Assembly: GCA_029261355.1 (NCBI GenBank)
Contig: JAJDBM010000036.1
Coordinates: 124,001 to 188,000 of the forward strand
Direction of reading: 5' to 3'
DNA: 64,000 nucleotides
Source: Nitrospirales bacterium
GTDB lineage: Bacteria > Nitrospirota > Nitrospiria > Nitrospirales > UBA8639
Shown: positions 1 through 64,000 of the stretch, in pieces
Layout: every line of letters starts with the position of its first letter
How positions within the stretch are numbered: the first letter of the stretch is position 1
Notes under the pieces: generated by a model
Database searches by the model: none
The model's input: the letters and a program-made list of their open reading frames with translations, nothing else
What the model was told of the DNA's origin: nothing
Made by a program: the position numbers and the translations under genes

Positions 1-140
1 TCCAAAAGTATGGGGGACGAATCCAGATTCTTAGCCATGAGCATGAGGGCACGACCTGTCAGATCACATTCCCCTGCAATGAAACCGACTCGTCTTAGAT
101 GAAGGATGATTGGAGGTGAATTACTTGGAATAGGGGACAT
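1..140 (-). CDS. possible 5' end of a minus-strand gene cut by the window edge
   Basis: An open frame runs from an ATG at 138-140 leftwards off the window, 46 codons with no stop, and an in-frame TGA lies just upstream of the ATG. The deduced start reads MSPIPSNSPPIILHLRRVGF and continues with a plausible mixed hydrophobic/charged composition. No Shine-Dalgarno sequence is evident and no family is recognised. An open stretch of this length can occur by chance. If real, it is divergent from the malic enzyme gene and shares its upstream region. Confidence 0.3.
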   Translation of the reverse strand, partial: MSPIPSNSPPIILHLRRVGFIAGECDLTGRALMLMAKNLDSSPILL

Positions 141-454
141 TCAATGGGTGCTATGTGTGGAGGGTTCATGGTCCTCTACGTGAAAAATGATCATTTCCAC
201 ACTTATCTAAACCGATAAGCCTGTCACAAAATCCTGTATTTACTGTTATAATTCTCATCCACTCAGTCCAAAACGTAAGTTCATCCTCAATGATAATTGA
301 GAGGGATCGTGATTATGTTTCCACTGAATTCCAAATCATTATCTCTTTCATTCTCTGATCAACCTCACCTTCTCATCTGACATCTCGGAGGATTCTACTC
401 TCAAATCTAAAAAAATCTTTTACTTTCAGGCATATTCGACCGAAAAGTAATAGT
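141..454. other. intergenic region upstream of the malic enzyme gene
   Basis: No convincing gene in these 314 bases. It contains a perfect TATAAT hexamer at 247-252, but no well-spaced -35 match, so a sigma70-type promoter is only a possibility. It probably carries the promoter of the malic enzyme gene. Confidence 0.4.
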
Positions 455-2002
455 ATGAAGTATAAGGACTGTCTTCCCCTCTTGGAATCTACAAGCCTGC
501 GATCATTACCTCAATACTTCCGGACCGTGAACCCCACAACCCTCGAACGACAAAGAATGCGAAAAACCTCGCCAGAAGACAATGGCCCATATTCTAATTA
601 CCGTATGGCTGTGAGGCTGGAACTCACTCAACGCCCTGGAGTCTTTGCTCAACTAGTCACAGCACTAGCCGACGAAGGCGCCAACGTGGGAGCCGTCGAT
701 CTCATTTCTGCAACGAAAAAAACTGTCGTTCGCGATGTCACCTTTGATGCTCTTAGTGAAGAACATGGAGAACAAATTCTTGACCGATTAAGCAAGCTGC
801 CAGATGTCCATATCGTCGCCGCGTCTGACAATATCTTTATGATGCATCTGGGTGGAAAAATCCACGTTGAGAGTAAATTTCCCATCAAAACTCGCAATAC
901 ACTCTCAATGGTCTATACGCCTGGAGTCGGCCGGGTGGTCAAAGCCATTGCCGAGGACCACGAGAAAGCCTATACCTTCACCAGTAAACACAATAGTATT
1001 GCCGTTGTCACCGATGGCTCAGCTATTCTTGGATTAGGCAATCTCGGACCTGAAGCAGCCCTTCCAGTCATGGAAGGCAAAGTCATGCTCTTCCAACAAT
1101 TTGCCAACATTGATGCATGGCCTATTTGTTTGAATACTCAGGACCCTGATGAAATTATCCGAACTGTCGCAGCAATTGCCCCTGGATTCGGCGGGATTAA
1201 TCTCGAGGATATTAGCGCACCTCGATGCTTTCATATTGAAGCGAGTCTTCGTGAACAACTAGACATCCCAGTTATGCACGACGATCAACATGGAACCGCC
1301 GTTGTCGTGCTTGCCGCCTTATACAATGCCTTAAAGTTGACCAAAAGAAGGATTGCTGATGTTCGAATCGTCGTCGTCGGTCTCGGCGCAGCAGGCACAG
1401 CCTGTTGCAATCTCCTCATTCAAGCCGGGGCAACACATATTAAAGGCTGCGATAAAAATGGACTCGTACTCAATGCACCAATCAATAAGCTTCGAAACCA
1501 TGATCAGCATATCCAGTCATTGATTGACTACAACAATCCTGTAGGAACCCTCCAAGATGCGATGAACGATGCCCATGTGGTCATTGGTCTTTCAAGGAAA
1601 AACGTGCTAAAAGCACACGATTTATCACTCATGGCTAAAGATTCCATCGTCTTCTCACTGGCGAATCCTGACCCAGAAATTTCTCCACAGGATGCGGTCT
1701 CCCATTGTCGAATCTATGCAAGTGGCCGCTCCGATTATCCAAACCAATGTAATAATCTACTCGCATTCCCTGGAATTTTTCGAGGTGCCCTTGACGTTCA
1801 AGCCAAGAAAATTACAGAACCAATGTTACTGGCCGCAGCTCAAGCATTGGCAGGCCTCGTACCGCCCTCAGCCTTGAACGAAGAATATATCATCCCGAGC
1901 GTCTTTGATAAGAAGGTGGTATCCCACATTGCAAAGGCTGTGGCCAAAGTTGCGGTCCAGACCGGAGTAGCACGCCGTCAAATCAAAAGCATAAAAGGCT
2001 AA
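455..2002 (+). CDS. NAD(P)-dependent malic enzyme with N-terminal ACT domain
   Basis: Oxidative decarboxylation of malate to pyruvate in the cytoplasm, linking the TCA cycle to pyruvate. Residues about 51-125 (MAVRLELTQRPGVFAQLV...) form an ACT-like small-molecule binding domain. Residues about 140-290 are the malic enzyme N-terminal domain, with the VVTDGSAILGLGNLGP and DDQHGTA (about 276-282) signatures. The C-terminal Rossmann domain carries VVVGLGAAGTACC at about 307. Length of 515 is normal for the ACT-fused bacterial form. The start is uncertain: the first 34 residues look atypical, and Met35 (557) is a credible alternative because family similarity begins near residue 45. Neither start has a strong ribosome binding site. 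The ACT domain implies allosteric control by an amino acid or similar ligand (inference). Confidence 0.9.
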   Translation: MKYKDCLPLLESTSLRSLPQYFRTVNPTTLERQRMRKTSPEDNGPYSNYRMAVRLELTQRPGVFAQLVTALADEGANVGAVDLISATKKTVVRDVTFDALSEEHGEQILDRLSKLPDVHIVAASDNIFMMHLGGKIHVESKFPIKTRNTLSMVYTPGVGRVVKAIAEDHEKAYTFTSKHNSIAVVTDGSAILGLGNLGPEAALPVMEGKVMLFQQFANIDAWPICLNTQDPDEIIRTVAAIAPGFGGINLEDISAPRCFHIEASLREQLDIPVMHDDQHGTAVVVLAALYNALKLTKRRIADVRIVVVGLGAAGTACCNLLIQAGATHIKGCDKNGLVLNAPINKLRNHDQHIQSLIDYNNPVGTLQDAMNDAHVVIGLSRKNVLKAHDLSLMAKDSIVFSLANPDPEISPQDAVSHCRIYASGRSDYPNQCNNLLAFPGIFRGALDVQAKKITEPMLLAAAQALAGLVPPSALNEEYIIPSVFDKKVVSHIAKAVAKVAVQTGVARRQIKSIKG

Positions 2003-2082
2003 GCAAGGGTCCTCACATAGAGCAGAAGAATAGACATCGAAAACTGCGGTCGATTAAAGACAGGAGAATGTTAGGAGTAGAA

Positions 2083-2898
2083 TTACAGGACATGCATCCA
2101 GAAAATGATACCGAATCCTACTGGCCAGAGATAGTAAGAGAATCGATGAAAATGATTTTGTTTGACGAGACGAAGAATAATCCCAATCGACCAATATCCA
2201 ACCAACGCCGCAACCCCCATCCCGACAAAATAGGGCCCAATCGACACATCAACTGTATCCATGACCTTGAGCATTTCCAAAAGCGTTGCTCCGAGAATCG
2301 CTGGAATTGAAATAAGCAATGAAAACCTGACAATCAATTCTCGTTCAAGGCCGAGAAGTAGTCCTCCAGCAATGGTTGATCCTGATCGAGAAATACCAGG
2401 TAAGACCGCAATACCCTGGACTAATCCAATAACGAAAGCATCGCGAATACTCATACTTTTGATTCCTCGACCAATTGTTTTTCCACGGCCAATCCATAAG
2501 ATAATCCCGGTAAGAATGAGTAGACTCCCGACAATGTCTGGACGGGAAAATACATCCAATCCAATCTTTTGAATACTTAGACCAAGAATAGCCGTTGGAA
2601 TCGAGGCCACGACAACCATCTTCACCGTGTGCCATTCAGCTCCAGAAAAGACACTATCCTCTACTCCCGTACTTGGCATTCCCAATAACCCACGGGCCAA
2701 TGCAATCCAATCTTTTCGAAAGTAGACGACAATGGCCACGACCGTTGCACAATGCAGCATGATATCAAACAGAAAGTTTGTGTCTTCGACGTGGCCAAAC
2801 CAATATTGTGCCAGCACCAAATGGCCTGATGATGAAACAGGTAGAAACTCTGTTAAACCTTGAAGGACAGCTAAAATGATCGCCTCGATATAACTCAT
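2083..2898 (-). CDS. uppP: undecaprenyl-diphosphatase UppP (BacA)
   Basis: Integral membrane phosphatase that recycles undecaprenyl pyrophosphate to the monophosphate carrier used by peptidoglycan and surface-polysaccharide synthesis. The 271 residues match the family length. The two hallmark motifs are visible: LTEFLPVSSSGHL near residue 16 and the loop with GISRSGST near residue 170. Several hydrophobic segments fill the rest. It converges on the malic enzyme gene, with 80 bases between the stops and no clear terminator. It lies just downstream of the rhamnose genes on the same strand, fitting a lipid-carrier role in the same pathway. Confidence 0.95.
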   Translation of the reverse strand: MSYIEAIILAVLQGLTEFLPVSSSGHLVLAQYWFGHVEDTNFLFDIMLHCATVVAIVVYFRKDWIALARGLLGMPSTGVEDSVFSGAEWHTVKMVVVASIPTAILGLSIQKIGLDVFSRPDIVGSLLILTGIILWIGRGKTIGRGIKSMSIRDAFVIGLVQGIAVLPGISRSGSTIAGGLLLGLERELIVRFSLLISIPAILGATLLEMLKVMDTVDVSIGPYFVGMGVAALVGYWSIGIILRLVKQNHFHRFSYYLWPVGFGIIFWMHVL

Positions 2899-2985
2899 TG
2901 ACTACCCTTCTCTGACATCATGATGGTGGAAACCAAGACTAACCTGTATTGGAAGTAGATTATTTCAATTAACCATTTCATAAAG

Positions 2986-3828
2986 CTACGTGACCTTGAG
3001 GTCCTGAGCATACTGTTCCGCGAACTCCCTCACACCATTTTCCCATGGTGGTAAGAGCACAAGAGGATCTTGCAGGGAAGTGAGGACTGAATTGGCTGGA
3101 CGCGGAGCAGGTCGAGGAAAATCCGTGGTTAACACTGGTACCACCTGAGCCGTGATGCCAAGGTGGGCAAAAAGTGCTTGGGTCAATTCAAACCAACTCG
3201 TCCCTCCAGTACCAGCAAGATGATAGGTCCCATAATGATGGGTCATGATGAGTTGAGCAATCGCTTGCGCTAAGTGTGGAGCAAATGTGGGTGACCCTCG
3301 TTGATCACTCACAACTCGCACCTCAGATTTTCCCGCTAATTGACAGATCATTTTAGGGAAATTTTTCCCAATCGTGTGATACAACCAAGCTGTACGAACG
3401 ATAAAATGCTGGCGAGTGCAGGCACGGACGGCTTCTTCTCCAGCCAATTTACTTTTGCCATAGATGGAACGAGGCTGCGGTTGATCAAATTCATGATACG
3501 GCTCAATTTTTGTTCCATCAAAAACATAGTCGGTGGAAATATGAACCAAAGGAATCCCAAGTGCATCTGTCGCACATGCGAGATTCTGCGGACCCACCGC
3601 ATTGACTCGATAAGCTGATGCACGATCTGACTCGGCTTGATCCACGTTCGTAAAAGCCGCGGCATTAATAACCACATCAGGAGATACTTCAGAGATGGCC
3701 CGTGATGTCTGAATACGCTGGGTAATGTCAAGGGTGTCAAAATTCCAAGCGATCACATCTTGATGACGCAATGCGTCTTGCAGAGCATGTCCTAGTTGCC
3801 CACTCGCACCAACGACGAGGACTTTCAT
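2986..3828 (-). CDS. rfbD: dTDP-4-dehydrorhamnose reductase
   Basis: Last step of dTDP-L-rhamnose synthesis: NAD(P)H-dependent reduction of dTDP-4-dehydro-L-rhamnose. It is an SDR-type protein with the N-terminal [12 protein letters not shown] nucleotide-binding loop, STDYVFDG, and the YGKSK catalytic Tyr-Lys. The ATG at 3828 is preferred over a GTG six bases further upstream. It overlaps the rfbC stop as ATGA and has an AAGGGA sequence about nine bases upstream, so translation is probably coupled. It is the last gene of the rfbBACD set. Confidence 0.95.
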
Positions 3829-4388
3829 GCACACGTCCCTTGAACGATGGGCAAACGTTCCATCTGTTCATTCAAACAGAGAGCGACTTGATCTTTTTTT
3901 GATAATATTGGCTCACTCAGAGGCCATGTGATACTGATGTCGGAATCACGCCAATGAATCGCCAGTTCATCAGTTGGATTGTAGAAATCGGTACATTTAT
4001 ACTCGACATCAGCTATTTCACTCATCACGCAAAACCCATGAGCAAATCCTGGTGGAATATAGATTTGTTTAAAATTTTCGCCAGTCAAGGTCACGCCGAC
4101 CCATTGTGCAAATGTCGGTGAGCCACGTCGGATATCAACAGCCACATCAAAGACCTCACCTTGACTCACGCGAATGAGCTTGCCTTGCGGATGCTGCACT
4201 TGTGTATGAAGGCCGCGAAGTATACCCTGAACTGAACGAGAATAATTATCTTGGACAAATGTCAGAGGAATACCTGCCTCGATATATTTATTTCGATGGT
4301 ACGTCTCCAAAAAAAACCCTCTCCCATCTTGATACACATCTGGCTCAATAACGACCACATCCGGCAATGATGTGTGAAGGATATTCAT
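3825..4388 (-). CDS. rfbC: dTDP-4-dehydrorhamnose 3,5-epimerase
   Basis: Cupin-fold epimerase converting dTDP-4-dehydro-6-deoxyglucose to dTDP-4-dehydro-L-rhamnose. The 187 residues match the family length. RGFFLETY, the catalytic-His region GILRGLHTQ and [12 protein letters not shown] are all present. Its ATG overlaps the rfbA stop by four bases (ATGA) and its stop overlaps the rfbD start the same way, so the three genes are tightly coupled. Confidence 0.96.
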
Positions 4389-5269
4389 AGTTCACACCCC
4401 TCAGATCGGCCAAGCATGGCTAACAAATATTGACCGTAGGCATTCCCTTTCATCGTCTCGCCTAACCGTTGAACATCTTGGGTTTGAATATACCCCATGT
4501 TATAAGCAATTTCTTCTGGACAGGACACCATAAGGCCCTGTCGTTCCTGGAGAACCTGAATATAATGCGCAGCCTGAAGCATTGACTCATGGGTCCCAGT
4601 ATCAAGCCAGGCTATGCCGCGTCCTAATTGCACAACATGTAAGGTTCCTGCACGTAAATAATTCACATTGACATCAGTAATCTCAAGTTCTCCCCGTGCT
4701 GAGGTGGTCAATGACTCAGCAATCTCCACCACACGATTGTCATAAAAATAAAGGCCCGTCACAGCATAAGACGAATGAGTGTTCTGTGGTTTTTCCTCTA
4801 ATTTTGTGGCCATACCCGACGAATCAAAACTCACAACACCATAGCGCTCTGGATCTCGAACCCGGTACGCAAACACCGTTGCCCCCGTTTGCTGGTCAAC
4901 AGCAGCGCGCAAATACTCGGAAAGACCCTGGCCATAAAAAATATTGTCGCCTAAAATCAACGCCACTGGATCGTCACCGATAAAGTCTTTTCCGATGAGA
5001 AATGCCTGCGCGATCCCTCCGGGATTGGGTTGAATCGCATACTGGATGTCCAATCCAAAATGACTCCCATCCCCTAAAAGTCTTACAAACCCATCTTGCT
5101 CATGCGGGGTCGTGATAATCAGTATTGTTCGGATCCCCGCCAACATCAAGGTCGAGAGCGGATAGTAGATCATGGGCTTGTCGTAAACTGGCATCAATTG
5201 CTTGCTGACAGCATGGCTCAAGGGATACAACCTGGTACCTGAACCTCCTGCGAGTATAATGCCTTTCAT
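4385..5269 (-). CDS. rfbA: glucose-1-phosphate thymidylyltransferase
   Basis: Makes dTDP-glucose from dTTP and glucose-1-phosphate, the entry step of the dTDP-rhamnose pathway. The N-terminus [18 protein letters not shown] is the nucleotidyltransferase signature, followed by [16 protein letters not shown] and GDNIFYG. Length of 294 is typical. It sits 24 bases downstream of rfbB and overlaps rfbC by four bases. Confidence 0.97.
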
Positions 5270-5293
5270 CTCATGCCCTCGAATTATTCCTGT

Positions 5294-6391
5294 CTATTGA
5301 CCGGGGACGGCTGCCCTAAGGCCCAAGCGTATTCGAGGCTCTTGATTCTCCTGAACAGACTCACACCATTCCTGATGATCAAGATACCACTGTACAGTCT
5401 GCCGTAACCCACCTGGCAAATCGTAGGTTGGCTGCCATCTGAGTTCGTTTCGTATTTTCATCGTATTAATCGCATAGCGTCGATCATGACCCGGACGATC
5501 CGCCACAAAAGTTTTCAATTCCTCATAAGAACCAACACCCTGATCAATCAACCTTTGATTACGAGAGGCCGGAACACATTCCTCAACTATTTGTATCAAC
5601 CCATTCACCAACTCAAGATTCGTCTGTTCGTTATTACCACCAATATTATATTTCTCACCAGGTTGCCCTTGAGTCAAGACCAGCCGAAGACCTTCACAAT
5701 GGTCTTCCACATGGAGCCAGTCTCGAATATGTTGCCCATCGCCATAAATAGGAAGTAACTTCCCCTCTAAAGCATTGAACAACATAAGAGGAATCAATTT
5801 TTCAGGAAATTGATATGGACCATAGTTGTTTGAACAATTAGTCGTCAGCGTGGGCAAGCCGTAGGTCTGAAAATACGAACGGACAAAATGATCGGCAGCA
5901 GCTTTTGAAGCAGCATAGGGAGAGTTTGGGGCATAGGATGTCTGTTCAGAAAATTCACCTTCTGCCCCAAGCGTTCCATAGACTTCATCCGTGGACACAT
6001 GAAGAAAGCGAAACAGGAGTTGTCGCTCTTGGGACAAGGTCATCCAATATTGTCGAGCTTCTTCCAAGAGCACAAAGGTTCCCACGGTATTCGTCTCGAC
6101 AAAGGGAGCAGGACTATCAATGGAACGATCGACATGTGACTCTGCGGCAAAGTTCACGACGGCTTGCGGACAATGCTCGGAAAAGATCCGACTCATCATC
6201 ACCTGATCAGCAATATCAGCCTGAATAAACGTGACACGATCATTCGACAGGACATCTGAAAGACTGACGAGATGTCCAGCATAGGTCAGCTTGTCAATCA
6301 CCACTAGCGACACATCTGTTCGGGCAAGGAGCCATTGCACAAAATTGGCTCCTATGAACCCAGCGCCTCCGGTTATGATAATTGCTGACAT
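5294..6391 (-). CDS. rfbB: dTDP-glucose 4,6-dehydratase
   Basis: NAD-dependent dehydratase forming dTDP-4-dehydro-6-deoxyglucose. An extended SDR with TGGAGFIGANF at residues 7-17, VSTDEVYGTLG and the YAASKAAADH Tyr-Lys pair. The ATG at 6391 is preferred because the glycine loop then lies at the usual distance. A GTG at 6403 in frame, behind GGAGAAA, is an alternative that would add four residues. The C-terminus carries about 20 extra residues relative to the family core. First gene of rfbBACD. Confidence 0.95.
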   Translation of the reverse strand: MSAIIITGGAGFIGANFVQWLLARTDVSLVVIDKLTYAGHLVSLSDVLSNDRVTFIQADIADQVMMSRIFSEHCPQAVVNFAAESHVDRSIDSPAPFVETNTVGTFVLLEEARQYWMTLSQERQLLFRFLHVSTDEVYGTLGAEGEFSEQTSYAPNSPYAASKAAADHFVRSYFQTYGLPTLTTNCSNNYGPYQFPEKLIPLMLFNALEGKLLPIYGDGQHIRDWLHVEDHCEGLRLVLTQGQPGEKYNIGGNNEQTNLELVNGLIQIVEECVPASRNQRLIDQGVGSYEELKTFVADRPGHDRRYAINTMKIRNELRWQPTYDLPGGLRQTVQWYLDHQEWCESVQENQEPRIRLGLRAAVPGQ

Positions 6392-6524
6392 GAATCCACG
6401 CACTTTCTCCAGTCTGTTAGACCACTGGATATTGGGATCAAGGAACTGAACGATGCAGGTGGATGAAATATGTAGGAGAAAAGCAAAAGCGTAAAAATCT
6501 GAGGAATGATCGATGAGATTCTGA

Positions 6525-8354
6525 CTATTCTACCGTCACACTTTTTGCCAAGTTTCTTGGTCGATCAACATCTAAACCGCGCAACACGGCCACATGATAA
6601 GCCAACAATTGCAAACCCACCGCAAAAAGTATGGGCGTGAGCAAGGGATGGACCGCCGGAATATGAATAACGACATCAGCCACTCGTTGCAGCTCTTCAT
6701 CTCCTTCAAATCCAAACGCAATAACCGGCGCACTTCTGGCTCGGACTTCCATCAGATTATTAACCGTTTTTTCATACAATCGATCTCGAGGAGCCACCAC
6801 CACGACTGGCATGTTTTCATCAACCAACGCGATGGGACCATGCTTCATTTCACCCGCCGCATAGCCTTCAGCATGAATGTAGGAAATTTCCTTTAATTTC
6901 AAGGCACCTTCTAAGGCAATGGGATAGTTAATGCCACGGCCGAGATAGAGAAAATTGCTCTTTGAATAATATTTTTCAGCAATTTTTTTAATTTCAGGTT
7001 CCAACTTCAATACTGACTCGACCCGACCAGGAAGTGCGGTATATTGATCTAACCACCATCGCCCTTCTTCTGCACTCAATAATTCTCGCACTCGCCCAAC
7101 ATGAAGGGCCAGCAAATACAGCGCCATGATTTGACCGGTAAAGGCCTTTGTTGAGGCAACACTAATTTCTGGGCCACACCTCGTATAAATAATACCATCT
7201 GACTCTCGTGCCATGGTGCTCCCCACGACATTCACAATCGACAGCACGCGTGCCCCTCTTCGCTTCGCCTCTCTCGCGGCGGCGAGGGTGTCAGCCGTTT
7301 CTCCCGATTGGGAAATAGCAATAAACAAATCATCTTTCTGAATCATTGGCTCTCGATAGCGAAACTCTGAGCCAATATCAACTTGCACTGGCTTTCGAAT
7401 CATTTCTTCGAAGAGATACTTTCCCACTAATCCCGAATGCCAAGAGGTACCACATGCCACAATCCAAATACGACGAGCGGCGATCAACTCTTCAGCCGTC
7501 ATGGCTAAATCAGGAAGGTCAGCTTCTCCTGTTTCATAATTATATCGGCCTCGCAGAGTATCCACGATCACCTGAGGTTGCTCGTGAATCTCTTTGAGCA
7601 TGAAATTGTCGTACCCACCTTTTTCAGCCGCCTCCGCATCCCAATCAATGGTCACTGTTTCTCGAGTAAGTTCCTCACCATTCGCACCCAGTACGGAAAT
7701 CTGTGAGGGCGTTAACAGGGCAATGTCCCCATCTTCCAAAAACACGACTTCTCGGGTATGCACTAAGAGTGGAGTGACATCAGAGGCTAAAAATGAGCCC
7801 TGTTCATTACGACCAACGACGAGAGGACATCCCGATCGGGTTGTCACAATCACATCGGGCTCCGTCACACAGAGCGCCGCGACAGCATAACTTCCGTGCA
7901 AATCAACTTCTGCGGCCCGCATGGCTTCCTGAAGCGAGCAGCCATTTTTCATATACGATTCTAATAAGTGAGCAATAACTTCAGTATCAGTTTCCGAGAC
8001 AAAACGATACCCTTCCGTTTCCAGTCGATGTTTAAGTGAAATAAAATTTTCAATAATTCCGTTATGCACCAACACCAAATTCCCTGAACGGTGGGGATGT
8101 GCATTTTGTTCAGATGGCCTGCCATGGGTTGCCCAACGCGTATGCCCAATCCCAGTCGAACCATTCTGCGGATTCCGTTCAACCAGTTGTTCTAAATTCA
8201 CCAATTTTCCAGCACTACGTGTCACGGAAATTTCCCCGCCATGCAGTAAGGCAATACCTGCCGAGTCATACCCACGATATTCGAGTCGCTTTAACCCCTC
8301 AATGAGAACCGGAGTCGCGTTTTCTTCACCAACGTATCCAATAATGCCACACAT
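6525..8354 (-). CDS. glmS: glutamine-fructose-6-phosphate aminotransferase (isomerizing)
   Basis: Makes glucosamine-6-phosphate, the first committed step to UDP-GlcNAc. The protein begins MCGIIGYVG, with Cys2 as the glutaminase nucleophile after Met removal, followed by LEYRGYDSAGIA. Two SIS domains bind sugar phosphate: CGTSWHSGLVGKY and SQSGETADTL in the first, and GRGINYPIALEGALKLKE in the second. The C-terminus ends KSVTVE, typical of GlmS. Length of 609 is normal. AAGGA lies 12 bases before the ATG. No glmS ribozyme-like structure was recognised in the upstream gap, where it would not be expected outside Gram-positive bacteria. Confidence 0.97.
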   Translation of the reverse strand: MCGIIGYVGEENATPVLIEGLKRLEYRGYDSAGIALLHGGEISVTRSAGKLVNLEQLVERNPQNGSTGIGHTRWATHGRPSEQNAHPHRSGNLVLVHNGIIENFISLKHRLETEGYRFVSETDTEVIAHLLESYMKNGCSLQEAMRAAEVDLHGSYAVAALCVTEPDVIVTTRSGCPLVVGRNEQGSFLASDVTPLLVHTREVVFLEDGDIALLTPSQISVLGANGEELTRETVTIDWDAEAAEKGGYDNFMLKEIHEQPQVIVDTLRGRYNYETGEADLPDLAMTAEELIAARRIWIVACGTSWHSGLVGKYLFEEMIRKPVQVDIGSEFRYREPMIQKDDLFIAISQSGETADTLAAAREAKRRGARVLSIVNVVGSTMARESDGIIYTRCGPEISVASTKAFTGQIMALYLLALHVGRVRELLSAEEGRWWLDQYTALPGRVESVLKLEPEIKKIAEKYYSKSNFLYLGRGINYPIALEGALKLKEISYIHAEGYAAGEMKHGPIALVDENMPVVVVAPRDRLYEKTVNNLMEVRARSAPVIAFGFEGDEELQRVADVVIHIPAVHPLLTPILFAVGLQLLAYHVAVLRGLDVDRPRNLAKSVTVE

Positions 8355-8533
8355 GGTTGAAGTCTTGTCCTTATCCGTTTTTGGTTATTCTGATGCGTTC
8401 TGTTAACTATATCGGTCAATATACCACGAATCTATAACAAAAACTTGTTGGAATGCGAACCATATAGGTGGGAATAACTAAGGACGATTCTGGTAAATAC
8501 GGTTCAATCCCTTGCTCAAATTGAAGCCACGCA

Positions 8534-10006
8534 TTAATTTTTCGCTTCAGGATCCTGCTTATGATGCAAGGCGCGTTTTCGTTTTGCCGCGCCCTCTTTA
8601 TTCATTTGAGTGGACCGAGATATTCCCAAGGCCTCGGACGGCACATCTTGCGTCACCGTTGTTCCCGCCGCAATGATCGCGCCTTGCCCAACGGTAACTG
8701 GTGCAATAAGTTGGGAATCACTCCCAATAAACACATTATCTTCAATAATCGTCTTTTCTTTGCGAAACCCATCGTAGTTGCAGGTAATCGTACCAGCCCC
8801 AATATTAACTTGCCGTCCAATGATCGTATCTCCAAGATAACTCAGATGATTCGCTTTGGAACCTTCCCCAAGATCGGTCTTTTTGAGCTCGACAAAATTT
8901 CCGACTTTGGCCTTCTTCCGTATAATGGTCCCTGGTCGAAGATGGGCAAATGGCCCGATATTCGCACCATTTTCCACGATGACGTCGTTGAACACGCAAG
9001 AATCTTCAACCTGGACATGATCTCCGAGGGTACTATTGGTAATTCTTGTATGCGATCGCACGTGACAAGCCTCACCAATAACCGTCGCTCCCTCTAACCG
9101 AACATCTGGATACAACACACTATCGCGCCCAATGATCACACCTGGATCAATACTAGTACGGCTGGGGTCAAGCAACGTCACTCCTTCTTGCATCCAATGC
9201 CGACATACTCGATTTCGCATTTCTTTTTCCGCAATGGAAAGATGCTCACGATTATTGATACCAATCGTCTCATTCGTATCGTTGGTCACCAGAGCCGAAA
9301 CACGAAGACTTTGACTCACGGCCATCCCGATAATATCTGTCAGATAGTATTCACCTTGGACATTCTGAGGCTTTAAAGTCTCAAGACTGTGAAACAAAAA
9401 TGAAGTATTCACAACATAGGTGCCAACATTGACTTCTTGAACAACTTTTTCATCCACAGATGCATCACGATCTTCGACAATTTTTATGACCTGCCCCTGA
9501 GGACCACGAATGACTCGTCCATAGCCGTCAGGATTGTCTAATTGGGTGGTTAAGATGGTGACGGTCGCCTGGGTAGATTGATGACAAGCCAACAGAGCTC
9601 GAACAGTTTCTTCAGTGAGTAAGGGCGTGTCACCATTTAAAATCAGACAGTGACCCGCCCCTGCTTCAGCTTTAGCCATCACAACAGATCGAGCCTGTTG
9701 CACGGCATGCCCAGTGCCGAGTCGCTCCGTCTGCTCAACGACGAAATAGGGTGCAAGCGCCTGCTCCTCCTGTTGAAGATAATCTCGCACTTGATCGGCG
9801 CCATGCCCCACGACAATTGCCACCGAGGAATCGGCGACTCGACGTGCCAGCGCCGCCATATACCAGACCATTGGCTTCCCTGCGACGGCATGTAAAACCT
9901 TCGGCATCGCTGACTTCATACGAGTCCCCTGCCCTGCAGCCATAATTACAGCAGATACCTTGTTCATATGAGAAGATTCTCCAGTTTCTAGTGAGGCTTC
10001 ATTCAT
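8534..10006 (-). CDS. glmU: bifunctional GlmU: GlcN-1-P acetyltransferase / GlcNAc-1-P uridylyltransferase
   Basis: Final two steps of UDP-GlcNAc synthesis. The N-terminal uridylyltransferase domain shows VIMAAGQGTRMKSAMPKVLH. The C-terminal left-handed beta-helix of hexapeptide repeats includes FAHLRPGT, NFVELKKT and NIGAGTITCNYDG. Length is 490. Two starts are possible: ATG 10006, which overlaps the upstream gene's stop as ATGA, or Met14 (9967), which follows GGAG by eleven bases and lies closer to the domain. A short Lys/Arg-rich tail ends the protein. It supplies precursor for peptidoglycan and for amino-sugar glycans encoded further along. Confidence 0.96.
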   Translation of the reverse strand: MNEASLETGESSHMNKVSAVIMAAGQGTRMKSAMPKVLHAVAGKPMVWYMAALARRVADSSVAIVVGHGADQVRDYLQQEEQALAPYFVVEQTERLGTGHAVQQARSVVMAKAEAGAGHCLILNGDTPLLTEETVRALLACHQSTQATVTILTTQLDNPDGYGRVIRGPQGQVIKIVEDRDASVDEKVVQEVNVGTYVVNTSFLFHSLETLKPQNVQGEYYLTDIIGMAVSQSLRVSALVTNDTNETIGINNREHLSIAEKEMRNRVCRHWMQEGVTLLDPSRTSIDPGVIIGRDSVLYPDVRLEGATVIGEACHVRSHTRITNSTLGDHVQVEDSCVFNDVIVENGANIGPFAHLRPGTIIRKKAKVGNFVELKKTDLGEGSKANHLSYLGDTIIGRQVNIGAGTITCNYDGFRKEKTIIEDNVFIGSDSQLIAPVTVGQGAIIAAGTTVTQDVPSEALGISRSTQMNKEGAAKRKRALHHKQDPEAKN

Positions 10007-10674
10007 CCTGTGGGTACCTTCACATCAGGATTCACAGGTTTTCTACCCTTCTGACGCACGATATCATCAACCGCCGATGGCTTATCTGAAGAATACAAAC
10101 CGCCGGACACAATCAGTTTCATGGCTTCTTCTACTTCAAGATCCACAGAAACCACCTCATGCTCAGGCACCATTAAAAAATATCCAGAGGTGGGGTTTGG
10201 CGATGTCGGGACAAACACATGAATGAGTGGTTCCGGGGCCAGACGTTGCACTTCATCCCTTGTCTCTCCGGTCACAAATGCCAAACAGTAACTGTCTTTC
10301 TTGGGAAATTGAATCATGACCACCTTGTCATACTTTTCACGCTGCTTAAACGAAAGAATATCCATGACTGACTTAAGTGTCGCATAGATTCCTCGGACAA
10401 TGGGGACACGGTCTAAAAACCCCTCCCACCGGTTGACGATTTTTCGCCCAAGAATATTTGTGGCCAAGACTCCTGAAATCAAAATGAGCAGAATAAGCGC
10501 AATAATCCCCAGACCAGGGAAATAATACTCCTGAATGACTAAGTCGGCGAGGACATTTCCTAATATACTATCGACCGTGATAAATAAGGTCTTGAGGACA
10601 AGAATCGTTCCCCAAATCGGAGTAATAACTAGTAACCCTGTAAAGAAATAACGCTTCAGTGAAGCTTGAGTCAT
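10003..10674 (-). CDS. DUF502 family membrane protein
   Basis: A 223-residue protein of the DUF502 family, function unknown. Two N-terminal membrane segments are evident (about residues 9-38 and 51-75), followed by a soluble domain containing the family-typical LDRVPIVRGIYATLKSVMD and VFVPTSPNPTSGYFLMVP stretches. Its stop overlaps the first glmU ATG by four bases, so the two genes are probably cotranscribed. Its start ATG overlaps the stop of a five-codon upstream reading frame that carries the only good ribosome binding site (see the leader entry). Confidence 0.9.
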   Translation of the reverse strand: MTQASLKRYFFTGLLVITPIWGTILVLKTLFITVDSILGNVLADLVIQEYYFPGLGIIALILLILISGVLATNILGRKIVNRWEGFLDRVPIVRGIYATLKSVMDILSFKQREKYDKVVMIQFPKKDSYCLAFVTGETRDEVQRLAPEPLIHVFVPTSPNPTSGYFLMVPEHEVVSVDLEVEEAMKLIVSGGLYSSDKPSAVDDIVRQKGRKPVNPDVKVPTG

Positions 10675-10688
10675 TGTTCACAAGGCAT
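10671..10688 (-). promoter_or_regulatory. possible five-codon leader ORF coupled to the DUF502 gene
   Basis: On the minus strand the sequence AAAGGAGCGAGG is followed nine to ten bases later by an ATG opening MPCEQ-stop. The stop TGA overlaps the ATG of the DUF502 gene (ATGA). The strong ribosome binding site is about 24 bases from the DUF502 ATG, too far for direct use, so translational coupling through the mini-ORF is a reasonable reading. This rests only on spacing. Confidence 0.35.
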
Positions 10689-10823
10689 AACACCTCGCTC
10701 CTTTAGTGATAGTTAAGGAAATCTAGGGTGGCAGGATTTTTTTGGTAGGCCATATTACCCATATCACTCAAAGCCTGCAAGCCTTTTCTTGAGATTTTCA
10801 ATAACTTAGATTAGGATCACTCC

Positions 10824-11531
10824 ATGCGAAAGACTGGAAATGTTCGAATCGGACCGGCCTCGCAATCACGTACCCGTAAAGGGGTATTTTTGACCTTCGA
10901 GGGTATTGAAGGGTCAGGCAAAACCACCCAATCCCAGCGGTTAGCCACAACCCTCAGGGCCATGGGCTATTCTGTCCTCGAAACACGAGAGCCGGGAGGG
11001 ACGCCGGTTGCTGAACGCATTCGAACTCTACTCCTTGAGAATGTCCCTAAAAACCGAAAACAAGAAATCTTGACCCCGGAATGCGAAACAGCCTTGGTCC
11101 TTGCGGCACGCTCACAGCATATGACTCACCAAATCCTCCCAGCCCTTTCAAAGGGAATGATCGTACTCTGCGATCGTTTCAGCGACTCAACGCTGGCCTA
11201 CCAGGGATTTGGAAGAAAACTCGACGTTGAGTTGTTACAGACCTTTAATCATTTCGTCACGCAAGGACTTGACCCCGACCTCACATTTCTATTTGATCTT
11301 CCAACCACACAAGGACTCGCACGAAGAGCACGTTCAAAACACCAAAACCGACTCGATCGAGAAACTCAAGCCTTTCACCGCCGAGTTCGACGAGGATTCC
11401 TGGACCTGGCCACCGAGCATTCTGAACGTATAATCGTGATCAATGGTCGAAATAGCTCAGATCATATTGCCTTAACAATTGAAAATATATTTACAACCTT
11501 CTTACGTGCCAAAAGGGTATCAAAACTCTAA
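10824..11531 (+). CDS. tmk: thymidylate kinase
   Basis: Phosphorylates dTMP to dTDP. The P-loop GIEGSGKTTQSQRL lies at about residues 28-41, preceded by a short basic tail. REPGGTP binds dTMP, CDRFSDSTLAYQGFGR is the DR(Y/F) region, and RSKHQNRLDRE is the LID. Length of 235 is slightly long because of the N-terminal extension. TAGGAT precedes the ATG at good spacing. First of the plus-strand set tmk-holB-metG, divergent from the DUF502-glmU unit. Confidence 0.95.
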   Translation: MRKTGNVRIGPASQSRTRKGVFLTFEGIEGSGKTTQSQRLATTLRAMGYSVLETREPGGTPVAERIRTLLLENVPKNRKQEILTPECETALVLAARSQHMTHQILPALSKGMIVLCDRFSDSTLAYQGFGRKLDVELLQTFNHFVTQGLDPDLTFLFDLPTTQGLARRARSKHQNRLDRETQAFHRRVRRGFLDLATEHSERIIVINGRNSSDHIALTIENIFTTFLRAKRVSKL

Positions 11532-11578
11532 CTTCACTGACGAATTGAGTTGCAGCTTGCGACCGCTGAAAGCCATTC

Positions 11579-12598
11579 ATGCCATTCACTGACATCATCG
11601 GACATTCAGTCCCTATTACCTGGTTACGTCATGCTATTCAGTCTCAACATTTGGCGCATGCGTATTTATTTGTTGGGGACGAAGCCATTGGTAAACGGAT
11701 GACGGCCATGCAGTTTATTCAAGCTATGAATTGTGAGAACACCATGCTTAACTCAAGACCTGATGCCTGTGGGCAATGCCGCACCTGTCAACAGATCACC
11801 ACAAGCATTCACCCTGACATCCTGTTTATCCAACCAGATGAAGGTCAAACCCAGCATCCCCAAATTAAGATTGAACGGGTGCGTGAAATTGAGCATCATG
11901 TCATCTATAAACCACTCATTGGCTTGCGAAAGATCTGCCTCATTGATCAGGCTGATCGACTCACGATTGGAGCAGCCAATGCGCTCCTGAAAACTCTTGA
12001 AGAGCCCCCAGATCACTGCTTGTTTATTCTCATTTCCAGCAGACCAATCGCATTACTCCCCACACTTAAATCTCGTTGCCTTTTAGTCCGGTTTTCCTCG
12101 CCTTCCCAGGAAGACGTCACTCAACATCTGCTAGACCGAGACAAACTCACAGAGTCCGATGCACGCTTTATCAGCTTTGTGACGAATGGCCGAATCGGAG
12201 AGGCATTAACGCTTGACCTCAAAACGGTCAAAGCGAAACAAAAAGAATTTTTCACCCTCTTGTTTGAACCGTCTGACCATTCTCTCACGAATAGATTCGC
12301 CGCAGCTGAAGCCCTGTCGAAGTCTGGACAGATACCTGAAGGAATCTTGTGGCTATGGGCAGGATTACGAGACCTGCTTCTTGTTGCCACCCAGGCACCA
12401 CCGACACTCATTTTGAATCAGGAACGACTCGCCAAACTGCAGGAGTTAGCCGACTGTCTCACGCTTCACCAAATCCTCAATCTCCTGGATGAACTCTATC
12501 AATTGGAGTTAGGACAACAACGAAACCTTAACATGCAAGTAGGATTTGAACAGTTTTTCATTCACTTACGAGAAACCATTCCTGTCCCATCACGGTAA
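11579..12598 (+). CDS. holB: DNA polymerase III delta' subunit
   Basis: Clamp-loader subunit. The N-terminal AAA+ module shows HAYLFVGDEAIGKRM as a P-loop-like segment. A zinc-binding cluster ends in CGQCRTC, and LLKTLEEPP and the sensor-like LKSRC motif are present. Length of 339 is normal. It follows tmk by 47 bases, a gene order common in bacteria, and precedes metG by 106 bases. Confidence 0.93.
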   Translation: MPFTDIIGHSVPITWLRHAIQSQHLAHAYLFVGDEAIGKRMTAMQFIQAMNCENTMLNSRPDACGQCRTCQQITTSIHPDILFIQPDEGQTQHPQIKIERVREIEHHVIYKPLIGLRKICLIDQADRLTIGAANALLKTLEEPPDHCLFILISSRPIALLPTLKSRCLLVRFSSPSQEDVTQHLLDRDKLTESDARFISFVTNGRIGEALTLDLKTVKAKQKEFFTLLFEPSDHSLTNRFAAAEALSKSGQIPEGILWLWAGLRDLLLVATQAPPTLILNQERLAKLQELADCLTLHQILNLLDELYQLELGQQRNLNMQVGFEQFFIHLRETIPVPSR

Positions 12599-12704
12599 GA
12601 TCATGGATTTATGGCTCTCTCAATGCTCTGATAAATAATCCAGCAAGAATTTTGTCACACACAACACAACCATCGGACAAACCTTCAGTGTAAGTACAAT
12701 TATT

Positions 12705-14696
12705 ATGGCACAATCTTTTTATATCACCACCCCTATTTATTACGTGAATGATGTCCCACATATTGGACATGCCTACACCACAATCGCCGCCGATGTCCTG
12801 GCACGATTTCGCCGACTGCAAGGAGACGACGTTTTTTTCCTCACTGGCCTTGATGAACATGGTCAAAAAGTCCAACAGGCGGCAGCCAAGGCTTCAATAG
12901 CACCACAAGCCCATTGCGATCACCTCACACCACAGTTTCAAGACCTCTGGGAAAAGCTTGGGATCACGAACAACGGGTTTATTCGAACGACGGATCAGCA
13001 GCATCAGACTATCGTCAAACGCTTTCTTCAATCGCTCTATGACAAAGATCTTATTTATCAGGCTGAGTACACCGGGTGGTATTGTACCTTTGACGAACGA
13101 TTTTGGACCGAGAAGGATGTTGAAGCGGGAATCTGCCCTGACTGCAAACGTCCGGTAGAACAATTGAGTGAGAGTAATTACTTTTTCCGCATGGGCCAGT
13201 TTCAAGACCGCCTCAAAGCTCACATCCACGACCACCCCGAGTTTATTCGACCTATATCACGACGCAATGAGGTCCTGGGTTTTCTTGAAAAGCCCCTCGA
13301 GGACCTTTCAATCTCTCGACCGAAATCGCGACTGTCTTGGGGCATTGAACTCCCATTCGATTCTGATTATGTCACCTATGTCTGGTTTGACGCGCTGACG
13401 AACTATTTTTCTGCGTTAGACTACCTACCCTCTGTCCCTTCAACGACTCGATACTGGCCCGCAACCACCCACTTGGTTGGGAAAGATATTCTCACCACCC
13501 ATGCCGTCTATTGGTCTACGATGCTGATGGCTCTCGAACTCCCACTTCCTCAGACTATCTTTGCGCATGGCTGGTGGACGGTAAATGGTGAAAAAATGTC
13601 AAAAAGCCGTGGGAATGTCGTCGACCCCAATGTCATTATTGATACCTTTGGAATCGATAGCTTTCGCTACTTCCTCCTTCGTGAAGTTCCCTTTGGACAA
13701 GATGGTGACTTTTCTCAAGAAGCTCTGATCGGTCGTAATAATAGTGACCTTGCAAATGGATTAGGCAACTTACTCAGTCGAACCGTGACCTTAATTCAAC
13801 GTTTCGCCAACGGCACCATTCCTGCCCGAGTCACCTCTACCGAAGATGATCTTGATCGAGAATTAGAAGCTGCCGCTGAAACACTCCTGCAAACCACGCT
13901 GCCCCACCACCTTCATCCCGAACGCATTGAGTTTAATCGAACATTAGAAGGTATCTGGGGACTCGTACAATTAGGCAATCAATATATCGATAAAACAGCT
14001 CCATGGGCCCTAGCGAAAGATTCAACAAAACAAGAACGCTTACATACAGTGCTGTACAATGCAGCGGAGACTTTGCGATTTCTGTGCCTGGCCAACGCGG
14101 CATTCATGCCGGCCACTGCCCAGACCATGAATGAACAATTAGGTTTGGGATTAGACTTTTCACATCCTCTACTCTCACAAAATATTGACTGGGGGACCCT
14201 CGGCATTGGGACGACCGTCCAAAAAGGACAACCCCTATTTCCGCGAATTGATGCATCGATTCTTAACAAGGAGAGTAAATTGGAAACTCAGGGGTTGAAA
14301 ACAGATGGACAGGAGTCTAACAAGGATTCAAAAGAGGAAGAAAATAAGCATCAGGAAGGCAGTACAATTGAAGATCAAATATCTATAGAAGATTTCATGA
14401 AGGTCCAACTCAAGGTCGCCAAAGTATTAGCTGCCGAACGAGTGCCAAAATCAAATAAACTGCTAAAGCTACAAGTAGACATTGGAACGGAGCAACGGCA
14501 AATTGTTGCAGGAATTGGCAAGAAGTACGACCCAGAACAACTCATCGGTCAAACGATTGTCATTGTCGCAAACCTTAAGCCTGCAAAATTAATGGGTGTG
14601 GAATCACAAGGAATGGTCTTGGCGGCAGGGATTAAAGAAGTTGAAGGATTACTGACTTTAAGTGAAGCCGTTGCAGCTGGAGTCAAAGTCAAATAA
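12705..14696 (+). CDS. metG: methionyl-tRNA synthetase with C-terminal tRNA-binding domain
   Basis: Class I aminoacyl-tRNA synthetase charging tRNA-Met. The HIGH motif is HIGHAYTTIAAD near residue 20 and the KMSKS loop is KMSKSRGN near residue 297. CPDC at about residue 145, with an earlier Cys (GWYC), fits the metal-knuckle insert. The anticodon-binding domain follows. A charged, low-complexity linker at about 525-560 leads to a C-terminal EMAPII/Trbp111-like tRNA-binding domain (FMKVQLKVAKV... to the end). Length of 663 matches the two-part bacterial form. The start has only a weak ribosome binding site. A hairpin follows the stop. Confidence 0.96.
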   Translation: MAQSFYITTPIYYVNDVPHIGHAYTTIAADVLARFRRLQGDDVFFLTGLDEHGQKVQQAAAKASIAPQAHCDHLTPQFQDLWEKLGITNNGFIRTTDQQHQTIVKRFLQSLYDKDLIYQAEYTGWYCTFDERFWTEKDVEAGICPDCKRPVEQLSESNYFFRMGQFQDRLKAHIHDHPEFIRPISRRNEVLGFLEKPLEDLSISRPKSRLSWGIELPFDSDYVTYVWFDALTNYFSALDYLPSVPSTTRYWPATTHLVGKDILTTHAVYWSTMLMALELPLPQTIFAHGWWTVNGEKMSKSRGNVVDPNVIIDTFGIDSFRYFLLREVPFGQDGDFSQEALIGRNNSDLANGLGNLLSRTVTLIQRFANGTIPARVTSTEDDLDRELEAAAETLLQTTLPHHLHPERIEFNRTLEGIWGLVQLGNQYIDKTAPWALAKDSTKQERLHTVLYNAAETLRFLCLANAAFMPATAQTMNEQLGLGLDFSHPLLSQNIDWGTLGIGTTVQKGQPLFPRIDASILNKESKLETQGLKTDGQESNKDSKEEENKHQEGSTIEDQISIEDFMKVQLKVAKVLAAERVPKSNKLLKLQVDIGTEQRQIVAGIGKKYDPEQLIGQTIVIVANLKPAKLMGVESQGMVLAAGIKEVEGLLTLSEAVAAGVKVK

Positions 14697-14701
14697 AATG
14701 C

Positions 14702-14740
14702 GAATGTTTTATTGTATTTTAAAACATTCACCATTTTATT
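14702..14740 (+). terminator. probable Rho-independent terminator after metG
   Basis: A perfect 10-base-pair inverted repeat, GAATGTTTTA (14702-14711) and TAAAACATTC (14720-14729), with an 8-base loop, begins six bases after the metG stop and is followed by ACCATTTTATTT. The stem is A/T-rich, so it may be a weak terminator. Confidence 0.5.
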
Positions 14741-14847
14741 TGTACCCTTAAACTTTCTAGGTCTCCATTTTTATGGAGCCCTCTGATTCTCGGGACACCT
14801 TAGAATAAATTTAAGAGCTAACGTGGGAAATTTGAATTTTCTATTCA

Positions 14848-15369
14848 ATGCCTGTGCGATTTAAATTTACCAAATTCAGCAATTATCAGCCAGATCACCT
14901 CCTTGAACACGTTGTCGCAGAAGTGCCTGCCCGGATGACTGCAGAATTGGTCGGAATCAATTATCAAACGAACATTCACTTGCTCCAACGTTTACGTACC
15001 ATTATTGCTCAGCTGATCGAATAGGAATAGGCTTTTGGGGAGGCTATTGAAGTTGATAAGTCTTATTTTGACGGCAGCCGCAAGGACCTGCAAGTACACT
15101 GTACCGCTGGCAAGGTGCCGGCTGATCTTCGCAAATTGTAATGGGGAGGGTAGAATATGCACAGGTGACACCTGATGCCAAATCTCACATACTTCTGACC
15201 ACCATCCGTGAGAAGGTTGCGCCTGATAGAATTGTCTATACGGACTATTTCCTATCCAATACGCCGTGAATGTGTCAGGATTCAAGCATTACCGTATTAA
15301 CCTTAGTTAGTTTTTCACGAACAAAGACAAGCACAAGAATGGCCTCGAGAACTTAGGCTATCAAGCATG
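14848..15369 (+). pseudogene. decayed IS1595-family (IS1016/ISXO2-like) transposase
   Basis: From ATG 14848 the frame reads a helix-turn-helix region (ELVGINYQTNIHLLQRLRTI), hits two TAG stops at about 15022-15030, and continues in frame with IEVDKSYFDGSRKD and AGKVPADLRKL before a TAA. A frame shift then recovers VTPDAKSHILL, REKVAPDRIVYTDYF. After another break, VSGFKHYRIN, a further stop, then FFTNKDKHKNGLEN and a terminal stop at 15367-15369. Order and motifs match the ISXO2-like DDE transposase domain, with first Asp in VDKSY, second in YTDYF, and the NG-E region last. The N-terminal zinc ribbon and the C-terminal end are missing. Cannot be active. Confidence 0.85.
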
Positions 15370-15415
15370 ATTCCTTAATCCAGCCCATTTTTCAAACACC
15401 TTCCTTGGAAAACGA

Positions 15416-15976
15416 ATGAAAAAACAATCGTCAAGCCCTCATAGCTCTATGGGTTTTACTGTGTGGTTTACAGGTTTACCTGGGGCTGGAAAAAGCACCC
15501 TTGCTAAATTATTAGAAAGCAGACTAAGGGTCCTTGGTCTTCCAGTGGAAACCTTAAATGGGGACGAAGTACGAAAACGGTTAACGAAAGGATTAGGCTT
15601 TAGTCGTGAAGATCGCTTGGAAAATATTCGACGTATTACCTACGTTGCGAATCTCATTACTCGAGTCGGTGGAATATCCATCGTTGCAGACATTTCCCCA
15701 TACGCTCAATCCCGTGACGAGGCTCGGAAGGAAATCAAAAATTTTGTGGAAGTCTATGTACAGTGTCCACTGAAAACTTGTATCGAGCGAGATCCAAAGG
15801 GGCTCTATGCAAAAGCCCAGCAAGGGAAAGTGCTACACTTTACAGGTATATCAGATCCTTACGAAGAACCCTTAAACCCAACCATAATTGTAGAAACTGA
15901 AAAAGAAAATCCAGAAGAAAGTACAAAGAAAGTGTTGCTGGAATTACAAAATTTAAACCTTATACTTTCCATTTAA
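15416..15976 (+). CDS. cysC: adenylylsulfate (APS) kinase
   Basis: Phosphorylates APS to PAPS, the donor for sulfotransferases and a precursor for sulfate reduction. The P-loop FTGLPGAGKST is at residues 17-27. LNGDEVRKRLTKGLGFSREDR binds APS, and ISPYAQSRDEAR and KGLYAKA follow, all standard for CysC. Length of 186 is normal and complete, without fused sulfurylase. GGAAAA lies just before the ATG. No cysD/cysN, sat or cysH lies in the window, so a role in supplying PAPS to the sulfotransferases encoded at about 38.5 and 44.8 kb is a reasonable inference. Confidence 0.94.
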   Translation: MKKQSSSPHSSMGFTVWFTGLPGAGKSTLAKLLESRLRVLGLPVETLNGDEVRKRLTKGLGFSREDRLENIRRITYVANLITRVGGISIVADISPYAQSRDEARKEIKNFVEVYVQCPLKTCIERDPKGLYAKAQQGKVLHFTGISDPYEEPLNPTIIVETEKENPEESTKKVLLELQNLNLILSI

Positions 15977-16140
15977 AAACCTCATCTCCGTTTCAAACAG
16001 CATTCATTACCGAAGTACTTACGAATTCAAATATATTTCCCCCTGAGCACATTACAATAATAAATTCCTACAAATAAACTACATTAATTTTTAGGATCCC
16101 CCAAATCACATAGACAGATATCTTTCAGTCATCAGGCTCA

Positions 16141-18054
16141 TCAAGTAGCCGGGTAACGTAATTTCCACTCACCATCGATAAACATTCGAAACCATAGTTC
16201 TAGCATGAGCAAATTCCAAAGTTGGGAATGCCATGCCCTGTCCTTATTCACATGTTCATGTATTAGACGTTCAACCACTGTAGTATTGAAATACCCTCTT
16301 TGGGTAGCACGACGAGAAAGTAAGATATCACACGTCATCTCTCGAAGTTCATTCCTGAACCAATGATCAATTGGAACGCCGAACCCCATTTTGGGTCTAT
16401 TCAAAATCTCTGAAGGCAAAAGATCTTTCGCTGCTTTTTTTAAAATGAATTTTTTAATCGATCCCCGGAGTTTGATAGATGGTGGTAAACTTGCGCAAAA
16501 CTCCATGACATCTTGATCAAGAAAAGGAGAACGTGCCTCCAATCCATACGCCATCGTCGCCACATCAACTTTCACAAGCAAATCATTAGGCAAATAGGTA
16601 TGAACATCAACGTCTAACGTTTTATTCAATAGATCTTGAGCATTCGATTGTTCAAAAACATCAACAAGAATATTGGCCGAGTCCTGTCCCTCAGATTCTT
16701 TTTTAAACTCCTTCGTACATATATCAGCCTTTAATTGATGATCAAAGTGAGTCATCCACAACATATATCGGTGATAGGGAGAATGTGATAACCCCGAGGC
16801 GAACCTTTTCATTCGACTGGTCAACGTCTTTGACTCTCTGGCTTCAGGCAAATACCAAGCGGCCGTTTGAATAGAGCGCCTCAAGAAGGTTGGTAATCTA
16901 TCGTATCGGTGGCTTAACACTGAAGCCAAATACCGATCATATCCTGCTAAATTCTCATCCCCTCCGTCCCCATTGAGAGCAACCGTCACATGCTCCCTTG
17001 TCATCTCTGCCAAATACATGGAAGGAATTGCTGAAGAATCTGCAAACGGTTCATTGTAGTGCCAGGTTAGTTTTGGAAACATTTCTGTAGGCTCTGGCTT
17101 TACGACAAACTCCTGGTGATCAGTGCCAAACCGTTTTGCCACAGCACGAGCAAACGGCAACTCGTTATACTTCTCTTGCTCAAATCCGATAGAAAACGTT
17201 TTTAAGGGAGCACTCCCTAATTTGGCCATGAGGCCAACGATTACACTAGAATCGATGCCCCCACTCAGGAAAGCCCCCAAAGGCACATCACTGATCAATC
17301 GACTCTTCGTCGCCTCAAGAAGTTTGTGCCTTAATTCGTGGGAAGCGTCATCAGATGACCCTTGAAATGTTTGAGCATACGATAATTTCCAATACTGCTC
17401 TGTTCGAATTTGGTTATTTTCAACAATCAACACATGCCCGGGTTGAAGTTTCTGAATTCCTTGAAAGGCTGACCAGGGACTCGGAACGTATTGATACGTG
17501 AGATAATGAGAAATACCATGAATGGAGGGAGTTGGGTGAAATCCAGGGTCAGCCAAGAATGCCTTGGGTTCCGAAGCAAAAGCAATTCCATCTTTGTCTA
17601 ACCAATAATGGAGAGGTTTTTTCCCAACGCGATCTCTCGCCAAAAACAGTTTTCTGTTCAGTTTATCCCAAATCGCAAATGCAAACATGCCTCGTAAATA
17701 TTCGACACACTTCTCTCCATATTCTTGATACGCCGCTAAGATAACTTCACTATCACTTGCTGATTGGAAGTGGTGCCCCCGTCCCTCAAGAATCAACCTC
17801 AATTCTCGAAAGTTATAAATCTCGCCATTAAATGTGAGACACAATCGCCCATCCTCACTGATCATGGGTTGGTGCCCAGCTTGAGTTAAATCAATAACAG
17901 ACAAACGACGATGCCCTAGCCCTATGGATTCATCGGTGTAAATGCCTTCCCCATCAGGGCCACGATGAGCTAATAACTTCGCCATACCCTTCATCAAATT
18001 TACAGACACAAGACCATGAGACAGAAAATTAAATCGGCCAACAATTCCACACAT
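16141..18054 (-). CDS. asnB: asparagine synthetase (glutamine-hydrolyzing) family amidotransferase
   Basis: Uses glutamine-derived ammonia to amidate an aspartate or another carboxylate. The ATG at 18054 puts Cys at position 2 (MCGIVGRFNF) as glutaminase nucleophile. A TTG five codons earlier is less likely. RGPDGEG, GHRRLSVIDL and NGEIYNFREL complete the glutaminase site. The synthetase domain has the PP-loop SGGIDSS at 264-270 and NGDGGDENLAGY. Length of 637 is typical. It converges on cysC. In surface-glycan loci such enzymes often amidate uronic acids, and plain asparagine synthesis remains equally possible. Confidence 0.93.
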   Translation of the reverse strand: MCGIVGRFNFLSHGLVSVNLMKGMAKLLAHRGPDGEGIYTDESIGLGHRRLSVIDLTQAGHQPMISEDGRLCLTFNGEIYNFRELRLILEGRGHHFQSASDSEVILAAYQEYGEKCVEYLRGMFAFAIWDKLNRKLFLARDRVGKKPLHYWLDKDGIAFASEPKAFLADPGFHPTPSIHGISHYLTYQYVPSPWSAFQGIQKLQPGHVLIVENNQIRTEQYWKLSYAQTFQGSSDDASHELRHKLLEATKSRLISDVPLGAFLSGGIDSSVIVGLMAKLGSAPLKTFSIGFEQEKYNELPFARAVAKRFGTDHQEFVVKPEPTEMFPKLTWHYNEPFADSSAIPSMYLAEMTREHVTVALNGDGGDENLAGYDRYLASVLSHRYDRLPTFLRRSIQTAAWYLPEARESKTLTSRMKRFASGLSHSPYHRYMLWMTHFDHQLKADICTKEFKKESEGQDSANILVDVFEQSNAQDLLNKTLDVDVHTYLPNDLLVKVDVATMAYGLEARSPFLDQDVMEFCASLPPSIKLRGSIKKFILKKAAKDLLPSEILNRPKMGFGVPIDHWFRNELREMTCDILLSRRATQRGYFNTTVVERLIHEHVNKDRAWHSQLWNLLMLELWFRMFIDGEWKLRYPAT

Positions 18055-18393
18055 AAAAGTCTCTTTCAATACAATTCAAGATGAATTCTTCTTATAGTTT
18101 CAAAAATTCGAATAAACCAGTTGCCAGAATTTTAAAGCCATCCTGGGATAGTGGACCTTAATATTGCTAGGAAACACCCCTCTATAACAAGGCAACTACA
18201 TTCCCTGGATATCATCAAAAACATTCTCGTTCACTCAGTTCCGTAATTATCAACACGGACGCTTTAGATAGTATCGCGACACCACATAACCCTCTGGTGA
18301 ACCAATCATACTGATACAGCCAAAATTCGATTCTGAGATTTGGAAACTCACAGGAACAACTATAACAGAGGAGAGGGAGTGAGACAGAAAAAT
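18055..18393. other. intergenic region without a recognised gene
   Basis: These 339 bases lie between the asnB start and the end of the flippase-like gene. They should hold the asnB promoter and leader. No conserved structure or coding remnant was recognised. Confidence 0.4.
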
Positions 18394-19362
18394 TCAGGTG
18401 GCTGCTTGTTGAAAGAGCAACTTACGCTGAGACACAAGGCAATACAGGCCTGCAGGTAGGACAGCCAGGAGAGCCAACACCCCTCCAATGACCGATAATA
18501 GAAGAGATTTTTCAAATGGAACATCAAACAACAAGAGACCAAACACCATAGCACCTTCTCTAACTCCCCAACCTCCGAGACTAACGGGAAGACTTGCCAG
18601 TAGAGCGATAGCTGGAAGGATAGTCATAAGGTCCCAAAACCCTAATTGTATACCAATCTCCGAAGCGACAAAATACTGAGCAACAAAAAAAATAATCTGA
18701 CTGAATACGGATAAGGCAAGTCCGATCAATAATACGTCCCATCGGTTCAAATAGCTGCAAACTTGGTCCCAAAAAGGCAGCAATGCATTCTTTAGCCATA
18801 CCATCATTTTGCTAGAAACAGAGGTCAAGCTAAGTAGCAAAAGCAAACCGACACTCACAAGAAAAATTGTCATGACACCAGGCGATATCTGGTAATTAAA
18901 TATTGGAATCGAAAAAGGAATAAACGGCAAAGTCACCCCTGCCATTATTAACAATCCTACAACAACACAAACGCGGTCAATCAGCACAGATCCCACGGCC
19001 GAAGGCCAAGTAATCCCAAGCCGATACAGAAGACCTATTCGTGCTACTGCCCCACCAAGGTTTCCGAACAACAAATTCCCAGCCAACAAGCTAGCGGACT
19101 GAATCCCCAAAATTCTGAAAAATGATAATTCTTGAGAGTGATGATGCAGAATAATCCAAAATCGTAACGTCGATATTCCCAGTTGAGCAATAAAAAGTGA
19201 AAAACAAATTAGCCAACCTGCGACAGACATTTCCTTTGTATACTTCAGCAAGCTGAGATAATCAGCAGCAGAAAATAAGGCAATAAGAAGGCCAATTGTA
19301 ATAACCGCCTTGATAACACCTGATGACTGCGAAAGAAAGGAAATTTCCCTCTTAGTATCCAT
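18394..19362 (-). CDS. lysylphosphatidylglycerol synthase TM region / flippase-like membrane protein
   Basis: A 322-residue protein with about eight hydrophobic segments, belonging by pattern to the LPG-synthetase transmembrane (UPF0104, AglD-like) family. The GNLGGAVARIGLLYRLGI, LIDRVCVVVGLL and LPVSLGGWGVREGAMVF segments match the family's conserved regions. In polysaccharide loci these proteins are often annotated as flippase-like, and the true substrate is not known. It could move a lipid-linked sugar or lipid across the inner membrane. Confidence 0.8.
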   Translation of the reverse strand: MDTKREISFLSQSSGVIKAVITIGLLIALFSAADYLSLLKYTKEMSVAGWLICFSLFIAQLGISTLRFWIILHHHSQELSFFRILGIQSASLLAGNLLFGNLGGAVARIGLLYRLGITWPSAVGSVLIDRVCVVVGLLIMAGVTLPFIPFSIPIFNYQISPGVMTIFLVSVGLLLLLSLTSVSSKMMVWLKNALLPFWDQVCSYLNRWDVLLIGLALSVFSQIIFFVAQYFVASEIGIQLGFWDLMTILPAIALLASLPVSLGGWGVREGAMVFGLLLFDVPFEKSLLLSVIGGVLALLAVLPAGLYCLVSQRKLLFQQAAT

Positions 19363-19369
19363 TTAAAAA

Positions 19370-19720
19370 TTATAATCCAATGATAAATGCGTTCTTCGCT
19401 CTCAAGAACAAAGAAATCACATACTTTCGATGACTTTCAAATACCTTTTCAATAGTAGCCTCATTAGGCGCTTCGGTAAATAGCCATACAAGTTGTCTTT
19501 TGACCAAATTTTTCAATCGCAATTTGAGTATTGAGAATCTGGATTTGTGTAAAAGACCGTCCAAAAAGGAAGAGAGAGACCTTCCTTTCTCAATTCATCC
19601 TCTTTGATCATGCGATTCGTATGGGCTCGCTGAGTCTTCCATTCCTCCGATAAGATTTTCTATTAATGTTTCATATTGTCAGAAGGGACATTCGAGGTTG
19701 AAAAAGTAGGAACTGTTTTA
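19370..19720 (-). pseudogene. possible decayed coding remnant
   Basis: On the minus strand a frame reads ETLIENLIGGMEDSASPYES, meets a TGA at about 19608, and continues uninterrupted to a stop at 19370 (KRQLVWLFTEAPNEATIEKV in the middle). The 64-codon distal part could start at a TTG (19564), but no ribosome binding site is visible. The protein-like composition on both sides of the stop suggests a broken gene. The family is not recognised, and chance is possible. Confidence 0.3.
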
Positions 19721-19916
19721 GCAACTCAGAACTGAGGAGTGGAGCGCACAATACTTATTGAGATTGTATAACAACGAAGTATAAGGAAAAGATCTATATA
19801 GATGGAAGATGGCATAAAAGAATACACATTACTAGAATTGCCTCACTCATTAATTCGTCACTAATAAAGAGGCTCAAGGATACGTGAGGATACATACACA
19901 ATATTTGAATACGAGT
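19721..19916. other. intergenic region
   Basis: Nothing recognised in these 196 AT-rich bases between the remnant and the YdcF-like gene. Confidence 0.35.
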
Positions 19917-20654
19917 TCAAATATCTCCTCGAAAATAATAGGCTAACCATCCAGAAAGTTCATAAAAAATGATTTTATTGGCTCTCGCTCCTCCGTGACT
20001 AGGCAAAAAAGTTTTCAACTTTATTTTTGGAGAGATTCGATTCACGGAAAAGGTATCAGGGTATAGACCCTGCTTATGAAAGGCATCAAGAGCTCGACGC
20101 ATATGTATCTCTGAAGTGATGAGCAAAAATCGCTTAGGGGGAACACCTGTGAAATATGACTGAAACTTTTCAGCTTCATCCCGAGAACTATTGACTTCTC
20201 CGTATACCACAAATCGTTCAGATTCGACTCCTTGACTGAGTACTACATTTCGTACAACCTCAGTCTCACTAAAACTTCCTACAGACAAGTCACCAAAATA
20301 TAATTGCTTCACCATCTGTGACTGTAAGAGATGAATGCCTGCAAAAATTCTTTCCTTGTTCTGATTCAAGGCAACATATTCCACCCCAGGATATTGGGCT
20401 CTTTTTGATCGGTACCAAGTATGATCCACCACACCAGATGAAACTACCGCAATTTCGTAAGGAATAGAAAAATCTTTGCTATCCTCAATATTCCAAACAC
20501 GGTTAACCAAATTGTAAGTAAGAGGGGTGCTAATCAGATAGAAAAAGACAATGATAAGGATAAGACTCTTTTTGTGGACCCTTCGAAAAAGTAGAAATAT
20601 GAAAGATAAAGCAAACGCATAAATGAAGGGATTAATGAAATACTCTTTAATCAT
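19917..20654 (-). CDS. YdcF/ElyC/SanA-type (DUF218) membrane-anchored protein
   Basis: Two N-terminal hydrophobic segments (about residues 7-22 and 29-50) precede a DUF218-like domain. The recognisable family features are SSRDEAEKF, the LLITSEIHMRRALDAFHKQG segment (Ser/His/Arg, usual for YdcF/SanA) and alternating alpha/beta layout. The usual Leu-Gly-Gly motif at the domain start is replaced by VVSSGVVDHTW. The family is implicated in envelope biogenesis and lipid-carrier metabolism, but the reaction is not established. It lies 23 bases downstream of the GT-C-like gene on the same strand. Confidence 0.75.
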   Translation of the reverse strand: MIKEYFINPFIYAFALSFIFLLFRRVHKKSLILIIVFFYLISTPLTYNLVNRVWNIEDSKDFSIPYEIAVVSSGVVDHTWYRSKRAQYPGVEYVALNQNKERIFAGIHLLQSQMVKQLYFGDLSVGSFSETEVVRNVVLSQGVESERFVVYGEVNSSRDEAEKFQSYFTGVPPKRFLLITSEIHMRRALDAFHKQGLYPDTFSVNRISPKIKLKTFLPSHGGARANKIIFYELSGWLAYYFRGDI

Positions 20655-20677
20655 CTACTCCATTCCATTCAGACTCT

Positions 20678-22096
20678 TTAAGTTGCAGAATTCTTTCTTA
20701 TCCGTTCCAACATAAGTCCAAAAATATGAGCCCCTCCAAACGCAATGAGTAGCATGTAAAATCCATATCGAAATCTCAATAATGTTCCCACATTAGGATA
20801 TGCGACAGTAAACACCAGTATGCCAACAAAAGAAAAACCGATAATAATCCACATCATCGGATTTCTTCGTGAAGAAATTCCCCAGGCTAAACTTCCTAAC
20901 AGAAGTCCATAAAACACGACGGTGGTAACCCCCATGATCTTTCTCGCCATGGTCATCGATGGAGTACTGCCTTCTTCAAACCACAAATGTGGCATTGGAC
21001 TAAGAATTCCTACAACCAAAGCCCGTGGAATATATACTAGGAAGTCACTTGCTGAATTCAGAAACACTTTTTCATCGACTAGAGTCCTACCCCCTGCAGC
21101 TATGGCCATATGCCTCACATAAGAAATTTGATGCAATTTCAATTGAACTTTCTCAGGAATCCAGTCATCAACTTCCCATAAAATCTCTAATTCCTCCTCT
21201 CCACGTCCTACGGCTCCTATTCCCTTCTTATTTCGAAAGTCTCTCACTGTCAATTGTGACGAAGGAAGCTCTACAATGACTGGAACATTTGTAGGTATAT
21301 TCAGCTTTATCAGACCTACCTGAAACAAAATTAACCCAATGGCAAAAGGAAGAAAAACCCCTGCATACACTTTCATTCCATCCAAGGAATTTCGCCTTAC
21401 CCAGTAAAAAATACTCTCAATACCTATTACCAGTAAAGCTGAAAAAAGAAGAACTTGGACCCAATAAGGACGACTAAACATCACGAGGCTACTGCCGGCC
21501 ATCCCACAAATTAGGCCAATGGAAAATGTCAATTTGTTACCTGACAACAACCCTTTCCATAATTGAATAAGACAAACTAACACCATGAAATTACCTAGAA
21601 TAAACATTCCGTCACGATGAATTTGTGCAACCCATTCCATAGCCGCGGGATTGAGAACAAACAACGCACTACCTAGCATAGCGGGCCACCATGAAAAAAA
21701 GTGGAGCAAGAGCCATAAAACCAAGCACCCACTCATAGCATGGATAAGAGCATTAAACGGAAGCATAGTGTAGGGTTTTGAATCCCAGAGCGTATAAAAA
21801 ATTGCGGAAATCCCGACATGAGCATAGGTTTGAGGACGAAACTCCCATGCACCCCACCCTTTTTCATGAATTTCTTTAGCCAAGTCTTTGGACATTTCAT
21901 TGAAATGGGCAGAATCAAGAGAAATGAGGCCATCACCACGATCAAATTTCGGCAGGACCTCAGGAACAATATATGTTTGAATTATTAGACTGGCGCTCAA
22001 AGAGTAGACAAAGAAAATTACCCCTAAAAGACTAATCCTCTTTGTTTCACCTAATGATTGCAGATTGTAGAACGAATTTACGATAAAGTTTGTCAT
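20678..22096 (-). CDS. multispanning membrane protein, GT-C-like (ArnT/PMT-type) candidate
   Basis: A 472-residue protein with about ten hydrophobic segments. After the first membrane segment an acidic motif appears (DSAHFNEMSKDL), as expected for the first loop of GT-C glycosyltransferases. FVLNPAAMEWVAQIHRDG resembles the second-loop region seen in this superfamily. A hydrophilic loop spans about residues 270-330. GT-C enzymes transfer sugars from polyprenyl-phosphate donors on the periplasmic side. Assignment is by topology and motif placement only. It forms a pair with the DUF218 gene. Confidence 0.6.
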   Translation of the reverse strand: MTNFIVNSFYNLQSLGETKRISLLGVIFFVYSLSASLIIQTYIVPEVLPKFDRGDGLISLDSAHFNEMSKDLAKEIHEKGWGAWEFRPQTYAHVGISAIFYTLWDSKPYTMLPFNALIHAMSGCLVLWLLLHFFSWWPAMLGSALFVLNPAAMEWVAQIHRDGMFILGNFMVLVCLIQLWKGLLSGNKLTFSIGLICGMAGSSLVMFSRPYWVQVLLFSALLVIGIESIFYWVRRNSLDGMKVYAGVFLPFAIGLILFQVGLIKLNIPTNVPVIVELPSSQLTVRDFRNKKGIGAVGRGEEELEILWEVDDWIPEKVQLKLHQISYVRHMAIAAGGRTLVDEKVFLNSASDFLVYIPRALVVGILSPMPHLWFEEGSTPSMTMARKIMGVTTVVFYGLLLGSLAWGISSRRNPMMWIIIGFSFVGILVFTVAYPNVGTLLRFRYGFYMLLIAFGGAHIFGLMLERIRKNSAT

Positions 22097-22249
22097 ACAT
22101 TTTCATCCTTGAAAATGAGTGTTAGTTCATCTTTGCATAACGACCTATATTGGGTTGCCATGTATGTTTATGAGGGGAAGTTATTACAGAACTTCCTCTT
22201 TTTCTTAATAAGATTAGCCCAAATACATCAAGCATCTACCTCCTGTGCT

Positions 22250-23065
22250 TTACAGTCTATCTCGAAAAAAAACAAACTCATTACATCCGTGACGTCTTCC
22301 GCAAGTCTTTATTTTCACTAACCGAAAACCATGCGCATCAAACACTCGAATCACTTCATCTGGTTTGGCCACCTCAAATGGCAACCCTCCTAACCAGTCC
22401 AGCATATCCCTCCATAAATCCATCCCTCTTGGTAGTGGACCACGCCTTTGAACGAATCGAACAAATCGGCGTAAATAATACAAATATGGTGCATGGACAA
22501 GAATCATGAGTATTTCCCCAAACCAGTTTGCATTATAGATATTTTTGACCTGCAGCCAATAACGTGAAACTATTCCTTGATCATTGTAAATGGCGATAAA
22601 TACGTGACCCTGAAGATTAACAAGATTGAGAATATTTTCAAGGGCTCTCCACAAGGCCCCAGTATGATGAAGTACTCCCCAGCTATACACAATGTCGACC
22701 GGATCGAAAGATTTGAGAAATTCCGAGTCTAGAACATCACCTTGCTGGACTCTCCAAGCTTGATCATTAGGGAAATATTGCTCCCGAACAGTCTTCGTAC
22801 AGACAACCGATTCAACATCAAAATCGAACGACTGAACTGAAGCACCTAACATCCGTGCAGCCAATGAAAATAAGCCACTCCCGGATCCAATATCTAGAAA
22901 TTGTTTCTCATGTAAATCCTGAAGTTCCAGCATTGTTTGTAGTGATTGTTTTGCGTCAATGATTCTTTCTTCGTCTAGAAGAGCAATAAATTTCGTCCAA
23001 TTACGTCCAAATTGAAACCGCACCGCCTCTTCGCCAACTGAAATTTTAGAAATAGTCATGTTCAT
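22250..23065 (-). CDS. class I SAM-dependent methyltransferase
   Basis: Motif I is FLDIGSGSGLFSLAA at about residue 56, the acidic residue after strand 2 is in SFDFD, and VDIVYSWGVLHHTG is the motif-II/III region. Length is 271. The C-terminal part (YWLQVKNIYNANW and a terminal Cys-rich CGRRHGCNEFVF) is a form often seen in surface-glycan clusters. It probably methylates a sugar or lipid-linked intermediate. The acceptor is not deducible. The adjacent genes are a GT-C-like protein and a GT4 enzyme. Confidence 0.85.
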   Translation of the reverse strand: MNMTISKISVGEEAVRFQFGRNWTKFIALLDEERIIDAKQSLQTMLELQDLHEKQFLDIGSGSGLFSLAARMLGASVQSFDFDVESVVCTKTVREQYFPNDQAWRVQQGDVLDSEFLKSFDPVDIVYSWGVLHHTGALWRALENILNLVNLQGHVFIAIYNDQGIVSRYWLQVKNIYNANWFGEILMILVHAPYLYYLRRFVRFVQRRGPLPRGMDLWRDMLDWLGGLPFEVAKPDEVIRVFDAHGFRLVKIKTCGRRHGCNEFVFFRDRL

Positions 23066-23175
23066 TCTTATTAACTGATCCAGTCGTGTTACCGCATAGA
23101 TACAAACACTACAAAAAAATTTGACTTTAAGAACATATCGAAAAAATGAGGTCTATCAGTCTTCCCTCCTTCAGA

Positions 23176-24336
23176 TCAATTAACCTCCTGAAGTAACTCT
23201 GCATATAACTCTTCATACTCCGCCACACACGATTCAACTGAATACAATTGTTGCACTCTTTGCCGCCCAGCCGCCCCCATCGACATCCGTTTCTCTTGAT
23301 CATTTGCAAGGTTCAATATCGCCACTCCAAGTTTTTCCGGACAATTGGGGGGCACGATAATTCCCGTTTCTCCATCCACAACTGCCTCTGCATTCCCTCC
23401 AACATCCGTCACCACCATAGGTAATCCAGTGGCCATCCCTTCTAAAAGACTATTGGAAAATCCCTCTTGGTGGGAACACAACACCCCAACATCTGCACTC
23501 ACTAGTAATTCCGGAATCTGCTCTCTTTGCTCTCCTAAAAATCGAACGTTCGAAAAAATTCCAAGTTCCTGAGCCATTGCTTCAAGATGCGGCTGAAGAC
23601 GAAGAGGTTTGCCAACACAAAGTAACTGCCAGGAAGTCGTAAAGGCCGTATGGATTTCCCCCAATGCTGAAAGTAAATCTTCATGACCTTTATAGGGAAT
23701 AAGATTTGCGACCACAATCAAAACAAAGGCGTTAGGATCTACTTCCATTGTTTTGCGAAATGTCCTTCGCGAAAGGTGATTTTGATACTTGCTGACATCA
23801 ACCCCATTGTAAACAAGTCGTAATTGACTTTTCCTCACCCCTTCCTCAACTAACTGGCACAATACGGCGTTAGAGTTGGCTAGGATTCGATGCATCCAGC
23901 CATGTAAGTAACATTCAATTTGAGACAGCAGAAAGTATTTTTTCTGATATATATTCAAACTACGACGACTCATGATACGAATAGGCACACCAGTTAACAC
24001 GCCACTAATTCCACCAATTAGATAGGACAAGGGCAAATAACAATGAACAATATCTGGGCGTTCTCGCCAAAGAAACCATAACAGCGCCATTGATGATCGC
24101 AGCACTCGTATCGTCGTACGGATTTGACCGGCAGATTTAAAAGACTCACTTTGTGAAGGTGTGATAACTTTAACGCCCTTTGCCTTTATTTCAGTAGCGA
24201 GTGTTCCAGCATGGGTCAACGTAAAGATATTGACTTCAAAACGACTACGATCAAGCCGTGGCGCGATCTCAACAATATGTCCCTCTGCTCCACCAATATC
24301 CAGACTGCCAATGATATAGACTATTTTAGTTTTCAT
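23176..24336 (-). CDS. GT4-type glycosyltransferase
   Basis: Retaining GT-B glycosyltransferase. The N-terminus IVYIIGSLDIGGAEGHIVEI is the glycine-rich acceptor-side loop. The C-terminal donor domain has VANLIPYKGHEDLLSAL, GVLCSHQEGFSNSLLEGMA (EX7E motif) and VTDVGGNAE. Length of 386 is typical. It follows the orphan gene at 24349 by 12 bases and is likely cotranscribed with it. Donor and acceptor unknown. Confidence 0.9.
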   Translation of the reverse strand: MKTKIVYIIGSLDIGGAEGHIVEIAPRLDRSRFEVNIFTLTHAGTLATEIKAKGVKVITPSQSESFKSAGQIRTTIRVLRSSMALLWFLWRERPDIVHCYLPLSYLIGGISGVLTGVPIRIMSRRSLNIYQKKYFLLSQIECYLHGWMHRILANSNAVLCQLVEEGVRKSQLRLVYNGVDVSKYQNHLSRRTFRKTMEVDPNAFVLIVVANLIPYKGHEDLLSALGEIHTAFTTSWQLLCVGKPLRLQPHLEAMAQELGIFSNVRFLGEQREQIPELLVSADVGVLCSHQEGFSNSLLEGMATGLPMVVTDVGGNAEAVVDGETGIIVPPNCPEKLGVAILNLANDQEKRMSMGAAGRQRVQQLYSVESCVAEYEELYAELLQEVN

Positions 24337-24348
24337 TGAGAGAAAAGA

Positions 24349-25425
24349 TTACGTTTTAAGAGATGCCAAAAAGTGATCGCAGAACGCGACTGCCCCCGTT
24401 CCGCACCTCAAATAATTCATATAATTTTCTTGACCTTGATTCGCAATATTGATTCGTGTACCTCGATTATGCAGCAAGGAATCCAAGCGTTCCTCCAAAT
24501 CAAACAAATTCCAATCGAAAGTCACCAAGGTTTCTTCCTCACGAAACAAATCAGGCCATGTTTCCAAATGATTCATCGTCGGTTTTAATAAGAGACCACC
24601 AGTCAAAAAGACTTCGAAATCCTTCAGAGTAATTTCACCTAACCCAAAAGGAGAAATGACAATTTTGCTATCTTGTAATTCTTTGAAGTACCGTCGCCGA
24701 AACAGCTTATCGGTAGATATTCGACCACCCATTTGGTCACGAATACGGCACCGCTGCCAGGCCACTGACTCACGAGGATACTGAACCCCAAAACGACAGG
24801 AAAGATCAGTAGGTCGATCTCGACTAGGCAAAGCACTGACAAAGGGAAATTGTAAGAAACCTGACCAAGGAAAACTTTGAAACATCATCATACGCAGTGG
24901 CCCATACAGGGAATAGTCTGCAAGTCCAGAATTCCAGGACAATCCAAGTTTCACTAAATCAGTCTCATCTAAGATGGGTCTCGACCATACAGGATCAGCA
25001 TCCTTCACTGAAGCATGTTCAAAATAATGGTGAGTATACGGACGATTGCCATACATCGGCTTGAGATATTGCTTTCGATTCTTTAATAGCTGACTCTTCC
25101 TATAGCCATCGACAACAGGGAGAACCTGGCTCAGCAACCAACCTGTACTGTCACCAGTATCAAAAAACAATATCGTAGGGCCAGCATCACGAAATTTTGA
25201 AATTTCATCCAATGTCTTGTTTTCATTATCTCCCCAACTAAACTTGTAAAACTTGCTCTCGATGATGAGCACATCGCAATTAGTTAAATCTTGCGTAACG
25301 GTTGTAAATAAACGCCAGGTAACCCCATATGCGAGAAGATCTTGTCGATACTTTATGAGAGGAAACAAGAATGCGCGTCCATTGGGAGAATCAAAACCTT
25401 TAGTCAGTACATGAACTTGAACCAT
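24349..25425 (-). CDS. putative glycosyltransferase-like protein, family uncertain
   Basis: A 358-residue soluble protein with no strongly recognised signature. The C-terminal half (ISPFGLGEITLKDFEVFLTG followed by a Trp-Asp-rich segment and YMNYLRCGTGAV) resembles the donor-site half of CgeB/exostosin-like GT-B proteins, where a Gly/Glu pair contacts the nucleotide sugar. The N-terminal half contains VLIIESKFYKFSWG and an ILFFDTGDSTG strand-loop, compatible with a Rossmann-like domain. It lies between two GT4 genes on the same strand, supporting a glycan role. Confidence 0.5.
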   Translation of the reverse strand: MVQVHVLTKGFDSPNGRAFLFPLIKYRQDLLAYGVTWRLFTTVTQDLTNCDVLIIESKFYKFSWGDNENKTLDEISKFRDAGPTILFFDTGDSTGWLLSQVLPVVDGYRKSQLLKNRKQYLKPMYGNRPYTHHYFEHASVKDADPVWSRPILDETDLVKLGLSWNSGLADYSLYGPLRMMMFQSFPWSGFLQFPFVSALPSRDRPTDLSCRFGVQYPRESVAWQRCRIRDQMGGRISTDKLFRRRYFKELQDSKIVISPFGLGEITLKDFEVFLTGGLLLKPTMNHLETWPDLFREEETLVTFDWNLFDLEERLDSLLHNRGTRINIANQGQENYMNYLRCGTGAVAFCDHFLASLKT

Positions 25426-25514
25426 TTCGCAAAAAAAGTTGATGAAAAAAGAACGACGTAGATCTCGCTATCACTTATTCAAATTTAAATGTGATGAAGT
25501 GAAATAATGTCGAG

Positions 25515-26777
25515 TTAAAAGACCCTGTCTAAATCACAACTTTCTGTAGCCAAAAAGTCATTGGTGTAGTTCCCGATGTTCCCTCTGTATACATCAAGAT
25601 AACAATCCACCACTGTATCCCAGGAAAAGTCCTGTGCTCGGACTTGTGATCGACTAGCTAAATCCTTGCGCAGCTCCGGTTCGTGAATGACCAGGATCAT
25701 CGCTTCAGCTAAGGCATCTGTATCTCCAGCGGGCACGACTAATCCATCTCTACCGTTTCGGACCATATCCCGACAACCAGGTCCATCTGTTGTGATAATT
25801 GGAAGGCCCGCAGCCATCGCCTCCGCAAGCACAACACCAAAGGTTTCAATAAGCGAGGGGAACACAAAAACGTCTGCAGCTAAGTAAAGGTCTACCAGCG
25901 ACTGCACAGGAAGCCGGACATCAGTATAATCGATAGTACCAGTCTGCTCATCGATTTGAATGTAATCTTCCACACCTGCCTGTTTAGCAAGTGGAATGAG
26001 GTCAGAGGTTCCAGGACCTGCAATCACGATACGAAATGGAGCCGAGGTCTCCTGACTGATACGAACCGCTGAATTAATAAGGGCACTAAAGTTCTTCTTA
26101 GGACGATTACGTCCTACTGCTAAAAACATCAACTCGTCGTCACTCAGCCCTAAAGATGCTCGAATTGATGATCGTCGTCGTCGTTCTCCGAATCGTTCAA
26201 GATCGACACCATTCGGAATACGAAGAATACGTTCATCCGTGACACCAATAGCATGATACTCGTCTACGACGGAATCACTAATAGCAACCAGATGATCGGC
26301 CAAGGGTAAGTACTTTCTTATTAATTGATCAATGCGAGGATCAAGTCGAACCCCATATCCGATGGTATTATCACATTGAATATCCTCACCTGCACATCGA
26401 ACCAAATAACGCCTATCTGAATGCCTGCAAGCGAAATGAATAAGAGCCACTCCAATTGGATATCCCATCGTCCCATGCCAAAAATCAAATTTATACTTGA
26501 TCTGAAGATTTCCAAAAAAACGATCTAGTAGATATAGACCAAGCCGTGGCCATAGCCCCATAACCGTAAATATCTTAGGAGGAAATCGCTCAATAACATA
26601 CGGCAACTTCCATTCTTTTTTTCGAAGCAGCTGATTATTCAGATATGGCACAACGACAACTGGCTTGTGTCCACGAACAACAAGCCGTGAGGCAAGATTG
26701 TGGAGACCAACTTCAACACCTCCAAGAAATGGCAAAAAGGACGAGGAGGGTAACGCGATACATAAACTCTTATTCAT
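25515..26777 (-). CDS. GT4-type glycosyltransferase
   Basis: GT-B retaining enzyme. The N-terminal FLPFLGGVEVGLHNLASRL loop, VGRNRPKKNFSALI and the EX7E motif within FPSLIETFGVVLAEAMAAGL are clear. DGPGCRDMVRNGRDGLVVPAGD is the family C-terminal segment. The ATG at 26777 is preferred to a TTG two codons upstream. Length of 420 is normal. Substrates unknown. A basic stretch of four Arg at about residue 205 is unusual but probably surface-exposed. Confidence 0.9.
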   Translation of the reverse strand: MNKSLCIALPSSSFLPFLGGVEVGLHNLASRLVVRGHKPVVVVPYLNNQLLRKKEWKLPYVIERFPPKIFTVMGLWPRLGLYLLDRFFGNLQIKYKFDFWHGTMGYPIGVALIHFACRHSDRRYLVRCAGEDIQCDNTIGYGVRLDPRIDQLIRKYLPLADHLVAISDSVVDEYHAIGVTDERILRIPNGVDLERFGERRRRSSIRASLGLSDDELMFLAVGRNRPKKNFSALINSAVRISQETSAPFRIVIAGPGTSDLIPLAKQAGVEDYIQIDEQTGTIDYTDVRLPVQSLVDLYLAADVFVFPSLIETFGVVLAEAMAAGLPIITTDGPGCRDMVRNGRDGLVVPAGDTDALAEAMILVIHEPELRKDLASRSQVRAQDFSWDTVVDCYLDVYRGNIGNYTNDFLATESCDLDRVF

Positions 26778-27139
26778 AAGCAAAACGGGAATGTTCCTGA
26801 AAGGCGAAAAAATGGCACTGCCTGCTTACGAGGGTGCCTAGACAAACACTTCCGCCCTCCTTGTTTGGCCAAGCCTACTTCTGCATTTATTTGAATACGA
26901 AGAAAAGTCTTTGAAAACCGCTAAAACTTCCCTGACGAAAGAAGAGGTACCTCACACGAATTCAATCAACAGATCAACACGTCGAAAATCCTAACGCAGT
27001 CTGCCTATGAAACAATTTGGGAGAAAAGTTTGAGCATTAGAGTAAATCCCGAAATATTCTACCTAATAAATACACTGCGTTATCAAACATAGCTTGACTA
27101 TACAACGCGCATCACTCTGCATTCAGAATGATGTGTTTC
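26778..27139. other. intergenic region
   Basis: No gene recognised in 362 bases. An imperfect inverted repeat (9 pairs, one mismatch) lies close to 27109-27133, next to the end of the following minus-strand gene. It lacks a T-run on either strand, so it is not called a terminator. Confidence 0.4.
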
Positions 27140-27889
27140 TCATTCTTTAGAACTACTCCGAATTGCATCAACTTTCCGAAGTATGCAAGCTGCAGCTCCA
27201 TAGTAAGCATACGCGATAAACTCATACTTCAAATTCAAACGCGCTACAAGTTCCATGAAAGCTTTATGTTCATGCCTCTGCCATCCTTCAAAATTCAAGT
27301 ATTCGTCAAACAAAATTATTGTTCCTGGAACAAGCAATTTTTCGAAGTTCTGAAAAACAGAAGCAGTTGAGGAATATATGTCGCAATCAATATGAAGCAA
27401 TGCAGCTGTCTCACCGGCATGATCATTGACAAACTTGGGCAAAACATCATTGAACCAACCTTTATGCAATCGGACATTTCCGCTCACGGTTGGCATGGTT
27501 CCCTGGTTTGTCATCTTTCCTGTATACCATTTACTTCCTCCATCATTTCGACTTGGGATAAGACCGTCACACGGCAATCCTTCGAAACTGTCGAATCCAT
27601 GAATATCTCTACTTGTCATTTCAGCAAATATATTAATGGAATGTCCATTGTGCACACCAAACTCAAGCAATAATCCTTCACTAGGAAGTCGTTCAAAAAT
27701 ATACCTATAGAGCCCAACTCGTGTCTCAAAAGGTTCAGCGTAGAGCATGTGTAGTTCGATAAATTCTGCAGATGTTTCGATAGCTCGTTTAAAAAGAAGA
27801 TACTGCAACGTTTTTTTATCCATCCTCAATTCAGGAAAAAAATTCCTACCAACCTTCTTGAAGATGTCAAATATTTTCCGTCTTAACAT
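27140..27889 (-). CDS. TylF/macrocin O-methyltransferase-like SAM enzyme
   Basis: LLEFGVHNGHSINIF is the SAM-binding motif I at about residue 73. FDSFEGLPCDG, the metal-binding LLHIDCDIYSST and LFDEYLNFEGWQRHEHKA are hallmarks of the TylF/MycE group of Mg-dependent sugar O-methyltransferases. Length of 249 is normal. Its ATG lies within the end of the ABC-transporter gene (7-base overlap), so the two are translated together. Likely methylates a hydroxyl on a surface sugar; the target is unknown. Confidence 0.85.
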   Translation of the reverse strand: MLRRKIFDIFKKVGRNFFPELRMDKKTLQYLLFKRAIETSAEFIELHMLYAEPFETRVGLYRYIFERLPSEGLLLEFGVHNGHSINIFAEMTSRDIHGFDSFEGLPCDGLIPSRNDGGSKWYTGKMTNQGTMPTVSGNVRLHKGWFNDVLPKFVNDHAGETAALLHIDCDIYSSTASVFQNFEKLLVPGTIILFDEYLNFEGWQRHEHKAFMELVARLNLKYEFIAYAYYGAAACILRKVDAIRSSSKE

Positions 27890-29649
27890 ACAGCTTCGCC
27901 AATATTCGGAGCTACTTTCATGGTGATTTGGGAATCGGCAATTTCTCGCATTGCTGGTTGATGCGAAATAGCCACAATAGTGACCTTGCCCTTCAGAGAT
28001 TCCAATGTATTTAAGATGATTTTTTCTGATTCCTTATCTACTGATGCAGTCACCTCATCAAGAATAAGAAGTTTGGGTTGTTTCACAAGCGCTCGTGCAA
28101 TAGCAATTCGTTGGCGTTCACCACCTGAAAAGCAACCTCCTCTTTCACCAACCTCTGTATCCATCCCCTGCGGAAGAGTGGCAATGAGATCGTAAATCCC
28201 AACGCTTTTTAAAGCCTGAGTCACAGAGGCCCTATCAACATTGCTATCAAAGCAGGAAACATTCTGAAAGATAGTATCATTAAGTAAAACAGGATCTTGA
28301 GGTACATACCCAATCTCACTTCGCCACGTCGCAAGGTTTATATTTTCCAAGCACACACCGTCAACTAAGATCCGACCGGAGTCAGGAACATAAAATCCGC
28401 ACAGTAGATCCACAATTGTTGTTTTTCCAGAGCCACTGGGACCAAGCAAAATTGAGAACTTCTTGTCTTCAAATTTGAAGTCAACCTGATCCAGGATCAC
28501 GTTCGCGTTATAGGAAAACGAGACCCGGTCAAAGACAATGCTTGTTCGGAGTGGGACTTCAGCATCTCCTAACCATACTTCTTTTCGTTCATTGATATTA
28601 CCCAATGTTAATACAAAGCGAGACAACGCATGCTGCAATGGAACCAGATTTTGATATTTTTTATAAAGAACATTCATGTTGCTGAAAGCTCGAAAAAGTA
28701 TAAGTCCCAAGAACCCCATTTCTGAGAGATCTAAAGCCAATAATTCTTTACCAAATAATAGCCCCAACAATATTACGCCAAGCATGAGAAGCTCTTGACA
28801 TGCCGTTAATAGTCGACTATTTACCACGCGCATTCTTAGAGCTTTAGAAATAGCCTGATTGTGAAATTCAATTGCAGAAAAAAGACTTTGTAAGCATTGC
28901 ATGGCCTTAAAGGCCTTGAATACTGCAGCTGCCTGAGAAATTTCACTTGTTAGACTGCGCTGGTGTTTGTATTGCCCCGTACCAGCTTTGTACACTTTCC
29001 GTATAAATGGCCGAAAAAGTATGTACGAGACTAATCCAAATAGAGAAACCGCAAAAAACGCGGGCCACGAATACATAACACCAAGAAAGAGATACCCCCC
29101 CGACATTACCAAAGCGGTAATCACTTTTTGAAAGGTAGAAAAACTCGATGCCGCGCGCTCTGCCTCGTACCCGACAAAATTCACCAAGAACCCTGTTGGT
29201 TTCTTGATGAAATATCCCCATTGAGACTTTTGCAACGCCTTCGCCGCATTGCTCCGAAAATCACGAGCGATCTGATCTACTGAATAGTCGACGTAAATTC
29301 CAAATATTGTACTCACAAAGGTTCTAACGACTAACAATCCTACAAACACAAATAGAAACCCATAAAAAGAAACTGAAATACCTAAAAACTCAAAAACCTC
29401 ACTCACATTCTCAATGAATGGTAGTTCTTTCAGGCTATCAGGACTCAGTCCTACGGTTAGGAGCGGAAGAATAGCAGCAACACTAAGTCCTTCTACCAAG
29501 CTCAAAAAGAACGTTGCCGTGGCTACAGCCGCAGTCTTTGCTGGATAGGCGGTAGCGAAATATGCACACGTTCCCGCAAACGAATCCTTACCAGAAATTG
29601 TTCTCAGCAGATTTGCTAAGTGTTTTTTCTCTTCCAAATTATGAGGCAT
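27883..29649 (-). CDS. ABC transporter, fused permease/ATPase (MsbA/PglK-like)
   Basis: A half-transporter of 588 residues. The N-terminal permease has about six hydrophobic segments within residues 30-320. The ATPase domain has Walker A GPSGSGKTTI, signature SGGERQRIAIARAL and Walker B LLILDEVTASVD. The architecture and surroundings (glycosyltransferases, TylF methyltransferase) fit a flippase for a lipid-linked oligosaccharide, as in PglK, though lipid A-type export cannot be excluded. No Wzx or Wzm/Wzt is seen, so this is the best export candidate in the window. Overlaps the methyltransferase start by 7 bases. Confidence 0.88.
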   Translation of the reverse strand: MPHNLEEKKHLANLLRTISGKDSFAGTCAYFATAYPAKTAAVATATFFLSLVEGLSVAAILPLLTVGLSPDSLKELPFIENVSEVFEFLGISVSFYGFLFVFVGLLVVRTFVSTIFGIYVDYSVDQIARDFRSNAAKALQKSQWGYFIKKPTGFLVNFVGYEAERAASSFSTFQKVITALVMSGGYLFLGVMYSWPAFFAVSLFGLVSYILFRPFIRKVYKAGTGQYKHQRSLTSEISQAAAVFKAFKAMQCLQSLFSAIEFHNQAISKALRMRVVNSRLLTACQELLMLGVILLGLLFGKELLALDLSEMGFLGLILFRAFSNMNVLYKKYQNLVPLQHALSRFVLTLGNINERKEVWLGDAEVPLRTSIVFDRVSFSYNANVILDQVDFKFEDKKFSILLGPSGSGKTTIVDLLCGFYVPDSGRILVDGVCLENINLATWRSEIGYVPQDPVLLNDTIFQNVSCFDSNVDRASVTQALKSVGIYDLIATLPQGMDTEVGERGGCFSGGERQRIAIARALVKQPKLLILDEVTASVDKESEKIILNTLESLKGKVTIVAISHQPAMREIADSQITMKVAPNIGEAVC

Positions 29650-29662
29650 ATTCTAAGGTTTT

Positions 29663-30336
29663 TTTCGTTTGATCATACAGCAACGTAAACTCTGCAAGCC
29701 TAAGATCTCATTCAGAATCGATGTTCACGCACTGACCTTCTACAACAACATTCCCTCTGTCTTGCCCATGAGAATCTAATCGGTAAGCAAGCATTGTCGC
29801 GTCAACGTATAAGCGATAGTATTACGATGGGACACGGGCCGCAATTGCTGACGTGCAATAATGTACTTGCCATTCTGGTCTTAGTTAAACAGTGCCTCAT
29901 CCTCAGCGACCAGCTGTTTCAATGGATGCGATTTAGAATCTATTTCGGAGAGCTTCCTACAACATCGAACCCACCTTCAATCAGCTTAGATATTGTTTCT
30001 GTTACGTGATCAGCAGTTCGAAGGGGCGAGGTAGATTGCAGCATGACCACAATATCATAATGGCACCCGTCAGCTTCTTCCGTTGCATACAATGCATGTG
30101 TCAACACATCAATATCACCAATCATATCACCTGAGAGAGGTATCGAACACCTAAATGGCAGATCGATACCAATTCCTTTGGCAGTACCTACCATCTCATC
30201 ATGATCAGTAGAAACAACCGCTCTATTTACCCATAAAAGGGATTCAAGCAACTTGGCCCACATGCCCAATCAAAGGAACCCCCTTACTGCCGCCTATCGC
30301 TGGAACAACGACCAGAATTCTTTGATTTATAAACAT
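29663..30336 (-). pseudogene. decayed CMP-nonulosonate (NeuA-like) cytidylyltransferase
   Basis: From ATG 30336 the frame reads MFINQRILVVVPAIGGSKGV, a degraded copy of the PARGGSKG CTP-binding motif, then a stop at about 30246. A shifted frame gives NRAVVSTDHDEMVGTAKGIG, IDVLTHALYATEEADG and VVMLQSTSPLRTADHVTET, ending in a stop after GSSPK at 29940. A further frame gives SHPLKQLVAEDEAL, a stop, then YIIARQQLRPVSHRNTIAY. After another shift, VVEGQCVNID, a stop, then DLRLAEF to about 29663. Motif order spans the full length of the family, with at least three stops and several frame shifts. A longest open piece of 109 codons (29940-30269) should not be read as a gene. Confidence 0.85.
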
Positions 30337-30348
30337 AAAGGGTGAAAG

Positions 30349-31116
30349 CTACTTTTTAGAATATGCCGCGTTGATCGTCCAACGGAACGTACCTCGACGC
30401 ATTGGCTTAAAACCATGATAGAAGGCTTCACTCATATCATAGAAAATACATGTATTCCTGAGTATCTTAGGTTCGAATATTAGTTCTTTAAATTCATTGT
30501 CTCCCCAGATTCCTAATCCACCGGATTCATCACCACCTGTTCCGTCTATAAACATGATAAAATTGATGCGAGTTGGATCGTTTTGGCTATCGATGTGAGG
30601 AATAACACTGGATCCCCAGTATGCTCGAGTCATAAGAATCTGATAACAGCCCCGCTCTATACTATCGCCGGAAACGGCACAGATACGCTGCAAAAATTCA
30701 TCGGAAGCAAGAAATCTATAAGCCGATGCAAGAGCTGGAAACAGCTCAATTGTCTTCGGCAATGTAGTTCTTGGATCCCAAAACAAACCACGATCGTATG
30801 ATTTTGTAATTGTACTAATTGGATTCAAAAACCGCTTATCTGGAAGTTGTTTTAAAAGACAAGTATGGAATTTCAATTCCCAGAAATTTTCGCAATATGC
30901 CCACCGATTTTCATGATAGCGCTCGCTCGCATGTTCAAATGTCTCTGAAACTTCAGCTCGTCCCTCATAGCCTAGGAAGGCCGGCGCTGCAAAAAGACTC
31001 CGATGAAGACTACGAATTTTTGCTCTAATGGGATAGAGCTTTATGAGAAAATGTAAGTGTGCGAGATTTGGAAATTCATAGGTTTTTTCTAACTTCTTAC
31101 TAATGCCTTTCGCCAC
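30349..31116 (-). CDS. 2OG-Fe(II) oxygenase superfamily-like protein
   Basis: The C-terminal half shows a jelly-roll oxygenase pattern. IPHIDSQND supplies the H-x-D pair (about His174, Asp176), NFIMFIDGTGGDESGGLGIW the following strands, AFYHGFKPM a distal His (about 234), and RGTFRW the basic residue that could bind 2-oxoglutarate. The N-terminal 120 residues are unassigned. A GTG at 31116 with AGGAG five bases upstream is the best start. A TTG five codons earlier lacks this spacing. Family members hydroxylate proteins, lipids or small molecules, and the substrate here is unknown. The surroundings suggest a glycan or lipid. Confidence 0.65.
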   Translation of the reverse strand: MAKGISKKLEKTYEFPNLAHLHFLIKLYPIRAKIRSLHRSLFAAPAFLGYEGRAEVSETFEHASERYHENRWAYCENFWELKFHTCLLKQLPDKRFLNPISTITKSYDRGLFWDPRTTLPKTIELFPALASAYRFLASDEFLQRICAVSGDSIERGCYQILMTRAYWGSSVIPHIDSQNDPTRINFIMFIDGTGGDESGGLGIWGDNEFKELIFEPKILRNTCIFYDMSEAFYHGFKPMRRGTFRWTINAAYSKK

Positions 31117-31230
31117 TTGAACTCCTACCAAGAACTAAAATTTAAGGAAACACTAAAATGTACCAACACCAATGTGTCAACAATTTTTTGAGAATTTGTA
31201 ATTCCCCACCTTGCAATAAATGCTTTGTCC

Positions 31231-32655
31231 TTATTGTAGAGCTTTTCTAAAGATCTCAAGGGAGCGCGCTGTCGCATCCCCGGTGAAAGGCGAGACAAAT
31301 TCTTCAAAAACCTTCCGTCGTTCATTCATCACTGATTCCGTAACTACCGGATTCTCCAGTCGTGCCAATATTAGCGTATCTATATCTATATCTACATCTG
31401 GAATATCAAACAAATGATAGTACTCGCGAAACATCAAAACTTCCTCTACACGCTCTTTCTCCCGTATCTCTTTAATATGAGGGAGTATTATTGGTTTCCC
31501 AGCAATAGCTGCCTCAAGAATGGTTGTGGATTGCATGCCACACACAACATGCGAGTTAAGAATAGTCTCCTGAGCAGCCATACGTTCCGTACAGAACTCA
31601 ATGTTTGAAATGCGGTTAATCGGCTGCTGCGCAGACTTTTCAATCTCGCTTATGTACGAACCCATTTGGCCATTATTTGGACCTTTCAAATGCATATCCT
31701 TCATCTTTATGACAAAGTGAATGTCAGGATGAACTACAGCCAGCCGAGCGAATGCCCGCATAACGGCAAGCGATGCTTCAAAAAACGAAAAGTAGCTCAA
31801 GTCTTTGAGTTGTGCTCCCCTAGGACACGAAAAAAATGTTACCTGTTTTCCTTTTGAGGAACACTCCTTCATTTCTCGACTATTCACCTTGCCGATGAAG
31901 TCATCCATTCGAGGGCATCCACGAATAATGATATTTTCTGGTGGGCAAATCTCAGCATCCACGAATGTTTTACGAGCCACAGCATTCTGCACAGCAATAA
32001 ATCTGCTATAAAACGGACCGAGTATACGATGGCGGTCAACTGCATGCTTGAAATGAGCTGGAACTATATACAATGCTTCACGGTAGTAACAGACTTGCGG
32101 AACCCCAACTTGAGTGGCAACACGGATAAAATCAGCTTCGCGTCGATATCGAGCATCGCTATTGACAATCATATTGACCGACAACCGACGAAAGAATTCT
32201 GGCAGGAAACGTTCGAGAAAAATGCGATAAACCTCTCGTTGTTTCGCAATTTTGCTACCTGGCCTCTCAGCCGCAAATTCTCCACGAACCCCGAAAAAAT
32301 GTGTGCTATCTATCCATTCTTGCTGAATGGGTTCACGAACAAACACTGCCAGCAAATAGAGAAGAAAAGTAGGAGATATAGATAAAAATTGAAAGTCTGG
32401 ATGTCGAGAAAATATATCCACATCGCCTCTAAACCGTTCATAATCCGTAACCAAAATAGTGTGCTTTGCTTGATGATTATTACGTCCTATAGGTTTCACA
32501 AACCGTACGGACACATCTGCCAGGATTGAATACAGTCCCAGCCTATGACACAGAATGAAAAAGGCTCTAAACACAAACTTCTTCATGATCGTAATGAGGT
32601 CATTCAACAGAATAGTTTTCTTAATCAATCTCGTATCAATGCCAATAGCTAGCAT
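31231..32655 (-). CDS. GT-B-fold surface-carbohydrate protein (CDP-glycerol transferase/epimerase-like)
   Basis: A 474-residue soluble protein. The C-terminal half has the GT-B pattern of the CDP-glycerol glycerophosphotransferase/UDP-GlcNAc epimerase-like group: VTFFSCPRGAQLKDL, HFVIKMKDMH, then SHVVCGMQSTTILEAAIAGK, the last resembling the donor-binding Ser/Thr-Ser-rich loop. A YYREALY segment precedes it. The first 23 residues may be leader-like, with Met24 (32586) as an alternative start. Probably a transferase in surface glycan assembly; substrate not deducible. Confidence 0.6.
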   Translation of the reverse strand: MLAIGIDTRLIKKTILLNDLITIMKKFVFRAFFILCHRLGLYSILADVSVRFVKPIGRNNHQAKHTILVTDYERFRGDVDIFSRHPDFQFLSISPTFLLYLLAVFVREPIQQEWIDSTHFFGVRGEFAAERPGSKIAKQREVYRIFLERFLPEFFRRLSVNMIVNSDARYRREADFIRVATQVGVPQVCYYREALYIVPAHFKHAVDRHRILGPFYSRFIAVQNAVARKTFVDAEICPPENIIIRGCPRMDDFIGKVNSREMKECSSKGKQVTFFSCPRGAQLKDLSYFSFFEASLAVMRAFARLAVVHPDIHFVIKMKDMHLKGPNNGQMGSYISEIEKSAQQPINRISNIEFCTERMAAQETILNSHVVCGMQSTTILEAAIAGKPIILPHIKEIREKERVEEVLMFREYYHLFDIPDVDIDIDTLILARLENPVVTESVMNERRKVFEEFVSPFTGDATARSLEIFRKALQ

Positions 32656-32741
32656 TGAGAATCAGACTGTTTGCTGGAAATAGAAAAATTCGCAAACTAG
32701 GTATTAGCATCTCATAGCCTTTGGACAACTATGGCAAGATT

Positions 32742-33953
32742 CTATACATGAGCAACCAGAGCCTCTACATCCAACTCCTGCTCTCTATCACAGACTATTA
32801 ATCCGTTTATGACTTTCTGATAGTTTGATGTGAGACGTGTGAGTGAATAACGTGTGGCAATGTCCTCAGCAATCATGGCAAGCTGCTCACGATCCAGTTG
32901 TAGAGTCTTCTCTATAGCCTTTGCCCACGCCAGGGCATCGAGAGGTACAAGAAATCCAGCCCTTCCTTCAGGCAGATAATCTTTAAATGAGGGTACCCCA
33001 GCATTAGCGACAACAGGGACACCACAGGCTAAGGCTTCTAGCAACGGTGTTCCGAGTCCCTCCATCAAACTTGGCATGGCGTACACATCGGCTGCTTTCA
33101 TGTAGCTTGCGGAATCGACGAAATTTGTTATTAATTGCACCCTATCTGTCAGATCCAGAGAATCAATTGATATACGCAAGTCAGATAAATAGGCTTGATC
33201 ACGTTCAGCCAATGCTCCTGAATCTACTATTGGACCAGCCATCAGCAACTTAAAACGTGAGCTAAGTAAACCCAGAACTTCCAGCAAAAAAAGCTGATTC
33301 TTTTGTGGCATAAACTTCGCGACCATCGCAATGACAATGTCATCATTGCTAAATACGGTCAGCCTCTGACGATAGTCATGTTTGGTCCCCTCCTCAAGTG
33401 TGAATCTTTCCGTATCCACTGGATTTGGACGGACCCAGACATTGACGCCAAATCCAAAGGAACGGCAACGTTGACCTAGTTTTTCAGAAATGGCAACAAT
33501 TGCGGAACGCCGCCGAACACTCGGCCGCCAAATTTTCTCTACTAGCGGCAAACCCTGATTAGGCACGGCACCAGCAGTGACTAATTCCACTAACAAGGGT
33601 TTGTATTTCCATTGTGCATAGTGTATCGCCGCGCAAGTGACCGCACTGCTGCCAATCGTATGTATAAGGTCAAAATGAGTTTTCGAAAGTATCTGCCACG
33701 TACTGAGGAATTCTCGATAAAAACTAATGATGCGCGCGCACTTGCCACCGGCTGCACTATGGGAACGAATACGGCGCACAGCAATATCATCGATCACATA
33801 GCACGCGGCCTCAGCTTGTTCGATGCCTCCGCAAAGTACTTGCATTGACCATTCAGGGTGTTCTCTCAATAACCGTCGGTAAAGCCTATGGATACGAACC
33901 GCGGGCCCCGTATATTCTGGTAGAAATTTACTTGCGACAACGAGTATGTGCAT
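32742..33953 (-). CDS. GT4-type glycosyltransferase
   Basis: Begins MHILVVASKFLPEYTGPAVR with the GT4 acceptor-side loop. VAMVAKFMPQKNQLFLLEVL, then MPSLMEGLGTPLLEALACG (EX7E motif) and VPSFKDYLPEGRAGFLVP complete the donor site. Length of 403 is normal. Follows the AsnB-like gene on the same strand after a 116-base gap. Donor and acceptor unknown. Confidence 0.9.
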   Translation of the reverse strand: MHILVVASKFLPEYTGPAVRIHRLYRRLLREHPEWSMQVLCGGIEQAEAACYVIDDIAVRRIRSHSAAGGKCARIISFYREFLSTWQILSKTHFDLIHTIGSSAVTCAAIHYAQWKYKPLLVELVTAGAVPNQGLPLVEKIWRPSVRRRSAIVAISEKLGQRCRSFGFGVNVWVRPNPVDTERFTLEEGTKHDYRQRLTVFSNDDIVIAMVAKFMPQKNQLFLLEVLGLLSSRFKLLMAGPIVDSGALAERDQAYLSDLRISIDSLDLTDRVQLITNFVDSASYMKAADVYAMPSLMEGLGTPLLEALACGVPVVANAGVPSFKDYLPEGRAGFLVPLDALAWAKAIEKTLQLDREQLAMIAEDIATRYSLTRLTSNYQKVINGLIVCDREQELDVEALVAHV

Positions 33954-34069
33954 CGACAGTTAGCGCCTTTTACGATCACGTAGCTTGTCATCAATACGCA
34001 TGGATTGACTTAGCACTGAATGACACGGAACAATAGTTCAGACAATGTTTGTAATCTACAAGTCAAAAA

Positions 34070-35794
34070 CTATGTTTTTAACTTAGGAATACCTTTCGCC
34101 TCAGAACTTTTAGTCAGGCCCGCTAACTTGACAGAACCGGTGTTGGCATTATCTGCAAACGGAATTCCTAGTTCATGAAACCATTGACGTGTGTATAGAG
34201 AAACTGGATTCCGAATATCTCCAGCCATCGATAACACCTCTCGCCAGGGAAATACTGAGTAATGATGACCAAACCGACCAAAATAGGCGAATGGCTTTTG
34301 TATTGCCCGATGATACCTCACCGGAGTTAACTTGTGAGCTACACTGGACAGAGGAAGCACAAACCATTTCGCACCTTTCCCCCAGGCTGTCACATTGTCT
34401 GGCAACTGCGAAAATATCCCTCGATAGTCCCATTTTTTAAGATAAGTCTTATACAAGCCCTGCCTAAGTTTATATTGAAATGGCACTCCTCGCCAAAAAT
34501 TTACGAGCTTCATGTCCCAAAATGGAAGCATCCAGTCCATACCTAAAAACTCATAGGCTCGTTGCTGATTAATGACATATTTCGTCTGACGCTCCCGATG
34601 TTCCCAAAATTCGTACAGGGCTGCTATTTCTTCCGCGGGGCGGACTTCAGTCATCGAACCCTCAAAGGCAACAGACTTGGCAATGCGCTTATACAACAAC
34701 TGCCGAACGCCTGGAGTTCTTATAGACCGCCAAAGGTCAAAGTGTTTGTCAATAAGACCATCTGCCATTTCTTTGAAGGATTGGGAACGTTCAAGAACAT
34801 CAAACCTCAGGTGACCACCACTGGTAAAATCTCCGCTCTGCCCATTTACTAAGACCGCATCTTTTTCTATAAGGCCATCTTGAACTAGTCGAAGCATCAC
34901 ATCAAAATCTTGGGGGTTGGGAACAGAGGACATACCCTCGGCAAAACGCCAGTAGTTCCACCTTGCATCACTTTCAAAAAGAGCCCGCATGTCACGCCGT
35001 TGGCTTGGGATAAAAAACCATGAGAGTTCAAGACGTTCTGCCACGATTTTAGCCATCTGTGCTTCTGTGTTTCCTGGTAAACCAAACGAAAATGTTTGTA
35101 TACGTGGATAGTTTGCTTCTTGAAGTTTTGCGGCAATGAGCCGAGAGTCAAGCCCTCCGCTGAGTGGGACCCAAATTGGCCGCCCATCTGCATCTTGAAT
35201 CAGCCGTCCTATCGCTTCATCTGTGGCAACCCCCAACGCATCGACCAACCCAATTTCATCACTAGCAACTGGAGGCGTTGGCAAATAACGGAAATATTGA
35301 TGAAGCCTTGGACTCTTCTCTCCTCTTGGCCAGATCAAAAAATTTCCAGCTACAAGTTGATGTAATCCTTTGAGAAGGGTATCAGGCCCTGTTACATATC
35401 CGCTTAAGGCCGCTTCCAGAGCGGCCTCACCGTAAACCTCCTGTTTGCCGCCAAGTTCCGCGACATCTCGTGCATTACCACCTAAGACCGGCGAGTCACC
35501 ATTCATTGTGTAAAAAACAGGAAAACTACGATTCTGATCAACCACAGCCACAACTCCCGATGGCCCATCTAAAATAACAGCAAATGGCGTATTCACCTGA
35601 TTCAGCAACACACTCAAGTCATCCGTACTAGGTAACTCTCTTGTGCCTACTACCATTTCCAGTAGACTGTCCACTGACTTTTGGCATCCCACCCACAGCA
35701 CTTTCCAGTCAGCATAATCCTTACGTTTCCAGATTTTTGGTCCGGGGATAAGAACAGGTTGACTCAGGATTTTATTTGATTGAAACAGAGTCAT
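34070..35794 (-). CDS. asparagine-synthase-related protein lacking the glutaminase cysteine
   Basis: The C-terminal part is an ATP-PPi synthetase domain with VPLSGGLDSRLIAAKL (PP-loop at 211-217) and QTFSFGLPGNTEA. The N-terminal region (FAVILDGPSGVVAVVDQNRS, PVLGGNARDVAEL) keeps the Ntn-glutaminase layout but does not start with Met-Cys and shows no equivalent nucleophile. It probably uses free ammonia, or ligates a different amine, or adenylates a carboxylate in the manner of beta-lactam synthetase. Length is 574. Located among methyl- and glycosyltransferases, so a sugar-acid amidation is a plausible but unproven role. The window also encodes a complete AsnB at 16.1 kb. Confidence 0.75.
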   Translation of the reverse strand: MTLFQSNKILSQPVLIPGPKIWKRKDYADWKVLWVGCQKSVDSLLEMVVGTRELPSTDDLSVLLNQVNTPFAVILDGPSGVVAVVDQNRSFPVFYTMNGDSPVLGGNARDVAELGGKQEVYGEAALEAALSGYVTGPDTLLKGLHQLVAGNFLIWPRGEKSPRLHQYFRYLPTPPVASDEIGLVDALGVATDEAIGRLIQDADGRPIWVPLSGGLDSRLIAAKLQEANYPRIQTFSFGLPGNTEAQMAKIVAERLELSWFFIPSQRRDMRALFESDARWNYWRFAEGMSSVPNPQDFDVMLRLVQDGLIEKDAVLVNGQSGDFTSGGHLRFDVLERSQSFKEMADGLIDKHFDLWRSIRTPGVRQLLYKRIAKSVAFEGSMTEVRPAEEIAALYEFWEHRERQTKYVINQQRAYEFLGMDWMLPFWDMKLVNFWRGVPFQYKLRQGLYKTYLKKWDYRGIFSQLPDNVTAWGKGAKWFVLPLSSVAHKLTPVRYHRAIQKPFAYFGRFGHHYSVFPWREVLSMAGDIRNPVSLYTRQWFHELGIPFADNANTGSVKLAGLTKSSEAKGIPKLKT

Positions 35795-35851
35795 CAGTGT
35801 ATCTAGAGATCTGTAAATATGGTCTATGCCAATAGATCTAGACAGGTCAGT

Positions 35852-37507
35852 TCAAGAGTGAGGAACTAACGAGAGGCCAAAATATTTCTCGGCAAACTCT
35901 TCTGTGCACAATGCCTTTAAAATCGCTTCTTCGACTCCATATTCAATCTCTTGCGGATTGAATCGGTACCCTCCCTGAAGCACGCGTTTGGCTTTAACGA
36001 CAGCACAACGTTCAGTGAGATCTTTCATCCCCTCAGGGTCGAACGGACGATCACCTGTATCAACAAGGAGAACGCCTCTTTGTGAAGACAGGGCATCAAA
36101 CCATGCAGAGCCCGCAAAGTCGAAAATGAGTACATCGGCATCAACTGTAATAGGATCAAAACTCCCAGTCAGAATTTCATCGCAATGGGGACCGTAAAAC
36201 TTTTCCACCATTCCTAAACGGGGGAGCAACCCTTTTGGATGTGGCCTTACAATCACATGGTGTCCAAATTTCTTAAGGATACGCAACAGAAAAATCTGTA
36301 AGTCGGCAATCAATGGGTCAGGAGGCTTAAAGGCAATGGTGAGATGATTCCATTCGCCTGAGAATAAACCAGCGACTAGAACAACTCGCTTCCCATCACC
36401 ACGCAACTTTCTGCATTCTTGACCACTGCGGAATCCGGCGACATGCATAGGCGATCCTGCAGCACGAATCTTCGGAACAAATGATGGGCGCACAATACGT
36501 TGATGAGCTAATCGCTGCGTAATATTTAATGCCTCTTTCGGGCCATGAACCCAGTATTCGTCAGCTTCCTGTAATTCTGAAAATGCCCACAAGGGATCGT
36601 CAAAGAATCCACGATCGCCACCGTGAGTGCAGCGGGAAACCTGGCGTTCCTCATCACGATAGAGTTTACCTAACAAACGACCTGATACTTTAGGAGTCCC
36701 TCCCAAAAGAGAACCAGAAATCTTCTTGCCCCGCCGCCAGTCTTTATACGCACAGAAATCCCCGTAGGCCTGACCAACACGCTCTCTCAAAAACAGACCA
36801 AACATTAAGACACATCTGTTAATGAGACTCTTTGGCAGTCCATTCAAGAATCGAAGATGTTCACGGAATTCTTCTATCAGCACCTCTGTCACATCCCTCA
36901 CACCAGGAACAACGTGTCCGGTGTCAGTAAAGGGAAGAAGGTCAGGATACAGGACAACAGGAATCCGTGCGTCATCATTGGCAACCACCCGCGACACGAT
37001 ATTATTGATGCTTTGAATATCGACACGTCTATCTGCTCGAATAAGCAATGTACTAGCCAAACGCTTAAGCCCCCGTAAAGGAGTCTTCCAGTTCTCTTTA
37101 CCTGGTTTATTCGGCGCACATCCAGGATGGATATCGTATATCTTGCTGGGCACAGAGTCCCCACTATTGAGCCAGGCAGCAATTGGTGAGATCCGTTCAT
37201 CCAAAATAATCTCAGCTCCCTTTTTCCCTGCTTCTTGAATATCTACGGCGGCGCAGGCAATACGTGATGCATCTCGGGCAATATCTGAAAAAACGGCGTT
37301 TACGGCACCCCGCACCTCCCAATCACTGCTGCCTTCAATCACAACATGTATCCGAACAGGGTATGTAAACGACCACGGTTGGTAGGATTCGTTAGGCGTA
37401 GGCCAATGCATGGACAATTCTGATAATCCAAGCTCCTCTCCAGTGAGTGCTAGGATATCCATCCGCATCGTTTGACAGACTTGCTTGAAGGGAGGAGATG
37501 AATTCAC
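35852..37507 (-). CDS. GT-B-like surface-carbohydrate protein, function unknown
   Basis: A 551-residue soluble protein. The C-terminal 200 residues read like the CDP-glycerol glycerophosphotransferase/GT-B group: VVLVAGLFSGEWNHLT, HHVIVRPHPKGLL (Arg-Pro-His-Pro), VDADVLIFDFAGSAWFDALS and GVLLVDTGDRPFDP. The N-terminal 300 residues are unassigned. The listed start is a GTG with poor ribosome-binding context. ATG at 37468 or 37462 are alternatives that would drop 13-15 residues. Location suggests a transferase in the locus. Confidence 0.5.
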   Translation of the reverse strand: MNSSPPFKQVCQTMRMDILALTGEELGLSELSMHWPTPNESYQPWSFTYPVRIHVVIEGSSDWEVRGAVNAVFSDIARDASRIACAAVDIQEAGKKGAEIILDERISPIAAWLNSGDSVPSKIYDIHPGCAPNKPGKENWKTPLRGLKRLASTLLIRADRRVDIQSINNIVSRVVANDDARIPVVLYPDLLPFTDTGHVVPGVRDVTEVLIEEFREHLRFLNGLPKSLINRCVLMFGLFLRERVGQAYGDFCAYKDWRRGKKISGSLLGGTPKVSGRLLGKLYRDEERQVSRCTHGGDRGFFDDPLWAFSELQEADEYWVHGPKEALNITQRLAHQRIVRPSFVPKIRAAGSPMHVAGFRSGQECRKLRGDGKRVVLVAGLFSGEWNHLTIAFKPPDPLIADLQIFLLRILKKFGHHVIVRPHPKGLLPRLGMVEKFYGPHCDEILTGSFDPITVDADVLIFDFAGSAWFDALSSQRGVLLVDTGDRPFDPEGMKDLTERCAVVKAKRVLQGGYRFNPQEIEYGVEEAILKALCTEEFAEKYFGLSLVPHS

Positions 37508-37590
37508 AATTTCAAAAAGGAATGAAATAAACTGATAGTTATTTTTATATTTTCGTGGGAAGAGCGTTCAAACATTCAAATCGCATTCGA

Positions 37591-38475
37591 TCACCGAAAA
37601 ACTCTGACCATATTCCTGACCACTGAGGTTATCCTCAGTATTTTTACAACAGAATAAATAGTATCAACTGAGTGTGAAACCCAACGAATAAGTGTAAGCT
37701 TCAGCTGATCTACAGGAGAGTCCAATCGACCACTCTGATGAAATTGATATTCCTTTTTTAGCTGGTACTGCACAGATTTTAATTTCTTGGCCTCAACGAC
37801 AAGCTGTCGAGAAGATGTCTTGTCGAAACCACTCATGTGACCGGCTTCCCCCGATTGCAAATAACGTTTCTCTTTCACAAACGGATCATCCATCGCATAG
37901 CGTATTCCTTCACACTGAAAGTGCTGAAAGTCTCTCAACTCTTCAATTGAGGATTGTCCCGGTTCGCTTTCCACTAACTCCCCAAATCCCCATTTTTCTA
38001 GGACCGTTCGTAACATTTCAAAGTCATAGGAATACAAATGCGCATAGCCCCCAAATATTTCATCCATTTCCCGACTGATCGCTAATGTTTGCCCGCCTGG
38101 TGATATAAGAACGCGCACAAAACTGGCTCCAATTCCCAGATGATCACTGTAGTGCTTTGAGCCACTAAAAAAACTGACGTCATTTTTCACGTATGCCTCG
38201 GCCGCCTTTTTTAAGCTTGGCACAAGAATTCGTACTGTGCCCCCTATCTTCATGATTCGATTAAACTCGGCAATCGTCTTTTCCATACGGAGATGCGGAA
38301 TATGTTCCAACATGTGGCTACTGAAGACTATGTCATATGTGTCACTTGGCAAACCAGAGTCCCAGCATTTCCCTCTATGTTTCCAAGGTTCCATATAGTT
38401 ACCCGGAGCATTGTCTAGTACCTCCCATCCCTCTGCAAACCAAGTTGATCCTGCACCAATGTTAATTTTATGCAT
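37591..38475 (-). CDS. SAM-dependent methyltransferase-like protein
   Basis: Starts MHKINIGAGSTWFAEGWEVL, a shortened motif I used by a family of glycan-cluster methyltransferases. YDIVFSSHMLEHIPHLRMEK and IMKIGGTVRILVPSL are the motif II and III regions of the Methyltransf_11 type. The C-terminal 120 residues are an unusual helical, Lys/Gln-rich extension. Length is 294. It sits 32 bases downstream of the sulfotransferase-like gene and is probably cotranscribed with it. Acceptor unknown. Confidence 0.75.
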   Translation of the reverse strand: MHKINIGAGSTWFAEGWEVLDNAPGNYMEPWKHRGKCWDSGLPSDTYDIVFSSHMLEHIPHLRMEKTIAEFNRIMKIGGTVRILVPSLKKAAEAYVKNDVSFFSGSKHYSDHLGIGASFVRVLISPGGQTLAISREMDEIFGGYAHLYSYDFEMLRTVLEKWGFGELVESEPGQSSIEELRDFQHFQCEGIRYAMDDPFVKEKRYLQSGEAGHMSGFDKTSSRQLVVEAKKLKSVQYQLKKEYQFHQSGRLDSPVDQLKLTLIRWVSHSVDTIYSVVKILRITSVVRNMVRVFR

Positions 38476-38507
38476 CTTCGTACTTTAACCTGTGAGTGAA
38501 AATTGAC

Positions 38508-39554
38508 TTATGCCCAACGATGCTTGCGAAAGAAAGCCCGAGCGAAGTCATACATCAATTTGCGGGAGTTAGATATTGGAAAAAGAACAAACTCCATGAG
38601 CGATTTAGCCATACCTGGATTAAACCGAGCAATTCCAAGGATTATGGCAAGAAAAGCACTTACCCCTAAACTAAAAACATGACTACCGCTCTCACAATTT
38701 CCCGATCTATCAGGAAACGAAAACCAGCGCCGACACACCTGTTCAATCACACATCGCTCTTGATCACTCAGGAGTGGCTGCCAGCACTCATCTGGGCCAA
38801 GCCACCCACGTCCTTTCGTGTAACTAAAATACTGTAAGGTATCACCACTGATAAGCTTCGACGGAATGACAAACCCTGGCAGTGGTTCGCTAAATATTTC
38901 TGGAACCGCCTGGGAAGGAAGATTTGCGAATACCACACCAACTCGACCTGGCATTGCTTGAGAAAGACGGTACCCCACATCTGCTGAGAGACACCATAGA
39001 AGTAACTTGTGGAGCATCATTCTCCACCCTCCAGCTAGTCGATCAGGGTACGTGCGCCAATACAAGGAAGCAGCAACGGTCTCGCGAGGGTCACGTAAGA
39101 GTACAATCATGCGCAGATTAGGTAACACTCGCATTAAACTTTCAAAATATATCTCCGCATGAAGATCAGGAGCGATCCAAGCTTTTTCCCCAATTTTCTC
39201 GGCCCAAGTATCTAGTGCAGCTCCGATAAGTCTGACGGGATCTAAGGTATCTTCTTTCACAGTTTCTGCTACAACCGCCTCAAAGCTATCTCCCATGTCG
39301 TCCGCAGGGCAACGAACTGTTTCTCGATTAGGATCTGTAAACCGGGGACGCCTCAAATAATCTCCAACAAAACGGATTCGATCATCCAATGATCGTAGAG
39401 CCTTACTCGAGTGAAAAGCAGGGAATAAGGCATCCACAGTTAATATTGCAGAAGAATCAATTTTTCCTACTAGGGATGCGGCGAGTGTACTTTTTCCACA
39501 TCGTGCGGGACCAGCAATAAGTGTTCCAACGATCCCATTCATTTGTTCATTCAT
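38508..39554 (-). CDS. sulfotransferase-like P-loop protein
   Basis: Near the N-terminus GTLIAGPARCGKSTLAASL is a P-loop in the position of the 5'-phosphosulfate-binding loop. LRMIVLLRDPRETVAASLYW matches the 3'-phosphate-binding motif (RDPRE...S) of PAPS-dependent sulfotransferases. The P-loop is a full Walker A (GPARCGKST), whereas most sulfotransferases have a degenerate loop, so a kinase-like alternative is possible. Length is 348. If a sulfotransferase, its donor PAPS could come from CysC encoded at 15.4 kb. Confidence 0.65.
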   Translation of the reverse strand: MNEQMNGIVGTLIAGPARCGKSTLAASLVGKIDSSAILTVDALFPAFHSSKALRSLDDRIRFVGDYLRRPRFTDPNRETVRCPADDMGDSFEAVVAETVKEDTLDPVRLIGAALDTWAEKIGEKAWIAPDLHAEIYFESLMRVLPNLRMIVLLRDPRETVAASLYWRTYPDRLAGGWRMMLHKLLLWCLSADVGYRLSQAMPGRVGVVFANLPSQAVPEIFSEPLPGFVIPSKLISGDTLQYFSYTKGRGWLGPDECWQPLLSDQERCVIEQVCRRWFSFPDRSGNCESGSHVFSLGVSAFLAIILGIARFNPGMAKSLMEFVLFPISNSRKLMYDFARAFFRKHRWA

Positions 39555-39717
39555 GAGCGGGTAGTCAATAAATACTAAACTTAGATAATGAAATTTCTAC
39601 AGCAGAAAAAAACTTAGCTTGGCAGAATCGTTGCGCGTCGTTCGGTCAGTGGAAATCGTTTCGATAATTGTTTGACCATATTCACAGTTTACGAGATTCC
39701 ATGCGTTACGGAGGATT

Positions 39718-41196
39718 TCAATTCAAGACAGATGTCATTGTTTTTTGAACATGCGCACGCATAAGATTGATCGCGGCAGGACCAATATCATTCAGTAATG
39801 TCAAGGTAACCTCGCGTGCCACTTCCTGACCAGGACGCCCATTAACAGAAATACGAGTATATCGAACATTGGTACATTTCAACGCATTTTCCAATTCAAT
39901 TTGATAGGTGGTGATCGCTTCAACAGAAAGCTCTTGCTTTCGTTCAAAGACCCGCTTAGGGTCGTCGACTAATAAGATGGCTAAACGAGGCTTACGCAAT
40001 GCCAGAGCATACAAGCGATGTACAATATTTGGACCATTTTTGGTAAGTCGATTTTTCACCCACATGTCATGGAGGTAACGATCTGTGAGCATTACAAAAT
40101 CGCGACGATCACGATGTATGATTTGGCCATCAAGATTTGTGCAATACCTGAAATAACCTGACGATAAAACCCAAAAGTTCCGAACGCTTTCTGGCAAAGA
40201 AGAATAGATGAGACTCAGCCCTCGACGCCAAAGGGGTTTGGAGACAATTGAAGCTATAGGTTGCTCACCGTATTGAGCACTAGACCCTCCGACGCTCTTT
40301 CGGCCTGCATGTTTCCAACTCGTGATGTGATGAAAGGTTTCAAAAGATATGGGATATCCATCAAAGACTTTCTTGAGAATTTCACTCACTGTCGTTTTCC
40401 CAACCCCATCAGCCCCGTGCAAAGTATAGAGAAATGGGTTACTCAAATGCATAAAAAATAGCCGCGCTTCTACATAATGCTTCAATGAAGTTTTCCAAGT
40501 AGATTTCAACGGCATTTTTACAGGCTTTGGAATTATACTCAACCTCTCCCTCATGGTCGCCGAAGACACTTCAGAAGAAAGACATTCCTTCACATCACTA
40601 TTCTTTACCCCTAACAATTCTGCGGCTTGCTCGGTAACATTCAGGTCACTTCCAGCCAAATGTAGAAGGGTTGATCGCATAGACTCCAGGACATTCTTTC
40701 GTAAGCTTTGCACAAAGATGAGAAAGAATCGCCAAGAATGATTGGGAACTGGGATTCCCGAGGTACAATCGACGTCTAGATCGTAGCTGTTAATCGTAAG
40801 GTTCGGAGTGATCACAATTTCATCACGAACCTCAAAATATACCCATGTACGTTCCTGCTGTTTCACTGAAAGAACTGGATCGAAAATTAAGATTAAAAAG
40901 GCGTGATCACTACGACGACTAGTCATCACCAAACCGAGCTCCTTTGCAAGATCGGCAAAAGCAGAATCAAGTTTTGTCCAAACAGCAGGTGGAGCCATTA
41001 GATCTACATCAAACGGTGCTCGAGCTGGCAACTCTTCATAGTCTCGAATAAAGACGAGTCCTGGAAACTGTTTTTCCCATGGAAATGAGAATAACTGCTC
41101 ATGAAAATACCGAAGCGCATCTGAAAACAACTGCATTTTTATATCGCTGTTCATTCCGTCAAGATTCAAAAGCTCCAAGACCTTTCCCACATACAA
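39718..41196 (-). CDS. fusion: nucleotidyltransferase-like N-terminus plus thymidylate-kinase-like C-terminus
   Basis: Residues about 45-110 contain RDYEELPARAPFDVDLMAPP, resembling the D-x-D strand of minimal nucleotidyltransferase-fold proteins. The C-terminal domain from about residue 255 is a P-loop kinase: LHGADGVGKTTVSEIL (Walker A, 261-269), FVMLTDRYLHDMWV as the DR-Y segment of dTMP-kinase-like enzymes, and FERKQELS as a LID-like stretch. A helical linker of about 100 residues joins them. The start is probably TTG 41196, or Met15 (41154). Similar kinases occur in capsule and lipopolysaccharide clusters with unknown acceptors. It may phosphorylate a sugar or lipid. Confidence 0.55.
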   Translation of the reverse strand: MYVGKVLELLNLDGMNSDIKMQLFSDALRYFHEQLFSFPWEKQFPGLVFIRDYEELPARAPFDVDLMAPPAVWTKLDSAFADLAKELGLVMTSRRSDHAFLILIFDPVLSVKQQERTWVYFEVRDEIVITPNLTINSYDLDVDCTSGIPVPNHSWRFFLIFVQSLRKNVLESMRSTLLHLAGSDLNVTEQAAELLGVKNSDVKECLSSEVSSATMRERLSIIPKPVKMPLKSTWKTSLKHYVEARLFFMHLSNPFLYTLHGADGVGKTTVSEILKKVFDGYPISFETFHHITSWKHAGRKSVGGSSAQYGEQPIASIVSKPLWRRGLSLIYSSLPESVRNFWVLSSGYFRYCTNLDGQIIHRDRRDFVMLTDRYLHDMWVKNRLTKNGPNIVHRLYALALRKPRLAILLVDDPKRVFERKQELSVEAITTYQIELENALKCTNVRYTRISVNGRPGQEVAREVTLTLLNDIGPAAINLMRAHVQKTMTSVLN

Positions 41197-41242
41197 CCTA
41201 TTCCCCTGTCATTCACTATGTTTTTTTTAAAGACCACCAAAG

Positions 41243-43489
41243 TTAAAACCAAGATTCAAGTTTCTCTAGAGCCAACCAAAATCCTGTACCTTGATCTTTA
41301 TGTCCTTGCCAAATTTCAGGAATAAAGCTTGCATTCGGAGCATACTTCTCCAATCCCTTCGCAAGGGCGGGAAAGTCAATCGTCCCAGCCCCAATCTGGA
41401 GACCTTCGCCATCCACACCGTCAGCATCCGCTAGATGGAGATGTGCAGTATGTGGTCCAATGAGTTGCACACATTCACTCATAGATAGTCCCAGATGATT
41501 GCAGGCTAAAGCAGAATGTGACACATCGAAACAGGTGCGTAGTCCAGTCTTTCGACAAAAGGCATCGACTTCATCTGGAATGACAAACAAGTTGTGAAAC
41601 CGTTGCCCTCCAAAATGCCATGGGAACGGTGGCATGGTCTGTGGAATGATCTCTACCCCTTTTAGATTCATACAGGACAACACATCGCCGAGCCTATCAT
41701 AGAGCTTTTCCCTCTCTTTAACACTCATCGGCTGATTCTGTGAAAAGCCACCAACATTCACAATGAGTTGTGGACAGTCAGTTTTTGGAAACCATTGCTT
41801 TAAAGAACGAGTGATATTTACAACATGCTCGAGATTTTTGACGGACTCCTGACGCCATTTCTGATTCTCTGCCACAAGGTCTAATACATGATCGCCTGCA
41901 AATAATTCAGGAGAATGCACAAGAAGTTGACTACTCAAAGGCTCTCGAAAAAAGCTCTTAAGATCAAGTTTAAGATCCTTGTAACTAAGATGAAACTCAA
42001 AAAGATTCGGTTTTACAAGACTGTGTAGTGTATAGAAATCATGGTAGCGGACGGGCACCCCCCAAGGACGCCTAAACTGGTACATACGCGGCTCGACAAT
42101 CCCTTCTCCAAGATCACTAGGATAGAAACAATCACCTTGTAAGATGGCTCGACGAGTTCGTCGGCCTATAAGGGCTGCTCGCCGATTAGGTTGAAGGCCA
42201 TTGCCTGGACTTTGAACCACGATCCACTCGTTGAGGATTTCTTCTCCTATCCCAATATCCGTCATAGCAACCAGGCTCTTCCCTAGTATTTCCCGATTCA
42301 TGAGTTCACCTTGCGACAAGGTACGTGTTTGCGAACCCCCAAGAGATTCTTCAACAACACGCACGGCTGCAACCATTTCAGCAAACTCCTGAGGTAGCAG
42401 GCTCACTTTGTGGTCATTGCCTTCTAGCTCACGATCCAGCGTAAAATGCTTTTCAATGACATTGGCTCCTTTGGCAACAGCAGCGACAGCCACCTGATAG
42501 CCTCGCTCATGTCCGGAATAGCCAACTGGCCCATTCACAAACTCTTTAAGACGATCAAGATAATTAAGATTCACATCCTTAAAGGGTGTGGGATACGTTG
42601 AGTTGCAGTGAAGTGGAACAAAGACCGTGCCAAACCTGCGAAGTAATGTAATCGCCTCAAGTATTTCGCCTTCATGGGACATTCCCGTTGATAGTAAGAC
42701 CGGTTTCCCCAGACTAGCCACAGCTTCTAGCAACTCATTATTGGTAAGATCGGCAGAGGCTATTTTGTATGCCTCGACTCCATATTCTTCCAACACCATG
42801 ACGCTCTTCAAATCCCATGGAGTGCATAGTGGAACAAGACCACAGCATTTACAGTGGTCAAAAGCTTTGAACAGGGAATCACGGCCAAGATTGAATCGCG
42901 ACAAAAGGTCAAGAGTGTACTGGGATCCAAGATCCTGCGAGCCATCGTTAGGATTGCCTCGATTCGCATACAATGTTTCCATGTCACGCATTTGGAATTT
43001 TGCACAGTTAGCCCCACTTTCAGCCGCTCGATCAATAAGTTGCTTGGCCCGGTCTAAATCGCCATTGTGATTGTTTCCAATTTCTGCAATCAAAAAGACC
43101 GGCTGGTTAGGTCCAATGACATGATTGCCAATGATGATTTCTTGCGCCGCCCGACGAGCAAAGGCAATAAGATGATTTTGAGCATCGATAAGGGGTATAA
43201 ATTCAATTCGCTCGGAAAAGAGTGTTTGAATATTATCTAATGACGCATTCATATCTGCCCAAACATACTCACTATTCGAAACGCTCGAAACCGGGACATT
43301 TAGATCGAAGTCTTTTCCGGACATGAGCCAACGTCGAATATCACCATCTGTCACCACACCCTCGAGTCGTCCATGTTCGGTAACTGAAAATACAATGCGA
43401 GATTTATTTTCACTGATCTTCTGTAATGCGGTTAACACACTATCCTCCGCAAACACGCAAAAGCGGGAGAGGTTACGCTCAACAATCAT
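41243..43489 (-). CDS. four-part nonulosonate synthase: CBS pair, NeuB, SAF and TIM-barrel isomerase-like domains
   Basis: A 748-residue protein. Residues about 5-115 are two CBS motifs (LEGVVTDGDIRRWLMSGKD in the first). Residues 125-385 are a NeuB synthase domain with LIAEIGNNHNGDL, AKFQM, LLSTGMSHEGEI, PLHCNSTYPTP, GYSGHERG and EKHFTLDRELEGNDHKVSL. Residues 403-460 are a SAF antifreeze-like domain (GKSLVAMTDIGIG to RRTRRAIL). Residues about 475-748 are a xylose-isomerase-like TIM barrel with TCFDVSHSALAC, HLHLADADG and PEIWQGH as likely metal ligands. NeuB condenses PEP with a 2-acetamido sugar to a nonulosonic acid. The barrel may isomerise or epimerise the substrate (inference). A cytidylyltransferase gene is 48 bases upstream. 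Confidence 0.88.
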   Translation of the reverse strand: MIVERNLSRFCVFAEDSVLTALQKISENKSRIVFSVTEHGRLEGVVTDGDIRRWLMSGKDFDLNVPVSSVSNSEYVWADMNASLDNIQTLFSERIEFIPLIDAQNHLIAFARRAAQEIIIGNHVIGPNQPVFLIAEIGNNHNGDLDRAKQLIDRAAESGANCAKFQMRDMETLYANRGNPNDGSQDLGSQYTLDLLSRFNLGRDSLFKAFDHCKCCGLVPLCTPWDLKSVMVLEEYGVEAYKIASADLTNNELLEAVASLGKPVLLSTGMSHEGEILEAITLLRRFGTVFVPLHCNSTYPTPFKDVNLNYLDRLKEFVNGPVGYSGHERGYQVAVAAVAKGANVIEKHFTLDRELEGNDHKVSLLPQEFAEMVAAVRVVEESLGGSQTRTLSQGELMNREILGKSLVAMTDIGIGEEILNEWIVVQSPGNGLQPNRRAALIGRRTRRAILQGDCFYPSDLGEGIVEPRMYQFRRPWGVPVRYHDFYTLHSLVKPNLFEFHLSYKDLKLDLKSFFREPLSSQLLVHSPELFAGDHVLDLVAENQKWRQESVKNLEHVVNITRSLKQWFPKTDCPQLIVNVGGFSQNQPMSVKEREKLYDRLGDVLSCMNLKGVEIIPQTMPPFPWHFGGQRFHNLFVIPDEVDAFCRKTGLRTCFDVSHSALACNHLGLSMSECVQLIGPHTAHLHLADADGVDGEGLQIGAGTIDFPALAKGLEKYAPNASFIPEIWQGHKDQGTGFWLALEKLESWF

Positions 43490-43537
43490 CTATTGACCGC
43501 CATTTTCTCTAACACGACAATCTCATTCCAAGGCATA

Positions 43538-44239
43538 TCATGTTAACTCATGAATACGAAAGAGGGATTCAATAATTGAAAAATCGGCTAAACTATCGAT
43601 CTCGAGCCCTTCGGCCTCATTCATAATAAATCCAGCAATTACCCCGCCGAGACGGTTGTTCTCATTACAAAGGAGGGGAGTTCGCGTTATATAGATTGAA
43701 CCATTCTCCTTGTACTTCTTGTCAGCTTGTGCAATCTCCTGACGACGCGGACGTTTTCGATAGTCATAGCCAGCCACCGGCGGTAGCCCTAAGCCGCTAG
43801 GGAATGACCAGAAAAATGCATGAGTCTCTATCACGCTGATCAGCGAGTCTGCATTGCTTAAATAAAATTCTTCGACTGCCCGTTCAATGGAACCCGGTAG
43901 ACGAAGCGGTGACGTAGGCTGCAAAAGCATGACCGCATCTGGACAGTCTCCCTGTTGAGACAATTCCTCAACTACATGAAGCAATACAGGCTCCGTAGGC
44001 GTTTCATCACCTGCAAGATGAGATGGACGAAGACTGGGCACCTCTGCACCAGAATCAATGGCCACTTTGGCAATTTCTTCACTGTCCGTAGAAACGATCA
44101 CTCTATCGATCACATCTCCTGCAGCTAATGCTTGATCAATGCTCCAGGTTATTAATGGTTTCGCTGCAAGCGGCAATAGATTTTTTCCTGGCAGCCCCTT
44201 GGACCCACCTCGTGCTGGAATAACGGCAATAATTTTCAA
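43538..44239 (-). CDS. CMP-nonulosonate cytidylyltransferase (NeuA-like)
   Basis: Activates a nonulosonic acid with CTP. MKIIAVIPARGGSKGLPGKN is the CTP-binding signature, RVIVSTDSEEIAKVA and MLLQPTSPLRLPGSIERAVE follow, and YKENGSIYITR is the family C-terminal segment. Length of 233 is typical. The start is a TTG with an AGGGA sequence seven bases before it; no ATG fits. It is the first gene of a small unit with the 748-residue synthase downstream, so the pair probably makes and activates one nonulosonic acid. Confidence 0.92.
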   Translation of the reverse strand: MKIIAVIPARGGSKGLPGKNLLPLAAKPLITWSIDQALAAGDVIDRVIVSTDSEEIAKVAIDSGAEVPSLRPSHLAGDETPTEPVLLHVVEELSQQGDCPDAVMLLQPTSPLRLPGSIERAVEEFYLSNADSLISVIETHAFFWSFPSGLGLPPVAGYDYRKRPRRQEIAQADKKYKENGSIYITRTPLLCNENNRLGGVIAGFIMNEAEGLEIDSLADFSIIESLFRIHELT

Positions 44240-44801
44240 GTATAATCCCTGAAAAATCCAAAAACAAAATGAAGTAAACCCTCATCTAGGTAAAGGATTG
44301 CAAAATCAAAGAGGAATACAGGCATATCAGTACATGATAAAGAATGGACTAGTTGAACGATTGTACGTTTCAGCAATATCGTCAGGATTAGAGGCTATAC
44401 TAATATTCAATTGTGATTGACCACTGATGGATTCTGTAATGTCTGTCACTATTAATCAAAGTGTTTATTTAAAATCCAGGCATCGATTGTGTTTCACAAT
44501 AAAGTCAATATAACATGGCCAGAAGGATGAAACGCAGGAATAATTATCAACAACGCATTACCATGGAGTCATGAAACCCTGGGCAACGAAACAGATAGAA
44601 AATTCATTTCGAGCTGAATATTTAATCACCTTAAGTAAATGGCCATAAATCTATTAAACCAGCCACTATAGTACACACGCATAGACTCACAGTGGATACC
44701 ATAAGAAATTTCGGGTATGTTTAAATTAACTTCAAAGAAACTTCTTCAAACAATACATTATTCGGACATTGGGAAATCATTGATTATCTAGAGGCTTGAG
44801 C
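44240..44801. other. intergenic region between divergent genes
   Basis: An AT-rich stretch of 562 bases between a minus-strand cytidylyltransferase gene and a plus-strand sulfotransferase gene. It should contain promoters for both directions. No gene, repeat or mobile-element end was recognised. Confidence 0.4.
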
Positions 44802-45773
44802 ATGTCTAAAAATCCAATATTTATTACAGGTGTCTACCGATCCGGGACAACTTTATTATCACGGGCATTGAATGATCACCCGAACATTTCTGTGACATAC
44901 GATACGATACATTTCATGAGGTTTCATTACCAGAAAGACCGCCAACTAGATCCCAACCTAATTGAGGAAATAATTAATGAAATTGAAGCAAGAGTTAGCC
45001 GTAGAAGTAATGCAAAGATAAATTTCACAAAAATTCGTACGACATTGAATGCCTCCAATAACCTCTCATACGGAGATCTCTATGAAGGGATAATGAAAGA
45101 ATTTTTGTTAAAAGGGGAAAAGTATATATGGGGTGAAAAAACTCAGCTTGCATGGAGTAAAATCCCTGATTTCCTGACAATGTTTCCTGATGGAAAGGCT
45201 ATACTTTTAATTCGTGACCCAAGAGATATTGTTTCTTCATACAAAAAATTTACAAATGAAGACGGGTTAAAATATCTTGACGGTGCCTTCACTTCTTTAT
45301 CATCTATGAATCATAGTAAATATTTCGAAAAATGTTTACACCCTGAAAATTTCAGGGTCATCAAATATGAAGAACTTGTCAGTAATTACGAAAAGGAATT
45401 GAAAAGTCTTTGTGAATGGATTGGTGTGCCATGGCATGAAACAATAATTGACATAGCGCGTTATCAAGATAATTATGGCAAACTATGGGGCAGTAACAGT
45501 TCCTACGGCGAATCCAAAAAGAATGTGGACAGGAACTCTATAGGTAAATATAAGCAACATTTAAGTAAGGTGGAAATATACTTTATTGAAATGATCCTTA
45601 GGACAAGTCTTGATAACTATAACTATCCATATTTCTCAAGCCATTTATCAGAGAAAGAGTGGACGGAATTGTATCAAATTTTAGATGATCCGTTTATTAA
45701 CTCAAGATATGTCCAGTGGCTAAAGAATAATCAGGGTGTAGAAGAGTATCCATCTGCTCCTCCCAGAGTATAG
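44802..45773 (+). CDS. PAPS-dependent sulfotransferase
   Basis: The N-terminus PIFITGVYRSGTTLLSRAL is the degenerate P-loop that binds the 5'-phosphosulfate of PAPS, and AILLIRDPRDIVSSYKKF is the 3'-phosphate-binding motif. Length of 323 is normal for the Sulfotransfer_1/3 type. The ATG at 44802, with GAGG eight bases before it, is preferred to an in-frame TTG two codons earlier. The base composition is much more AT-rich than genes to either side, and the strand is opposite, suggesting acquisition as a unit with the next gene. Likely adds sulfate to a glycan. Confidence 0.88.
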   Translation: MSKNPIFITGVYRSGTTLLSRALNDHPNISVTYDTIHFMRFHYQKDRQLDPNLIEEIINEIEARVSRRSNAKINFTKIRTTLNASNNLSYGDLYEGIMKEFLLKGEKYIWGEKTQLAWSKIPDFLTMFPDGKAILLIRDPRDIVSSYKKFTNEDGLKYLDGAFTSLSSMNHSKYFEKCLHPENFRVIKYEELVSNYEKELKSLCEWIGVPWHETIIDIARYQDNYGKLWGSNSSYGESKKNVDRNSIGKYKQHLSKVEIYFIEMILRTSLDNYNYPYFSSHLSEKEWTELYQILDDPFINSRYVQWLKNNQGVEEYPSAPPRV

Positions 45774-45856
45774 GCAGGAAAGTCCGTATATATTTTTAAA
45801 GTTTTTTTCCGGACACAATCAACCTGAGGCAAATGAAAAGAGAATAGGAGAAAAAA

Positions 45857-47194
45857 ATGAATGGTTCTGTATCATTTGTTCTGTGTGTTGATACCGAAGG
45901 TCCTCTCTATGAATCACTCTATGAGTTATTCAAAAGAGTAAATGCTCTTTTCCACATAAATCTTGAACCATCAAAGACAACGCTTGAAAAACTGAGATTA
46001 GGTGAAATTCCATTAAATGGTATGGAAGACGCTGTAAAGAAAGTGGTCGCCCCTGACATTAATGACCGAATTGACAATTGGGACGGAATTTCACGCAATA
46101 TACGTTTTTCCAAGTCTGATGAAGTTCGTAAGAGACTGCTTGATGATGATGGTAATCCAGTCATATTTAACTGGTATATATGTGATTGGGTGGATTTCAC
46201 AAATAATCCAAGGAGAAAAACTATCGGTTTGAATGGAATATTTTCAAACTATTATGATTTTTTTGGGTTAAAAGATCCACTCAACCCGCTCTATTTCCAC
46301 CACCATGGCATTCCGTATTCTGGATATTCCAATCATCCTTGCAAAAACTGGTCAAATACCAAAAGTCATATAATAAAACTTTCGGCAACATTACTTGATT
46401 ATGGCCATTTCTCCGCTAGCGTCAGGACACCGATTATGGCACCTGACATCAACAACTTTCTGGATCAACATTTCCCATTTGATATGAGCAACACATCGGC
46501 AGATACAGATGATCAACCCGATGTCATTAATCGCAGATTTTCTGACTGGATTGCGGCACCTGATGACTGGAGCATATATTCACCTGATTATCTTGATTAT
46601 AAGAAACCTGGTTCGATGAGACGACATATAGGTCGTAGTCTTCAACTAGGAAGTAGATATGGGAATCTTACATCTGATGAAATCCAAAAGGCTTTTGTCA
46701 AAGCAAATACAGGGGAACATGTTTTAATGTCAGCCCATATGCACGACTGGAAACATATTACAGGGATTTTCCCGTATTTAGATATGATTGACGAGACAAG
46801 AAAGAAATACCCAGGCGTAAAGTATGTAAATTCAACAGCGGTTGAGGCATTTCAGCATGTTCTCGATATTAAAACCACTTCACCTGCTACGTTTAAAGTT
46901 GAACTTACAGATAATATTTTTATCTGTAAGTCTGATAAGGATATATTTGGACCGCAACCATGGTTTTGCCTTAAATTAAAAAGTGGGGATTTTTATTGGG
47001 ATAACATGGACAGATTCAATGATAGACATTGGCAATATGTATTTGATGGATTGACCGTCCCACTAGAAGCAGTTGAACGTATTGGCATTGCTGCAAACGA
47101 TTTTTCTGGTAATACAACATGTAAATTATTTAATCTAAACAATAATAAATTATTACCAGTTAAGGCTGTTCATGGTGAAATAGAAAAGCTATAA
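45857..47194 (+). CDS. polysaccharide-deacetylase-like protein, uncertain
   Basis: The N-terminus SVSFVLCVDTEGPLYESLYE carries a strand ending in Asp-x-Glu, as in NodB-type deacetylases. The middle contains PLYFHHHGIPYSGYSNHPCK with several His that could bind metal, and HVLMSAHMHDWKHI in a position expected for the last histidine motif. The C-terminal 100 residues look like a beta-sandwich. Length is 445. No complete NodB motif set was confirmed, so the function is tentative. GGAG lies seven bases before the ATG. AT-rich and collinear with the sulfotransferase gene. Confidence 0.5.
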   Translation: MNGSVSFVLCVDTEGPLYESLYELFKRVNALFHINLEPSKTTLEKLRLGEIPLNGMEDAVKKVVAPDINDRIDNWDGISRNIRFSKSDEVRKRLLDDDGNPVIFNWYICDWVDFTNNPRRKTIGLNGIFSNYYDFFGLKDPLNPLYFHHHGIPYSGYSNHPCKNWSNTKSHIIKLSATLLDYGHFSASVRTPIMAPDINNFLDQHFPFDMSNTSADTDDQPDVINRRFSDWIAAPDDWSIYSPDYLDYKKPGSMRRHIGRSLQLGSRYGNLTSDEIQKAFVKANTGEHVLMSAHMHDWKHITGIFPYLDMIDETRKKYPGVKYVNSTAVEAFQHVLDIKTTSPATFKVELTDNIFICKSDKDIFGPQPWFCLKLKSGDFYWDNMDRFNDRHWQYVFDGLTVPLEAVERIGIAANDFSGNTTCKLFNLNNNKLLPVKAVHGEIEKL

Positions 47195-47712
47195 ATCATA
47201 AATGTAAACTCTCGTGATAGCCCGTCCCTTAAGAGCGCAGTATATTGATAAATGGCTCTGCACTAGGCTGTTCATGGACGATTAGTCATCTCCCCCCTGA
47301 TTCATTGGATACCTACATATAAGTAAGCTGGCCAGATTCGAAAAACTATCCGGTCAATAAAAAGATCATATCACCCGAAAAAAACGGACAAACGCTAAAA
47401 ATCAATTTGTCCTGCATGAGACTATCAACAGATCGCTCCCCTCACCTGCTCGATTGCTCAAAATCCTTGTACCTTTTCGCCTAATCATAGATTAACCTTC
47501 TAAACTCCTAGCACCAGCATTTTTGTGGAGTGGGTGATACGTTACTTGCGCCATAGGCAAAAACCACCTGCCCTAGCTTAGAAAGATTTCCGAATCTCAG
47601 GGTTTATGAATGAGGGGTCCGACCGAGGGTTTATTGCGTAACACAAAGCCTTTCTTGAAATTTCCTAGGTCTGTCACTAAAGCTAACATTAGCTGAGGAG
47701 AGTGGAAGTCAT
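47195..47712. other. intergenic region, possibly decayed sequence
   Basis: These 518 bases separate convergent genes. Several short frames are broken by stops. One minus-strand frame (47597-47800) partly overlaps the next gene and matches nothing recognised. It may hold debris of an insertion at the end of the AT-rich islet, but no terminal repeats were found. Confidence 0.35.
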
Positions 47713-48648
47713 CTAAACGGATATGCCAATATAATGCCAATCTAGATAAAGATTTCCCATAATTTGCATATTTGCTATGACCTTCGTATGCGGAATGCAA
47801 TTGATATCTTCCAAAGACTTTGTATCCATATCCCCAAAGTCATTATCACGTTCAAAGAAAGTAATTATTCCCCCGAGCGCATTAACTATGCCTTCAATAT
47901 ATTCTTTTGAATACAGCATGTAGACGCAATGATCATAATCATGTCGATCGAGGGAAATATCACCAATTCCCTCATATGATTGATTATTAAGAATAATTTT
48001 AGCCATGCAATTTACTTGTCCAATGGGGGTTCTCCATATCACCATTTTCCCTGCTACTCTCATAGCTTCAATAAGTGCCTCTTTTAAATTTGGGAAAAAA
48101 TGAAATAGATTAACAATAACGATGTCGTATGAATTATCTATTAATGGTAGATTCAAAGCATCGCAATGAACAAAATTGCAATTATCATCAAGCCCAAACA
48201 CTTTCTTACCCCACTGCAAATAAAAGTCTGTGGCATCAATGCCCGTATATTGAAACTGAGGATCGATAATCCTTCTAAAAGAACGAAGATAATGACCTGT
48301 GGCACACCCAATATCTAAAAATGATGAATGTTCCGTATATAAGTTTTTTGATTTTATTAAATTGGCAAAACTTTTAGATGATTCTTTTTCAGGTAAATCA
48401 CCTTTTGCCCTTTTGTAAAATGTATCACCAAGCATTTTAACTTCATCGAGATCCCATGGATTCCATTCTTGGGTCTCAGGACCAGACCGTAGGATGCTGG
48501 GAATACCGTCATAGACGTTATATTCATTTTCACATGATCCACAGATTAGTTTCCCCCCTGAGGATGTTAAGAAAAGATCTGGATTCTTACATGAAATACA
48601 TTGCAGTTTCTTCAATAATTTTGTGGGGAGCATGTTACTCAAACTCAT
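47713..48648 (-). CDS. SAM-dependent methyltransferase with N-terminal zinc-ribbon-like region
   Basis: The first 50 residues contain LLKKLQCISCKNPDLFLTSS and KLICGSCENEY, two Cys-x-x-Cys pairs forming a Trm112-like zinc ribbon. FLDIGCATGHYLRSFRR is motif I at about residue 117, and NSYDIVIVNLFHFFPNL is the motif-II region. Length is 311. The gene is AT-rich like the preceding two but lies on the minus strand. It probably modifies a glycan or an associated lipid; the target is unknown. Confidence 0.82.
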   Translation of the reverse strand: MSLSNMLPTKLLKKLQCISCKNPDLFLTSSGGKLICGSCENEYNVYDGIPSILRSGPETQEWNPWDLDEVKMLGDTFYKRAKGDLPEKESSKSFANLIKSKNLYTEHSSFLDIGCATGHYLRSFRRIIDPQFQYTGIDATDFYLQWGKKVFGLDDNCNFVHCDALNLPLIDNSYDIVIVNLFHFFPNLKEALIEAMRVAGKMVIWRTPIGQVNCMAKIILNNQSYEGIGDISLDRHDYDHCVYMLYSKEYIEGIVNALGGIITFFERDNDFGDMDTKSLEDINCIPHTKVIANMQIMGNLYLDWHYIGISV

Positions 48649-48980
48649 AAAGAATTTTCCTTAACTCTCGAAATTAAACGGGTAGAATTCCACAGAGCCT
48701 ATAATTGTGGAAAACGTGAAGAGCCCTGGGCTCTCCCCTGTTTACTTAGACAGGTCTTGCCGATTTCCTTAAGTCAATCAATGGCAGTGCACACCCCTAG
48801 AATAGTTCATTCCTTCATCTTTTCTGTATGACTAAACATTCTATTGGTTGTGAGCTTCAGAAAAAACTTCCCTCAACTACTAAGACAGGGTCCGTGGCCA
48901 TGTCGGGTGAACGAGCTGGATTACGTTTTGTGACTTGAGTGACTTCTCTTATGAAACTTATCCGAATCTACCTTTACCTT
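48649..48980. other. intergenic region
   Basis: Nothing recognised in 332 bases between two minus-strand genes. Confidence 0.4.
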
Positions 48981-50252
48981 TTACGTTACCCCATCAATAA
49001 TTGATTCCGCTAGAATCGTGTCAGCCATTTCATCAAAGTGAGGAGGGATATGATGATAACCACGTCGATAATTAAAATTATGATAAAGTGGGTCCTTACG
49101 CATATTTCGACGAAAACTAATTCCATCCAAAAAGTCGACGAATGCCTTAGGCCAATGTATTTGAAACGAATGCTCATCCTCTAGGATTAACTTTTTTGTC
49201 AGTCTTGCAGCACGGAGACAAGCCGACTCCTTAGAATTCCCATCGCAATAGCTCTCCAATTGTTTCTCAATAGAAGTACAAGGCAGAAACGCCGAATGTT
49301 CTTCTTCAAGAATCCCACAAAGCTCCTCCATATTTTTTGGCAGAAAACATCCCTCTTGCCATTCTGCAACCACTGACGCATAACCGCGGTGATATTCGAA
49401 TGTAGTCGCAATCGAGTCGAGATTGATAACCGGGATACGAAGAATGTAGGCTTCAAGAAATGATGTTGACGATGGTGAGATTAATACACGTTGTGCCGCT
49501 GCCCAAGCAGCAAAGTCAATAGATTCATCGATACTTATGCGATCCTCTTTTTCGTTACCAAACCAGAGGCGGATATATTCTTTATAAGAATCAGTCTGTT
49601 CTTGAGGATGAGGCCTTATACTAACTTTATACTCAGTCTTCTCTAATATGACTCGTAAAACTTTTATCATTGCGACAAATGCCTGAATTTGAGCAATATT
49701 TTTTTCAACATTATCAGGGTTCGGAAGTGTTCGAATGAGGACTTGAGCATTATAGGGATTTATATTGGGAAATCGACACACAACTCCCAAGGACTGGTTG
49801 TTCTTGCTCGTCTTGAAACGTTCGGGCAAGTATTTTACTAAATCAAGTTTGGGGTACCCCACTACATGCAAGTTACTTCTATCCAGATGTGGTGCAATTT
49901 CCTCAAATTCCTGAATAATCTTCTCTCCCCAAAATAAGCCAAGGTCCACATTAGCTACCAACTCTGGCTGAGCCATTATTTGTATGGCATGTCGGTTTTT
50001 CGGATTACGAATTCCCTCTTGATCTAGGACAATGATCTTGGTTTTTGGTGCAACTGACTTTACATTTTTGGCACTTCCAAAAGTTCCCACAATCGCCACA
50101 TGGGGTTTCCACAATCGCAGCGCTCTTGTAAAGGAACCTCCACTCGTGAGCATGACGGAACACCTCATCCTTTCCAAAATTTTTTGGAACAGGGCAAGAG
50201 GTGCAACATCCCGGCGAGCCGAATGGGCTCGAATAAGAACTCGAGGCATCAT
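48981..50252 (-). CDS. surface-carbohydrate biosynthesis protein, GT-B-like
   Basis: A 423-residue protein of the type annotated as surface carbohydrate biosynthesis protein. PRVLIRAHSARRDVAPLAL opens it, IIVLDQEGIRN and ERFKTSKNNQ lie in the middle, and the C-terminal domain has YKVSIRPHPQEQTDSYKEY followed by RVLISPSSTSFLEAYILRIP, a GT-B donor loop. The Arg-Pro-His-Pro motif recurs in another GT-B-like protein in this window. Function in glycan transfer is inferred. It might be the nonulosonate transferase, but nothing in the sequence proves that. Confidence 0.65.
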   Translation of the reverse strand: MMPRVLIRAHSARRDVAPLALFQKILERMRCSVMLTSGGSFTRALRLWKPHVAIVGTFGSAKNVKSVAPKTKIIVLDQEGIRNPKNRHAIQIMAQPELVANVDLGLFWGEKIIQEFEEIAPHLDRSNLHVVGYPKLDLVKYLPERFKTSKNNQSLGVVCRFPNINPYNAQVLIRTLPNPDNVEKNIAQIQAFVAMIKVLRVILEKTEYKVSIRPHPQEQTDSYKEYIRLWFGNEKEDRISIDESIDFAAWAAAQRVLISPSSTSFLEAYILRIPVINLDSIATTFEYHRGYASVVAEWQEGCFLPKNMEELCGILEEEHSAFLPCTSIEKQLESYCDGNSKESACLRAARLTKKLILEDEHSFQIHWPKAFVDFLDGISFRRNMRKDPLYHNFNYRRGYHHIPPHFDEMADTILAESIIDGVT

Positions 50253-50669
50253 GAGTATCGATTGACCAGAATTTCGAATACAGAATTAAACCACATATAT
50301 ATTTTCAAAGACAAAATTCTGTCGGACCTTGAACAATTCCAAAATAGTTATGGTTATATCTCACAAAGTTCTTTTTAGTGATCACAGCTCTTACGAATAA
50401 TGAATGTACGAATCAGGATGTCTATCTAGCAAAGGAATAAAATGTTTCCCTCTTGCTAAGCATACAACTCTCGCTTACAGTTTTTAAAAGAGAAAAAGAA
50501 AGACTTTCTAGCTTTAAGGTGAATCCGAGATGTCAAGACTGAAGCACCTGGGACTCCAAACATAAGCTTGGGTGAGGACGAGGTTTCAGTAGGTTTCAAA
50601 TATGAGAAAATAGAACTTGCCTATATAAAAAGTCTCCCCCATCCCTGACACAGTTCTTAGTCGGCATTT
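50253..50669. other. intergenic region
   Basis: These 417 bases separate the GNAT gene from the GT-B-like gene on the same strand. No coding or structural feature recognised. Confidence 0.4.
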
Positions 50670-51212
50670 TCATGAAAGCTTTGAATGAATTGATGCCATC
50701 ACCAATCCAACTTCAGATCCTTCCCACAGAAATCGTCGAGGGAAAATCCCATCAATCTGCATACCGCTATTGGTCATCAATTTAATCATTGCGGCATTAA
50801 CCTCTAATGTTCCTGCTGTCACTATGCGAAAGTTGAGCGTATCAAGCAACATTTTCATAACAACTTTCCATGCGTGACTTCCCAGCCCCTTCCCCCAAGC
50901 TCGTTTATCACCGATCATTATCGCCAAATCAGCGATGTTATTATGACGATCGACTCTAACCCCAATGTTTCCAATATGTCCCAAGAGATTACCTTGATGC
51001 TCAATTGCTAAAAAATAGTTATCGGACTGCAATTGCGAATCCAAATAATCCCTGCATTTTTTCAATGTGTGGGTGGAATGTCTCTGCTCAGAGTAGCGAA
51101 CAACTTCGGGGTCGTTGAGCCATGAAACATATTTAGAGGTCAGATGTATATCACAAAAAGGTGTAATTTTGATGGATCCATCAAAAAATTCAGGAAATTC
51201 TGAAGGCATCAT
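50670..51212 (-). CDS. GNAT-family N-acetyltransferase
   Basis: A 180-residue GNAT. Motif A is DKRAWGKGLGSHAWKVVMK (R/Q-x-x-G-x-G/A acetyl-CoA loop). ITPFCDIHLTSKYVSWLNDP at the N-terminus and NAAMIKLMTNSGMQIDG in the C-terminal part match the RimJ/RimL-like subgroup that includes PseH-type sugar acetyltransferases. Placed at the 3' end of the legionaminic-type cluster, it may acetylate an amino sugar there. A ribosomal or general acetyltransferase role cannot be excluded. Confidence 0.8.
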   Translation of the reverse strand: MMPSEFPEFFDGSIKITPFCDIHLTSKYVSWLNDPEVVRYSEQRHSTHTLKKCRDYLDSQLQSDNYFLAIEHQGNLLGHIGNIGVRVDRHNNIADLAIMIGDKRAWGKGLGSHAWKVVMKMLLDTLNFRIVTAGTLEVNAAMIKLMTNSGMQIDGIFPRRFLWEGSEVGLVMASIHSKLS

Positions 51213-51489
51213 GTATTTGGGGATCTAAACAAGAATAACTAGTCAAAAACTTTCAACAATCCTACAGTACGTAAAAATACAATTTCGGGTTCATCCTGCA
51301 TGAGGCACCCAAAACTTTGAAGTTTTCCAGCAGAATTCACAGATAATGAAAATCCATTATCGGAAAACCTACTACAGTTAAAATAATATTTGAAGGGATT
51401 CACTACTACAGGATTACAAAAGAGCGAGGATCATATTTACTATTTACTTTCTGGCAGACAACCACACTTTCACTGGGGTTGGGTTATCA

Positions 51490-52227
51490 TTATTCATTCA
51501 ATATATTTCCTGCATTGCCTTCTCTTAGAGATAAGTAAAACTCAGCCAAGCAAAAGTCATCGTAAGTATCTATATCCACTGATCGAGACACTGGCATGAG
51601 ATACGGATAGGTTCTATCAGTGTAGTAGGTTTGTTTTTCTTTCAGTAGAGAATACTTAAAAATATAGATTGCACCATTCGGGAGATAAGCCGTTTTTTCT
51701 TCCTGACGATTTGCGAGCCCTTCTCTTCCAGAAAAAACCCCACGGAGCACACCCTTCTCATCAATATACTTATACCATTGAAGTGGATGGGGAGACTGAT
51801 AAAATGAAATCACGGAGTCTGCTTCCTTCTCTCTGAAAATTTTAACTGAATTTTCAATATCGATACTCTCACGCAATGGAGCCGTTGGTAAACAAACAAC
51901 CAATTCATCTATAAGAGAAGATACGTTTGATTTCCCTTCGGAAATACACTCGCTGTTTAAACGATCTACTGTATAGGTATACGTATCAATCGCCAAAGAA
52001 TTATCTTGAGCCAGCTCAGGAGGCCGCATGAAAGGTACTTCAGCACCATACTCACGACCGACATTGGCAATTTCCTCACAATCTGTGGAAAGAATAATGC
52101 GGCTCAGGGAACTAGCACCAAGCGCGGCTTCAATTGTCCAAGCTATCAAGGGCTTGCCTCCAAGAAGGCGAGTATTTTTCCCTGGTAATCCTTTGGATCC
52201 GCCACGTGCAGGAATAATGGCAATCAT
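51490..52227 (-). CDS. CMP-nonulosonate cytidylyltransferase (LegF/PseF-like)
   Basis: Activates the product of the LegI-type synthase as a CMP sugar. MIAIIPARGGSKGLPGKNTR is the CTP-binding loop, SRIILSTDCEEIANVG and LVVCLPTAPLRESIDIENSV follow, and YLPNGAIYIFKYS is the C-terminal family segment. Length of 245 is typical. It is 13 bases downstream of the DegT aminotransferase gene and is the third cytidylyltransferase locus in the window, counting the decayed copy. Confidence 0.9.
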   Translation of the reverse strand: MIAIIPARGGSKGLPGKNTRLLGGKPLIAWTIEAALGASSLSRIILSTDCEEIANVGREYGAEVPFMRPPELAQDNSLAIDTYTYTVDRLNSECISEGKSNVSSLIDELVVCLPTAPLRESIDIENSVKIFREKEADSVISFYQSPHPLQWYKYIDEKGVLRGVFSGREGLANRQEEKTAYLPNGAIYIFKYSLLKEKQTYYTDRTYPYLMPVSRSVDIDTYDDFCLAEFYLSLREGNAGNILNE

Positions 52228-52240
52228 ACTCTTCGACCCA

Positions 52241-53527
52241 TTAGAGATCCTTTAAGTTTTTTATGACTTTTTCAAGCCCTTTGACAATATCATCCATATC
52301 GTTTTTCGTAAGTGGAGGATAAATAAATGGATTCACTACTGAACGTTTTTCCCATGCCTCTTCAGCAACCGGACAGATTCCTTTAGAATAATCTACATTG
52401 CCTTTATAATGCTCACCCACAAAAGGAAAACCTTTGTCTCCAAGGGCGATTTTTTTTTGAAAAATTGGTTCAAGGTAAAGTGGCCTAACATACCCACCAC
52501 GCAACGGGATTCCCTCAGCATTTAGTGCCTGAACAAACTTGGTCCTTTGAATGCCCACACTTCCTTCATCAAACAACATCACATGCATATAGTAGACATG
52601 TGTAGAACCTGGACGAACTGATGGCAAAGTCAAACAAATATTTTTGCTCAACCGTTCATTGAGATATGCCACCAAATCTACCCTATACTGGTTTAAGCGT
52701 TCCATTTTCTTTAGCTGTTCGATCGCAATAGCAGCTTCAATTTCAGTCATGCGGAAATTTAGGCCAACCATATTGATAAGGGATTGAGGCGCATAACCTG
52801 GGATGTCCACCAAATTTTCACCATGATTACGAATTAACTGCATCCTTAATGCAAGTTCGTGATCAGAGGTAACAGCAACTCCCCCTTCTCCGCATTGAAT
52901 ATTTTTATGCCGATTGAGGCTAAATATACCTATATCTCCGAGAGTTCCTGCAAGTCTGCCATTATATTTGGCACCCGGTGCTTGAGCACAATCTATAATT
53001 ACTTTTAGATCATGCTGACGCGCAATTCGATTAATGGCATTCATATCAGACGACTGGCCATGGATATCAGTTGTCAGAATTGCCTTGGTAAACGGAGTAA
53101 TTTTTTCTTCAATACTAATAGGGTCCAGACAAAAATAATCGGGTTCAATATCGGCAAATACGGGAATACCGCCATAAAACAGGATTGAGGTCGCTGTCGC
53201 CGACATCGTATAAGGACTGACGATTACTTCATCACCCGGACATATTCCAACAGCTCCCAAGGCCATAAACAGTGCAGAGGTAGCAGAATTGCATGAGACA
53301 GAATAGCCAATCTCGAATGTCTCACTCCATGATCGTTCAAATTTTTGAACCATAGGACCACCAAAGAACTCTGGACTTGGACTCCCAACAAATCCTGAGA
53401 GCAAACCTGTCCTCAACACTTCTGTCACACTACGAATTTCCTCTTCCCCTGTGGTAACAGAACCTGGGAATATGGCTGACCTAACAGGTTTGCCACCCAA
53501 TAATGCCAATTCACTCAATTGACGCAC
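52241..53527 (-). CDS. DegT/DnrJ/EryC1/StrS-type sugar aminotransferase
   Basis: PLP-dependent transaminase acting on keto sugars. The PLP-binding lysine is in FSLNRHKNIQCGEGGVAV. VSCNSATSALFMALGAVGIC and VIIDCAQAPGAKYNGRLAGT are family landmarks. Length of 428 is slightly long for the family. The start is a GTG overlapping the end of the upstream gene by 13 bases. It is the second such aminotransferase in the region and is less typical of LegC, so it may add an amino group to a different sugar. Confidence 0.88.
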   Translation of the reverse strand: MRQLSELALLGGKPVRSAIFPGSVTTGEEEIRSVTEVLRTGLLSGFVGSPSPEFFGGPMVQKFERSWSETFEIGYSVSCNSATSALFMALGAVGICPGDEVIVSPYTMSATATSILFYGGIPVFADIEPDYFCLDPISIEEKITPFTKAILTTDIHGQSSDMNAINRIARQHDLKVIIDCAQAPGAKYNGRLAGTLGDIGIFSLNRHKNIQCGEGGVAVTSDHELALRMQLIRNHGENLVDIPGYAPQSLINMVGLNFRMTEIEAAIAIEQLKKMERLNQYRVDLVAYLNERLSKNICLTLPSVRPGSTHVYYMHVMLFDEGSVGIQRTKFVQALNAEGIPLRGGYVRPLYLEPIFQKKIALGDKGFPFVGEHYKGNVDYSKGICPVAEEAWEKRSVVNPFIYPPLTKNDMDDIVKGLEKVIKNLKDL

Positions 53528-54573
53528 TTTCTACCCGTTTCCATCAAGTTCATAAGGAAATCTTCCAACCTGTCAAGACTTCCGGCTACAATTTCTTTAA
53601 TTTTATCTCTCTGATTACTAATTTCTCCCCTGAACAGCCATTCCTCACGGAGAAAGTTAACGAATTGCGGACTCGAACAAAATCGCTGAATCAAACCACG
53701 TTCAGACAAAAAACAACGATCTTCTCCGACTGCTCCAGGTTGAAGAGAAACAGTTGGCACACCCACGATCAAGCTTTGCGTAAGAATGGAAGAAAACATA
53801 CCAACTATGAGTGAGTATTCGGCAAGTTCGACCTCTGGGTTTTGAATGAGGGTAATCTTTCTGCCATTTTCCTTTAGCCGCTCAGTGTATACATGAATAC
53901 TTTCTGCTGGATGAACCAAGAAATGCAAACGACTGACGTCAAAACCAAGAGAATCCCAAGATTCCAAACTACATTGAACAAAGTCAAGTTCATCATACCC
54001 TAACCCCTTACCGTAAAAATGAGATATCGGCTGTGTGACCATGAGAGCTAATCCAGAGTCTGATTTTGGATGCCTATCACGAAATTCCCTGAGGCTTTCT
54101 TCCCAATGAGGCTGGCCTATAATCTTAATCTTCTCTTCTGGTAGCCCTTCAGTTACCATGCGTTGTTTTGCTATTGCATCTAAGGTCAATATCCAATCTG
54201 GAAGATTCAACGTTTGGGTTCCGTCCGTTTCGATGGCCTGAAAACGGCGAGAGTAATTCAACCAGTTATCAATCAACTGCGCACAAGGAATCTGTCGGCG
54301 TTGTAACTCCCTTACAAACATACCTTCAAGGAAACTATCAACTGATGTTGAGAGCAAGGCACTATCAGGCATAAGCTTCTCAATCCACTCTCCTGCCGTT
54401 GCTTCATCACAGCTTTGTAACACCACATGGGATATTCCGCTTCGGGTCAGACAAATGGACGACTGAGCAGAAGACAAAACCTTCCAATCAAAACGTCCCT
54501 CACTCTTCCATTTCCTAAGAAGGGGAGCCAAATATTCCGCACCTGCAATCTGATCTGTCACAAACAGGATCAT
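53515..54573 (-). CDS. GT-B-like surface-glycan protein, function unknown
   Basis: A 352-residue soluble protein. The pattern (ILFVTDQIAGAEYLAPLLRK at the start, GFDVSRLHFLVHPAES in the middle, then SLIVGMFSSILTQSLIVGVP and TVSLQPGA) resembles GT-B proteins of the UDP-GlcNAc-epimerase/CDP-glycerol-transferase group. Its ATG overlaps the oxidoreductase stop by four bases and its end overlaps the aminotransferase start by 13, so it is an integral member of the operon. No clear NeuC/LegG motif set was found, so a hydrolysing epimerase role is doubtful. Transferase is more likely. Confidence 0.5.
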   Translation of the reverse strand: MILFVTDQIAGAEYLAPLLRKWKSEGRFDWKVLSSAQSSICLTRSGISHVVLQSCDEATAGEWIEKLMPDSALLSTSVDSFLEGMFVRELQRRQIPCAQLIDNWLNYSRRFQAIETDGTQTLNLPDWILTLDAIAKQRMVTEGLPEEKIKIIGQPHWEESLREFRDRHPKSDSGLALMVTQPISHFYGKGLGYDELDFVQCSLESWDSLGFDVSRLHFLVHPAESIHVYTERLKENGRKITLIQNPEVELAEYSLIVGMFSSILTQSLIVGVPTVSLQPGAVGEDRCFLSERGLIQRFCSSPQFVNFLREEWLFRGEISNQRDKIKEIVAGSLDRLEDFLMNLMETGRKCVN

Positions 54574-55577
54574 AAATAGATTATCCTACCCCCATCCTCT
54601 GCAGATCTTCGAATTGAATCCAAGACTTCAGCTACGTGGTATGCACTAGTTCCAGTGCTGATTATTGGAAATTCTCCACCCTGAAGAAAAACTGCAATTT
54701 CTTCATAAGCATGATGCAAGCCACACACTGGCCCTTTGGCATAACCGGAATCAGATTCATGTAGATGATAATATCCCGGAAAGCAAAGATCTAAAATGCC
54801 ATCAAACTTCCTAATCCGGTACCCCCCAGCCTCTAGATGAAAGCGACAGTTTTGGAAAGAAATTTCCATATCACAAAGATCATAATCTACTCCATCACAA
54901 CCATTCAGACGTCCACTAAATCCTGATTGAAACTCAAGAGTTGTAGAGAGCGATGGGTCTTCTAGGTGAGATTCTGGTAGCTTGAGCCCATCTGCACTCA
55001 CCGCAACGACTGAACCCCAAATTGAAACCATGAGATCAATAATATGGGAGCCATAATTGTAAAGTCCCTTGCTATAGACAACCTGCATGTCTATTGGGTT
55101 ACCATAGGACCGCATTTCCTTCCTGAAACTAGCCATTTTAGAATCCCAACGACGTTGATAATTCACGACAATTGGTATTCCCTGATTTTCAGCGTCGAGT
55201 AAGATCATTTTTGTTTCACTTAGATTTGAACAAAATGGTTTTTCGCAAAAAATAGCCTTTAGTTTTTTTTCAGTAAGAGTCTTGTGAAGAATAGGGAAAT
55301 GGGTATTTGTTGGACTAGCCACAACGATAAGATCCAACTCATCTGGAATCATCGCGTCATCAATCGAGGACAGAATTGGCACACTACTTGACTTGTTGAT
55401 GCGAAATGTTTCTTGGCTAGCTGGATCTGGATCTACAACAGCTAATAATTCATAGGCTGGATTTTGGGAAATAGCCCCAAAATGGTTGGAAGGAAATTGA
55501 GTCGCTTTCCCATGATCGTTTTGGCTTCCGACTCTGCCCAAACCAACGAGAACTGTGCGAAGCTTTGACTTAATCAC
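54570..55577 (-). CDS. Gfo/Idh/MocA-family oxidoreductase
   Basis: NAD(P)-dependent sugar oxidoreductase. The N-terminal LRTVLVGLGRVGSQNDHG is a Rossmann loop. IVVASPTNTHFPIL and AIFCEKPFCSNL (the EKP motif) are family markers. The C-terminal domain forms an open beta-sheet (ADGLKLPESHLEDP and onwards). Length of 335 is normal. The start is a GTG lying eight bases inside the end of the CBS-nucleotidyltransferase gene. PtmF-like oxidoreductases occur in Campylobacter legionaminic loci, and the equivalence here is a guess. Confidence 0.88.
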   Translation of the reverse strand: MIKSKLRTVLVGLGRVGSQNDHGKATQFPSNHFGAISQNPAYELLAVVDPDPASQETFRINKSSSVPILSSIDDAMIPDELDLIVVASPTNTHFPILHKTLTEKKLKAIFCEKPFCSNLSETKMILLDAENQGIPIVVNYQRRWDSKMASFRKEMRSYGNPIDMQVVYSKGLYNYGSHIIDLMVSIWGSVVAVSADGLKLPESHLEDPSLSTTLEFQSGFSGRLNGCDGVDYDLCDMEISFQNCRFHLEAGGYRIRKFDGILDLCFPGYYHLHESDSGYAKGPVCGLHHAYEEIAVFLQGGEFPIISTGTSAYHVAEVLDSIRRSAEDGGRIIYL

Positions 55578-56628
55578 GCCTTCTGTAGACTACGTCAGTA
55601 TTTGCTGTTTCATAATCATTTAAATTTCCAATATCTTTCCAATACTCGTGTATTAAATATGTCGCTGGAGTTTCACCCGCAGCAACCAAGCTTTGAAATA
55701 CCTCAGGCATATCCATATAAGAATTTTTGGCAATTAAGTCCAAACAGGCGGGTTCAAGTACATAAATTCCAGCGTTAATGAAATACTCCTGAATCGGCTT
55801 TTCAACGAGTCTCCCTAAATGATGACCCTGCAGTTCCACCACCCCAAACGGAATCTGCACTTGGTACTTTCGAACTGCCATCGTAGCCTTACTCTTCATC
55901 TCATCATGGTAATTCAACAGATTATGAAAATTAATGTCAGTGACAACATCAGCATTCATTACTACAAAAGGTCCATTGGGACGCTCAGGTAAAAGACTCA
56001 AGGCCCCAGCTGTTCCTAAACGCTTCTCCTCTCTTATGTACTTGATACTAACGCCCCAGCGATTTCCATCTTGAAAATAATTCTCAAGAATGTGCGATTT
56101 GTAGTTTACAGCAAGATAAAACTGTTCAAAGCCCTCGTGGATAAACGACATCATGATGCTCTCAAGCATCGGAGCTTTGCCAACTGGAAGCATCGGCTTG
56201 GGAGTATCTCTGGTCAAATGCCCTAATCGTGCTCCAAGGCCACCTGCCATAAGAATCACAGGGGTATCACCGCGACTTACGGCATTTACTCCTGAAAGGA
56301 CGACATCAACCAAATAGCCCTCCTCATCGACAATGGGGAGATGCCTGCGTTGAAGGTGACGAAGTTGATTCATTGACTCTTCGTACGATTGCCCAGCTAT
56401 CCCTTTTGTAAATTTGGCATTCATTACTGTCGATAATAGGGTATTAAATTTATCCCCTCGAAGTAGTGCCCTGCGAATATCCCCGTCAGTTAACATTCCA
56501 AGCATTTTCCCCTGCAAATCAACAACAAAAAGCACACCCATACCTACGTCATCCAATTGTTTCATTGCCTTTAGAAGTTCACAGTTGCCTTGAATGGTCA
56601 GACGAGATAGCAATTGAGAATTGGTCAT
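55570..56628 (-). CDS. CBS-domain sugar nucleotidyltransferase (PtmE-like)
   Basis: With the ATG at 56628 (GGGAG eight bases upstream), residues 5-118 are two CBS motifs (GMLTDGDIRRALLRGDKF) and residues 122 to the end a sugar-1-phosphate nucleotidyltransferase with VILMAGGLGARLGHLTRDTP and KPMLPVGKAPMLE. VVMNADVVTDINF is the metal-binding Asp region. The domain order equals that of PtmE/GlcN-1-P guanylyltransferase, which makes GDP-GlcNAc precursors for CMP-legionaminic acid in Campylobacter jejuni. A TTG six codons upstream is less likely as start. Confidence 0.85.
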   Translation of the reverse strand: MTNSQLLSRLTIQGNCELLKAMKQLDDVGMGVLFVVDLQGKMLGMLTDGDIRRALLRGDKFNTLLSTVMNAKFTKGIAGQSYEESMNQLRHLQRRHLPIVDEEGYLVDVVLSGVNAVSRGDTPVILMAGGLGARLGHLTRDTPKPMLPVGKAPMLESIMMSFIHEGFEQFYLAVNYKSHILENYFQDGNRWGVSIKYIREEKRLGTAGALSLLPERPNGPFVVMNADVVTDINFHNLLNYHDEMKSKATMAVRKYQVQIPFGVVELQGHHLGRLVEKPIQEYFINAGIYVLEPACLDLIAKNSYMDMPEVFQSLVAAGETPATYLIHEYWKDIGNLNDYETANTDVVYRRRD

Positions 56629-56685
56629 GAAGACACTCCCAGCCAAAGGGAAACACTTGTAATCATCGTCAAAGATAATTGGTCA

Positions 56686-57741
56686 TTAAATATCTTCGAG
56701 TTTCAGTAACTCATCGGCAGCAATCGTCCTTCTCGCCATCCGCCCTATAAACAAATCACGATAACGTGGCTCGACACCCGTTCCCGGCCGTTTGCAATCT
56801 AAATCATCAGTAGTGATGAGGGAACCTTTATTAATGGTACGGGCAGCAACGAGGCTCCTTCGAAATGATGATACTTTCTTCTTTTCTGCTGCTGAAACTA
56901 TTCGACGCGTAGACCCAAGCGCCTGAATAATTCGCCGTGAACTTTGAACGATAAAGGCCATTTCTTCTTTAGTCGCCGAAACTTTATGATCCCAACCAGA
57001 CAGGTTCTTATCAACAGTGAAATGTTTTTCAATTGCACAAGCACCACAAGCAATGGCAGCAAGTGTTATTGGTGTTCCAACTGTGTGGTCAGAAAACCCT
57101 ACAGGATATTCAGGGTAACAGCTTCTTAGCATTTCCAAATTTTTCAAATTGACTTCATGATCATTAGGCGGGTACACCGACACGCAATGCAAAAGAATGA
57201 TTTCTTTGTTTCCGGTTGCCTCAATCGTCTCAATAGCATTATCAATTTCCGCCAAGGAACCCATTCCAGTCGAAAGCAAAACAGGTAGAAATTTGCCTCC
57301 AATATATTTCAGAAAACCTAAATTATTGAGATCCATTGAGGCAACTTTAATGAAATTTGAGTTGAGCGGACCACAGAGAAAGTCCACTTCTTGACAAGAA
57401 AAAGGTGTGCTAGAAAAACCGATGCCTACTTGATCACAATACCTTTTCATTTCTAAGAGTTCTGACTCGGTCACACTGTACTCTTCAACGATCTCTTCAA
57501 GTGTGTAGTCCTGCCGGTTCCTGTAATCATCATCAAGGAAATAATTATCCTGATACACTTTTTTTGAAAAAATAGTATCCTTTGTCCATGACTGAAACTT
57601 TACAGCATCACACCCTGCATCTTTTGCTTGATCAATCAACTTGCGGGCCAATTCCATATCACCATTATGATTTGAGCCAAGCTCTGCAATGATATATGGC
57701 TCTTTAAAGTTGCCAATCTTCTTCTTACCGATTTCCATCAT
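56686..57741 (-). CDS. nonulosonic acid synthase, NeuB/LegI family
   Basis: PEP-dependent condensing enzyme. YIIAELGSNHNGDMELARKL, AVKFQSW, LLSTGMGSLAEI, LHCVSVYPP, GFSDHTVG and EKHFTVDKNLSGWDHKVSAT match the NeuB TIM barrel. Residues about 290-351 (FRRSLVAARTINKGSLITTD, GRMARRTI) are the SAF domain. Length of 351 is typical. It lies in a compact unit with legB and legC, and a 2,4-diacetamido-6-deoxy hexose is the expected substrate, giving legionaminic acid or an isomer. A pseudaminic acid synthase is less likely, since the flanking genes are LegB/LegC-like. Confidence 0.92.
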   Translation of the reverse strand: MMEIGKKKIGNFKEPYIIAELGSNHNGDMELARKLIDQAKDAGCDAVKFQSWTKDTIFSKKVYQDNYFLDDDYRNRQDYTLEEIVEEYSVTESELLEMKRYCDQVGIGFSSTPFSCQEVDFLCGPLNSNFIKVASMDLNNLGFLKYIGGKFLPVLLSTGMGSLAEIDNAIETIEATGNKEIILLHCVSVYPPNDHEVNLKNLEMLRSCYPEYPVGFSDHTVGTPITLAAIACGACAIEKHFTVDKNLSGWDHKVSATKEEMAFIVQSSRRIIQALGSTRRIVSAAEKKKVSSFRRSLVAARTINKGSLITTDDLDCKRPGTGVEPRYRDLFIGRMARRTIAADELLKLEDI

Positions 57742-57772
57742 TTTCTTTCGGACTTTTTTCTAGAGGAGAAAT

Positions 57773-58651
57773 TCAGTGATAATCCACAACCCCAATCTCT
57801 TCTGGCAAACGTGCGATTTCCCACCATAGTGGATTTGGGGGTACGTTAAGACGCGTCTTCTCCAAATAAGAATCTCTAAAAGATGTCGACTGTAGTAACA
57901 TTAACTCAATATCCAGAAACCGTGCGGCCATTTCCTCATACCATTTACCTAAATCAGACAATGCCAAATAGTGTTTTTTCTTTACCGCCACGGTAAAGAT
58001 AATTTGCTCGTCATTTAGCTTGTGTGGTGACGCAATATTAGCTGGATGCTGACGATAATAGGTTGCTGTTTGCCCATTGAATACTGCTTGAATTTTCTGT
58101 GCCATCAGCAACCGAGTAAAGAAAGCCCAGTCAAAGGCGGTCACATCATCAGAAATTCTTTCAATAATCTCTACTAATCCCTGAGTTCGAACTGCTGTAT
58201 TGGACAAACCAAGAACATTGTAGAATCGGATATCTTTTTCTGAGATTTTCTGACCATTGGAAAATCTACTTCCAAACATAGATTCCTCAGAATTCATTCC
58301 GTTTCCATACAAAATCAAATCATGAAAAACCACTTCGGCATTAACCTCGAGGCTTTTTGTTAGCTGACAAATACGATTAGACTGAAATGTGTCATCTGCA
58401 TCAGCAAAAACCAGACCTTCATAGCCTAACTCTAATGCCCAAGCGATGGATTGCTTTCTAATTCCAGCCGGAGTGCCAGAAAAATCACAAACCTTTGAAC
58501 CGAGGGGAGCATCATACTTGAATTCAGGGAGTCCATCATTCCCTATCAACAAATCAAATTGTACATCACTTTGTGTATTTAGCGATTCAAAAAATTCTGG
58601 AAGATACCGCAAAACTGAAGGGTAGATACAAGTTAAAACACCAATCTTCAT
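57773..58651 (-). CDS. GT2-type glycosyltransferase
   Basis: GT-A fold. MKIGVLTCIYPSVLRYLPEF begins strand 1, FDLLIGNDGLPEF is strand 3, and LVFADADDTFQSNRICQLTK carries the D-x-D metal motif. YRQHPANIASPH is the acceptor-side motif seen in many GT2 proteins. The ATG at 58651 is preferred to one nine codons upstream because similarity begins there. Length is 292. It sits between legI and the NeuD-like gene, so it may attach the product or a neighbouring sugar. Confidence 0.83.
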   Translation of the reverse strand: MKIGVLTCIYPSVLRYLPEFFESLNTQSDVQFDLLIGNDGLPEFKYDAPLGSKVCDFSGTPAGIRKQSIAWALELGYEGLVFADADDTFQSNRICQLTKSLEVNAEVVFHDLILYGNGMNSEESMFGSRFSNGQKISEKDIRFYNVLGLSNTAVRTQGLVEIIERISDDVTAFDWAFFTRLLMAQKIQAVFNGQTATYYRQHPANIASPHKLNDEQIIFTVAVKKKHYLALSDLGKWYEEMAARFLDIELMLLQSTSFRDSYLEKTRLNVPPNPLWWEIARLPEEIGVVDYH

Positions 58652-58843
58652 AATTCTTTTTTCCCATATCGCGGACAACGGACATTACATCAAACCCAAG
58701 AATTCAAATTAAGAAGATAACCGAACCATCCAGATACGAAAACAGCAACTCACCTCGAACTTTTCAGAAAACTTTCCCACTCTCACCAAAGGGGCATCAT
58801 TTTCAAAGTAATTCCCTGGTCAAGTCAGATTGGATCAATATTT

Positions 58844-59476
58844 TCAAGATGACATTTTCTTCAATGGCAAAGAAGTGCCTGGCTTGCAATCTACTAGAAC
58901 CCGTTCTCCTAAACCAATTAAACAACGTTCTCCAATATTAATTGATTGACGGACGCTACTTCCGCTACCTATGAACGTTCCATCACCTACGTGCACACCA
59001 CTATTGATCGAAGACCCTGTGGAAATGTGACAATGATCGCCTATTACCACATCATGCTCAATCAGTGACTGACTGTTTATAATGCCATTACAGCCTACTC
59101 TCGCTCCCGCATTGACAACTGCTCCATGCATGACAATAGATCCATTTCCAAGCAAAGCATGGGTCGACACATAAGCACGTGGCGAAATAATAACGGGCAA
59201 CGTACAGCCAACCTGTGTTGCCAGGTTAAAAAGATGTATCCGCAAGTCCGGAGTTTTTATTTGACCTACGGCAACCAAAGCATGAGCACTATCCTCTAAC
59301 AAGGCCGGCATGTCCGCATCCGATCCCAAAACGGGGTATCCAAGAACTTTGCAACCCACTTCTTGAGGCAACCCAATCAATCCAAAAACCTTAAAACACC
59401 CCTCCTGTTCGATTACGTCAATGCAAGCACGGGCATGCCCACCAGCACCAACCAGGAGTATAGACGGTATGCTCAA
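58844..59476 (-). CDS. NeuD/PglD-type sugar O/N-acetyltransferase
   Basis: Residues 1-75 form a Rossmann-like UDP-sugar binding domain (LLVGAGGHARACIDVIEQEG). The rest is a left-handed beta-helix of hexapeptide repeats (GNGSIVMHGAVVNAGARVG onwards, IGDHCHISTGSSINSGVHVG). His137-like catalytic residues are in IEHDVVIGDHCHI. Length of 210 is typical. In legionaminic synthesis this would N-acetylate the 4-amino group (the LegH role). The start is a TTG, overlapping the legC stop as TTGA. Confidence 0.88.
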   Translation of the reverse strand: MSIPSILLVGAGGHARACIDVIEQEGCFKVFGLIGLPQEVGCKVLGYPVLGSDADMPALLEDSAHALVAVGQIKTPDLRIHLFNLATQVGCTLPVIISPRAYVSTHALLGNGSIVMHGAVVNAGARVGCNGIINSQSLIEHDVVIGDHCHISTGSSINSGVHVGDGTFIGSGSSVRQSINIGERCLIGLGERVLVDCKPGTSLPLKKMSS

Positions 59477-60654
59477 CTTGCTCCCACCATAGTAAGATGA
59501 GCACTGCTGGGTAAATTGATCAGCCGTCTTACTAGTGACTCAGCCACCGACAATTCCATTCTAGGATATTTCCGATATGGTACTAACCGATGCATCAATG
59601 TCCAGGTTGGTCGAGTCACCAACCCCATATCGTTGGTGCTGTCCAGAATAGTGTCGCGCTGACTGGCAACGGATTCATCCAATAGCAACGTCTGCAACCA
59701 ATAGTTGCTGCGACAGCCTTCGGGTTCAACCACGATACGCAGCTTCTTCACTTCTGCAAACTCGGTCTGGTACCGCTGGAAGAGACGACGCTTGGCTTCC
59801 AGAAAGCTAGGAAGTTGCTCAAGTTGGGCACACCCGATGGCCGCATTGATATTTGGCATCCGATAGTTATAACCGATTTCATCGTGTGAATATTCCCAGC
59901 GATGTCGCATTTTGGCAGTAGTGGTCAAGTGCTTGGCACGGCGGGAAAGTTCCGGATCATTAGTGAGAATGGCCCCTCCCCCGCCAGTGGTGATCGTTTT
60001 ATTGCCGTTGAAGCTCAGTGCAGCCGTCACGCCAAAAGTTCCGGTATGTCGTCCAGACACAGTGCTCCCCAAAGATTCAGCCGCATCTTCCACTACCGCT
60101 ATGTGAAAATCTTGAGCAACCGACAATAATCGGTCAATATCTACGGGGTGTCCAAAAGTGTGCACGGGAACCACAGCTCGAATCACCCTTCCAGTATTGC
60201 GATTTACACATTGACCATTACGAATTTCACTTTCATCCAACAAATAGTCATGCAACGCTTGAGGGTCAATTCCAAGCGTGCGCTCCTCACAATCAACAAA
60301 ATGCGGTATTGCACCACAATAAGTTACTGCATTGGCAGTAGCTACAAATGTGAGTGATGGAACTAGTACTTCATCGTCTAGTCCTACTCCAGCTAGTTTG
60401 AGAGCAATATGTAAGGCAGCAGTACCGTTTATTACTGCTACGGCGTGCTTTGCCCCAGTATATGCGGCAAGCTCTACTTCAAAATGCTCAACAAACTTTC
60501 CGACCGAAGAGACATAAGTCGTGTCAAGACATTCTTTGAGATATAATAATTCATTTCCAGCAAAACGTGGTTCGTGGAGGACTACGGGATTTTTCCCAAC
60601 CACCACTTGAATGGCCTCAACAATTTGACTAGCTAAAGTTGTCTCAGCTCTCAC
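59473..60654 (-). CDS. legC: LegC-type aminotransferase
   Basis: PLP-dependent aminotransferase of the DegT family that aminates C4 of the 4-keto-6-deoxy sugar. VVLHEPRFAGNELLYLKECL and DTTYVSSVGKFVEHFEVELA are characteristic of LegC. The PLP lysine is in SFNGNKTITTGGGGA, and VVPVHTFGHPVDID is conserved. Length of 393 matches. The start is a GTG. It follows legB by 5 bases and overlaps the NeuD-like gene by 4, so it is an integral part of the operon. Confidence 0.92.
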   Translation of the reverse strand: MRAETTLASQIVEAIQVVVGKNPVVLHEPRFAGNELLYLKECLDTTYVSSVGKFVEHFEVELAAYTGAKHAVAVINGTAALHIALKLAGVGLDDEVLVPSLTFVATANAVTYCGAIPHFVDCEERTLGIDPQALHDYLLDESEIRNGQCVNRNTGRVIRAVVPVHTFGHPVDIDRLLSVAQDFHIAVVEDAAESLGSTVSGRHTGTFGVTAALSFNGNKTITTGGGGAILTNDPELSRRAKHLTTTAKMRHRWEYSHDEIGYNYRMPNINAAIGCAQLEQLPSFLEAKRRLFQRYQTEFAEVKKLRIVVEPEGCRSNYWLQTLLLDESVASQRDTILDSTNDMGLVTRPTWTLMHRLVPYRKYPRMELSVAESLVRRLINLPSSAHLTMVGAS

Positions 60655-60659
60655 AATAG

Positions 60660-61664
60660 TTACAGGTTATAGATTTCAGGTTTATACGAATTTAAGTGCT
60701 CTGAGTTTGTAAACCAACTGACAGTTTCAGCAAGACCACGTCGGAAACCCTCCAAAGAACCATATTGAGGCACCCAACTAAGTAATTCTCGGGCCTTGGT
60801 GTTGGATGCCCACAATCGTTCTACTTCGCTCTTTGCTGGCCGAAGACGCTGTTCGTCTATAAGTATCTCGATTTCTTCCTCCATTATCTCGGCGATTAGA
60901 CGAGCAGTATCGCCAATTGAAATTTCAAAATTGCTGCCGATGTTGATGAATTGTCCAACCCCTCGATCAGACTCTAGCGCAGATGTATATCCTGCTACTG
61001 TGTCGGCTACATAATTGAAATCCCTTGTGGGAGACACGGCTCCAAGCTTAATCGCTTTATTACCTTTGGCGATCTGAGTGATGATAGTGGGAATCACTGC
61101 TCGAGCTGACTGACGAGGACCGTAAGTGTTAAACGGACGTAGAATAGAAACAGGGGTTCCAAAAGAAGTATAAAAAGACATTGCTATTTGATCAGCTCCA
61201 ATTTTGCTCGCTGAATAAGGCGACTGCCCCTGCAAAGGATGATCTTCGGTGATTGGAACAAACCGTGCCGTACCATAGACCTCACTGGTGGAGGTGTGCA
61301 AAACCTTGCCAACATCTAAATCTCGAGCAGCCTGAACAATATTCAAGGTACCTTTGATGTTGGTATCAACATAGGTATCAGGGGAATGATAGGAGTAAGG
61401 GATGGCAATCAAAGCTGCCAGATGAAGAACGGCATCGCAACCTCGCATTGCTTCACGAACCCCGTAGGCATCCCGAATATCCCCCGGAAACACTTCGAAT
61501 TTCCCCCGAAGATCTTCTTCGCAATGGTCAAGCCATCCCCATGAATTAAAGGAGTTATAGAACACAAATGCACGCACTTTATGCCCGGCTCGAACTAGAA
61601 CTTCAGTAAGATGAGAACCAATGAAGCCATCAGCTCCGGTAACCAAAATTTTTTTATAACTCAT
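60660..61664 (-). CDS. legB: LegB-type NDP-GlcNAc 4,6-dehydratase
   Basis: Extended SDR that makes the 4-keto-6-deoxy intermediate. KKILVTGADGFIGSHLTEVL is the NAD loop. RAFVFYNSFNSWGWLDHCEE is a LegB-typical segment, STSEVYG and SPYSASKIGADQIAMSFY give the catalytic Tyr-Lys, and LRPFNTYGPRQSARAVIPTI closes the site. Length of 334 matches. It is the first gene of the polycistronic unit down to about 51.5 kb and begins with a clear ATG. Confidence 0.93.
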   Translation of the reverse strand: MSYKKILVTGADGFIGSHLTEVLVRAGHKVRAFVFYNSFNSWGWLDHCEEDLRGKFEVFPGDIRDAYGVREAMRGCDAVLHLAALIAIPYSYHSPDTYVDTNIKGTLNIVQAARDLDVGKVLHTSTSEVYGTARFVPITEDHPLQGQSPYSASKIGADQIAMSFYTSFGTPVSILRPFNTYGPRQSARAVIPTIITQIAKGNKAIKLGAVSPTRDFNYVADTVAGYTSALESDRGVGQFINIGSNFEISIGDTARLIAEIMEEEIEILIDEQRLRPAKSEVERLWASNTKARELLSWVPQYGSLEGFRRGLAETVSWFTNSEHLNSYKPEIYNL

Positions 61665-62042
61665 TAAATTAAGTACATGATTTTGATGGTGCGTTCTGAA
61701 ATACTCTTTTCAAACTTCTCGTCTAGGAAATTTTGGCTGCACCGATCTTGTCAATGTTCAGCCCAGTTCGGTCATTTCTCGATAATCAAGAAGATCTAGC
61801 AGATCATTAGGGGAAAGGAATTAGTCTGTAATGACAGCGTAAATTAGGAGAGGTCTACATAAATTAGGACTTGGAGAATATAAACTTTTAATAGGAGACA
61901 CCATTTTCACTCTCAATAAAATTAACTACAAAATAAATTATCGCTTTAACCAACCCCTGTATCTTGCCTTGCCATCAGCTAAAGGGAAATTAGGATCTCA
62001 ACTGCATCCTAAGTTACCGCCCCGAACAATAGCCTTTGCACA
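61665..62042. other. intergenic region upstream of legB
   Basis: These 378 bases should hold the promoter of the legB operon. Two near-identical elements (61838-61850 and 61858-61870, core TAAATTAGGA) repeat 20 bases apart. Short fragments on the minus strand look vaguely coding but are interrupted. No gene called. Confidence 0.4.
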
Positions 62043-62996
62043 TTAGATAGTGGCTCTTGGGGCAAGTAGCACGGTGCGCGCGCCACCCACATGACAGATA
62101 AAATCAACTGCATCATCATTGCTAATATTTTCAAAAATTTTCCGAAAGACTCCATCGGTTTTGATAGGGGCCGAACCCTTATAACCACGCTCTTCTATTA
62201 GCTTAGTCCCCTTTTGCCACGACGATGCCAGGTACCACACATAATACCCTGCATCAAATAAGGCACGCAGTGTACTCTCCATATCATGTTCTTCACCATA
62301 TCGAGTGAGATGCGTTTCAAAGATGACCATCGGAGCCATCTTACCTGCCCTTATCGCATCAAGCATCCCATTGAACACTTCGACTTCGTGACCTTCAACA
62401 TCCATGCGAATTAAATCCGGGCTACCAAAAGGTTCCATCACTTCTGGTACCGTATACGTACGCACATCAATACTTTTGCCGGAAAGATGCTGCGCCCCCG
62501 AACCAACAGCATGAAACGTATTGAGGTTAGACTGTTCGGCAAGGAAGAAATTGCGCGTGCCTGACTTATCAGAGATGGCACCGGCAATCACTGGAATATT
62601 TTCATAGCCATTGAGAAGTAAATTTTGTTTCAACAGCTCGACATTACTTGGAGAGGGTTCGACTGCGACAAGCCTGCCCCGCCCCCTCATCATATTAAGT
62701 TCCATTAAAGCGTAGTAGCCAATGTTCGCACCGATGTCCAATATCAGCATATCGGGTTTCAGTACCTTTTCTAGGATGATCTTGTGATCGATTTCACGTT
62801 CTCCGAACAAGATCAGTGAACGGCAAATACCCTTATCCTCGACATCGAGCATCATCTTGTAATCAAAAATACTCTTTTGGACAAACCGCCTCCCTAATAG
62901 CTTCTCTTCTATGCTCGCCCGCATTAAGCCCAAAACAGCACCAATGAGGGTTGCAAGCCCACGGGTTTTTAATGTCAACAGTCCACTTTTAAACAT
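62043..62996 (-). CDS. FkbM-family methyltransferase
   Basis: SAM-dependent enzyme, 317 residues. MLILDIGANIGYYALMELNM is motif I, RLVAVEPSPSNVELLKQNLL motif II, and DLIRMDVEGHEVEVFNGML is the FkbM-specific D-V-E-G motif. FETHLTRYGEEHD follows. The first 90 residues form a helical N-terminus containing FDYKMMLDVEDKG. FkbM enzymes O-methylate sugars and polyketides. It lies 7 bases downstream of a second FkbM gene, so the two are likely cotranscribed. Confidence 0.9.
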   Translation of the reverse strand: MFKSGLLTLKTRGLATLIGAVLGLMRASIEEKLLGRRFVQKSIFDYKMMLDVEDKGICRSLILFGEREIDHKIILEKVLKPDMLILDIGANIGYYALMELNMMRGRGRLVAVEPSPSNVELLKQNLLLNGYENIPVIAGAISDKSGTRNFFLAEQSNLNTFHAVGSGAQHLSGKSIDVRTYTVPEVMEPFGSPDLIRMDVEGHEVEVFNGMLDAIRAGKMAPMVIFETHLTRYGEEHDMESTLRALFDAGYYVWYLASSWQKGTKLIEERGYKGSAPIKTDGVFRKIFENISNDDAVDFICHVGGARTVLLAPRATI

Positions 62997-63003
62997 TTCT
63001 CAC

Positions 63004-63840
63004 CTAATTGCAGGATTTGGGTTGCATTAAATACTCAGCAAGCCTCATGACCTCTGGACGTGAACCGTCCATTTCCAAAAGCTCAAACCCAAGCTCATCA
63101 ATAAGACGCAATAATTGCTCTGTACTTTTGCCCATTAATTTCAACTCAACTGGATGTACGCTCAAGAAAATTTTTGGGAGGCTCTCAGTTAGGACACGGT
63201 CTCCGCCTTTAAGCACATCCCACTCTGCACCTTCCACATCGATCTTAATAACCTCTGGGAGAAGCCTCTGCTTACTGCAAAACGTGTCCAGCGTAGTCTG
63301 CGGCCGATGCGTTTCGAAATATGCCTCATGGTTCTTCTTCACCACCATCGAATTCTGGCCGGTCGCAACCCTTTGCTCGAAAAACTTCACACGATCTTGG
63401 TTCACCTCACCGACCAGTTGCTCCACAACTTTCACATTGTTAATGCCATTTATGTCGATATGTTTATGCAGATACCCGAGGTTAACCTGAGCAGGCTCAA
63501 AAGCATACACGTTACCTCCTGGAGCCAACACTTGACTGACCGGCATCGATACAAGACCTATATGCGCACCAATATCTAAAACACAGCTTACCCCTCGACA
63601 GGCTTCGACACACTGTTCAAATCCATTATTATGTCCTCCACCCCAGGATTCGAAATTGCTAAATGCAAATTCACTATCCATGGCAAACGGTCCATAGGAG
63701 CCGATATAATGAGAAACTGGCCTTGTCACTCCAGCGATTCGTGCGATCCACCGATACAGAGTTCCTAGCCTAACCCACAGAGGACCCAGCATTCGTAAAG
63801 GTCCATGGCGAATTCGTCTTATGTAGCCAAGCAAGGTCAT
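63004..63840 (-). CDS. FkbM-family methyltransferase
   Basis: SAM-dependent enzyme of 278 residues. CVLDIGAHIGLVSMPVSQVL is motif I, YAFEPAQVNLGYLHKHIDIN is motif II, and EVIKIDVEGAEWDVLKGGDR carries the D-V-E-G motif. It differs enough from its neighbour (62043-62996) that the pair is not a recent duplication. Probably O-methylates a sugar in the same glycan. Confidence 0.9.
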   Translation of the reverse strand: MTLLGYIRRIRHGPLRMLGPLWVRLGTLYRWIARIAGVTRPVSHYIGSYGPFAMDSEFAFSNFESWGGGHNNGFEQCVEACRGVSCVLDIGAHIGLVSMPVSQVLAPGGNVYAFEPAQVNLGYLHKHIDINGINNVKVVEQLVGEVNQDRVKFFEQRVATGQNSMVVKKNHEAYFETHRPQTTLDTFCSKQRLLPEVIKIDVEGAEWDVLKGGDRVLTESLPKIFLSVHPVELKLMGKSTEQLLRLIDELGFELLEMDGSRPEVMRLAEYLMQPKSCN

Positions 63841-63906
63841 TCCACACGATCCTTTTAAATAATCGGTACAACCCTCGCGTAATTTCTTGACGAATGCTCC
63901 TCTCTT

Positions 63907-64000
63907 CTACAATTCATATAAAGCGATAAAGAATTCATCAATCGTGTTCTGATTTCCATAACTGTCAAAATCCAGCCAGACTACTGACCAAGATCTTTCT
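63907..64000 (-). CDS. 3' end of a minus-strand gene cut by the window edge
   Basis: Thirty codons are open from the window edge to a TAG at 63907-63909. The deduced tail reads SWSVVWLDFDSYGNQNTIDE and ends FFIALYEL. The composition is protein-like and the strand is that of the neighbours, but no family is recognised from so short a piece. The FkbM gene starts 66 bases further on. Confidence 0.45.
   Translation of the reverse strand, partial: ERSWSVVWLDFDSYGNQNTIDEFFIALYEL

Follow-up and report, generated by a model that had tools for sequence, protein, structure and literature searches.

Among the closest described systems is a protein from Leptospira interrogans (NP_711794 / YP_002104) in which NeuB is fused to an endonuclease-like domain. 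This fusion was noted in 2012 (PMC3438082) and mentioned again in 2016 (PMC4758666). Its C-terminal domain is homologous to phosphodiester-cleaving endonucleases and, because of that homology, was proposed to be a phosphatase (PMC3438082). As in the locus described below, a legionaminic set adjoins the fusion gene, and aminotransferase and CMP-synthetase genes are present (PMC3438082, PMC4758666). By contrast, the N-terminal part of the Leptospira protein has been described as a transferase domain and not as a CBS pair. Judged by the descriptions in these papers, NP_711794 would belong to the same clade of fused synthases as the protein discussed here.

The synthase part can also be compared with the NeuB of Neisseria meningitidis (NANAS, 1xuu). 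This enzyme consists of a NeuB barrel and a SAF domain, is 30% identical to the protein described below, and has in common with it all the residues that bind PEP and Mn. Nevertheless, it carries Arg314, Glu134, Phe112 and Asp214, all of which are changed in the fused protein, and it has neither a CBS pair nor a C-terminal barrel. Arg314 is the sole SAF residue in the active site of the meningococcal enzyme, where it helps to place the N-acetyl group of ManNAc, and the R314A mutant is inactive (PMC6795526).

Layout and distribution of the fused synthase

The gene lies at 41243-43489 on the minus strand of the window, which is the whole 64,000-nucleotide stretch of Nitrospirales DNA that was analysed. 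It is a single open frame of 748 codons, with exactly the coordinates given in the initial annotation, and the plus strand of the same interval is closed by many stops. All four parts of the protein are read from the minus strand. A CBS pair with a TDGDIRR motif comes first (residues 1-112, 43154..43489); its first repeat is recognized by Pfam (2.4e-8) and its second by alignment to the solved CBS pair 4o9k (profile positions 12-108). It is followed by the NeuB catalytic barrel (residues 113-395, 42305..43153; Pfam 1e-78), which scores 264.6 bits against a cut-off of 22.1 for the family PF03102. The SAF (antifreeze-like) domain (residues 396-462, 42104..42304) is under the Pfam cut-off in this protein (0.004; 18.1 against 21 bits), reaches 37.6 bits in a relative (L045), and was aligned to 1xuu, 4ipi and 4ipj. 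Finally, residues 463-748 (41246..42103) form a xylose-isomerase-like TIM barrel of the AP_endonuc_2 family (PF01261, 7.5e-17; 62.3 bits against a cut-off of 31.1). The domain search and the 4o9k alignment thus bear out the four-part reading of the initial annotation. AlphaFold modelled the whole protein with a mean pLDDT of 91.8 and a pTM of 0.72, and the C-terminal barrel alone with a pLDDT of 93.8 and a predicted fold like that of ketose 3-epimerases. Since over 50 genomes keep the architecture and the length at identities of about 50-65%, the four-part protein is the product of neither chance nor misassembly.

Scanning one genome from each GTDB species turned up 457 relatives of the barrel, and the loci studied are those of the best 80. 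These come from Cyanobacteriota, Pseudomonadota, Bacillota, Chloroflexota, Actinomycetota, Chlorobiota, Bacteroidota and other phyla, and are NeuB-SAF-barrel fusions; remoter members beyond the best 80 of the 457, including stand-alone barrels, might differ. Two length classes are observed: about 748 amino acids with the CBS pair and about 630 without it. Within the phylum of the window, 396 genomes were covered; eight of them have the barrel, always in fused form, and none has a stand-alone barrel. The only apparent split among the best 80, a locus with NeuB and barrel as separate genes (L064), shows a same-frame stop and a lost N-terminus, and is thus an interrupted copy of the fusion. Longer forms (1008-1073 and 971 amino acids; L045, L081, L086 and L094) were rejected as artefacts, produced by the choice of start in GC-rich DNA that overlaps another frame or by a run of Ns that joins two genes. 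The fused genes of L081 and L086 are identical, although one comes from a MAG titled Actinomycetota and the other from Sphingomonas corticis; binning contamination is the likely cause. A virus or phage origin of the family was also rejected, as no relatives were found among viral contigs or phage records.

A quick NeuB tree groups the fused synthases as a single clade (SH-aLRT 99), and, with truncated rows removed, one change separates the CBS from the CBS-less forms. The literature search, made mostly outside subscription journals, found no paper on the version with the CBS pair, but a fusion of NeuB to this kind of barrel was on record through Leptospira. It likewise found nothing about the changes in the acceptor site or the CBS pair that moves between proteins, both described below. 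What is new here is the placing of the fused synthases in one clade with a remodelled acceptor site, the invariant Gln in the metal site of the barrel, and the presence of the CBS pair either on the synthase or on a kinase.

The acceptor site of the synthase

The fused clade was aligned with 44 other NeuB sequences, and residues are given here in N. meningitidis NeuB numbering. The clade retains K129, S132, S154, Y186, S213, H215, E234, H236 and D247, and those that bind PEP and metal (K129, S154, H215, E234, H236 and D247) are identical across it; in the window protein, the kept PEP and metal residues are K242, H327, E346, H348 and D359. At the same time, the clade carries the substitutions F112W, E134D and D214G, has an invariant Arg at position 217 (86/86) that is rare elsewhere, and has Ser at position 314 in 87 of 87 proteins. 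The changed residues of the window protein are W225 (equivalent to F112), D247 (E134), G326 (D214) and Ser427 (Arg314). Among ordinary NeuB proteins, Arg314 is found in 38 of 41, and the exceptions carry Thr, Lys or Met; the interrupted fusion L064 accounts for one further Ser. The identity of this column was checked with 1xuu (Arg), 4ipi (Ala mutant) and 4ipj (Lys mutant). Thus, the synthase part is not the standard NeuB that the initial annotation took it for.

Taken together, these five changes make ManNAc and diacetamido hexoses, if bound in the usual way, less likely acceptors, and the alignment suggests that the acceptor of the fused clade differs from the usual one. This falls short of proof because Arg217 might make up for Arg314, in which case the acceptor could still be N-acetylated. 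If Arg217 does replace Arg314 in this role, the protein could be an ordinary synthase of Neu5Ac or a legionaminic-type acid, whose barrel is merely structural or regulatory. The invariance of Arg217 is consistent with such a synthase, and so is the presence of a full legionaminic-type gene set in the window, at 51490-61664 on the minus strand and 8-18 kb from the four-part synthase. This set encodes LegB and LegC (522.8 and 542.7 bits, each above its cut-off), a PglD-like acyltransferase, a NeuB, a CBS-nucleotidyltransferase, a further aminotransferase and a cytidylyltransferase. However, it already has its own cytidylyltransferase and its own ordinary NeuB, a protein of 351 amino acids with Arg at position 314 (56686..57741, minus strand), so the cell most likely uses the four-part synthase for another sugar. 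In addition, the four-part protein scores well under the equivalog cut-offs for N-acetylneuraminate synthase (TIGR03569; 299.8 against 399.65 bits) and for the pseudaminic acid synthase PseI (TIGR03586; 228.9 against 340.25 bits). The barrel itself shows dozens of invariant polar residues at its strand ends across phyla, unlike a passive domain. An ordinary synthase with an idle barrel is therefore quite improbable. Under the favoured alternative, the acceptor that the NeuB part condenses with PEP would be an aldose but not ManNAc, and the usual contact to a 2-N-acetyl group would probably be missing.

Within the legionaminic-type cluster there are also genes for a GFO/IDH-type oxidoreductase (54570-55577, minus strand) and for a 301-amino-acid protein without a family match (57773-58678, minus strand).

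Fold and candidate metal site of the C-terminal barrel

The barrel shares its fold with ketose 3-epimerases (2zvr, 5h1w, D-tagatose/D-psicose 3-epimerase) and with MJ1311 (3wqo) at Z scores of 22-24. The top structural matches are 2zvr, 5h1w and 3wqo, with Z of 23.7-23.9 and 12-20% identity; for 2zvr, Z is 23.9 and the rmsd is 2.8 over 244 residues. These enzymes and the barrel have in common an Asp, a His and the Glu of strand 8. They differ in that the Glu of strand 5, which serves as metal ligand and base in the epimerases, is Gln617 here, and in that the barrel is fused to a synthase.

The invariant residues at the strand ends include His525, Gln617, Asp655, His658, His685 and Glu725. By invariance and alignment, the candidate metal site would be made up of Gln617, Asp655, His685 and Glu725, with His658 and His525 nearby. 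Asp655 and His658 lie in the motif TCFDVSHS, His685 in HLHLADADG and Glu725 in PEIWQGH. The position of Gln617 was established with a profile alignment to 31 endonuclease IV sequences and a sister family of stand-alone barrels (cluster 9), where it stands in the column in which a Glu (E145 in endonuclease IV) binds the metal. For UlaE, MAFFT also places the Glu of that enzyme at Gln617, and hhalign pairs His685 and Glu725 with its His211 and Glu251. Glu613 was first assumed to be the strand-5 ligand because it is invariant, but it was rejected, as the profile alignments put the ligand column at Gln617 and Glu613 lies at the opposite end of the strand. L063:5174-6001 and the barrels of cluster 9 represent a second, stand-alone AP_endonuc_2 barrel that recurs in CBS-less operons and keeps the Glu of strand 5.

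The initial annotation had judged the ligand-like residues of the barrel to be intact. This stands for Asp655, His658, His685 and Glu725; three of the four classic ligands are retained, whereas the strand-5 Glu is Gln617 in every relative. Instead of the Glu-Asp-His-Glu quartet of ketose 3-epimerases, the site thus reads Gln617-Asp655-His685-Glu725. Because of the invariant Gln617, neither a textbook epimerase site nor a phosphatase site of the endonuclease IV type is intact. The many invariant polar residues nevertheless indicate that the barrel is probably catalytic, in line with the activity that had been suggested for it. Of the isomerase or epimerase function proposed in the same place, the nearest fold agrees, but the metal site is not the canonical one. 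Our best guess from fold and alignment is that the barrel isomerises or epimerises a sugar with the help of a metal held in an unusual site, although Gln617 takes away one of the two Glu residues on which classic epimerases depend, and the barrel may therefore catalyse a different reaction.

One such reaction is dephosphorylation. In the animal pathway to Neu5Ac, a phosphorylated condensation product is formed and then dephosphorylated. By analogy, NeuB could use a 6-phosphorylated aldose as the partner of PEP, leaving the phosphate for the barrel to strip, as endonuclease homology had suggested for the Leptospira fusion. Endonuclease IV belongs to the same superfamily and has the same fold as the barrel, its structure 5zhz is a high Foldseek match (6.9e-11), and equivalents of its H69, D179, H182, H216 and E261 are present or likely. 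By contrast, its nine-ligand, three-metal site is not retained intact: H109 is replaced by Asn578 and E145 by Gln617, and D229 and H231 fall within a four-residue deletion of the barrel. Ketose 3-epimerases also rank first by Z, though 5zhz is within 1.5 of them. A phosphatase thus has little probability. Under the preferred reading, the barrel would instead ready the acceptor by isomerisation or epimerisation at C1/C2, next to the aldehyde. It would act on the acceptor, and not on the product, because the carbon beside the ketone of a 2-keto-3-deoxy product carries no stereocentre.

Gene neighbourhood, the CBS pair and a possible route

Directly upstream of the synthase, after a gap of 48 bp, lies a gene for a PseF-like cytidylyltransferase (43538..44239, minus strand; Pfam CTP_transf_3, 1.9e-22), which matches the PseF model at 1.3e-36 but under its equivalog cut-off. 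A cytidylyltransferase is found within five genes of the synthase in 42 of 54 CBS-form loci and in 14 of 17 CBS-less loci, and the plasmid pT173e of Ensifer canadensis has the identical pairing of the two genes. This pairing is in line with a synthase for an ulosonic acid. Other neighbours in the window are a downstream gene (39718-41196, minus strand) for a 492-amino-acid protein with a weak match to a dTMP-kinase-like P-loop and an N-terminal half without a Pfam match, and, upstream of the cytidylyltransferase on the opposite strand, a sulfotransferase gene (44796-45773, plus strand) in an AT-rich stretch (44-46 kb, 36% GC).

The surroundings of the CBS-less synthases are different. A GHMP kinase with an N-terminal CBS pair, most like D-glycero-D-manno-heptose-7-phosphate kinase, is encoded directly upstream (-1) in all 17 CBS-less loci (L073:7578-8966 and 16 others) and in none of the 54 CBS-form loci. 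An HddC-like nucleotidyltransferase is present in 15 of these 17 loci and a GmhA-like isomerase in 11. Therefore, CBS control is placed either on the synthase or on the kinase, and the constancy of heptose-type enzymes suggests a different or longer acceptor route in the CBS-less operons. The self-contained route of the initial annotation is not supported as stated, since the CBS-less form has these enzymes encoded alongside. In CBS-form genomes, a heptose acceptor made through GmhA was rejected: no close GmhA homologue was found in nine of ten genomes checked, so their acceptor should not depend on GmhA. The window's own genome does have a close GmhA homologue.

As the CBS-less operons make a nucleotide sugar, something must free the acceptor before condensation. 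Members of the AP_endonuc_2-type fold perform hydrolysis and dehydration besides isomerisation. The barrel could thus release the acceptor from the nucleotide sugar, as a stand-in for the hydrolysing epimerases NeuC and LegG, or could modify the finished ulosonic acid. The kinase and the HddC-like transferase just upstream fit such a release. However, the CBS-form loci have neither of these nucleotide-sugar genes (0/54) yet share the same catalytic signature, and nine of the ten genomes checked, as stated, lack a close GmhA homologue. Release of the acceptor, or late modification, seems unlikely compared with preparation of the acceptor by the barrel.

In relation to control, most characterised CBS pairs bind AMP, ADP or ATP, and CBS-PPase is one case. 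It is a less probable but serious alternative that the pair on the synthase senses adenine nucleotides, that is, energy state. On the other hand, the best-scoring solved CBS pair among single contiguous matches in the profile search is 4o9k (44.5 bits), from an arabinose-5-phosphate isomerase, which is the first enzyme of the CMP-Kdo route; the 4o9k structure was presumably solved with CMP-Kdo bound. Moreover, the motif TDGDxRR of the synthase pair (51/59) is found again on three further enzymes encoded in CMP-ulosonate loci: the kinase (13/16), the isomerase of 4o9k, and the PtmE-like CBS-nucleotidyltransferase of the window (55570..56646, minus strand), which lies 12 kb from the four-part synthase and has its own TDGDIRR pair. 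The KpsF/GutQ arabinose-5-phosphate isomerases and the PtmE-type proteins thus resemble the synthase in joining this pair to an early enzyme of a CMP-ulosonate pathway, although that enzyme is a sugar-phosphate isomerase or a nucleotidyltransferase and not a synthase. Since the proteins that share the motif are early enzymes of such loci, we infer by analogy that the synthase pair may read the CMP-linked product, which is a better guess as a ligand than adenine nucleotides. Feedback of this kind has a parallel in the inhibition of PseB by CMP-pseudaminic acid, as stated in a title by McNally et al. that PMC4758666 cites.

The best explanation, which we hold tentatively from sequence comparison and modelling, is that of a regulated bifunctional ulosonic-acid synthase, whose barrel would prepare a non-canonical acceptor. 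The neighbouring cytidylyltransferase would convert the product to its CMP form, which would then enter a surface polysaccharide, while the CBS pair would bind the CMP-sugar (or CMP) and throttle the first committed step. The presence of the same kind of CBS pair on the upstream kinase in CBS-less operons fits the control of whichever step comes first. A more specific and doubtful proposal is that two genes, those of the four-part protein and the cytidylyltransferase, would be enough to turn a common cell sugar into a CMP-ulosonic acid whose structure has yet to be described. In this route, the barrel would make the aldose, the altered NeuB would condense it with PEP, and the CBS pair would shut the route as the CMP-sugar builds up; CBS-less operons may start from a heptose and arrive at a longer acid of ten carbons.

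Hundreds of sequenced species from several phyla carry a relative of this protein, and no paper was found that identifies its product. Genes of the NeuB family are often taken as a sign of sialic, legionaminic or pseudaminic acid. Should the acceptor differ as proposed, such predictions would be wrong for the fused clade, and cyanobacteria, rhizobia and other bacteria would carry a surface sugar that has still to be found. Finally, the moving CBS pair would allow one to test directly whether pathways to CMP-ulosonates are subject to feedback by these products at their first step.
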